Origin: Candidatus Gastranaerophilales bacterium
GTDB lineage: Bacteria > Cyanobacteriota > Vampirovibrionia > Gastranaerophilales > Gastranaerophilaceae
Direction: 5' to 3'
Length of the DNA: 34,556 nt
NCBI GenBank assembly: GCA_944327225.1
Contig: CALVGZ010000020.1
Coordinates: forward strand, 1 to 34,556
Each line of letters begins with the position of its first letter. Position 1 is the stretch's first letter. The notes beneath the pieces were generated by a model. The model did no database searches. It was given only the letters and a program-made list of their open reading frames with translations, and was not told the DNA's origin. Position numbers and translations under genes: made by a program. Shown piece by piece: positions 1-34,556 of this stretch.

Positions 1-498
1 TGTATTTGACCTTAAAACAGGACTATATATATAAGTTTCGGTTGTTGTACAATTTTTATTTAATTTAATTGCGATATAAGCATTATTATTCATAGAGAAT
101 CCATACTTAAAAGTCGAAGGAGTAACATTTGTAATAGTACCGTTCGATTCATTTCTTAAAGTAGCACTCAAATATGTCGCACTAACGGTAACATTTCGTA
201 AGCCTTTTAGATATTTTTTAAATAAATCCATAAGTTTTTCATCTGCCTTATCAGCTGTTATTGAAAACTGAGTACCTGAAGCTGTTTTTAAATTATAAAA
301 ATTATAATTTACAGAATTTTTTGCAAGTATTTGCTTAGATGCAAAGTCCAACTGATACATCATCTTGGCTCCAGATTTTTGCAAAACATCCTTACTTATA
401 TCACCAGGACGTAAAATATTAAGCATTGCCACATAAATTATGCCGACAATCATCATTACAATAAGAGATTCAGCCAATGTAAAAGCTCTATATTTCAA
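1..498 (-). CDS. Type IV pilin/pseudopilin-like protein, 3' end cut by window edge
   Basis: The minus frame is open for 166 codons from a TTG at 498-496 to the window edge, so the C-terminus is missing. The N-terminus reads MKYRAFTLAESLIVMMIVG: a short basic leader, a prepilin-peptidase-type site before Phe, Glu at mature position 5, then a hydrophobic helix. This is the class III signal of type IV pilins and type II secretion pseudopilins. A purine-rich site (AGAAAGAG) precedes the TTG. It is the third gene of a minus-strand operon of similar proteins, 18 nt after the stop of the previous one. It probably sits in the inner membrane and is assembled into a pilus or pseudopilus after cleavage. 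The residue before Phe is Ala, not the usual Gly. Its exact role cannot be told from sequence. Confidence 0.85.
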   Translation of the reverse strand, partial: MKYRAFTLAESLIVMMIVGIIYVAMLNILRPGDISKDVLQKSGAKMMYQLDFASKQILAKNSVNYNFYNLKTASGTQFSITADKADEKLMDLFKKYLKGLRNVTVSATYLSATLRNESNGTITNVTPSTFKYGFSMNNNAYIAIKLNKNCTTTETYIYSPVLRSNT

Positions 499-516
499 AT
501 TTAGCTCTTTCTAAAA

Positions 517-1092
517 TTAATCAGTAGCGTATTGAATACCTTCAGTACTTACAGGAAGCAAAAACTGATCTTTTCCCATTACATTAGGTTCATCCGATCC
601 GTTTGTGTCAAAAAATATTAATCCATGACTCGGTTTCATACTTGTAGCACTGGTTTCTCCGGGAAACCAAGTACTGACATTAGAAGCCGGTGCTCCGGTA
701 TTGATACCCATACAAGCTCCATCTTTTAGAAAAAACTTATTATTATAAGCGTTACATGGACAAGATGAATTATTACAAGCTTTTCTTGTTGCAGTTAAAT
801 ATTTTTTATACAACTTACCCGCATTGGCATTTTGAGTTGAAGTGGCAAAAGAAAATGTTGTAGATGAACCGGGAACATACAAAGTTGACATTGTACCGCC
901 TGAAGAATTATTTATTAAAATTTGCGTTGTTGCGGTATCAATTTCAGATAATACTTTTTTTGCTAATATTGCTAATCCCTTATCTTTATATTCAGCAGGC
1001 TTTAAAGTAGTTATCATAATAGTTGCAATAATACCTAAAATAGTCATTACTAATATCGCTTCAGCCATTGTAAAAGCTTTTTTTATTCTCAT
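517..1092 (-). CDS. Type IV pilin/pseudopilin-like protein
   Basis: A 191-residue protein starting MRIKKAFTMAEAILVMTILG: basic leader, cleavage-site-like A/F, Glu5, then a hydrophobic helix to about residue 30. The rest is a soluble domain with five cysteines (residues about 106-126, including CNNSSCPCN and a later Cys), so disulfides are possible. The C-terminus carries FFDTNGSDEPNVMGKDQF, a pattern of Asp, Asn and Pro-Asn that also appears in the next pilin upstream (FFDVNAFKKPNKLGSDQY). This shared C-terminal motif marks the two as members of one family. It is the middle gene of a three-pilin minus-strand operon, 12 nt after the gene before it. An AAAGGAG site precedes the ATG. Most likely a minor pilin or pseudopilin; the assembly machinery is not in this window. 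Confidence 0.88.
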   Translation of the reverse strand: MRIKKAFTMAEAILVMTILGIIATIMITTLKPAEYKDKGLAILAKKVLSEIDTATTQILINNSSGGTMSTLYVPGSSTTFSFATSTQNANAGKLYKKYLTATRKACNNSSCPCNAYNNKFFLKDGACMGINTGAPASNVSTWFPGETSATSMKPSHGLIFFDTNGSDEPNVMGKDQFLLPVSTEGIQYATD

Positions 1093-1104
1093 TTTTTACT
1101 CCTT

Positions 1105-1743
1105 TTAATCTTTATTATATTCAATTCCACGAACACCCAAGGGCAAAATATACTGATCCGAACCTAATTTATTAGGTTTTTTAAAAGCATTTACATCAAA
1201 AAATATCGATCCGCATACATCACTTATGGGATATCTGCCTTTATGTTCTGGTGGATTAGCATTTTGTTCCGTCGAATTACATCCTTGATAAAATCTAAAT
1301 CCTATTACCATTCCATCCGTAACATAGAAAAAATTTGAATAAGCATCTTTTAACTTTTCACCTGTAGAACTCCTATCATAATCAAGAATTTCACTATTAA
1401 AATATTCATCGCTTAAATCTATACCATATTTCACATCCGACAAATAATTTGCATACAAATTAGACATTCTTTTTGTAATATTAGCGTCTTCAATAGAAAA
1501 ATATCCACCACCATCCTTAATCCTTAAAAAATCATCGTAACTTGAATGATTTAAAAGAATCTGAAGAGTTGCGGATTCAATATTCTCCGCCATTTTCCAA
1601 GACAATGTCTGATTCCCTTTATCGACAGGATTATATAACTTTACTCCAGCTACCGAAAGCCCTGCAATTATTCCCAAAATAACCAAGACAATTATAGCCT
1701 CTGAAATTGTAAATGCATTTTTTTTAAATAGACATACCTTCAC
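1105..1743 (-). CDS. Type IV pilin/pseudopilin-like protein (first gene of operon)
   Basis: A 212-residue protein with leader MKVCLFKKN followed by AFTISEAIIVLVILGIIAG: prepilin-type cleavage site, Glu5 and a hydrophobic N-terminal helix. The soluble domain ends with FFDVNAFKKPNKLGSDQY and IEYNKD, shared in pattern with the downstream pilin at 517-1092. The start is GTG at 1743-1741. It lies only six bases after a TATAAT box (1755-1750), so the mRNA is probably leaderless, and no Shine-Dalgarno site is visible. An alternative start further inside would remove the leader peptide, so GTG is preferred. First gene of the three-pilin minus-strand transcript. Membrane-inserted prepilin by analogy with the family. 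Confidence 0.87.
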   Translation of the reverse strand: MKVCLFKKNAFTISEAIIVLVILGIIAGLSVAGVKLYNPVDKGNQTLSWKMAENIESATLQILLNHSSYDDFLRIKDGGGYFSIEDANITKRMSNLYANYLSDVKYGIDLSDEYFNSEILDYDRSSTGEKLKDAYSNFFYVTDGMVIGFRFYQGCNSTEQNANPPEHKGRYPISDVCGSIFFDVNAFKKPNKLGSDQYILPLGVRGIEYNKD

Positions 1744-1749
1744 AGGACT

Positions 1750-1777
1750 ATTATAACTGATTTAACTTTTTATTCAA
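1750..1777 (-). promoter_or_regulatory. Promoter of the three-pilin operon
   Basis: On the minus strand TTGAAT (1777-1772) and TATAAT (1755-1750) are separated by 16 bases. The predicted transcription start falls at the GTG start codon of the first pilin gene (1743). Confidence 0.65.
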
Positions 1778-1816
1778 GAAAAACGATAAAAAAGCTACAT
1801 CAAATATATTAGTTTT

Positions 1817-1845
1817 TTGAAAAATTTTATAAAAAAATGTATATT
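1817..1845 (+). promoter_or_regulatory. Promoter of the divergent pilin gene
   Basis: TTGAAA (1817-1822), a 17-base spacer and TATATT (1840-1845) on the plus strand. The predicted start near 1852 leaves about 11 nt before the ATG, with AGGAA at 1851-1855 as ribosome site. Confidence 0.5.
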
Positions 1846-1862
1846 GAAATAGGAAAATAAAA

Positions 1863-2435
1863 ATGTATATAAAATCAAAAGCCTTTACTTTAACGGAAAC
1901 ACTTACTGTAATAGTAGTGATAGCTTTAATTGTGACTATCACTATACTTTCGACATTAAATTTAGATGAAGCAAAAGAAAAGAAAATATTATCAGTAAGC
2001 CAAAATTTTTATACAAATATAAGCAATACTTATTTACAAATTCTATACAAAGAAACATCAAATGGTTCAATAATAAATTTGAAAGACAGCAATAACGACA
2101 ATTCAATCAATTCATTAGACTTAAAAAATTATTTTATAAAATATATGGATGGAGAAGACACTCCCTGTTCTGACTTAAAAAATGAATCCTCTTTAATTTC
2201 GGATTATTTAAGTAATGCCCAATGTGCTATTTTTTCTCCAAATGTTATAGCTGCTTTCTATTTAGATGAAAAATGTTCACTTGAAATATATACAAAAGAA
2301 TACCTTTCAGAAAATCATGACTCAAAAACAAATAACAATGCGTGCGGAGTAATCACCTATGGACTTGCTGATTCTAAAGGTCAATTTACTTATGACATAT
2401 TTACAATAGCACTAGGAAAAAGGAGTATTAAATAA
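1863..2435 (+). CDS. Type IV pilin/pseudopilin-like protein, divergent
   Basis: A 190-residue protein, MYIKSK then AFTLTETLTVIVVIALIVT: basic leader, A/F cleavage-like site, Glu5, hydrophobic helix to about residue 30. The soluble part is acidic and Asn/Ser-rich, with four cysteines around residues 102-158. It lacks the PN-G-D-F type C-terminus of the two minus-strand pilins but ends in a related GQFTYDIFTIALGKR stretch. Transcribed divergently from the pilin operon with its own promoter-like site. Its stop overlaps the convergent membrane-protein gene by 24 bp. Likely another minor pilin or pseudopilin of the same system. Confidence 0.83.
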   Translation: MYIKSKAFTLTETLTVIVVIALIVTITILSTLNLDEAKEKKILSVSQNFYTNISNTYLQILYKETSNGSIINLKDSNNDNSINSLDLKNYFIKYMDGEDTPCSDLKNESSLISDYLSNAQCAIFSPNVIAAFYLDEKCSLEIYTKEYLSENHDSKTNNNACGVITYGLADSKGQFTYDIFTIALGKRSIK

Positions 2436-3350
2436 TTTTTTTGAAACATATAAAGTTATATCCAAATCTTCTCCTGAAGATATAGCATTTATTAATTTTG
2501 AAGCACCAAGAGGACTAAATTCAATCTCATTTTCTTCATGCTCATCTTTATATCTGAAATAAACCCCGCTTGCAACTACTACCTGATTAATATGATTTAA
2601 TTCGTTAATTTTAGAAAGAATATTATATGTACCCTTTGCATTTGCATTTTTATCTCCTGCCCAATAAGACAATAACATTTCGGTTTTTATACCTTTTTCA
2701 TTACCTATACTTAAAAAAATTCCAAATAATTTAATTAAATCTCTGGTTAAATTTGAAAAAACAGAAAAATCAGCACAAATAAAATATAATTTATCGGAAA
2801 ACAAAAATTTTATTTTAGGATACTTAGCACCCAGCTTTTTTACTATCATTTTACAATATTCCGCCTTTAATGTTTTAAGCTCCTGAAATTCACTTTTGTA
2901 TTTTCCAAAATAATCAAAATAATCCAATTTAAACTCAAAAAGCCCAAAGAAAATATTTCTTTTTAATATAATTTCCTGTTTTTTAAGTTCTTTTTGTTTT
3001 TTAAGTTCTTTTTGAGCATTAAAGCGTCTTTCCAGTTCCTTATTTTCCTGAATTTTGTTCACTTTTTCAAGACTAACTAATATTTTTTGAGAAATAAACA
3101 TAATTAAAAGCATAATACAAGCAGCGTGTATATAGCTCATGGAAATATCTTTGCCTGCTATGTCGGCTTCTACATAAAATAATTTTTCAATAATATAAGG
3201 AAAAAGTCCGAATATTTTCCCCAAAAAAACATATAAACTGTCGACATAAATTTGTATTACCCATATAATAAGATAAATGCCTGCCATAATAGGCGAAAAT
3301 ATCTTTAAAAATTTAAATAAAAATATTAAATTTTTTGCTTTTATTCCCAT
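2412..3350 (-). CDS. Membrane protein of unknown function with coiled coil
   Basis: 312 residues, not assigned to a family. There are two membrane segments (about 10-32 and 71-92), then a Lys/Glu-rich coiled coil (about 93-130) with a duplicated KELKKQ unit, then a soluble domain of about 180 residues. That domain contains a strand-like FICADFS segment, then GDKNANAKGTYNIL, and FSPLGASKLI near the end. The order loosely recalls class III nucleotidyl cyclases (the GD-AN pattern and F-PLG), but the metal-binding and base-specificity residues are not evident, so this is only a weak hint. The ATG overlaps the panC stop by 10 bp, so it is the last gene of the pxpA-yvcK-panB-panC operon. It is probably translationally coupled. 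The stop overlaps the convergent pilin gene. Confidence 0.75.
   Translation of the reverse strand: MGIKAKNLIFLFKFLKIFSPIMAGIYLIIWVIQIYVDSLYVFLGKIFGLFPYIIEKLFYVEADIAGKDISMSYIHAACIMLLIMFISQKILVSLEKVNKIQENKELERRFNAQKELKKQKELKKQEIILKRNIFFGLFEFKLDYFDYFGKYKSEFQELKTLKAEYCKMIVKKLGAKYPKIKFLFSDKLYFICADFSVFSNLTRDLIKLFGIFLSIGNEKGIKTEMLLSYWAGDKNANAKGTYNILSKINELNHINQVVVASGVYFRYKDEHEENEIEFSPLGASKLINAISSGEDLDITLYVSKKLFNTPFS
2979..3014. repeat. 18-bp tandem repeat, two copies, in coding sequence
   Basis: Two perfect copies of an 18-base unit (2979-2996 and 2997-3014) lie inside the membrane-protein gene and encode a duplicated KELKKQ in its coiled coil. In-frame gain or loss of units by slippage would change the coil by six residues. 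Confidence 0.85.
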
Positions 3351-4183
3351 AAATTAATATTATCAATAAGTCTTGTTTTTGATTCAGGCACTTTTGCCGC
3401 AATCAAAACAATTGTATTTCTATCCGCTTTAGTTTGAAAATTAAATGTATTTCTATCCGCAAACTCAATATATTCAACATCTAATCCTTCCATTATTTTT
3501 AAGGAAACATCGACAAGAGCTTTGATATCAACAATACCTTCAGAAAAAAGTTTTTTAATATTAAACAACGCTTTTGAAATATTTAAAGCAAGCTTTCTGT
3601 CATTTTCGGTTAAATACTGATTTCTGCTGGATAATGCAAGATTATCGGCTTCTCTTATTATAGGACAAGATATGATTTCAACATCAAAATTTAAATCTTT
3701 TACCATTTTTTTAACTATAAAAAGCTGTTGAGCATCTTTTTGTCCAAAATATGCTTTATCTGCTTTTGTCAAATTAAATAATTTAGCAACAACCGAACAA
3801 ACTCCATCAAAATGCCCCGGACGGGATTTTCCGCATAATTTATCAACAACTTCATAAGGAGGACAAATTAAAGTTAAATTATTTTTTTCATCCGAATACA
3901 TTTCACTTGCTTTAGGAGCAAAAATAATATCAACTCTCTCTTTCTCGCATAAAAAAGCATCTTGTTTTAACTGACGAGGATATTTATCTAAATCTTCATT
4001 TATACCAAATTGAATAGGATTAACAAAAATTGAAACAACAACATTATCGTTTTCGTTGACAGCTCTTTTTATTAAAGATAAATGTCCATTATGAAGTGCT
4101 CCCATAGTAGGAACAAGCCCTATTGAACCCTTTAATTTCTTAATTTCTTCTTTTAGTTCTTTAATATTATCTATAATTTTCAA
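3341..4183 (-). CDS. panC: Pantothenate synthetase (pantoate-beta-alanine ligase)
   Basis: A cytosolic enzyme that joins pantoate and beta-alanine with ATP to make pantothenate. The 280 residues are full length. The nucleotide-binding HIGH-type motif is in PTMGALHNGH (residues 25-34). SIFVNPIQFG, KSRPGHFDGVCSVV, YFGQKDAQQ and the KMSKS-equivalent SSRNQYL all match the family. The start is TTG at 4183-4181, inside the end of panB (17-bp overlap), with GGGGAG about 10 nt before it. TTG is chosen because KIIDNIKELKEEIK is the normal PanC N-terminus. Its stop overlaps the start of the next gene. PanB and PanC together supply two of the pantoate/pantothenate steps; panD and panE are not in the window. 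Confidence 0.97.
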   Translation of the reverse strand: MKIIDNIKELKEEIKKLKGSIGLVPTMGALHNGHLSLIKRAVNENDNVVVSIFVNPIQFGINEDLDKYPRQLKQDAFLCEKERVDIIFAPKASEMYSDEKNNLTLICPPYEVVDKLCGKSRPGHFDGVCSVVAKLFNLTKADKAYFGQKDAQQLFIVKKMVKDLNFDVEIISCPIIREADNLALSSRNQYLTENDRKLALNISKALFNIKKLFSEGIVDIKALVDVSLKIMEGLDVEYIEFADRNTFNFQTKADRNTIVLIAAKVPESKTRLIDNINLWE

Positions 4184-5003
4184 GTTTTTCTATCTCCCCA
4201 ATTTCAAGCGTAAATGATTCATTTACATTTGGAAAATTACCTTCTTCAACATCAGAACAAAAAGCTTTTGCAACATTAAAAATAATATCTTTCAGGCTGG
4301 AATATTGACGAGCAAATTTTGGCTTGAATCTATCATATTTTCCAAAAATATCATCTGATACAAGCACTTGACCATCACAAAATCTGCCCCCGCCAATACC
4401 AATGGTAGGAATTCTTAATCTTTGAGAAATAAATTGTCCGGACTGCAGCGGCACCATCTCAAGCACAATCGCAAAACATCCGGCATTTTGTAGTCTGAGA
4501 GCATCTTTAAGTAATTCAATAGTTCTATCTGCATCCTTTCCTTGAACCTTATGTCCGCCAATCGTATTTATACTTAAAGGGGTAAAGCCCAAATGCCCCA
4601 TAACGGGAACACCATTTTGCGTTAAATGTTTTATATTTTCAACCGTAAAGTCTGAACTGCCTTCAATTTTTACAGCATTAGCTCCTGCTTTAATCAACTC
4701 GCAAGCATTTTTCATTGTTTCAACTTTATCCAACTGAAAACTCATAAACGGCATATCAGCCACTAACAAAGCATTTTCTACGGCACGAGAAACAGCACGA
4801 ACAAACACAAGCATCTCATCCATCCCGATATCTGTTGTACTATCATATCCTAAAGCAACTTGAGCAAGAGAATCCCCAACTAAAATCATATCTACACCGG
4901 CATTATCAATATATTTTGCGGTAGAATAATCGTAAGCAGTAAGTACCGTAATTTTCTTACCTTCTTTTTTATAATTTTGTATTTTTTGAATGCTTTTTCT
5001 CAT
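4167..5003 (-). CDS. panB: 3-methyl-2-oxobutanoate hydroxymethyltransferase
   Basis: Transfers a one-carbon unit from methylene-tetrahydrofolate to 2-oxoisovalerate, the first committed step to pantothenate; cytosolic, metal dependent. 278 residues, full length, TIM-barrel family. Visible motifs: LTAYDYSTAK, MILVGDSLA (metal-binding Asp about 44), ADMPFMSF (Asp about 83), AVKIEG (Lys/Glu about 112-114), PVMGHLGFTPLS, and the LEMVP loop with the catalytic Glu, followed by IPTIGIGGG. The ATG at 5003 has only a weak GGA nearby. It sits 22 nt after yvcK and overlaps panC by 17 bp, so the two pathway genes are likely cotranscribed and coupled. Confidence 0.97.
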   Translation of the reverse strand: MRKSIQKIQNYKKEGKKITVLTAYDYSTAKYIDNAGVDMILVGDSLAQVALGYDSTTDIGMDEMLVFVRAVSRAVENALLVADMPFMSFQLDKVETMKNACELIKAGANAVKIEGSSDFTVENIKHLTQNGVPVMGHLGFTPLSINTIGGHKVQGKDADRTIELLKDALRLQNAGCFAIVLEMVPLQSGQFISQRLRIPTIGIGGGRFCDGQVLVSDDIFGKYDRFKPKFARQYSSLKDIIFNVAKAFCSDVEEGNFPNVNESFTLEIGEIEKLENYR

Positions 5004-5025
5004 TTTCCGTAAATACTAATTCTTT

Positions 5026-6363
5026 TTACTTTTTAACTGCTCTTTTATACCAATAATATATTGCCTTTGCTACCTTTGAGCAATTATGTCTTACTAATCC
5101 TTCTCTGTTATCTTCAAGTAAATTACGCTCTACAACTTCAACTTTTAATCTTCTTAATTCCGTTATGTCAATTTCAACAGGCAGAGAACCCGCCTGTTCG
5201 TATTTTTCCGCTAAGTTTCTCGGCATATAATTATTGACTAAAACCGCATCAAAGAAATTTTTATTACTATCATCTATTTCAGGCATTCTAACATGGTCAA
5301 AAATAGTTTTCACATGGTCTGAAACAGAATAATTATCTGTTTCACCCACTTGTGTCATGGCATTACATACATATATTTTTTTAGCCTTAGACTGCCAAAC
5401 CGCTTTTGTAATATCCTTAACCAAAAAATTTGAAATAATTGACGTATAAAGACTGCCGGGGCCCATTATAATTAAATCTGCATTATGTATAGCCTCAACT
5501 ACGTCGGGTGTCGGTCTGCAATCTGAAGGTTCACAGCATAATTGCATAATTTTTTTTCCTGCTTCAGGAATGTTACTTTCGCCTCTTACTATAGAATCAT
5601 CTTCCATTTTAGCGTATAATTTCATATCATCACAAGTTGCAGGCAAAACCCTTCCTCTAATTAAAAGAACTTTTGAGGACTCTTTTATAGCCGTTACCAT
5701 GTCCCCGCATACAGCAGTCATTGCCGTTATAAACAAATTGCCAAAACTATGCCCTTCAAGGCCTTCACCATTTCTAAACCTATATTGAAATAACTTTGTA
5801 ACTATATCATCATCATCTGCTAAAGCAGCAATACAATTTCTTATATCCCCCGGTGGCAAAACTCCCATCTGTTCACGCAGACGACCTGATGAACCGCCAT
5901 CATCACCAACCGTCACTACAGCCGTTATATTATTTGTAATTTTTTTAATGCCCCGAAGCAACATAGATAGCCCCGTACCACCGCCAATTGCAACAATCTT
6001 AGGTCCATGGTCAAGTTTCATTCTTCTATATAAAACTTCACCCATAGATTTTCTCTTGCGTCTTTCTTCCGCACTGTCAACTTCCATCATTGAAATATTT
6101 GTTTTTTTCCAAGCTAAAAGAAATAAAATTGCACCTACAAATATAAACAAAATTCCAACCGGCTCAGGCGGAACAATATGAAAAAGCTCTTTTGCCTTTT
6201 TAACAATATAATACAAAGGTTCAAGTTTGAAAACAAAAGTTACTCCAACAAAAGCAAGAATTGACCCTACGATACTCAACGCAAACCAACGCTTAATCCT
6301 AAGCCCCGGAACAAGCCAAATTGCATCTTTTGGCATTTTAACTTTTTTATTAAACATTTTCAT
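5026..6363 (-). CDS. yvcK: YvcK/CofD-family gluconeogenesis factor (GlmR-like), membrane-anchored
   Basis: Known homologues (YvcK/GlmR in Bacillus) bind UDP-sugars and tune carbon flow into cell-wall precursors. The C-terminal domain shows the family's nucleotide loop KIVAIGGGTGLSMLLRG, VVTVGDDGGSSGRLRE, PPGDIRNCIAALA, GHSFGNLFI and LIIMGPGSLYTSI. In front of it is an extension of about 115 residues with two membrane segments (about 25-45 and 68-85 from the chosen start), as seen in cyanobacterial and other long YvcK proteins. The ATG at 6363 is preferred over the in-frame GTG at 6396, because AAGG lies 9 nt before the ATG and the GTG overlaps pxpA. Second gene of the pxpA-panC operon. Enzymatic activity is not established for the family. 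Confidence 0.93.
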   Translation of the reverse strand: MKMFNKKVKMPKDAIWLVPGLRIKRWFALSIVGSILAFVGVTFVFKLEPLYYIVKKAKELFHIVPPEPVGILFIFVGAILFLLAWKKTNISMMEVDSAEERRKRKSMGEVLYRRMKLDHGPKIVAIGGGTGLSMLLRGIKKITNNITAVVTVGDDGGSSGRLREQMGVLPPGDIRNCIAALADDDDIVTKLFQYRFRNGEGLEGHSFGNLFITAMTAVCGDMVTAIKESSKVLLIRGRVLPATCDDMKLYAKMEDDSIVRGESNIPEAGKKIMQLCCEPSDCRPTPDVVEAIHNADLIIMGPGSLYTSIISNFLVKDITKAVWQSKAKKIYVCNAMTQVGETDNYSVSDHVKTIFDHVRMPEIDDSNKNFFDAVLVNNYMPRNLAEKYEQAGSLPVEIDITELRRLKVEVVERNLLEDNREGLVRHNCSKVAKAIYYWYKRAVKK

Positions 6364-6376
6364 TTGATTTTGCCTT

Positions 6377-7015
6377 CTATATTTGACTTTGAACACGATT
6401 ATAATTAATCGGAGTCGGTTTTATAACATCATAAGCCCGCTTTATATCTTCAAGTTTTCTAAAGTGTATTGTATCGGGTTTATTAGGTAATTCTCTAATT
6501 TGTCTGATTGATGTTGTCTCATTAAAATCAACTTCTAAAGCCGCTTTTAAACCTGCTTTTTCAATCAACTCTTTTGTTTCATAATTTTGAACAAATAAGT
6601 TTAACCAAGGATTAACTTTCTTAATCGCATTAGCTACAACTACTGCAATCTCCGAATTTTCATTAATCATATCCTTCAATGCACCGTGACATCTTACATG
6701 TTCTATAGCTAAATCCATAGTCTTAGCATAAGCTTCTATTGCTCCAATCTGATAAATAATAATTGCTTCAAGTTCCTCGGATGTAAAATCCATTTTTCTT
6801 TTACCAAAACCTTGGATATCCGGAAAACCTATATGGGCCCCTATTGCAACATTATTTTCTTTGGCAAACAATAAAGCTTGTCTTATACTTATAGGATCTC
6901 CCGAATGCAATCCCGCTGAAACATTAACAGAGCTTGCATATTTAGCTATTTCAAGCTCTCCATCATTCCTGTATACACCATAGCTTTGTGCTACGTCACA
7001 ATTAAAATCAAACAA
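6377..7015 (-). CDS. pxpA: LamB/YcsF family protein, 5-oxoprolinase subunit A-like
   Basis: The family forms part of the ATP-dependent 5-oxoprolinase PxpABC, which opens pyroglutamate to glutamate. The sequence shows DFNCDVAQSYG, VSAGLHSGDP, IGAHIGFPDIQGFGKR and IEHVRCHGALKDM, all matching the family order. At 212 residues it is shorter than the usual roughly 250. Two conserved positions differ from the common pattern: the Glu of NCDLGE-x-FG is Gln here, and HVKPHGALY is HVRCHGALK. PxpB and PxpC are not adjacent. The start has AAGGA about 9 nt before the ATG. First gene of the minus operon leading to yvcK and panBC, with a TATAAT-like box about 90 nt upstream. It may be a divergent paralogue with altered activity. 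Confidence 0.85.
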   Translation of the reverse strand: MFDFNCDVAQSYGVYRNDGELEIAKYASSVNVSAGLHSGDPISIRQALLFAKENNVAIGAHIGFPDIQGFGKRKMDFTSEELEAIIIYQIGAIEAYAKTMDLAIEHVRCHGALKDMINENSEIAVVVANAIKKVNPWLNLFVQNYETKELIEKAGLKAALEVDFNETTSIRQIRELPNKPDTIHFRKLEDIKRAYDVIKPTPINYNRVQSQI

Positions 7016-7189
7016 TTTTACATCTTCCTTACGTCTATTATTACTGAATTTTAAACTGATAATATCTCCCTCAAGGTTATCATATCCAAATTATACAATA
7101 AGTTACATAAAATAAGATAGTGTTAAAAAAAATTCATATAATTTTATTAGAAAATTTTTAAAAATCATACAAATAAATTAAATAAAAAA

Positions 7190-7198
7190 TGATATAAT
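7190..7198 (+). promoter_or_regulatory. Extended -10 (TGATATAAT) before the FliI-type gene
   Basis: TG-A-TATAAT with TATAAT at 7193-7198. The ATG follows after 7 nt with no ribosome site between, so transcription is likely to start at or next to the start codon. Confidence 0.6.
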
Positions 7199-7205
7199 TA
7201 TTTTG

Positions 7206-8552
7206 ATGAACGAAGAATTAGAATACAAAATTCATAATCTAAAACAAAAAGCATTTGCAACAATCGAAAATGCCAATTTATATAAATACAAAGGTGTTGT
7301 ATCTAAACTTCTGGGTTTAACGGTTGAAGTTAAACTGCCGGGACTTAAAATCGGAGACTTGTGTTACATTCAAACATATACAGGTGAAAAAAAAGCTGCG
7401 GAAGTCCAAGCCTTCAAGGGTGATGTCGCTCAATTATTGCTTTTATATGATGGCGAAGGAATAGGGCAAGGTTCTCTTGTAGAATCAACGGGAGCACCAA
7501 TTCTTTTTCCGGTCGGGGATTTTTTATTGGGTCGTCTCGTTAATCCTTTGGGAGAACCCATGGATTCAAAGCCTCTTAATTTAACAAATGCAAAATATAT
7601 GAATATTAACGGAACAATTCCAGATGCTTTCCACAGACCCATTATTACAGAACAAATATCAACCGGAATAAGAGCAATAGATGGTCTTTTAACCATGGGG
7701 ACAGGTCAACGTATGGGTCTTTTTGCTGGTTCAGGTGTCGGAAAGTCAACACTCCTTGGTATGATTGCGAGAAACTCTGATGCTGATGTAAATGTTGTAG
7801 CCCTAATTGGTGAACGTGGAAGAGAAGTTAAAGAATTCATAGTTGACGCCCTTCAAGAAGAAGGCATGAAAAAATCTGTAATAGTCTGTGCAACAGGAGA
7901 CCAGCCACCCTTAATCAGAATGAAATGCTTACTTGCAGCAACAACTGTGTGTGAATATTTTAGAGATCAAGGCAAAAAAGTTTTTTTAATGACGGATACA
8001 ATAACCCGTTGTGCTATGGCAGGTCGTGAAGTAGGCTTATCATTAGGTGAACCCCCAACTATGAAAGGCTATCCACCCAGTATTTTTTCTTGGCTACAAA
8101 GAGCACTTGAAAGAACGGGTAATTCTGAAAAAGGCTCTGTTACGGCACTTTATACGGTGTTAATGGAAGGAGACGATATAACAGACCCTATTGTTGACAT
8201 TGTAAGAGGTATTGTAGACGGTCATATTTTTCTTTCAAGAAAAGTTGCAGAACAAAATCATTATCCGGCTATAGATGCACTTGGCTCAATTTCAAGGTTA
8301 ATGAGTGCCATTGCAGACCCTGAGCACAAAGAAGCCGCGGGCAAAATGAGAAATTTAATGGCTCTGTATCGTGAAAATAAAGATTTAATCGATGTCGGCA
8401 TGTATCAAATGGGAACAAACCCTAAACTGGATGTCGCAATTGAGCTTATGCCCCAGATTAATGCTTTTTTACAACAAAAAACAACTGATATCGTATCAAT
8501 GAAAACAACAATTCAAACTCTTAAAGATATGATGAGAAACGTTGAACTATGA
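7206..8552 (+). CDS. fliI: FliI/SctN-type secretion ATPase
   Basis: The hexameric ATPase that energises export through flagellar or type III secretion systems, related to F1-ATPase beta. 448 residues, full length. N-terminal beta-barrel (to about 90), Walker A in GLFAGSGVGKST (about 172-183), LIGERGREVKEF, Walker B region VFLMTDTITRCAMAGREVGL, then LGEPPTMKGYPPSIF, a FliI/SctN signature. The MEGDDITDPIVDIVRGIVDGHIFLSR stretch is also family-typical. The ATG at 7206 is preferred to the TTG at 7203. No other flagellar or secretion gene is adjacent: neighbours are pxpA (divergent) and an isomerase (convergent, 2 bp from its stop). Flagellar and type III versions cannot be separated by sequence reading alone. 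Confidence 0.92.
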   Translation: MNEELEYKIHNLKQKAFATIENANLYKYKGVVSKLLGLTVEVKLPGLKIGDLCYIQTYTGEKKAAEVQAFKGDVAQLLLLYDGEGIGQGSLVESTGAPILFPVGDFLLGRLVNPLGEPMDSKPLNLTNAKYMNINGTIPDAFHRPIITEQISTGIRAIDGLLTMGTGQRMGLFAGSGVGKSTLLGMIARNSDADVNVVALIGERGREVKEFIVDALQEEGMKKSVIVCATGDQPPLIRMKCLLAATTVCEYFRDQGKKVFLMTDTITRCAMAGREVGLSLGEPPTMKGYPPSIFSWLQRALERTGNSEKGSVTALYTVLMEGDDITDPIVDIVRGIVDGHIFLSRKVAEQNHYPAIDALGSISRLMSAIADPEHKEAAGKMRNLMALYRENKDLIDVGMYQMGTNPKLDVAIELMPQINAFLQQKTTDIVSMKTTIQTLKDMMRNVEL

Positions 8553-8554
8553 TT

Positions 8555-9367
8555 TTAACAATACTCAAGCCCTATTTCATTACATAAAGAATTGAAATAC
8601 TCGACAGATTCAATTAATTCCTCTTTATCAAATATCTCAAATGTAATTGTAGGGTACAAATGTAATTCTTTTAAAGTAGTTAATATCGACTTTATGTCAA
8701 TACTACCTTTTAAAAGACTTGAATGCGAATCTTCCTCTTTGAAATTATTATGAAAATGCATGTGTTTTAGCATAATCCCATAATCTTTAATCCAGTTAGA
8801 AGGCAAAATATCCGAATGTAAATTACAATGACCTATATCAATAGTTGCTCCAAAATAAGGTGAATTAATTGCCGCAATAAGATTTCTTATAAAATCAGAG
8901 TTAGGTTCATGGACATTTTCAATAGTAAGAATTATTCCCAATCGTTCAAAATTTTTAATAAATTCTTTAAAAAATTCTATATTTTTAAGAAAAAACATCT
9001 CCTTATATTGTTTATGTTTTAAAAGATTATTATAACAAGTATGAAAAACAACGGTTGAAACATCAAAAATTTCAGCTAATTCAAGACTTTGAAAATATCT
9101 TTTTTTGCTTATTTCAGATATCAGCGGATCTTTTGCAGCTATATTCAAATTTGAAAAAAAACCATGAAGGGTCACTTCGTTGTCAAAATCATCCAAAATT
9201 GCCTTATATTCTATCTTATTTTTTTCATAATTATTTTCAAAATCCGCCAATCTTCCAAAACGTGAAATCTCAATTCCACAACCCAATTCTGAAGCAATAT
9301 TACATGCCTGTCTAAAATCATGATATGATACGGTTGAAGATATAAATCTTTGTAATTTATTTTTCAT
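8555..9367 (-). CDS. Sugar-phosphate isomerase/epimerase-like TIM barrel (AP endonuclease family 2)
   Basis: A 270-residue TIM-barrel protein of the xylose isomerase-like/endonuclease IV superfamily. Candidate metal ligands in the family order are Glu in LTIENVHEP, Asp/His in ATIDIGHCN, His in KHMHFHNN and Glu in TFEIFD. The HTCYNN segment is another strand-end motif. Substrate unknown. An ATG at 9367 or the adjacent GTG at 9370 is chosen, not the ATG at 9394, because a TATAAT box (9382-9377) lies between them. From that box the GTG is 6 nt away and the ATG 9 nt, so a leaderless message is likely. It converges with the FliI-type gene and diverges from a small zinc-ribbon gene. Confidence 0.82.
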   Translation of the reverse strand: MKNKLQRFISSTVSYHDFRQACNIASELGCGIEISRFGRLADFENNYEKNKIEYKAILDDFDNEVTLHGFFSNLNIAAKDPLISEISKKRYFQSLELAEIFDVSTVVFHTCYNNLLKHKQYKEMFFLKNIEFFKEFIKNFERLGIILTIENVHEPNSDFIRNLIAAINSPYFGATIDIGHCNLHSDILPSNWIKDYGIMLKHMHFHNNFKEEDSHSSLLKGSIDIKSILTTLKELHLYPTITFEIFDKEELIESVEYFNSLCNEIGLEYC

Positions 9368-9373
9368 CACAAC

Positions 9374-9387
9374 TAAATTATAATTTA
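9374..9387. promoter_or_regulatory. Palindromic shared -10 region for divergent genes
   Basis: TAAATTATAATTTA is a perfect 14-bp palindrome. It contains TATAAT on the plus strand (9379-9384) and on the minus strand (9382-9377). The minus gene starts 6-9 nt from its box and the plus gene starts 21 nt from its box. No good -35 was seen for either. Confidence 0.5.
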
Positions 9388-9405
9388 AAAACACTGAATT
9401 TTAAA

Positions 9406-9606
9406 ATGTATATAATTGAATTATTTTTAAAACTAAAAAACGATATAAAAAACAAAAAACCAAAAAATAATCCTTCCAAAAAAGAAGAAATCGAAAAATG
9501 TAATCATCTTTTTGTTCCGATTGATTCGACAGGAAGAATTTTAGCTTGTTCAAAATGTGGCGAAATTTACAAATTAAAAAAAGGAGAAATTAATCCTTTT
9601 AAATAA
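9406..9606 (+). CDS. Small zinc-ribbon-like protein
   Basis: 66 residues with a Lys/Asn-rich N-terminal half and a C-terminal metal-site pattern. C32-x-H34 and C48-x-x-C51 (CNH ... CSKC) fit a zinc ribbon or knuckle, with GRILACSKCGEIYKL as the second half. Basic overall. Function unknown: it could bind nucleic acid or a partner protein. It is transcribed divergently from the isomerase gene from the shared palindromic -10 region. No clear ribosome site precedes the ATG (AATTTTAAAATG). No recognisable terminator follows. Confidence 0.65.
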   Translation: MYIIELFLKLKNDIKNKKPKNNPSKKEEIEKCNHLFVPIDSTGRILACSKCGEIYKLKKGEINPFK

Positions 9607-9772
9607 CCTGTCATTATACCATAAAATCACAAAAAACTCGAGAAAATCGCTGTATTTTTATAAGTCCTTACAAATTTTCAGTCAAAAACGAGCTTTTAAA
9701 GTAAAGACCTGCTATATTATATATGTTTAATTGTATTCAAAGGAGGGATGGTCTAGGCAAGCTAAAAAGAAC

Positions 9773-10462
9773 TTAATTTAACAAATCAGGGCGCCTTGTT
9801 TTTGTTCTTTTAATACTTTCTTGTCTTCTATATTCTTCGATTTCCTTGTGATTCCCATTTAATAAAACCTCTGGAACCTTAAAACCTAAATATTCTCTTG
9901 GCTTTGTATAGTGCGGGTATTCCAACAAACCGTTCAATCCATCCGAAAAACTATCATTATGTGCGGATTCATCTTTACCTAAATAATCTTTTATATTTCT
10001 TGAAATACTGTCAATTAAAACCAAACAAGCAAGCTCACCACCTGTTAAAACATAATCTCCGATTGAAATTTCTCTGGGTTTCAATCCGAATCTTATTCTT
10101 TCGTCAAACCCTTCGTAATGTCCGCAAAGAAAAATTATCTGCTCATTTTTAGATAGCTCTTTTGCTATTTTTTGATTAAATTTCTCTCCTTGCGGCGAAA
10201 GCATAATAAATTCATATTTTTCTTTTGTCTCAATTTTTTTAATACTATTATAACAATCAAAAATAGGTTGACACATTAATACCATACCTTCTCCGCCGCC
10301 ATAGGGAGTATCATCAACTTTTTTATGTTTATCTTTTGAAAAATCTCTGGGATTATAAGTATTTACGGATATTATTCCTTTTTCAATTCCTCTTTTAGTA
10401 ATTGATTGAGAACAATAAGATTTAATTATCTCAGGAAAAAGTGTAATAACATCGTATCTCAA
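9773..10462 (-). CDS. trmD: tRNA (guanine37-N1)-methyltransferase
   Basis: Methylates G37 of tRNAs reading CNN codons, with S-adenosylmethionine, which prevents +1 frameshifting; essential in most bacteria. 229 residues, full length. The SPOUT knot is visible: TLFPEII at the N-terminus, VDDTPYGGGEGMV, IMLSPQGEKFNQ, FLCGHYEGFDERI and SIGDYVLTGGELA. The C-terminal segment GLLEYPHYTKP and RRPDLL match the family. The ATG overlaps the rimM stop by 4 bp (translational coupling), the usual rimM-trmD order. Last gene of the lysA-cdaA-pcrA-rimM-trmD string. rplS, often next, is absent here. Confidence 0.97.
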   Translation of the reverse strand: MRYDVITLFPEIIKSYCSQSITKRGIEKGIISVNTYNPRDFSKDKHKKVDDTPYGGGEGMVLMCQPIFDCYNSIKKIETKEKYEFIMLSPQGEKFNQKIAKELSKNEQIIFLCGHYEGFDERIRFGLKPREISIGDYVLTGGELACLVLIDSISRNIKDYLGKDESAHNDSFSDGLNGLLEYPHYTKPREYLGFKVPEVLLNGNHKEIEEYRRQESIKRTKTRRPDLLN

Positions 10463-10971
10463 CTTAAAAGCCCCTCTATAGGTTTTATTACAATTTTTTT
10501 ATTTTTAACATCTACAACAGGGAAAAACTCATCCACAAAAGGAACAATATCAATTTGACCCAAATAATTTTTTATATTTAACAAATCTTGCGAAGAATTA
10601 AATGAAATATTTACAACCTCGCCGATTTTTTCACCATCTTCTTTATATACAAAACATCCAACTAAATCCGAAATTAAATATTCATTTTTATCAAGTTTTT
10701 TTATTACTTCGGATTTTAAAACAAAAATTCTTTGTCCTTTATATTTAATAAGTTCGTTAATGTCGTTAATTTGAGCAAATTTTACAATAGCAAAATTTTT
10801 ATGAAATCTCACTTGTTGAATATCAAGCTCACGTTTTGAAATATCATCAGCAAGAATTACCTTCTTTGCGTTTTTAAGTTGATTTTGATTATCATATCCG
10901 ACTTTTGCTTCGCCTTTTATTCCAAAAAAATTTGTAATTTTACCTATTGAAATATAATCTTCATTTTCCAT
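10459..10971 (-). CDS. rimM: 16S rRNA processing protein RimM
   Basis: A 30S maturation factor that binds ribosomal protein S19. 170 residues, usual length. The N-terminal RimM barrel starts SIGKITNFFGIKGEAKV. The C-terminal PRC-barrel is represented by YLISDLVGCFVYKEDGEKIGEVV and the closing IDIVPFVDEFFPVVDVKNKK. The ATG at 10971 lies 6 nt after a TGTTATAAT extended -10, with no ribosome site, so rimM-trmD can probably be transcribed from an internal promoter as a leaderless message. The same genes also follow the helicase gene by 23 nt. Overlaps trmD by 4 bp. rpsP, a frequent neighbour, is absent. Confidence 0.95.
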   Translation of the reverse strand: MENEDYISIGKITNFFGIKGEAKVGYDNQNQLKNAKKVILADDISKRELDIQQVRFHKNFAIVKFAQINDINELIKYKGQRIFVLKSEVIKKLDKNEYLISDLVGCFVYKEDGEKIGEVVNISFNSSQDLLNIKNYLGQIDIVPFVDEFFPVVDVKNKKIVIKPIEGLLS

Positions 10972-10977
10972 AGAAAA

Positions 10978-10986
10978 ATTATAACA
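10978..10986 (-). promoter_or_regulatory. Extended -10 (TGTTATAAT) before rimM
   Basis: Minus strand TG-T-TATAAT, with TATAAT at 10983-10978, exactly 6 nt before the rimM ATG. It lies between the helicase stop and rimM, so it would be an internal promoter of the operon. Confidence 0.55.
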
Positions 10987-10994
10987 TAAAATCT

Positions 10995-13007
10995 TTAAGC
11001 TTCTTCTTCAATATCCCAAGGCTCAAGCAAATTTTCATCTATATCATCCAAAAATCTTGAAGGTTTTGAAAGAATCATACCTGTTGCATAATCATACATA
11101 TCAATAGGATAACTTATAAATAAATCAGATTTTGCCCTTGTGGTTGCAACATACATAAGTCTGAGTTCTTCGTCCAATTCTTCAACGGAATTAAATGAAT
11201 ATGCACTTGGAAAACGCCCGTCAACCGCACCAATTATAAAAACACTGTTCCATTCAAGCCCTTTTGCACTATGGATAGTAGAAATAGTTAAACAATCATC
11301 TTTAATATTTCTTTTATACATTCCTTCAACACTTGCTTCCGGAGGCTCAAGAGCTAAATCAGACAAAAAAGAATCTAATTTTTTATATTGCCTCGATAAA
11401 TACAAAAAATGTTCTAAATCCTTTTCACGTTTTTGCCAATCATCATATTTTTCTTTTAATATCGGTTTATAATATGAAACAATGCTTTCAGTTATTTTTT
11501 GTAAATCATCTTCCGTATTTATATTTGACAAAACATCAAATAAAGGTTTAATTGAATTTTTATACTTAACTTCAAGCAATTTATAATCATAAATTCCATC
11601 TTGAACTATAGGAATTATTGAATTTACGGCTTTCGCACCTATTCCCTTTAAAAGCAATAAAATTCGATTTAAACTAACCGTATCATCAGGATTTAAAATC
11701 ACCCTTAAATGTGCAATTATATCTTTAATGTGAGCAGAGTCCATAAATTTAGGACCACCGAATTTTTGATATGGAATATTTGCCTTTGAAAGCTCGATTT
11801 CAAGATTATAACTCATTCTTGCGTTTCTTATCAAAACACAAATATCATTTAAAGATACGTCTTCATCCAAAAGTTCAAGTATTTTCTGGCAAACAAATTC
11901 TGCTTCAATTTGGGAATTTTTAGCTCTTATTATAGCCGGTTTTCTGTCATTAACAATCTTGGAAAAAAGCTTTTTTTGATAGCCTTCTTTAGCTTTTGAA
12001 ATTATTACATTTGTCAAATTTAAGATATTTTGGCTTGAACGATAATTTTGCTCCAATTTAATTATCTTTACATCTTTGAATATATTTGGAAAATCAAGAA
12101 TATTTTTATAATTTGCTCCTCTAAAAGCATATATACTTTGAGAATCATCTCCAACTGCCATAACATTATTATGCTCGCTTGCCAAAAGCTTAATTATATC
12201 GGCTTGTAACGTATTAGTGTCTTGATATTCATCAATCATAATATATTTATATTGATTTGAAAGTTTTTTTCTTATATTTTCATTTTCCGATAATAAAAAT
12301 TTTAAATATAAAAGTAAATCATCATAGTCTAAAAGCGACTTTTCACGCTTATATTTTACATAAGCCTTTTGAATTTCAATTATTTTATCTTCAACTTCAA
12401 CAAAATTAAAATATTCTTTTTCAATAAGTTCTTTTACGGGCATTTCCTTGTTGACGCTTTTTGAATATATTTCAAGAATTGTTGCTTTCTTTGGAAAACG
12501 TTTTTCTTTTTTAGGATACAATAGCCCTGTTATATGCTGTATGACATCTTCAGAATCCGATTGATCCATTATTGTAAAATTATTCTTTAAACCCAAAAAC
12601 TTAGAATAACGCCTTAAAATCATATTTGAAAAACTGTGAAAAGTACCGCCGGCTACGTTTTCACATCTGTCATCAAGAACAAGAGAAGCTCTATTTAACA
12701 TTTCTGCACTTGCTTTTTTTGTAAACGTAAGAAGCAATATATTTTCAGGATTAATACCATCTTCAATTAAACGAGCAGTCCTATAAGTAAGAGTTTTAGT
12801 TTTGCCGCTACCTGCACCTGCAATGACTAAATAAGCTCCTTCTTTTGCTATAACGGCTTCTAATTGTTTTTGGTTTAATTCATTTTTATAATCAACTTTA
12901 TAGTCTTTTTTTACGTTCGTTCTTTTTTTTAAAACAAATTTTTTTCTTATAACTGTTGAATTTTCTTCTTTATTTATTTCATTTTCTAACTGCACAATTT
13001 CATCCAT
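10995..13007 (-). CDS. pcrA: UvrD/PcrA-like ATP-dependent DNA helicase (SF1)
   Basis: A 3'-5' DNA helicase of the UvrD/PcrA/Rep group, acting in repair and replication restart. 670 residues, a little short for PcrA (about 720-740). All motifs are present: Q motif LNQKQLEAV, Walker A AGAGSGKT (63-70), LLLTFTKKASAEM, DEYQDT (II), GDDSQSIYAFRGA (III), LEQNYRSS (IV), STIHSAKGLEW (V) and LMYVATTRAK (VI). The first 40 residues are a charged extension. The C-terminal tail ends soon after motif VI, so the RNA polymerase-binding tail of PcrA seems absent. 12 nt separate it from cdaA and 23 nt from rimM. The gene name is by similarity; it could be a Rep/UvrD paralogue. Confidence 0.93.
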   Translation of the reverse strand: MDEIVQLENEINKEENSTVIRKKFVLKKRTNVKKDYKVDYKNELNQKQLEAVIAKEGAYLVIAGAGSGKTKTLTYRTARLIEDGINPENILLLTFTKKASAEMLNRASLVLDDRCENVAGGTFHSFSNMILRRYSKFLGLKNNFTIMDQSDSEDVIQHITGLLYPKKEKRFPKKATILEIYSKSVNKEMPVKELIEKEYFNFVEVEDKIIEIQKAYVKYKREKSLLDYDDLLLYLKFLLSENENIRKKLSNQYKYIMIDEYQDTNTLQADIIKLLASEHNNVMAVGDDSQSIYAFRGANYKNILDFPNIFKDVKIIKLEQNYRSSQNILNLTNVIISKAKEGYQKKLFSKIVNDRKPAIIRAKNSQIEAEFVCQKILELLDEDVSLNDICVLIRNARMSYNLEIELSKANIPYQKFGGPKFMDSAHIKDIIAHLRVILNPDDTVSLNRILLLLKGIGAKAVNSIIPIVQDGIYDYKLLEVKYKNSIKPLFDVLSNINTEDDLQKITESIVSYYKPILKEKYDDWQKREKDLEHFLYLSRQYKKLDSFLSDLALEPPEASVEGMYKRNIKDDCLTISTIHSAKGLEWNSVFIIGAVDGRFPSAYSFNSVEELDEELRLMYVATTRAKSDLFISYPIDMYDYATGMILSKPSRFLDDIDENLLEPWDIEEEA

Positions 13008-13019
13008 AGAAACTTTATT

Positions 13020-13931
13020 TTAATTATTCTTACCGAAAATATTGTCAAATTTTATAAAACTTTTTTCACTTGAAGATTTTTCTTCCTGTTTATAACCCAA
13101 AATTCTTACCAAATCACTTTTCAATTTGCCCAAATCTTCATACTTTTTCAATATTCCGTCTATTGCGACCGACACATCGCCTGTTTCTTCCGATACAACA
13201 ATACAAGCACAATCAGGATAAACTTCAGATACCCCAATTGCAGCTCTATGTCGAGTTCCATATCTCCAAGATAACTTAGGATCTTCTGTTAAAGGTAACA
13301 ACACTCCAGCAGAAATTATTTTATCATCACGAATAACTACAGCACCATCATGCAAAGGAGTTTTTGGAAAAAATATAGTCAATAAAAGCTCCTGCGATAT
13401 ATCAGCATTAAGCTTTACCCCAACATCAGATTGAGCTAAAGATGTTTTATCTTTTTGAAGAACAATTAAACCGCCTGTTTTTGATTTTGACATATATTTT
13501 ATTGCTTCAATTAATTCTTTAGCAACATCAATTTTTTTAGCATTATCAAAATCATCAGCATTGCTCATAAAAAGTTTTTCAAATAAATTCCCCTGCCCTA
13601 TATAGCCTAAAAAACGCCTCAACTCGGGCTGAAATATAACAATTAAAGCAAAGGCAACAATGGAAACCAGAGTTTTTAAAAATACACCAAATATATTTAA
13701 ATTAATTCTAATTAAAAGCTCGGATATTCCCCACATAACAACCAAAGTTAAAGAACCTCTGACAAGATTTTCACTTTGTGTACCCTTAATAAATCTGCAA
13801 TACAAATAATACAGTATAAAAGCAAGAACACAAATTTCAAATATATTAATTACAAGGGCAACCCTATCCATTCCCTTAAAAAAATGCTGTATTTGAGCCA
13901 TTAACATTATATCGAAATTTGTAAAATTCAT
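13020..13931 (-). CDS. cdaA: Diadenylate cyclase CdaA (membrane c-di-AMP synthase)
   Basis: Makes c-di-AMP from two ATP; in other bacteria this messenger controls potassium, osmotic balance and the cell wall. 303 residues. Three membrane segments (about 24-46, 57-78, 84-101) are followed by the DAC domain. That domain carries GGLIVLQK, the catalytic DGA (195-197) in PLHDGAVVI, and the RHR (227-229) in RYGTRHRAA. A C-terminal tail of about 50 residues is not typical of the core. No cdaR or glmM is adjacent. It lies between lysA (10 nt) and the helicase (12 nt) in one operon. AAGG is close to the ATG. Confidence 0.95.
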   Translation of the reverse strand: MNFTNFDIMLMAQIQHFFKGMDRVALVINIFEICVLAFILYYLYCRFIKGTQSENLVRGSLTLVVMWGISELLIRINLNIFGVFLKTLVSIVAFALIVIFQPELRRFLGYIGQGNLFEKLFMSNADDFDNAKKIDVAKELIEAIKYMSKSKTGGLIVLQKDKTSLAQSDVGVKLNADISQELLLTIFFPKTPLHDGAVVIRDDKIISAGVLLPLTEDPKLSWRYGTRHRAAIGVSEVYPDCACIVVSEETGDVSVAIDGILKKYEDLGKLKSDLVRILGYKQEEKSSSEKSFIKFDNIFGKNN

Positions 13932-13941
13932 TTTCCAACCT

Positions 13942-15255
13942 CTACAAAACTACATCATTCTCAACAAGCTGTTGCAATGTCTGCCTTCTTACTATTATAT
14001 CCGATTTTCCTTCATTTATTAATACCATAGCCGGCTTTAATACACCATTATAATTAGACGACATTGAATAACAATATGCACCTGTAGCATATAAACACAA
14101 TGTGTCGCCTGCTTTTGGCGAATTAAGTTCAATATCTTTAATTAAAATATCCCCTGATTCACAAAATTTTCCCGCTACTGTAACCTTTTCAGGATTATAT
14201 CCTTCTTTTTTATTTACAATTTCAGCATAATATTCAGCACAATACATTGAAGGACGAGGATTATCTGCCATTCCGCCATCAACCGAAATATATTTTCTTA
14301 TTCCTTCTATATTTTTAGAAGCTCCTATTGTATAAAGAGTAACTCCCGCAGTTGCGACCAAAGAACGTCCGGGTTCAATATATAAAACAGGTTCACTTAA
14401 TTCGTACAAAGCACAATATTTTTCAATTGCTTTAATTGTGATTTCTGCAACTTCATATACGTTAGGGGGGGCATCACTTTCAACATAAGTTATTCCAAGA
14501 CCGCCACCAATATTAACTTCATTTAACTCTATATTAAATTTATCTTTAATTCTTCTGATTTCTTTCAATAAAACTTCAATTTCATCTTCAAAAATTTTAG
14601 TTTCAAAAATTTGTGAACCTACATGAGCATGAAGTCCTTTTAAATCAAGATTTTTATACTGTTTTTGAATTAAATCAATCGCTTCATCAATCATGTGCAA
14701 ATCAAATCCGAATTTTGAATCCAATTGACCTGTTTGTATATATTCGTGCGTATGACATTCAATCCCTGGAGTAATTCTTAATAAAATCTTTTGAACCTTA
14801 TTCATTTTTTTTGCTATATTATCTAAAAGCTCAAGCTCATAAAAATTATCTACACTGACTCTTGCAATATTATTTAGAACAGCATATTCAAGTTCGTCAC
14901 AGCCTTTATTGTTTCCGTTAAAAGTTGCATGTGATAAATCTATTCCGGCATTTTTTAATATATACATCTCCCCCAAAGACACAACATCAAAACCAAAACC
15001 AAGTTTATAAAAAATTGAAGCTATGGCAGATGTCATAAGTGCCTTTGAGGCATACATCATTCTTGTATTTTTATAATTTGAAAAGGCTTGTTTATAATCA
15101 TTCGCCATTTTTTCAAGCGTAACTCTATCCATAACATATAAAGGAGTTGAATATTTTTCTGCTAATTCAACCAAATCACAACCTGAAATTTCAATATTAC
15201 CCTTACTGTTAACTTTTGTATTAAGTGGTTTAATATTCTGGTTTACAAAACCCAT
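13942..15255 (-). CDS. lysA: Diaminopimelate decarboxylase
   Basis: A PLP enzyme that converts meso-diaminopimelate to lysine, the last step of the DAP pathway. 437 residues. The PLP lysine is in MYASKALMT (about residue 70). HAHVGSQI, NIGGGLGITY, YIEPGRSLVA, DGGMADNPRPSMY and CESGDIL are all present. The start at 15255 has AAGGAG 13 nt upstream, a long spacing, and a TATAAT directly before the ATG; no better start is seen. A TGTTATAAT box lies 36 nt upstream. Head of the lysA-cdaA-pcrA-rimM-trmD operon and divergent from perM across only 74 bp, too short for a lysine riboswitch. Confidence 0.96.
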   Translation of the reverse strand: MGFVNQNIKPLNTKVNSKGNIEISGCDLVELAEKYSTPLYVMDRVTLEKMANDYKQAFSNYKNTRMMYASKALMTSAIASIFYKLGFGFDVVSLGEMYILKNAGIDLSHATFNGNNKGCDELEYAVLNNIARVSVDNFYELELLDNIAKKMNKVQKILLRITPGIECHTHEYIQTGQLDSKFGFDLHMIDEAIDLIQKQYKNLDLKGLHAHVGSQIFETKIFEDEIEVLLKEIRRIKDKFNIELNEVNIGGGLGITYVESDAPPNVYEVAEITIKAIEKYCALYELSEPVLYIEPGRSLVATAGVTLYTIGASKNIEGIRKYISVDGGMADNPRPSMYCAEYYAEIVNKKEGYNPEKVTVAGKFCESGDILIKDIELNSPKAGDTLCLYATGAYCYSMSSNYNGVLKPAMVLINEGKSDIIVRRQTLQQLVENDVVL

Positions 15256-15291
15256 ATTATACTATTTACTCCTTGCTTATTTTCTTAAAGA

Positions 15292-15300
15292 ATTATAACA
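15292..15300 (-). promoter_or_regulatory. Extended -10 (TGTTATAAT) upstream of lysA
   Basis: Minus strand TG-T-TATAAT in nearly the same sequence context as the box before rimM. It would give a leader of about 30 nt containing AAGGAG before the lysA ATG. Confidence 0.45.
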
Positions 15301-15329
15301 TAAAGATAAACAAGCTAAAGGAGTTTTCA

Positions 15330-16349
15330 ATGGAAAATGTAAAAGTTTTGAGTTTAAAAAATATAATAGTTTTCATAATTATAATAGGGATTATAACTCT
15401 TGCAATTTTTTCTCTCGATATATTAATGATGCTTTTTGCATCTTTTGTAATAACTTGTGCAATAAATCCCATTATAGATAAAATGGAAAAATATATCCCT
15501 CGTGTTTGGGCAGTTACAATTGTCTTGTTGCTGATGATTTTAGCAGCCATATTGATTCTCATACCTTTAATTTCAATCAGCGTAAGAGAAGCGGCAGGTC
15601 TTATCAGCCAATTTACAGACGCTTTTGATAATATCGATAAATTTTTAAATTTTAAAATTTTTGACAGAACAATCTCAAGTATGATAACTTTTGATTCAAT
15701 AAAACAACCGTTAGCACAAGGGGCTCAAAGCCTTCTTGAAAATTCAATCACAGCAGGAAAATGGATTGCAAATTTTCTTACAACTTTCTTCGCAATTACC
15801 ATTATGGTATTTTATTTTGCTTACGATGAAAAAAGATTAAAAAATAAATTTATTGAATTTTTCGCACCAAAGCAAAAAGAAAAAGCCCTTGATATTTTAA
15901 ATAATATATCATCTAAAGTCGGTAATTATGTATTTGCCCAAGGTATTGCAATGGTTTTTGTAGGTGCATTAACAACCTTGGGATTACTGTTAATTCACAA
16001 TCACCATGCCTTTTTGCTTGGTTTTTTAACTTGTATTTTTGATATCATACCCGTTATCGGTCCTGCCATTGCAATAGGACTCGGGCTTTTAACAAGTTTA
16101 TCCGACGGAATATTATTTGTATTTTTGACTTTTATTGTATTTATGATTGCTCAATGGGCACAAAATCAACTTTTACGTCCAATTGTTTTTGGAAAACTTT
16201 TAAATATGCATCCTTTAGTTATAATTGTTGCCTTGTTAGTAAGTGCTAAATTTTTAGGTTTTTGGGGAGTAATTTTATCTCCTGCAATAGCTTCTGTTAT
16301 ATGTGTTTTGGTGGATGAATTATATTTAAATAGAATAAATGAGGAATGA
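15330..16349 (+). CDS. AI-2E/PerM family membrane transporter
   Basis: 339 residues with about seven to eight membrane segments, in the usual order: a pair near the N-terminus (about 10-45), one near 55-80, then a large soluble loop, and a cluster of four to five at the C-terminus. The family pattern is visible in AQGIAMVFVGALTTLGLLL, IFDIIPVIGPAIAIG and LRPIVFGKLLNMHPLVI. Substrates of the family vary (AI-2, sodium/proton, lipid-linked or unknown), so none is assigned. The ATG at 15330 has AAAGGAG 6 nt before it; an upstream ATG at 15273 in the same frame lacks one. Its stop overlaps the start of the radical SAM gene, so the two are likely coupled. Confidence 0.9.
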   Translation: MENVKVLSLKNIIVFIIIIGIITLAIFSLDILMMLFASFVITCAINPIIDKMEKYIPRVWAVTIVLLLMILAAILILIPLISISVREAAGLISQFTDAFDNIDKFLNFKIFDRTISSMITFDSIKQPLAQGAQSLLENSITAGKWIANFLTTFFAITIMVFYFAYDEKRLKNKFIEFFAPKQKEKALDILNNISSKVGNYVFAQGIAMVFVGALTTLGLLLIHNHHAFLLGFLTCIFDIIPVIGPAIAIGLGLLTSLSDGILFVFLTFIVFMIAQWAQNQLLRPIVFGKLLNMHPLVIIVALLVSAKFLGFWGVILSPAIASVICVLVDELYLNRINEE

Positions 16350-17908
16350 TGGAAAGATTCTTATATAAAAAATGTGAAAAAAAAGAACCAAAAATAAATA
16401 TTTGGTTTGCATATCCTGCAATTGAAAGTTTTGCAATGGCATCTTTAGGATATCTTACTATTTTTCAAATGTTTGATTGCGATTGTGAAATTTTTACAGA
16501 AAGAATTTATGCTGATTCAAAAACAACATTTTTAACCAAAAATCAAGTAGATTTTATGGGATTTTCAGTTAGTTTTGAAATTGATATCTTAACAATAATA
16601 AAAATGTTAAAAAAATATGAAATACCACTAAAATCAAATGAAAGAAAAGAAAATGACCCGATAATTTTTGCAGGCGGGCCTGTTTTAATGTCTAATCCCC
16701 TGCCATTTGAAGAATTTTTTGATTTTATTATAATCGGTGAAAAAACAGCACTAAGAAATGCCTGCACAATTTTAAAAAAGAAAAAAGAGTATACAAAAGA
16801 CGAAATTCTAAAAAAACTATCCGAAATCAAAGGAATATATGTTCCGAAATATAAAAAACAAAAAATAGAAACTGTCAGAGACGAAATCGTAAACGAACCT
16901 GTTTACACTCCAATTTTATCTGATAAGAGTTTTTTTAAGGATACTTTTGTAATAGAGCTTGAAAGAGGATGCCCAAAAATGTGCAACTTCTGTCTTGCAA
17001 GCTGGCTTAATATTCCGACAAGATTTGTAAATTATGAAAAAATTATAGAAACAATTGACTTCGGATTAAATTATACAAATAAAATTGCATTACTTGGAGC
17101 TTATGTAGCTGGGCATCCGAAATTTAACAAAATAATTGAACATATTGCAAAAAGATGTGAACAAAGTCCCATAGAACTTTCAATTTCATCTTTAAGGGCA
17201 GATTTAACAGATATTGAACTTGTTAAAACTCTTGTTAAATGCGGACAAAAAACTGCAACCATAGCAATAGAAGCTGCAAGCCAAAGGTTAAGGGACTTCA
17301 TTGGAAAAGATTTAAACGAAAAACAAATTTTAAATACGATTAAAATATGCAAACAAGGCGGACTTAAAGGCATTAAAATTTATACTATGATTGGTCTTCC
17401 GACAGAAACCGATAAAGATATTGAAGCTTTTATTAAATTAGCTCAAAAAATGAAAAATGAAATCAAAAAAACAAAAGGAAATTTTGAAATAACATTTTCA
17501 ACTTCAAGCTTTATTCCAAAACCTCATACACCTTTTGAAAACGCAATTAGAGAAGATAAAAAAACTCTTGAAAATAAAATTAATTTTCTTAAAAAAAATC
17601 TTCATAAACTGGGCATTAATTTTAGGGCTCCCAGTATTGAATGGGACAATATCCAAAGCATTCTGTCAATTTATGACAAAAGTCTTGCCGATTTCTTAAT
17701 TGAAGTAGCAAATGAAGGAGCAAATTTGGGAGCATTCAAAAAAACTTGGAGAAAATATAATAAAAATGGGGTCTTGCCGCCACTCAATTCAACGACAAAA
17801 ACCCTTTTTAATAACATCAAAGCGGTTGGATGGGATTTTATTTATAACGGGTCAAGTGAATTTAAGTTAAGAGAACAAAAAAGGCTAAAACAAATTTGCT
17901 CTGTTTAA
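16349..17908 (+). CDS. Radical SAM protein with N-terminal B12-binding-like domain
   Basis: 519 residues. The N-terminal 150 residues resemble a cobalamin-binding-like Rossmann domain (NIWFAYPAIESFAMASLGY, DFMGFSVSFEIDIL, PIIFAGGPV, FDFIIIGE). The radical SAM domain has the CX3CX2C cluster motif in ERGCPKMCNFCLAS (about residues 206-220), a glycine-rich loop region and IKIYTMIGLPTETDKDI. A C-terminal segment of about 100 residues follows. Similar uncharacterised proteins are widespread; no substrate is known to me. The second of two adjacent ATGs (16346, 16349) is taken, since GAGG at 16341 gives better spacing. The start overlaps the perM stop. The stop overlaps the convergent gene by 24 bp. 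Confidence 0.88.
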   Translation: MERFLYKKCEKKEPKINIWFAYPAIESFAMASLGYLTIFQMFDCDCEIFTERIYADSKTTFLTKNQVDFMGFSVSFEIDILTIIKMLKKYEIPLKSNERKENDPIIFAGGPVLMSNPLPFEEFFDFIIIGEKTALRNACTILKKKKEYTKDEILKKLSEIKGIYVPKYKKQKIETVRDEIVNEPVYTPILSDKSFFKDTFVIELERGCPKMCNFCLASWLNIPTRFVNYEKIIETIDFGLNYTNKIALLGAYVAGHPKFNKIIEHIAKRCEQSPIELSISSLRADLTDIELVKTLVKCGQKTATIAIEAASQRLRDFIGKDLNEKQILNTIKICKQGGLKGIKIYTMIGLPTETDKDIEAFIKLAQKMKNEIKKTKGNFEITFSTSSFIPKPHTPFENAIREDKKTLENKINFLKKNLHKLGINFRAPSIEWDNIQSILSIYDKSLADFLIEVANEGANLGAFKKTWRKYNKNGVLPPLNSTTKTLFNNIKAVGWDFIYNGSSEFKLREQKRLKQICSV

Positions 17909-18385
17909 CAAAGATAAATTATTTAATTGACTGCTCAAAACACTTGAAAAATCTGTAGAATTACCGTAATTTTTATTGAAATCTACATACAAATCTTCAA
18001 CATAACTTTCTAAATCTTCTATTTCACGCTCCAATTCTTCATCATTCAAACCCCTGAGAAGGAGTTGAAGTTCATCTTTAATATCTTCTATATCATCACG
18101 AGGATCATCATTAAAAGTTAAATTTAACTGATACATTATATCAGCCCAAGGACGCTCAGAATTCGGAATATCCGCCGTTGAACCATTATCTTGATTTTCT
18201 CTAACTTCTTTAGCTTTTTTTAACATAGCGATATTCAACTGCTCGTTATCAGTCGGCTCAATTCCGTACTCACGCAATTCACGAGCAATGGGTGATTCTT
18301 CTTTTTCTTTTTTATCTTTATTTATCTGATAATAATATTCATATAAAGAAAGACTTGTTATCGCATTAATTGACATAGTTCTCAC
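17885..18385 (-). CDS. Hypothetical acidic protein
   Basis: 166 residues, family not recognised. The N-terminus reads MSINAITSLSLYEYYYQIN from an internal ATG (18376), or three residues longer from a GTG at 18385. The protein is highly charged and acidic, with predicted helices (KELREYGIEPTDNEQLNIAML, then EDIKDELQLLLRGLNDEEL and EREIEDLESYVEDLYVDFN). No membrane segment, signal peptide or cysteine. The GTG is preferred weakly because AAGGA lies 4 nt before it. The GTG sits in the 3' arm of an inverted repeat whose loop holds that AAGGA. Overlaps the radical SAM gene by 24 bp at the 3' ends. Confidence 0.7.
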   Translation of the reverse strand: MRTMSINAITSLSLYEYYYQINKDKKEKEESPIARELREYGIEPTDNEQLNIAMLKKAKEVRENQDNGSTADIPNSERPWADIMYQLNLTFNDDPRDDIEDIKDELQLLLRGLNDEELEREIEDLESYVEDLYVDFNKNYGNSTDFSSVLSSQLNNLSLLNRANLF

Positions 18386-18402
18386 GCTATCCTTCGTGTG
18401 AA
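18379..18402 (-). promoter_or_regulatory. Inverted repeat with ribosome site in the loop and GTG in the stem
   Basis: Minus strand arms TTCACACG (18402-18395) and CGTGAGAA (18386-18379) pair over 8 positions with one A-A mismatch. The loop AAGGATAG holds the likely ribosome site, and the GTG start codon of the acidic protein lies in the second arm. It may modulate translation. Confidence 0.4.
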
Positions 18403-18518
18403 TACACTTATTTAGATAATTCCCTTTTTTCCAAAAAAACTAACAAAAAAAATTGTTTTTTAATTTTTCGAGTTATAATAATAAATACACTGCAATAAAA
18501 ATATTTTATGAGGTTATA

Positions 18519-18920
18519 ATGGATATTTTGTATAAAAATATGTTATTAAAAGCAAAAGAAATAAGTAAAAACGCATATTCTCCATATTCAAATTTTCCTG
18601 TTGGAGCTTGCATATTATATGAAAGCGGAAAAATGTATCTGGGGTGTAATGTCGAAAACGCAAGTTACGGACTTTCAATATGTGCTGAAAGGAATGCGAT
18701 GTCAACAGCTATCTCGGAAGGTGAAAAAACAAAATTAAAAGCAATTGCTATATATTCGCCAAAACAAAAAATGTGCATGCCATGCGGAGCTTGCAGACAA
18801 TGGCTTTGCGAATTTTCAAATGATGACAGTATCAAAATTATTCTTGAAGAAAAAAAAGAAGAACCAAAGGTTCTTACTTTAAAAGATATTTTTCCTTTCG
18901 GATTCAAATTCGATGAATAA
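18519..18920 (+). CDS. cdd: Cytidine deaminase
   Basis: Deaminates (deoxy)cytidine to (deoxy)uridine in pyrimidine salvage; small, zinc-dependent, tetrameric type. 133 residues, usual length. Zinc ligands and catalytic Glu: C55-A-E57 in SICAERNAM and C89/C92 in MPCGACRQW. The N-terminal YSPYSNFPVGACIL and GCNVENASYG substrate motifs are present. The ATG at 18519 is chosen because TGAGG lies about 5 nt upstream; an upstream in-frame ATG at 18453 is in a non-conserved extension. Possible promoter TTGTTT (18453-18458), 15-base spacer, TATAAT (18474-18479). Its stop is 7 bp from the convergent Cys-rich gene. Confidence 0.96.
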   Translation: MDILYKNMLLKAKEISKNAYSPYSNFPVGACILYESGKMYLGCNVENASYGLSICAERNAMSTAISEGEKTKLKAIAIYSPKQKMCMPCGACRQWLCEFSNDDSIKIILEEKKEEPKVLTLKDIFPFGFKFDE

Positions 18921-18927
18921 TTTAAAA

Positions 18928-19149
18928 TTAATCATCAGTCAAAATTTGTTTTAATTCAATATCAGGTTTCCCCAAAACTCTTACTAACTCAAGAACAGAA
19001 GCTTTCATCTGACATTTTTGACTAGAATTATTGAAAAAATCCGTATAAAAACATCCTTCACAATTACAACCTCTTTTGTAGCATTCTATTGCAGTTTGTG
19101 TCCATCTTCTTACTGCAGTTGCTCTGCCAAAATCTCTACTTTTTAACAC
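18928..19149 (-). CDS. Small Cys-rich protein of unknown function
   Basis: 73 residues with five cysteines at 23, 28, 30, 33 and 46, in the pattern CYKRGCNCEGCFY followed by QKCQMK. The spacing could hold zinc or an iron-sulfur centre, or form disulfides. No membrane segment. The N-terminal GRATAVRRWTQTAIE and C-terminal ASVLELVRVLGKP look helical. The start is GTG at 19149, with GGGAG about 9 nt before it. A TTGATA-16-TATAAT promoter sits 80 nt upstream, giving a leader of about 70 nt with a small hairpin (19208-19191). I do not recognise the family. The fully formed promoter and ribosome site argue that it is real. Confidence 0.65.
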   Translation of the reverse strand: MLKSRDFGRATAVRRWTQTAIECYKRGCNCEGCFYTDFFNNSSQKCQMKASVLELVRVLGKPDIELKQILTDD

Positions 19150-19227
19150 TTTATAAACTCTCCCAATATGTCTATAATTCCAAAACGAGAAGTAAGCTTT
19201 ATCTTACTGCCCCTTGGCTTTAATATA

Positions 19228-19255
19228 ATTATATCGTTTCAGTTTCAATTATCAA
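19228..19255 (-). promoter_or_regulatory. Promoter of the Cys-rich small gene
   Basis: Minus strand TTGATA (19255-19250), a 16-base spacer and TATAAT (19233-19228). The predicted leader of about 70 nt contains the hairpin AGTAAG-N6-CTTACT (19208-19191). Confidence 0.6.
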
Positions 19256-19336
19256 GCAAATTTTCAGGAATTATTACGAGTTTTAACAATCATGATAAAG
19301 CTTTCAGCAAGCTAATTTTGCTATAAAGGACAGCTT

Positions 19337-19390
19337 AAAACCATGTATTCACATGGGTTTTCACAAAAAGCCATACTCCAAAACCATGTA
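19337..19390. repeat. Inverted and direct repeats in the 19150-19501 gap
   Basis: The gap 19150-19501 has no credible gene. Besides the promoter and terminator listed separately, it holds a hairpin AAAACCATGT-ATTC-ACATGGGTTTT (19337-19361, one bulged G). An 11-base motif AAAACCATGTA occurs twice as a direct repeat (19337-19347 and 19380-19390). A plus-strand ORF here (19343-19528) is not supported. Confidence 0.5.
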
Positions 19391-19449
19391 CTAAGCATGA
19401 TAGAGCATAATGTTATAAAAATTAATTCTGTAAACAAATGTAAAAAATA

Positions 19450-19489
19450 CAACAAAAAAGCATGCCTCAAATTATCAAAGCATGCCCTT
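19450..19489 (-). terminator. Rho-independent-like terminator of glmS
   Basis: Read on the minus strand, AAGGGCATGC (19489-19480) pairs with GCATGCTTTT (19465-19456) as a 10-bp stem including two G-U pairs, with a 14-nt loop, followed by a T-rich run. It lies 13 nt after the glmS stop. Confidence 0.7.
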
Positions 19490-19501
19490 AAAATTCTAAA
19501 A

Positions 19502-21352
19502 CTATTCAACGGTGACCGACTTAGCTAAATTTCTCGGTTGGTCGACATCTTTTCCAAGATATTCTGCTATATAATATGCTAAAAGTTGCAGTACTACAAT
19601 ATTTACCGCAGGACTTATTAAATCACTTCCAGATGGAACAGTTATTATATCATCAAATAACCTGACATCTTTATCTGCAATGTAATTTGTAACACCAATC
19701 AATTTAGCTTGTCTTGCTTTGGCTTCTTCGCAATTTGAAAGAACTTTATCATAAACAATACCAGTATTTAAAATCGCAAGAACAGGCATATTTTCATCCA
19801 ACATTGCAATAGGGCCATGCTTTAATTCTCCGGCACCGTAGCCTGTTGCATTTATATAACTTATTTCTTTTAATTTCAATGCTCCTTCAAGTGCGGAAGG
19901 ATAATTTATACCTCTTGCAATAAAAATAAAGTCTTTATAATTAGCGTATTTTTTAGCTACTCTTTGAATATTTGAAGCATTTTCAAGCAATGCTTCAATT
20001 TTACTTGGAAGCTCAATTAATTCTTGTTTTAAAGTTTTAACTTCATCATTTATAGCACTCGGACCAAATTTTTGCTCCATCAAAAATATCGAAAGCAAAT
20101 ATAAGCTTATTAATTGTGCCATATATGATTTTGTAGCCGCAACAGATACTTCAATTCCCGCATTAACAGGCAAAAGACTGTCCGCCAAACGAGCCATTGT
20201 TGAATCAGCTCTGTTTGTAATTATAGCTATATGAGATTTTTTTTCTTTAACTTGTTTTATTGCTGTTATTGTATCAGCTGTTTCTCCCGACTGAGAAATA
20301 CCTATTACAAGAGTATTTTCATCAGCTATTGTGTCTCTATATATGTATTCACTTGATGGTTCGACATCAACGGGAATTTTTGCAAATTTTTCAATTATAT
20401 ATTTTCCAACCATACCCGCATGCAGACTTGTTCCGCATGCAATAATCTGTACTCTTGTAATCTTATTTATTTCAGACGGTGTTAATTTAAATTCCTCTAA
20501 TTTTATTTCGTTATTAATACCCAAAAGCTTTCCTGACAAAACATTTCTTACTACATCACTTTGCTCATGGATTTCTTTTAACATAAAATGCTTATAACCC
20601 ATTTTAGATATGGCAACAGCTTCAAAAGGCAAATATTCCACTTTATTTATAATTAATTTATCGTTTTCATCAAATATTTGAATACTGTTTTTTTCTACAA
20701 CACCAACTTCATTGTCCGATAGATATATTGCTTTTTTAGTATATTCGATAATTGCCGGAATATCAGATGCAACAAAATTTTCACCTTCCCCAAGACCAAT
20801 AACCAAAGGTGCATTCCTTTTTGCTACAACAATTTTATCCGGCTCAAGCTTATGAATTGCACAAAATGCAAAAGCACCCTTAATTTGTTTAACGGCAGAC
20901 TGCATAGCTTTCAAAAGATTATTAGTCTTGCCGTATTCTCTTGCAATTAAATGAGCTGCAACTTCAGTATCCGTTTGAGATTGAAATATACAGCCTTCCT
21001 TTTGTAAAATTTCTTTTAATTCTTGATAATTTTCTATGATACCATTATGAACAAGAGTCAAATTTTTGCAATTACAAGTATGAGGATGAGCATTAACAGT
21101 AGTTGGAAGCCCATGTGTTGCCCACCTTATATGACCGATACCTATGTGGGAAATATCGCAAATATCTTGTTTTGTTTTTAAAATTTCAATCAAATTGACA
21201 AGTTTACCTTGTGCCTTGTATACATCTACGGAATTTCCATGCATTAAAGCAATACCCGATGAGTCATACCCTCGATATTCAAGATGAGAAAGCCCCGAAA
21301 TAAGAACTTCGCTTGCTTTTCTGCTACCTATATATCCTATTATTCCGCACAT
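19502..21352 (-). CDS. glmS: Glucosamine-fructose-6-phosphate aminotransferase (isomerizing)
   Basis: Makes glucosamine-6-phosphate from fructose-6-phosphate and glutamine, the entry step to UDP-GlcNAc for peptidoglycan and lipopolysaccharide. 616 residues, full length. Cys2 is the glutaminase nucleophile after Met removal (MCGIIGYIG), followed by LEYRGYDSSG, GIGHIRWATHG and the NGIIENY loop. Two SIS domains follow: ACGTSLHAGM, GISQSGETADT, SVAATKSYMAQL, and KEISYINATGYGAGELKHGP. The C-terminus DQPRNLAKSVTVE is canonical. GGAG precedes the ATG by 5 nt. The 130-bp upstream gap shows no glmS ribozyme motif. A terminator follows the gene. Confidence 0.98.
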   Translation of the reverse strand: MCGIIGYIGSRKASEVLISGLSHLEYRGYDSSGIALMHGNSVDVYKAQGKLVNLIEILKTKQDICDISHIGIGHIRWATHGLPTTVNAHPHTCNCKNLTLVHNGIIENYQELKEILQKEGCIFQSQTDTEVAAHLIAREYGKTNNLLKAMQSAVKQIKGAFAFCAIHKLEPDKIVVAKRNAPLVIGLGEGENFVASDIPAIIEYTKKAIYLSDNEVGVVEKNSIQIFDENDKLIINKVEYLPFEAVAISKMGYKHFMLKEIHEQSDVVRNVLSGKLLGINNEIKLEEFKLTPSEINKITRVQIIACGTSLHAGMVGKYIIEKFAKIPVDVEPSSEYIYRDTIADENTLVIGISQSGETADTITAIKQVKEKKSHIAIITNRADSTMARLADSLLPVNAGIEVSVAATKSYMAQLISLYLLSIFLMEQKFGPSAINDEVKTLKQELIELPSKIEALLENASNIQRVAKKYANYKDFIFIARGINYPSALEGALKLKEISYINATGYGAGELKHGPIAMLDENMPVLAILNTGIVYDKVLSNCEEAKARQAKLIGVTNYIADKDVRLFDDIITVPSGSDLISPAVNIVVLQLLAYYIAEYLGKDVDQPRNLAKSVTVE

Positions 21353-21482
21353 ATTTACTCCACATTTATTCTATTTTGTTATTTTAATACACAGATTTTT
21401 TTGTTGCAAATTAAGATTATATAAAGTAAACAAAACCAACACTAATAAACTATCAAAAATTTTTAACTAAATCCTATTAAAA

Positions 21483-21710
21483 TTACCAATGAAACTTATC
21501 AGGAACTGGGTCAAATCTATCCCCTTTATAATAAGGATGGCATCTTAAAATTCTTTTCAAACCTAAATATACACCCTTCAATATACCAAATCTTTCAATC
21601 GCTTCATAAGTATATGTTGAACAAGTAGGCTCAAACCTGCATACAGAAGGAGTATATTTTGAAAAGAATTTATAAACCAAAATTAATTTTAGACAAAATG
21701 ATTTAAACAT
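21483..21710 (-). CDS. yidD: Membrane protein insertion efficiency factor YidD
   Basis: A small inner-membrane-associated protein thought to help YidC insert proteins. 75 residues, normal length. It has an N-terminal amphipathic/hydrophobic segment, then [19 protein letters not shown], the family signature with two cysteines, and [18 protein letters not shown]. The ATG overlaps the stop of the NeuA-like gene by 8 bp. Usually yidD sits with rpmH-rnpA-yidC; here it ends a sugar-nucleotide operon, so it has been relocated or duplicated. No terminator is evident downstream. Confidence 0.95.
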
Positions 21711-22401
21711 TTTCTCTTGCCTTCAAAATATTTTCAACTTTTATAAAATCGTCCTCGGTATCTATATCAATTATTCTTGAAGTAACATACGCAACAGGAT
21801 TATAACCTATAAAATCTTTTACATCTTTTAAAATATCGCAAGGCAAAACATAGAAGGCACCATTTTCAGCTAACATTTTATAATGCTCGTTTATATCTTG
21901 TCTTCTTGGACGAATTCTAAAATCGTATAATGCTTCAAGCTTTTTATTATGCAAAACTCGCCACTTAGAGTGCGTAAAACCTATATCATAAGCTCCAAAA
22001 CAACTGTCATACCCGTCTTTTAAAGCTTTAAAATAAAAATCGAAAGCATTATCTATATAATTTTCATCTCTTAAAGGACAAGTCGGCTGTAAAAGAACCA
22101 CATAATCAGGAATATAACCCTGTTTTTCAAGATTTTGAATTACATCCAGCATTACGGGTGCTGTTTTTGTTTCATCCTGAGCAAGTTCAACAGGACGTTT
22201 TAAAATTTCAGCACCGTACTTTTTACTTACTTCCAAAATTTCATCATCTTCTGATGAAACTATGGTTTTTGTAATATACTTTGAATTTAAAGAAGCTTCA
22301 ATCGAATATGCAACAAGAGGTTTATTTAATATCGGTTTTATATTTTTTCTTTTTATTCCCTTTGAACCGCCCCTTGCAGGAATTATACTTAATATTTCCA
22401 T
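21703..22401 (-). CDS. NeuA/PseF-type acylneuraminate cytidylyltransferase
   Basis: Activates a nonulosonic acid (sialic, legionaminic, pseudaminic or similar) with CTP for surface glycans or flagellin. 232 residues. The CTP-binding loop is [15 protein letters not shown] (6-20). The other family motifs are [18 protein letters not shown] and the metal-site-like segment IDIDTEDDF. The specific sugar cannot be determined. No nonulosonate synthase (NeuB/PseI) is in the window. The start overlaps the ATP-grasp-like gene by 13 bp, with GGAA near the ATG, and the stop overlaps yidD by 8 bp. Part of a three-gene minus operon. Confidence 0.9.
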
Positions 22402-23435
22402 ATCTTTTCCGCCTCTTTTAATTCTCTGTCATCCAACTCCAATTCCCTTACATATCTTTTTATATTTGACTTTGTTTTAGCAGAAATAAAATAAATTTTA
22501 TCATCTTGCCTTAATGTCATCATATATTCATTCTTAGGTACAAAATCGTACTTAGATAATACATCTCCTACAATACAACTATCAAAAACATAAGCCCAAT
22601 CTAAATCAAAACCTTTTATAAAAAAATCAACATTAATATCATCAAAAAAACTGTTGTACCCTAAAAGATAAAAATCATTTTCTCTTGTTAAAATAAAATC
22701 AAAACCCAATATCCCCACATATTCTTCATTTTGAGTACTTAACGAAGTTATTGTAGGTAAAATTGCATTTTTTAAAATATTTTCTTTCAATTCTTCACTA
22801 ATAAACTCAGGCTCAAAAATAGCAACATTATTTTGATATTTTGCTGTTGAAGCAATTATTTTTGCACTGTATCCATCTGAAATAGCCCAAACACTTATAT
22901 TTCTGCCTTCAATATAATCTTCAATTATAACCTTTTTATTTCCGCTTTCAAAAAATTTATCGACTGTTTCCTGTGCTTTTCTATAAGTTTCAACAAACTG
23001 TGTACATTCTCTATAACTATGATTATCAGGCTTTATTGCTTTGGGTGATTGCATATTTTTTAAATAATCAAAAACCATCTGAGGTTTATCAGCAATTATG
23101 AATTTAGGAGTTAAGATTTTATTTCTGTGCATGAATTTTTTAGCGATCGATTTTGAAACAACAATTGAAACAGCTTCAACGGAAGGCGAAAAAGCAGTTA
23201 TATTCAATGCACTCAATTCTTCCTGTAAGCCAATATTAATCATTTCCTCATCCAAAATTAAAACAAGATTAATTTCATTTGCCTGACAAAATTCTTTTAT
23301 ATCTTGCGAATTAACAAATTCCACATAATTTTCTAACTTTCTTATATTGGAAAAAACAATATTATCAGAATTTGCCCTAAACAAATTAAAAAAACTTTCA
23401 GCAGAATAATTATTTCCCAAAACCAAAATTCTCAT
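22389..23435 (-). CDS. Degenerate PurD-like ATP-grasp protein
   Basis: 348 residues that follow phosphoribosylamine-glycine ligase (PurD) in order: a Rossmann start MRILVLGN, SPSVEAVSIVVSKSIAKKF (like the PSKxAAxLEGSKxFxKxF region), IIEDYIEGRNISVWAISDG (like VIEEFLxGEExSxxxxxDG), and a C-terminal ATP-grasp part GILGFDFILT. Key PurD signatures are missing or changed: GGREHA is NNYSAES, QDHKR and TGGMGAYSP are absent, and the EFNxRFGDPE metal segment reads GYNSFFDDIN. True PurD is about 420 residues. It is therefore probably not a working GAR synthetase. The ATG lies 6 nt after TGATATAAT, so the message is probably leaderless. First gene of the operon with NeuA-like and yidD. Confidence 0.8.
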   Translation of the reverse strand: MRILVLGNNYSAESFFNLFRANSDNIVFSNIRKLENYVEFVNSQDIKEFCQANEINLVLILDEEMINIGLQEELSALNITAFSPSVEAVSIVVSKSIAKKFMHRNKILTPKFIIADKPQMVFDYLKNMQSPKAIKPDNHSYRECTQFVETYRKAQETVDKFFESGNKKVIIEDYIEGRNISVWAISDGYSAKIIASTAKYQNNVAIFEPEFISEELKENILKNAILPTITSLSTQNEEYVGILGFDFILTRENDFYLLGYNSFFDDINVDFFIKGFDLDWAYVFDSCIVGDVLSKYDFVPKNEYMMTLRQDDKIYFISAKTKSNIKRYVRELELDDRELKEAEKIWKY

Positions 23436-23441
23436 AAAAGC

Positions 23442-23450
23442 ATTATATCA
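23442..23450 (-). promoter_or_regulatory. Extended -10 (TGATATAAT) of the ATP-grasp/NeuA/yidD operon
   Basis: Minus strand TG-A-TATAAT with TATAAT at 23447-23442, exactly 6 nt before the ATG at 23435; no ribosome site in between. Confidence 0.6.
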
Positions 23451-23482
23451 TAATTTTGTTACATTCCCTTTAATAAAAAATA

Positions 23483-23491
23483 TGATATAAT
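23483..23491 (+). promoter_or_regulatory. Extended -10 (TGATATAAT) of the repeat-containing membrane protein
   Basis: Plus strand TG-A-TATAAT with TATAAT at 23486-23491, followed by a leader of about 20 nt with AAGGAG before a TTG start. It diverges from the box at 23442-23450. Confidence 0.55.
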
Positions 23492-23518
23492 TCAAATTAT
23501 TATTTAAGGAGTTTAAAA

Positions 23519-24241
23519 TTGGAAGAACAACAGCAAAAAGATAACTTCTCAAAAGAAAATGAAGAACATTTTGAAGATTTTTCGGATTTTGATGATGACG
23601 ATAATCAAATTTCGGATATAAAAAGAGATATTGAAATTCTTGATAATCTGGAAAAAGAAGCAGAAAATCAAGAAACAACCCAAGAGAAAACAACAATCCA
23701 AGAGAAAGAATCCGAAGCAGAAAATCAAGAAACAACCCAAGAGAAAACAACAATCCAAGAGAAAGAATCCGAAGCAGAAAATCAAAAACAACAAATAGAA
23801 GAAGAGACCTCTTTAAATAATTCTCCAAAAGAAGAAACGGAACTTTCCCAATGGGAAGAGCTGGATAAGAATAATGCTGTTGTTAAAAAATATATTGTAT
23901 ATATTGCAAAAGACTTTATTCCATACATAGATAACCTCACAACAGATGAAAGAAGTGCATATATCAATGATGCAATCCAAATTAAAATGGATTTAGAGGA
24001 TGAAAAAAAAGTACAAAACAAAAAAAGAAAATTACTTCTGCACTTAATTGTATCCGTAATAACTTTCTGTATTATGACACCTGTAGCACTTATAGGAGTC
24101 AATAAGGCGATTCTTGTAACTTTTGAAAATTATAAATATTCACAAGATAATTTTGAAAAACTGTACAAGCAAAGATTTGAAAAAAATAAAGCCTACATGC
24201 GCTCCGTTCAATATAACAAAGAACATAAGATAAAAGATTAA
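23519..24241 (+). CDS. Single-pass membrane protein with acidic repeats
   Basis: 240 residues, family not recognised. The first 110 residues are very acidic and Gln/Glu/Thr-rich, with a 19-residue unit EAENQETTQEKTTIQEKES twice in tandem plus a partial third. A helical middle region follows (about 118-165), then one hydrophobic segment at about 183-205 (LIVSVITFCIMTPVALIGV) and a basic tail of about 35 residues with many Lys/Tyr. No signal peptide, so the acidic part is probably cytoplasmic (N-in). The start is TTG at 23519, with AAGGAG about 8 nt upstream and no in-frame ATG nearby. Its stop overlaps the convergent cupin gene by 4 bp. Confidence 0.78.
   Translation: MEEQQQKDNFSKENEEHFEDFSDFDDDDNQISDIKRDIEILDNLEKEAENQETTQEKTTIQEKESEAENQETTQEKTTIQEKESEAENQKQQIEEETSLNNSPKEETELSQWEELDKNNAVVKKYIVYIAKDFIPYIDNLTTDERSAYINDAIQIKMDLEDEKKVQNKKRKLLLHLIVSVITFCIMTPVALIGVNKAILVTFENYKYSQDNFEKLYKQRFEKNKAYMRSVQYNKEHKIKD
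23657..23785 (+). repeat. 57-bp tandem repeat in coding sequence (2.3 copies)
   Basis: Unit 1 (23657-23713) and unit 2 (23714-23770) are identical, followed by 15 bases of a third copy. The units are multiples of three, so copy-number change keeps the frame and would only lengthen or shorten the acidic region. Confidence 0.93.
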
Positions 24242-24546
24242 TCGTGCGTATGTTTCGGTCGTAATAACAACATCTTGGTATTTTGAACAGCTTTAAGACC
24301 ATGCGGCACCTTGGCGGGCATTACAATCATTTCATTAGCGTATAATCTGTGAACTTCTTTCCCTATCATTATATCGGCTTGTCCTTCAATTATTATTGCG
24401 ACCTCATCTTTTTCGTCACAATGTAAACTTCTTTCATGCCCTTTTTTAAATGAAAGCAAGGTAAGAGAACTCTGTTCATTATCGAAAACAAATTTCTTAT
24501 TTATAATATCTAAAAATTCTATATCTTTTAAATTTATTTTTGCCAT
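24238..24546 (-). CDS. Cupin-domain protein
   Basis: 102 residues forming a single small cupin barrel. Motif 1 is LLSFKKGHERSLHCDEKDEVAIIIEG (His and Glu positions as metal ligands, but the first HxH is spread out as H-x5-H). Motif 2 is MIVMPAKVPHGLKA with the final His. Function unknown; cupins may bind metal and act as sensors or enzymes. It overlaps the end of the hybrid cluster protein gene by 13 bp, so the two are likely made from one mRNA. It converges with the repeat protein (4-bp overlap). The C-terminus PKHTHD adds a possible metal-binding His pair. Confidence 0.85.
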   Translation of the reverse strand: MAKINLKDIEFLDIINKKFVFDNEQSSLTLLSFKKGHERSLHCDEKDEVAIIIEGQADIMIGKEVHRLYANEMIVMPAKVPHGLKAVQNTKMLLLRPKHTHD

Positions 24547-26072
24547 TTATTTAAAATTTCTTCTAAATCTTCCTTTGCTGTAGTTATAGGTTTAATTTTA
24601 TATTTTTCAACCAATATTTTCAAGATATCAGAAGAAACGAAAGCCGGCAAAGTGGGCCCGAGTTTTATATTTTCAACACCCAAAAACAAAAGAGTCAACA
24701 ATATGCAAACTGCTTTTTGTTCATACCAAGATAAAATCATGGATAAAGGTAAATCATTAACGCTACAATTAAAAGTTTTTGAAAGTTCAAGTGCAATTTT
24801 TATTGCAGAATAAGCATCATTACACTGCCCCAAATCTATAAGTCTAGGAATACCTTTAATTTCACCTAAGTCCAGATCATTAAAACGATATTTACCACAA
24901 GCTAAAGTTAAAACAAGAGAATTTTTCGGAGTCAATTTTACAAATTCAGTATAATAATTTCTGCCTGTTTTTGCTCCGTCGCAACCACCGACAAGAAAAA
25001 TATGTTTAACATCTCCTGATTTAATTAATTCAACCAATTTATCTTTTATTGATATAATACTGTTATGTCCAAACCCGACTGTTAGAGTATTCCCGCCATT
25101 TATTCCGGTCATTTTTTTATTTTCTTTATACCCACCAAGTTCAACTGCTCTTTTAATAACAGGACTAAAATCATTTTCAACATGAGATACATCAGGATAT
25201 CCCACAACAGAAGTTGTAAAAACTCTATCTCTATAACTGTTTTTTACAGGCATAATACAATTTGTCGTGAATAAAACGGAAGCCGGAATATTATCAAATT
25301 CTTTTTGTTGATTTTGCCAAGCAGTACCAAAGTTACCTTTTAAATGCTTGTACTTATTCAACTCGGGATATCCATGACATGGCAACATTTCACCATGAGT
25401 ATAAATATTTATGCCTTTATCTTTAGTTTGCTCCAACAAAAGCTCCAAATCTTTTAAATCATGCCCGCTTACAACTATAAAAGGTCCTTTTTCAATATTT
25501 GTTGTAACTTTTTTAGGAGATGGATTTCCATAAGTTTTTGTGTTTGCTTCATCTAAAAGCCCCATACACTTTAAATTTATTTCACCCGTTTTTAATACCA
25601 AATTAAACAATTCCTCTTTGGATAAATTTTTAGGTATAGATTTTAAAGCTTCAAAAAAGAATTCTTCAACATCCGAATTCCTATATCCCAAAACTCTTGC
25701 ATGATGATAATAAGCCGCAATTCCTTTAAGACCGAATAAAATTAACGATTTTAAACTTCTTATATCAATATTTGTATTCCACAACATTTTTATATTGAAA
25801 TCAAAATCACAATATAACTGCTTTTTTATTTTTTTGATATATTCCTGTATCATACCATCGTCAAAATTAACGTTTGTAATAGTCATAAATAAACCGTCTG
25901 TTACAAGTTCAATATTTTCATCCGTTATTTCACAACAATTTGCAAGTTTAATCAATTCATCCAACAATTCATCCTGAAGAATTGCACAAGTAGATGTTTT
26001 TCCACAAACACCCTGTTTTATACAGCCTTTTTGACCTGCTGTCTGCTCACATTGAAAACAAAACATATCCAT
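24534..26072 (-). CDS. hcp: Hybrid cluster protein (hydroxylamine/NO reductase-type)
   Basis: An iron-sulfur protein with a [4Fe-2S-2O] hybrid cluster, linked in other bacteria to nitric oxide and nitrosative stress. 512 residues. The N-terminal cluster motif is C5-x2-C8-x8-C17-x5-C23 (CFQCEQTAGQKGCIKQGVC), the spacing of the anaerobe-type forms, not the E. coli class. Hybrid-cluster ligand regions are visible: HGEMLPCHGYPEL, TTNCIMP, VGGCDGAKTGR, LACGKYRFN and DLGQCNDAY. AGGAG lies 8 nt before the ATG. The 284-bp upstream gap holds an imperfect palindrome. No adjacent reductase (Hcr) is seen. Confidence 0.95.
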   Translation of the reverse strand: MDMFCFQCEQTAGQKGCIKQGVCGKTSTCAILQDELLDELIKLANCCEITDENIELVTDGLFMTITNVNFDDGMIQEYIKKIKKQLYCDFDFNIKMLWNTNIDIRSLKSLILFGLKGIAAYYHHARVLGYRNSDVEEFFFEALKSIPKNLSKEELFNLVLKTGEINLKCMGLLDEANTKTYGNPSPKKVTTNIEKGPFIVVSGHDLKDLELLLEQTKDKGINIYTHGEMLPCHGYPELNKYKHLKGNFGTAWQNQQKEFDNIPASVLFTTNCIMPVKNSYRDRVFTTSVVGYPDVSHVENDFSPVIKRAVELGGYKENKKMTGINGGNTLTVGFGHNSIISIKDKLVELIKSGDVKHIFLVGGCDGAKTGRNYYTEFVKLTPKNSLVLTLACGKYRFNDLDLGEIKGIPRLIDLGQCNDAYSAIKIALELSKTFNCSVNDLPLSMILSWYEQKAVCILLTLLFLGVENIKLGPTLPAFVSSDILKILVEKYKIKPITTAKEDLEEILNKWQK

Positions 26073-26115
26073 AATTTTTCTCCTATTTTTTTCAAAATAA
26101 AAGAAATAAAAGCAT

Positions 26116-26130
26116 TTGTCCTCAGGAGAA
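26116..26130. promoter_or_regulatory. Imperfect palindrome upstream of hcp
   Basis: TTGTCCTCAGGAGAA is a 15-bp palindrome around a central C with one mismatched pair, 44 nt before the hcp start. It is operator-like by position. The rest of the 26073-26356 gap is AT-rich; the only other structure seen is a weak hairpin near 26320. Confidence 0.35.
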
Positions 26131-26356
26131 AGGGTAATTTTTGCACCAAATACAAATTTACATAATTTTAAATTTAAGAAACACTATATTTAATATATTT
26201 GGCAATTAAATAATAAAACAACATAAAGACACTATTATAATTTCAATGAGGAAACTTAACTTCTAATTATAGGCAGCTATGAAGTCAGACGAATGAATAA
26301 TACCAACCAATTTGCCCGAAAGACAAATGTAATTTAACATACAGAACAAGATGTAA

Positions 26357-29300
26357 TTAACTATGAGATGGAGATGGTTTGTGCATTGATAATTTTTGTT
26401 TTATGATATCCAAACTTCTATGTGTTGAACTATCTATATTAAAACTATTTATAATTTGTTGCATTGTTTCTGCACTCCAATATATTTTCAATTTTTTCTT
26501 TGCTCTTGTTATAGCTGTATAAAAAATTCCATGTGTTATTTTCTCTGAGTTGCTATTAGGTATAATAATTTTTACCGAATCATACTCTAAACCTTGTGCT
26601 TTATGTATAGAAACGGCATATGCCAATTGGAATGGAATTATCGAACACATGTGCATATATTCAGAATCTTCTTCTGTATTATTCCCATCATATTTACATA
26701 CTTTAATGCGTATACGAGTAGTATTATCATCAATTGTTTCAATAAATTCTATATCTTCTTTTTCACATAATTTTTCAGTTAGTATCATGTCTACATCTAT
26801 AGTAAAAATAATTTCTTCTTCTGACTTTTCTATATCAACAATTCGTCCTTTAAGATTATTATATAAAATTGAATAACGTCTACTGTCATTAAATAGAATT
26901 GGATCGCCTATTTTATAACTCCACTCTTGCCAATATATAGCTTCATTTTGATTTGCATTTTGGAAATAATTGTTCATATTATTTAAGCCAAATTTACCAT
27001 CATAATTTAGACACAGTATTACTTCATCTTTCTCATAATTATTTAATATATTTTGCCCAATTGTTTCACTAAAATCACCATCTATAACAAGTTTTTCTGT
27101 AATTAATTCATTATGGCATCTTACTTCGTTCCATAAACATTTAAGATTTTCATCATCTGTTCTCCAAGTGCTGAGCAATTCAACATTCGCACCAACAGTA
27201 TTTATTATTTTTTTTGCATAAAAGAACCAATTCCCAAAATCAATAGATTCAATTTGATGAATATCACCAGCTAATACCAACAAAGTATTTTCATTAATTT
27301 TTTGAAAAAACTGTTCCATTTTTCTGTTATCAATAGTGCTACATTCATCTACAAAAATAATGTCATAATCTTGTAATTGTACGCGTTTTGTAAAACTGTC
27401 AAAACTTATGAAATCAGCATCTTGCCCTGGATTATCAATACGTCTTTTTAAATTTTGCAATGCAGTATGCGTTTTCGTAAGAAATAATTTTTTATGATCT
27501 ACCATCATATTTGAAATATAGTTTAGTAACGTGGTTTTGCCAGTTCCTGCTGCCCCATAAACTAATAATAGACGAGAATTCACAAAAATTTCTCTTATTG
27601 CTTTTTCTTTCAATAAATCTGTAAATTGAGATAAATTTTCTTTGACATATTTTTTATTAAATGCTTCTTGTCCTTTAATACCACCTTGTGAATGTGCTAT
27701 CAATTGTTGTAATATGTAGAGTGTGCTTCTTTCATATGCATCAATACAAATGTTGTCAGAATCTGTATTGATTTTATAACCCGCTTTCCTTTCCCAAGTA
27801 TCTAGGGCTATATTATATGCCACTATGTCATCATCATTTACAATAGTATTTCTATCAAAATATATTTCTCCGGTTTTATTAATCTCATTTTTAATTGTAA
27901 TATAAGGTCTTGCAATATTTAATTTATCTTCAGTTGTTATATCTATCATCTTAACAATATCGTTGTCGCTAGTTTTAGTGCCAACTAAATTAAATATATA
28001 TGGATTCTTTTCAAATGGTAAACATTTTGTAGATATACATGGACCATCTTTCAAAACTTTTGAATTGTATGAATTTGGCATTATGTTATCAAAAAGATCT
28101 TCTCTTAAGTTCAGTAAGAGATACCGTATCGTATTATGTCCAACTTTATTTGTACTATATGAAAAATTAGTTCTTAAAATATTCAAAATATTTTTAAATA
28201 AAGACGTATTAACATTATTATATATTTTATTAATTACTTCAATATAATTATCTTCTTGTAAATCTATTAACTCTAGTAAATTTAATCCTGTTGCTGTAAG
28301 AAAGTTCATTAAAGTAGTATATTCACCATGTTTAGAAGATAATTTTATTGGAGTTTGCAAAATTTTGCCAAGTTTATTTAAACTTTTAGGATTTATTGAA
28401 ACTTCCCAATTTGTAATAATTTTAATTTTGGAATTAACATTCCATATATTTACAATTTTATCAATATAGCCTATTTGTATAGAATAATTTGTCGAAATAT
28501 CTTCTTTTGTATATGCTGTAATTCTGTTATATTTGGTTGCATATATATCTGCTAATTGCAATGTAATTTCATAATATCTTTCACCATCTACAAAAAATAA
28601 TGTTTTCTTTTTAATATAATATCTGGAAGCACTTAGTTTTACAGCTTTAGGTATGGAAGTGTCAAAAGTTTTTGCAACTAATTCATAATATTGAAGATCT
28701 AGACTATCGATGTTAATCGGGAATTTTTCAAGATTATGAAGCACTTTCATTCCATATTGTTCATATAAAAATTTTCTTATTTGCCATAAAAAATTATAAT
28801 ACTTAAGCATGAGTCGCTCAGATTGCCCGTCATTAGGAATTCTATTTCCTATGTATTTAAGTGCCCTGTAAAAATTTCCTAAATATTTTGTTTGGGAATT
28901 AAGAATAGAATATTCCCAGGCTAACTTAATATTAACTTTTTCACTTCTTTTTAGTAATAAATTTAACAAGAGAGTAGATTTACATATATCTTGTAATCTA
29001 CATAGCATCCTTTTGGAAATATTATCGCGGGTATCATTATATTTATCCCACCTATCAATATTTTCACAAATTTCTTCATCACAAGATTTGATAATATTTT
29101 CTATGTCTTGCTTTGAATAATATATATCATCTAATTGATTTATAAAACTGTGATGTTCAACTATATTAAGTAGTTTTTGGCAGAATTCATTTATACTCTC
29201 ATCAGTGTTTTTAATTTCTTCTTCCTCTGTAAAATAAAGTGTAATACTGTCTCGATCATAATTAATTGAATTAATGAAATCAGTTGACATATATTTCCAA

Positions 29301-29686
29301 AAAACTCTTTCGTTACCTCGGCTATTTGGGTTTAGTACAACAAAAAGAATTCCAGGATCAAAAGTTACTTTTGCATAAATATATGCAGGGAAACCTAAGC
29401 TTTTTAGACAATACTTTACTATACCGTCTTTTTCGCTATAATTATTAGTTCCTTTTATCTGAACACTAAAATTTTGTTTTGGACAACGTGATAACAATGG
29501 TTCTGGTACAAATTCAAAAAATCCATCAATATTAGGCCATTTATCTCCATGTGCAAAGTTTGAATTTATTTTCCCATCTGACCTCAAAAAAGATTGAAGT
29601 AGAGTAACCGCAGAACGATCTTCATCTGATTGTTCAGTATGTGTTTTAAGATGTTTTTCTATAATGCTTTGCTTTAAATTCGCCAT
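26357..29686 (-). CDS. DUF4365-like nuclease fused to SF1 helicase, putative defence protein
   Basis: 1109 residues. An N-terminal domain (about 20-150) resembles DUF4365/PD-(D/E)xK: NIDGFFEFV gives Asp54 and Glu58, and VQIKGTNNY gives Gln76-x-Lys78. The middle (about 150-690) is unassigned. The C-terminus is an SF1 (RecD/UvrD-C2-like) helicase: Walker A VYGAAGTGKTT (about 707-717), DECSTID (II), VLAGDIHQIE (III), an Arg in LLSTWRTDD, AYAVSIHKAQGLEYDS (V) and YTAITRAKKK (VI). The ATG at 29686 is chosen over the TTG at 29725 because a TATAAT (29719-29714) lies between them; no strong ribosome site is seen. It is 70 nt after the recombinase and beside a type I RM locus, so a role in defence is inferred. 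Confidence 0.85.
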   Translation of the reverse strand: MANLKQSIIEKHLKTHTEQSDEDRSAVTLLQSFLRSDGKINSNFAHGDKWPNIDGFFEFVPEPLLSRCPKQNFSVQIKGTNNYSEKDGIVKYCLKSLGFPAYIYAKVTFDPGILFVVLNPNSRGNERVFWKYMSTDFINSINYDRDSITLYFTEEEEIKNTDESINEFCQKLLNIVEHHSFINQLDDIYYSKQDIENIIKSCDEEICENIDRWDKYNDTRDNISKRMLCRLQDICKSTLLLNLLLKRSEKVNIKLAWEYSILNSQTKYLGNFYRALKYIGNRIPNDGQSERLMLKYYNFLWQIRKFLYEQYGMKVLHNLEKFPINIDSLDLQYYELVAKTFDTSIPKAVKLSASRYYIKKKTLFFVDGERYYEITLQLADIYATKYNRITAYTKEDISTNYSIQIGYIDKIVNIWNVNSKIKIITNWEVSINPKSLNKLGKILQTPIKLSSKHGEYTTLMNFLTATGLNLLELIDLQEDNYIEVINKIYNNVNTSLFKNILNILRTNFSYSTNKVGHNTIRYLLLNLREDLFDNIMPNSYNSKVLKDGPCISTKCLPFEKNPYIFNLVGTKTSDNDIVKMIDITTEDKLNIARPYITIKNEINKTGEIYFDRNTIVNDDDIVAYNIALDTWERKAGYKINTDSDNICIDAYERSTLYILQQLIAHSQGGIKGQEAFNKKYVKENLSQFTDLLKEKAIREIFVNSRLLLVYGAAGTGKTTLLNYISNMMVDHKKLFLTKTHTALQNLKRRIDNPGQDADFISFDSFTKRVQLQDYDIIFVDECSTIDNRKMEQFFQKINENTLLVLAGDIHQIESIDFGNWFFYAKKIINTVGANVELLSTWRTDDENLKCLWNEVRCHNELITEKLVIDGDFSETIGQNILNNYEKDEVILCLNYDGKFGLNNMNNYFQNANQNEAIYWQEWSYKIGDPILFNDSRRYSILYNNLKGRIVDIEKSEEEIIFTIDVDMILTEKLCEKEDIEFIETIDDNTTRIRIKVCKYDGNNTEEDSEYMHMCSIIPFQLAYAVSIHKAQGLEYDSVKIIIPNSNSEKITHGIFYTAITRAKKKLKIYWSAETMQQIINSFNIDSSTHRSLDIIKQKLSMHKPSPSHS

Positions 29687-29756
29687 TATTAATATATCCA
29701 ATCTTTCTTGAATATTATATAACAAACATAAAGCCTATATTATTATGAATCCAGCA

Positions 29757-30713
29757 TTATAACAAATCATTCAGCAAATTCATGCACTTGATTTTTTGTT
29801 GAAGATTTGCTCTGCCGTAAACATTTAGAGTGAATGAGACGTTTTTGTGTCCTAAGATTTCAGATAGAGATTTTATATCAAAATCAGCTATTTCTATTGC
29901 TCTTATTGCAAAGGTATGTCTTAATTCATGAAATTTTACAGGTGTAAGTTTGTGCTTTTTAACAAATCTTGCAAAAAACTGCCTATAAACCCTCGGTTCT
30001 GTTGGTGTTATTTTGCCTGTTAAAAAGAAGTGATTGGGATTGTTTGTATAAAACTTTTTAATTATATTCATCAGCAATGATGGCACCGGTATTGTTCTTT
30101 GAGAACTTTTTGTTTTTGGTGCTCCAATGTGAATGTAGGATATTTTCTTCGATTTGTCATAAATTCTTTGTACGGTTTTATTTACAGTAATCGTGTTGTA
30201 GCACAATGATATATCTGACATTTGAAGCCCGCAAAGTTCTCCTATTCTTAATCCTGTAAATAAAGTCATTAAAATGCCGACGGATTTTCTTGTCAAATTC
30301 AAGTAAATTGCCTGTATAAGCATTTGTTCTTCATCTTTTGATAATGCTACAACTTTTTTAATCGTTAAATCTTTTGGATACTCTATCAAATCCCAGTTTA
30401 ATGCATTAATTACTCTTGCTTTATATGCAGAATTCAATGTAAGTCTTAAAACAAGAACAATATCCCTAATTGTTTTAACCGTAAGACCGCCTGCATTATC
30501 AAGTCGTCCTTCATTAAACAGATAAAATATAAATTCTTGAATTTTTGATTCTGTTATATCATGGATTTTTTGTACTCCAAAATATGGAATCAAATGATTT
30601 TCTAAAATAAGTAAAAATCCAGCATAAGTTGATTGGGTAACCATTGCCTGTTTTTCTTTTAACCATAAATGTGCCAATGTTTTAAAAGTTGTGTTTTTTG
30701 TTAGCTTTGTCAT
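29757..30713 (-). CDS. Tyrosine recombinase (phage integrase family)
   Basis: 318 residues. The N-terminal SAM-like core-binding domain (about 5-95) precedes the catalytic domain. Catalytic residues in order: Arg in LFTGLRIGELC, Lys in the APKTKSSQRTIPVP hairpin, HELRHTFAIR (His-x-x-Arg), His in LGHKNVSFT, and Tyr in LNVYGRA. All are intact. The ATG at 30713 has GGAGG 8 nt before it, so an upstream frame extension from 30806 is rejected. It sits just outside the left outer inverted repeat of the hsdS pair. Similar recombinases next to hsdS invert specificity genes in other bacteria. It may equally be an island integrase; both fit. Confidence 0.93.
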   Translation of the reverse strand: MTKLTKNTTFKTLAHLWLKEKQAMVTQSTYAGFLLILENHLIPYFGVQKIHDITESKIQEFIFYLFNEGRLDNAGGLTVKTIRDIVLVLRLTLNSAYKARVINALNWDLIEYPKDLTIKKVVALSKDEEQMLIQAIYLNLTRKSVGILMTLFTGLRIGELCGLQMSDISLCYNTITVNKTVQRIYDKSKKISYIHIGAPKTKSSQRTIPVPSLLMNIIKKFYTNNPNHFFLTGKITPTEPRVYRQFFARFVKKHKLTPVKFHELRHTFAIRAIEIADFDIKSLSEILGHKNVSFTLNVYGRANLQQKIKCMNLLNDLL

Positions 30714-30764
30714 AATAAATACCTCCATATAGTTATTAAATAAGGTATTTAGAAGATTTTCTGA

Positions 30765-30845
30765 CCTCAAGTTATCATCTAAAGGATAAAGGGAATAATG
30801 CCCCAAAACTCAGATTTAAGGGGTATAATGATGAGTGGAAACATT
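30765..30845 (+). repeat. Outer inverted repeat of hsdS switch, left copy (81 bp)
   Basis: Identical over all 81 bases to the reverse complement of 33242-33322. It encodes the first conserved HsdS stretch (SSYHLKDKGNNAPKLRF, then KGYNDEWKH). Sequences diverge immediately outside both ends. Confidence 0.95.
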
Positions 30846-30868
30846 TAAATTTTAAATCTATAACTACA

Positions 30869-32053
30869 ATGATTAAAGATGGAACTCACGGCAGCTATAA
30901 TGATTTATCAGAAGGCATTCCATTATTAAGTGCAAAAGATATTGATAACGGAAAAGTTATAATACCCGATGATTGCAGAAGAATTTCCTTATCAGATTAT
31001 AATGATATTTATAAAAATTATTCTTTAAAAATTAATGATATTCTATTAACAATAGTTGGAACAATAGGACGAGTTGCATTAGTTAGTGATATAACCAATA
31101 AATATGCATTTCAAAGAAGTGTAGGAATATTAAGAGCAAATGAATATAATAATCCACAATTTATTTTGTATCTTTTGCAAACAGATTTTATAAAAAAGCA
31201 ATTTTATTCAAAAGTAAATCAATCAGCACAAGGAGGAATATATTTAGATACATTAGGTAAAATAGATTTTAAAATACCAACTTTACCCGAACAAGAAAAA
31301 ATCGCGTCATTTTTAACTCTGATTGATAAGAAAATCGAAAAACAAAAAGAACTTGTAGAACTCCTCAAGAAGTATAAAAGAGGATTACTTTCTCAAATAT
31401 TCAGCCAAAAATTGAGGTTTAAAGACAAGAATGGAAACGATTATCAGGAATGGGAAGAATGTAAATTTGATGAAATATTTCAAATACTTGGGAATAACAC
31501 TTTATCAAGAGAATGTTTAAATTATACAAATATTGGAGTTAAAAATATACATTATGGAGACATATTAGTAAAATATCATACTTGTATAAACGATGAAATA
31601 GACAAAATTCCCAATATTAATTCTGATATAAATTTAAATAAAATTCCAGATGATAATTATCTTACAGTTGGTGACGTTATTTTGGCTGATACTGCAGAGG
31701 ATTATACAGTGGGAAAGACCTGCGAAATAGTTTCTTGTAACACAAAAATCTTATCAGGTTTACACACAATCCCTTGCCGTCCCAAACGAAATTTTGCAAA
31801 GGGTTATTTAGGCTATTATCTAAACTCTGCAGAATATCATGATAAGCTAATCCCTTTGATTACAGGAATAAAAGTTTCTTCGATAAGCAAAAAGGAAATT
31901 AAGAAAACTATTATTAAATATCCTGTTTATAATGAACAGAAGAAAATTGCAAATCTATTACTATTAATTGAAAATAAATTAAATTTAAACATTAAAAGAT
32001 TAGAATTATTTGAAACATACAAAAAAGGATTGCTTCAACAATTATTTATATAA
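30869..32053 (+). CDS. hsdS: HsdS specificity subunit, probably silent donor copy
   Basis: 394 residues from the first in-frame ATG. HsdS-like reading continues upstream through the left outer repeat to 30740, just after an in-frame TAA at 30737-30739, with no start codon or ribosome site. So the 5' end is missing and the gene is probably not expressed as it stands. Layout: recognition domain 1 (to about 31300), the conserved central helix LPEQEKIASFLTLIDKKI with LVELLKKYKRGLLSQ, recognition domain 2 and a closing YKKGLLQQLFI. The central part contains the inner repeat (31339-31431). It converges with the expressed hsdS and overlaps it by 8 bp (TTATATAA, a palindrome). Confidence 0.88.
   Translation: MIKDGTHGSYNDLSEGIPLLSAKDIDNGKVIIPDDCRRISLSDYNDIYKNYSLKINDILLTIVGTIGRVALVSDITNKYAFQRSVGILRANEYNNPQFILYLLQTDFIKKQFYSKVNQSAQGGIYLDTLGKIDFKIPTLPEQEKIASFLTLIDKKIEKQKELVELLKKYKRGLLSQIFSQKLRFKDKNGNDYQEWEECKFDEIFQILGNNTLSRECLNYTNIGVKNIHYGDILVKYHTCINDEIDKIPNINSDINLNKIPDDNYLTVGDVILADTAEDYTVGKTCEIVSCNTKILSGLHTIPCRPKRNFAKGYLGYYLNSAEYHDKLIPLITGIKVSSISKKEIKKTIIKYPVYNEQKKIANLLLLIENKLNLNIKRLELFETYKKGLLQQLFI
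31339..31431 (+). repeat. Inner inverted repeat of hsdS switch, left copy (93 bp)
   Basis: Identical over 93 bases to the reverse complement of 32671-32763. It encodes KQKELVELLKKYKRGLLSQ and the following IFSQKLRFKDK, the central conserved helix of HsdS between the two recognition domains. Confidence 0.95.
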
Positions 32054-33362
32054 ACATCTGCTGCAATAAACCTTTTTTATAGTTCTGTAACTTATCTAAT
32101 ATACGTTCTTCTTGTAAAATTTTTTCATCAAATTTTGACAAAAACTCCGATATTTTATTTTGTTCATCAATATTTATTGATATTTTAATTTTAATTTTTT
32201 TCAAATCTGTTTTATTAAACTTCGGCTGTCCGCTTGCTCCAACTTGTAAAAATAATTGTTTTCTGAAATTATCCGTTAAGCACCTAGAGTACAGATAATA
32301 CAAATTATTATTTGATGATTTTAATAAAATGGCATTTGGACCCAAAACATTATTTTTATACGGTAATTTAAAAGAATAAATATAATATACTTCACCAATA
32401 TTTGCTCCAATATTAGGCAAGATTAATGCATCTTCATTTAAATTAACCCTCCATAGATAGTTATATGCTGATTCACTTATAAATACAAAATCTTTATTTT
32501 TGAAGTTATTTTTTAAATCAATAGTTCGTACCAATTGAGCAAAATCGGGTTTTTCGTTATATTGCACATTTTTTCTTAAATCGGCAAATGATCCTGCTGC
32601 AACAAAATCGGTTACTGTATCAAATATATTATTAAGCGTTTTTTCTTCCCAATCGGGGTAATTATTCCAGTTCTTGTCTTTAAACCTCAATTTTTGGCTG
32701 AATATTTGAGAAAGTAATCCTCTTTTATACTTCTTGAGGAGTTCTACAAGTTCTTTTTGTTTTCCTATTTTCTTATCAATTAATGTCAAAAATGATGCGA
32801 TTTTTTCTTGCTCAGGTAAGTGTGGTATATAGACATTACATTCTCCAATCTCATTTTTATTGATTTTCTTAGGAAATGCAACATGCAAAGTTCTTTTCCA
32901 TAGTTCATGCTGAAATTGCTCTGACGAAATTCGCTGAATCAAAAACTTTGGAGCCAAAATTGCATAATTTGATTTTAATAAAGCCAAACTAACATAATAA
33001 GCGTATCTTTCATTTGTATTTATTATTGCAGGGGTTCCAATATCACCAATTCTAGTCATTAGTATATCATTTATTTCAGGTTTTATTTTGAAATCTTTTT
33101 CATAATCCTCTCTTGATATATATTTATTTGTTTTGTCAAGGTTATTAATATTTTCAACACTTACAAATTTTATTCCATCATCAATATAATTAGGAGTTTG
33201 GTGAGTTCCATCATAAATTTGCACGATATCTTTCAGCCTATAATGTTTCCACTCATCATTATACCCCTTAAATCTGAGTTTTGGGGCATTATTCCCTTTA
33301 TCCTTTAGATGATAACTTGAGGATACATTTTGTGAAAAATTTTTTGTTTCAGAATTAGTCAC
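32046..33362 (-). CDS. hsdS: HsdS type I restriction-modification specificity subunit (expressed copy)
   Basis: 438 residues. Determines the DNA target of the HsdM methylase and HsdR nuclease; each of the two recognition domains reads one half-site. Layout: a short head (VTNSETKNFSQNVSSS), recognition domain 1 (about residues 40-190), the central helix LPEQEKIASFLTLIDKKI, domain 2 (about 250-400) and a closing YKKGLLQQMFI. The start is GTG at 33362, with GGGGGAG upstream, overlapping the rhuM-fic stop (GTGACTAA), so translation is coupled to the hsdM-rhuM-fic mRNA. The in-frame TTG at 33395 is less likely. Its first 13-14 codons lie outside the outer repeat, so they stay fixed when the locus inverts. 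Confidence 0.94.
   Translation of the reverse strand: MTNSETKNFSQNVSSSYHLKDKGNNAPKLRFKGYNDEWKHYRLKDIVQIYDGTHQTPNYIDDGIKFVSVENINNLDKTNKYISREDYEKDFKIKPEINDILMTRIGDIGTPAIINTNERYAYYVSLALLKSNYAILAPKFLIQRISSEQFQHELWKRTLHVAFPKKINKNEIGECNVYIPHLPEQEKIASFLTLIDKKIGKQKELVELLKKYKRGLLSQIFSQKLRFKDKNWNNYPDWEEKTLNNIFDTVTDFVAAGSFADLRKNVQYNEKPDFAQLVRTIDLKNNFKNKDFVFISESAYNYLWRVNLNEDALILPNIGANIGEVYYIYSFKLPYKNNVLGPNAILLKSSNNNLYYLYSRCLTDNFRKQLFLQVGASGQPKFNKTDLKKIKIKISINIDEQNKISEFLSKFDEKILQEERILDKLQNYKKGLLQQMFI
32671..32763 (-). repeat. Inner inverted repeat of hsdS switch, right copy (93 bp)
   Basis: Perfect inverted partner of 31339-31431. Inversion between them would exchange only the second recognition domains of the two hsdS genes. 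Confidence 0.95.
33242..33322 (-). repeat. Outer inverted repeat of hsdS switch, right copy (81 bp)
   Basis: Perfect inverted partner of 30765-30845, near the 5' end of the expressed hsdS. Inversion between the outer repeats would exchange both recognition domains at once. Confidence 0.95.
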
Positions 33363-34371
33363 AAACTCCCCCTCTGTTAAGCACGCTGATAACAATTTGC
33401 TTCATTGTTTCCATTTCTTTTGGATTACTTTCTGCAATTAATATGGTTAAGGCAAATAGTGTTCCATTATCAATAATAGGCAAATTATTTTTATACAAAA
33501 TTCCATTTTTCTCTAAAAAGTATAAGAAGCAACTTGCTGCAATACGTTTATTCCCATCAGAAAATGAATGATTTTTCGTTATCAAATACAATAACATTGC
33601 AGCTTTTTCTTCCAGTGTAGGATAGCAATCATTTCCGCCAAATGTTTGATAAATTTGATTAACGGAACTTTCAAAACTATCATCTTTAGGATTGGCAAAT
33701 ACATCAGAAGCAAATTCTGATTTCATTTTGTTTATTACTGATAAAAATTCTTTAATAGGAATTTTAACCGCTTCTTTTTGCGTAGAACCTTTTACGTCCA
33801 ATGTTTTATGGTCAAAATTATCAAGTAAATCAAGCCCTTTTGCAAAATTATCCAAAATTTTTGCGACTTGTTGTGCATCATCAAGCGATTCTATTTGATT
33901 TGTTAAACTCCTTGATAATAAATTTACAGTCGTTTGCAATTTCTGTATTTTTTCTTGTTTATCTTTTAATATTTTTTCGTTAATGGCATATCCTTTTATT
34001 AGATATTCTTTTAAAACATTAGTAGCCCAGATACGAAATTGTGTTGCCCTTGAAGAATTGACTCTGTATCCAACTGAAATTATTGCATCTAAATTATAAA
34101 ATTGCGTTTGTGATTTTTGCGTTTTTCCTTTTATCGCACCATGTTTCGTGGTTGTTTCCAAAATGGAAATAACCACTTCTTCTTTTAATTCCCCTTCATT
34201 AAAAATATTTTTTAGGTGTTTACTTATGGCAGGAGTTTTTACACCAAAGAGTTCAGCCATATCTTTTTGAGTAAGCCAGATGGTGTCGTTTTCCAGTTTT
34301 GTATCAAGTGATACCTTACCGTCATCACTTGTGTATATTACAATTTCACCTTTTGATTTATTATTATCCAT
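33355..34371 (-). CDS. RhuM-family protein with C-terminal Fic/DOC domain
   Basis: 338 residues. The N-terminal RhuM domain (1-125) shows TIWLTQKDMAELFGVKTPA, a helix-turn-helix-like start, and FYNLDAIISVGYRVNS. A coiled segment follows (about 130-190), then a Fic/DOC domain (about 195-330). Its catalytic loop is H268-SFSDGNKR in KNHSFSDGNKRIAASCF, matching HxFx(D/E)GN(G/K)R. Fic proteins transfer AMP, phosphate or similar groups to proteins; the target here is unknown. Such genes commonly sit inside type I RM operons, and this one lies between hsdM and hsdS. The ATG has no ribosome site of its own and overlaps the end of a tiny upstream ORF; the stop overlaps the hsdS GTG. Confidence 0.92.
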   Translation of the reverse strand: MDNNKSKGEIVIYTSDDGKVSLDTKLENDTIWLTQKDMAELFGVKTPAISKHLKNIFNEGELKEEVVISILETTTKHGAIKGKTQKSQTQFYNLDAIISVGYRVNSSRATQFRIWATNVLKEYLIKGYAINEKILKDKQEKIQKLQTTVNLLSRSLTNQIESLDDAQQVAKILDNFAKGLDLLDNFDHKTLDVKGSTQKEAVKIPIKEFLSVINKMKSEFASDVFANPKDDSFESSVNQIYQTFGGNDCYPTLEEKAAMLLYLITKNHSFSDGNKRIAASCFLYFLEKNGILYKNNLPIIDNGTLFALTILIAESNPKEMETMKQIVISVLNRGGVCD

Positions 34372-34414
34372 ATTTTATCGCATTAAGTTGTTGCATAATA
34401 TGCAATAACTTCAA
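34364..34414 (-). CDS. Possible 16-residue leader ORF between hsdM and rhuM-fic
   Basis: A TTG at 34414 with AAAGGA 4 nt before it starts a 16-codon frame (LKLLHIMQQLNAIKYG) whose TAA (34366-34364) overlaps the start of rhuM-fic. It could carry ribosomes onto the rhuM-fic ATG, which lacks its own ribosome site. It may also be chance; no homology is claimed. Confidence 0.3.
   Translation of the reverse strand: MKLLHIMQQLNAIKYG
34387..34409. promoter_or_regulatory. 23-bp imperfect palindrome upstream of rhuM-fic
   Basis: GTTGTTGCATAATATGCAATAAC: TTGCATA and TATGCAA arms flank one base, and outer GTT/AAC extends the symmetry with one mismatched pair. Operator-like, or an RNA hairpin in the hsdM-rhuM spacer. 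Confidence 0.5.
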
Positions 34415-34424
34415 TTCGTCCTTT

Positions 34425-34556
34425 CTATTTTTCTCCAAACGGGAAATCTAATCCCAATTCATCAAAAAACGGTTTCAAGTCTTTATCAATATCTTTTATT
34501 TCAGTTTGAACTTTACGAATATCGTTTGCAACTTCTTGCAAATCCACTTCCGGTTC
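34425..34556 (-). CDS. hsdM: HsdM type I methyltransferase, C-terminal fragment (cut by window edge)
   Basis: The last 43 residues of a minus-strand frame that enters from the right edge and stops at TAG (34427-34425). The sequence is charged and helical (EVANDIRKVQTEIKDIDKDL) and ends in FFDELGLDFPFGEK, like HsdM C-termini, which contact HsdS. No catalytic motif falls within the window, so the assignment rests on this tail and on the adjoining rhuM-fic and hsdS. hsdR was not seen in the window. Confidence 0.75.
   Translation of the reverse strand, partial: EPEVDLQEVANDIRKVQTEIKDIDKDLKPFFDELGLDFPFGEK

Follow-up and report, generated by a model that had tools for sequence, protein, structure and literature searches.

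Helicases coupled to nucleases recur as a design in anti-phage immunity. One such couple is Nhi, a single multifunctional nuclease-helicase enzyme that acts on intermediates of phage DNA replication (PMC11084316) and whose helicase belongs to the UvrD subfamily (PMC10925250). Hna, likewise an anti-phage protein, unites a helicase and a PD-(D/E)xK nuclease in a single chain (PMC13381803); it comprises 845 aa, in which an SF2 (DinG/Rad3-like) helicase precedes the nuclease. Hachiman (HamAB) and Gabija (GajAB) also couple a helicase motor to a nuclease but distribute them over two genes each, HamB being an SF2 Ski2-like and GajB a UvrD-like helicase (PMC10925250). The nucleases of both systems belong to families other than DUF4365. 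DUF4365 has been grouped with the Mrr-type RecB-like nucleases (PMC6299218), and together with its Argonaute the DUF4365-APAZ protein TmuRE cleaves DNA nonspecifically after activation, while a Q62/K64 double mutant is inactive (PMC10810196). A fusion of DUF4365 to a helicase was not shown in the titles and abstracts of the DUF4365 papers retrieved. Among helicases, a survey from 2024 placed 20 of 25 defence helicases in seven subfamilies, without naming a RecD/Pif1-type helicase as a member (PMC10925250).

Here we characterized a gene that appears to join these two lines, a DUF4365-type nuclease and a RecD-type motor, in one chain. It lies in a contig of 34,556 nucleotides from a Candidatus Gastranaerophilales bacterium, called the window in the following. 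The gene and its parts are:

26357-29686, minus strand: nuclease-helicase gene, 1109 aa, PDC-S53 helicase with a fused N-terminal nuclease (predicted)
29147-29638, minus strand: DUF4365-type PD-(D/E)xK nuclease domain, residues 17-180, from Pfam matches and predicted fold
29525-29527, minus strand: D54, predicted metal-binding acid, invariant in 15/15 proteins, as is E58
29453-29461, minus strand: Q76-I77-K78 (QxK), spaced identically to Q62/K64 of TmuRE (PMC10810196)
28028-29119, minus strand: conserved middle region, residues 190-553, no recognised family
26384-28027, minus strand: RecD2-like SF1B helicase, residues 554-1101, from sequence profiles and a structure match
27533-27556, minus strand: Walker A GAAGTGKT, residues 711-718, strongly conserved among homologues
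27341-27355, minus strand: Walker B region FVDEC, residues 778-782, strongly conserved among homologues

The 1109-residue protein described in the first-pass annotation was borne out: the open reading frame of the window starts with an ATG at 29686 and runs without interruption on the minus strand. Thirteen further proteins align with it from end to end at 51-62% identity (mean column identity 67%), so that the frame is real and a chance occurrence is excluded. A plus-strand reading of the same stretch was rejected, being full of stops.

For the N-terminus a DUF4365-like nuclease core with a D-E-QxK pattern had been proposed. Residues 26-164 of the window protein matched DUF4365 (PF14280) with E 0.0026 and 18.2-18.3 bits, which is below the Pfam gathering threshold of 24.3 bits. 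When the N-termini of 15 homologous proteins were scanned separately, DUF4365 was found in 14 of them at E<=0.01 (best E 1.8e-6) and no other Pfam family in any. In the alignment D54, E58, Q76 and K78 were identical in all 15 proteins, in agreement with the proposed core. A sequence-profile search of the N-terminus against the PDB gave no real match, and the fold comparison alone was informative. Modelled by itself with AlphaFold2 (residues 1-186, pLDDT 87), the domain, for whose residues ~1-160 a structure check had been suggested, matched PD-(D/E)xK nucleases. The best solved structures were the SPARDA DUF4365 nucleases 9vx6, 9qbp, 9qcc and 9jsz with Z 11.4-11.9 (top match over 135 residues at an rmsd of 3.0), followed by the Holliday-junction resolvases Hjc and RecU with Z 7.6-8.5 (Hjc 8.5). 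Model and active-site pattern thus confirm residues ~17-180 as a predicted DUF4365 PD-(D/E)xK nuclease, which presumably acts on DNA. The likeness to the DUF4365-APAZ proteins of SPARDA extends over the nuclease fold (Z 11.9) and the QxK active site, whereas the nuclease of the window protein is fused to a helicase. Among the part of the open reading frames near the gene that was scanned, no protein matched an APAZ domain or an Argonaute.

The C-terminal half carries the complete SF1 helicase that had been claimed for it. Walker A, Walker B and motifs V/VI (residues 1022-1064) are strongly conserved in the homologue alignment, and Pfam AAA_30 and UvrD_C_2 both score above cut-off. Sequence profiles place this half with RecD, RecD2, Pif1 and Dda, i.e. 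in SF1B. In the model of the full-length protein (pLDDT 74.6) residues 554-1103 matched Deinococcus RecD2 with Z 20.8 and 20.4, the top match covering 444 residues at an rmsd of 7.4; Pif1 (about 17.5) and UvrD (about 16.4) followed at lower Z. Despite the shared motor fold the protein differs from RecD2 and RecD in having another N-terminal half and in being an accessory rather than a core gene, and the NCBIfam equivalog cut-offs were missed by far (105 vs 500 bits for RecD2, 117 vs 310 bits for RecD). By kinship with RecD, Pif1 and Dda the helicase would be expected to move with 5'-3' polarity. Between the two domains the first-pass annotation had left about 540 residues without assignment. 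The middle indeed matches no family, but the span is shorter, about 190-553, since the similarity to RecD2 already starts near residue 554. Conserved across all relatives, it gave scattered single matches to Pfam and PDB profiles that did not add up to a family. In the full-length structure search the helicase took up the matches, so the fold of the middle need not be new.

We then compared the protein with the known systems as a whole. Residues 194-1101 matched the PADLOC model PDC-S53 (PDLC05035) with E 6e-282 over profile positions 3-896 of 900, as did all 14 aligned homologues tested with this model. PDCs are the output of a guilt-by-embedding screen and, according to PMC12988326, unvalidated; a literature search on PDC-S53 returned no published work or test. 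The 900-position model contains no nuclease, while the window protein exceeds it by 193 N-terminal residues that form the predicted DUF4365 domain. We therefore file the protein, on its sequence, as a putative nuclease-fused variant of PDC-S53. The earlier statement that the combination has no name holds in so far as neither the protein nor its homologues match a named defence family over their full length, but the helicase part is already a PADLOC candidate. A PADLOC scan of the window gave no match to Nhi. The motor, with its best matches to RecD/RecD2, differs from the UvrD-type helicase of Nhi, and the order of the domains is the reverse of that in Hna, with an SF1B instead of an SF2 motor. 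From Hachiman and Gabija it is set apart as a single chain, and from Hachiman also by its SF1 motor. By analogy the protein may work in a manner similar to Nhi and Hna, being a member of neither. Provided that its role in defence is true, the combination of a RecD-type motor and a DUF4365 nuclease would add a RecD-type member to the defence helicases.

Relatives that consist of the shared core (900-930 aa, lacking the nuclease) were detected in phages, on viral contigs and on plasmids, and in bacteria that range from another genus in the family of the window and a photosynthetic cyanobacterium to Actinobacteria, Bacilli and Bacteroidales. A tree of the shared region separates the 15 fused proteins from all others at a branch supported by 100/100, so that on the simplest reading the nuclease would have been gained or lost a single time, with the root not fixed. 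A separate DUF4365 gene was not found near the examined core-only relatives, nor was a constant partner gene at their loci, although two phages carry a 278-aa partner upstream of the core-only gene and viral contig L059 a similar one. A neighbour of the core-only relative L021 shows a PLD-like motif, without Pfam support.

Within the genus of the window the gene occurs in 1 of 28 genomes, such that a housekeeping gene conserved in all relatives, considered as a possible outcome beforehand, was not what we found. Its share is a few percent or less in the samples of the order and the phylum. These figures were taken from stringent searches only, since a family scan at loose E-values picked up the helicase core that these proteins share and thereby gave matches in 146 of 191 genomes. 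The closest homologues of the window protein belong to Bacillota, i.e. to another phylum. From this patchy occurrence and the distant kinship the gene is, as judged from sequence comparison, an accessory gene that has moved horizontally.

The first-pass annotation had also placed the gene beside a recombinase and a type I R-M locus. The neighbourhood and the borders of the region that holds the gene are:

29757-30806, minus strand: tyrosine recombinase, with copies at 88-91% identity in about ten genera; one border of the slot is formed by its stop codon
30869-32053, plus strand: hsdS specificity gene, first of an inverted pair (family and PADLOC matches)
32046-33395, minus strand: hsdS specificity gene, second of the pair (family and PADLOC matches)
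31274-31480: left arm of inverted repeat I1, partner 32622-32828, 207 nt, 86%
30730-30845: left arm of inverted repeat I2, partner 33242-33357, 116 nt, 85%, about 80 nt of which are identical
33355-34371, minus strand: RhuM/Fic protein, PADLOC candidate PDC-S23, an element member in other genomes too
26328-26375, minus strand: 48-bp conserved end of the slot, from which the gene takes its final residues and stop codon; present in 57 of 383 genomes of the order

The recombinase and two hsdS genes are thus present, but hsdM and hsdR are absent from the contig and from the rest of the 99.8%-complete assembly. Fuller copies of the element (L102, L103) have the order HsdR-HsdM-RhuM/Fic-HsdS-HsdS(inverted)-recombinase, of which the window keeps the part from RhuM/Fic to the recombinase, up to the contig end (34556). 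Inverted repeats across paired hsdS genes are the usual sign of an invertible, phase-variable specificity locus. The window recombinase is part of a mobile, phase-variable element that carries such an invertible hsdS pair.

Copies of the element diverge past the stop codon of the recombinase, agree again at the 48-bp sequence and from there on differ in each genome. The reversed 48-bp sequence, used as control, was found in none of the genomes. Because the gene terminates inside the 48-bp sequence, which contributes its final residues and stop codon, the protein has a short C-terminal tail that is absent in relatives. Between the two borders, the slot of the window holds the nuclease-helicase gene. 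In a congener (L080), where the hcp gene downstream of the slot is the one also seen in the window, the cargo is helicase+DUF2290, which is counted as an anti-phage system (PMC10925250); a helicase 31% identical to it is found in L097 in inverted orientation, with no 48-bp end detected. Near that hcp-side site AbiH is present in L081, another congener. Three other slots (L096, L099, L104) hold a HamB-like Ski2 helicase (HamB E 1e-23, with Slh1 and Brr2 helicases scoring higher) together with a 282-aa partner that, upon examination, was not confirmed as HamA. HTH and ImmA/IrrE genes occupy the slots of L095, L098 and L101, and that of L100 is empty. Beside the 48-bp end of other genomes type I R-M, HamB-like and other genes were seen.

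One tentative explanation, to which we would give somewhat less than even chances, is a site-specific exchange of defence cassettes in gut Gastranaerophilales-like bacteria, in which one or more tyrosine recombinases act at the 48-bp site that closes otherwise unrelated cassettes. If true, whole immune systems (nuclease-helicase, helicase+DUF2290, HamB-like, ImmA/IrrE, type I R-M) would be swapped as modules beside an invertible hsdS pair. The slot also provides a natural control, as the same position is occupied by the nuclease-helicase in one species and by a known system in the sister species, and the 48-bp end is a handle for locating more defence cargo.

To see whether the homologues sit in defence islands, as had been suggested, their surroundings were tabulated. 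Of the 17 homologous loci, 8 contain R-M genes. The loci, which were found through sequence patterns and include some close kin (L006/L007, L009/L010), contain:

L008, L010, L013, L014: type I R-M, HsdM/S with HsdR
L014: order HsdM-HsdS-TIR-HsdR-gene, with TIR inside the type I operon
L007: type I R-M, HsdM/S
L011: Eco57I-type methylase
L005 (Breznakia pachnodae): LlaJI, gene intact in this cultured relative
L006: HpaII and C5 methylases
L009: SIR2 protein directly upstream, with a PLD-helicase ahead of it
L003, L004: MNT/HEPN pair

In L008 and L014 hsdR ends 55-73 bp upstream of the gene on the same strand (73 bp in L008). For HsdM (N6_Mtase) 38 matches were obtained in the 17 genomes (51.0 Mb), of which 5 fall inside the 0.34 Mb of the loci; compared to 0.22 expected this is an about 23-fold excess over the genomic background, for which the Poisson P of 3e-6 is only indicative, since related loci share ancestry and are not independent. 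Of the HsdR (HSDR_N) matches in the 51 Mb, 4 of 15 lie in these 0.34 Mb. Two copies of the gene are broken, by an IS insertion in L015 and by a frameshift in L011.

Taken together, the initial observation is confirmed and its reading as a candidate uncharacterised defence protein is supported. The basis is formed by two predicted folds, conserved catalytic residues, a patchy and horizontal occurrence, the linkage to R-M genes and the replacement by a known system in the same slot. Since the gene sits in a swappable slot of an R-M element, and this slot is filled by a known anti-phage helicase system in sister species, it very probably serves anti-virus defence. In full, we consider it likely that the gene encodes an anti-phage (or anti-mobile-DNA) single-chain nuclease-helicase enzyme that a mobile, phase-variable type I R-M element carries as exchangeable cargo. 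In such an enzyme the RecD-family SF1B motor would drive the DUF4365 nuclease through the roughly 370-residue middle region, which probably senses, regulates or gates. The helicase would load on ssDNA or DNA ends exposed by infection, be it replication or recombination intermediates or ends cut by a neighbouring restriction enzyme. ATP-dependent movement along the DNA would then release or deliver the nuclease, which would degrade DNA and halt the infection, perhaps at the cost of the cell; the nuclease activity, the action on DNA, the polarity, the trigger and the fate of the cell are all inferred. Direct testing is feasible, as the gene is compact, encodes a single chain and has intact copies in cultured relatives such as Breznakia pachnodae.

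Neighbouring R-M genes would also be expected if the protein were an accessory of restriction, a RecBCD-like machine that loads on restriction ends, destroys the fragments and helps only beside a restriction enzyme. In favour of this, the motor is RecD-like, R-M genes accompany the eight homologues and often immediately precede them in the same orientation, the window copy lies inside a type I R-M element, and among the core-only relatives the phage copies L064 and L065 are located near a type II enzyme and methylases and L068 near a type I locus. The partners vary, however (type I, type II, TIR, SIR2, MNT/HEPN or none), the slots of sister genomes hold systems that work alone, and the window assembly lacks HsdM and HsdR. 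Co-location by itself is moreover common in defence islands, and we regard such a dependence on restriction as unlikely. Even less probable is a Dda- or RecD2-like helicase-nuclease for replication, recombination or repair that serves mobile elements instead of host immunity. The core-only relatives in phages, viral contigs and plasmids do point in this direction, as does the resemblance of the motor to RecD2, Dda and Pif1. PHROG 325, which covers the phage core-only relatives, is annotated as Dda-like helicase, such that by sequence a replication role could apply to these relatives, which speaks against the defence reading. On the other hand, the replication genes and the two phage copies with the 278-aa partner are on opposite strands, the fused homologues are mostly chromosomal and beside R-M genes, and the window copy is cargo of the slot and not a core gene of the element. 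The distance to the RecD2/RecD equivalog cut-offs also argues against such a role.

A suicide or growth-arrest effector that hits host DNA or RNA and in which the helicase would act as sensor in the manner of Hachiman (abortive infection) is compatible with a role in defence and would specify its outcome. We hold this outcome to be possible, though rather below an even chance. Both predicted activities reside in a single chain without a separate immunity gene, and some copies are broken, though these may be MAG assembly errors. Once activated, the DUF4365 nucleases that belong to short Argonaute systems cleave DNA irrespective of its sequence (PMC10810196), and in Hachiman a helicase acting as sensor is linked to a nuclease as effector (PMC10925250). 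The present results do not, however, tell host from phage DNA as the target.

Regarding the host lineage, genomes of the window's family mostly measure 1.4-2.5 Mb, and photosystem I was absent in both of those tested, which would fit the gut Gastranaerophilales. One genome placed in the phylum of the window (Cyanobacteriota) carries PsaA/PsaB.

The stretch downstream of the tyrosine recombinase gene ends in a short sequence that recurs in other genomes:

26328-26375 (minus): 48-bp sequence, cargo end; also at L080 (a congener), L095, L096, L101 and L104 (element copies) and L105-L147 (further loci)

It was carried by 57 of 383 genomes of the order, distributed over 16 genera and with at most three copies per genome; the reversed sequence, taken as control, gave 0 matches in the same 383 genomes. 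Across the carrier genomes it closes unrelated cargo, and the adjoining genes include type I R-M systems with a neighbouring 234-aa gene as well as HamB-like helicases. The 48-bp sequence looks like an element end or a recombination site.

The following features of the mobile type I R-M element were also found:

30730-33357: two hsdS genes as an inverted pair beside the recombinase gene, carrying inverted repeats
33355-34371: RhuM-Fic fusion protein, PADLOC candidate PDC-S23

The repeats measure 207 and 116 nt, and the pair is probably a phase-variable type I R-M specificity locus. In the fuller element copies L102 and L103 the RhuM-Fic gene is placed between HsdM and HsdS. The window contig breaks off within the element, at 34556, and HsdM and HsdR had no match anywhere in the assembly (99.8% complete), despite the presence of hsdS genes.

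A further variable region is shared with the congeners:

24534-26072 and L079-L082: region lying upstream of hcp, the hybrid-cluster gene

Its content differs among them, comprising AbiH, a helicase with DUF2290, Fic or the window nuclease-helicase, and it is probably a defence hotspot.

Among the nuclease-helicase homologues, two look broken, and a third, from Ruminococcus flavefaciens, is directly preceded upstream by two genes:

L015 420-4944: homologue with inserted DDE transposase gene
L011 9983-13293: homologue with frameshift
L009 3041-9923: PLD plus DUF3427 helicase, then 1042-aa SIR2 protein

Relatives consisting of the helicase core have neighbours of their own:

L021 197-829 (minus): 210-aa gene
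L064 5209-6045 and L065 5137-5973 (two phages): 278-aa protein gene, function unassigned

By eye, HDRF...GTSLNG in the 210-aa gene reads as a PLD-like motif, for which Pfam gave no support. In both phages the 278-aa protein gene lies directly upstream of the core-only helicase, and the two possibly form a two-gene system. A gene similar to that for the 278-aa protein was noted on a viral contig (L059 8389-9540).
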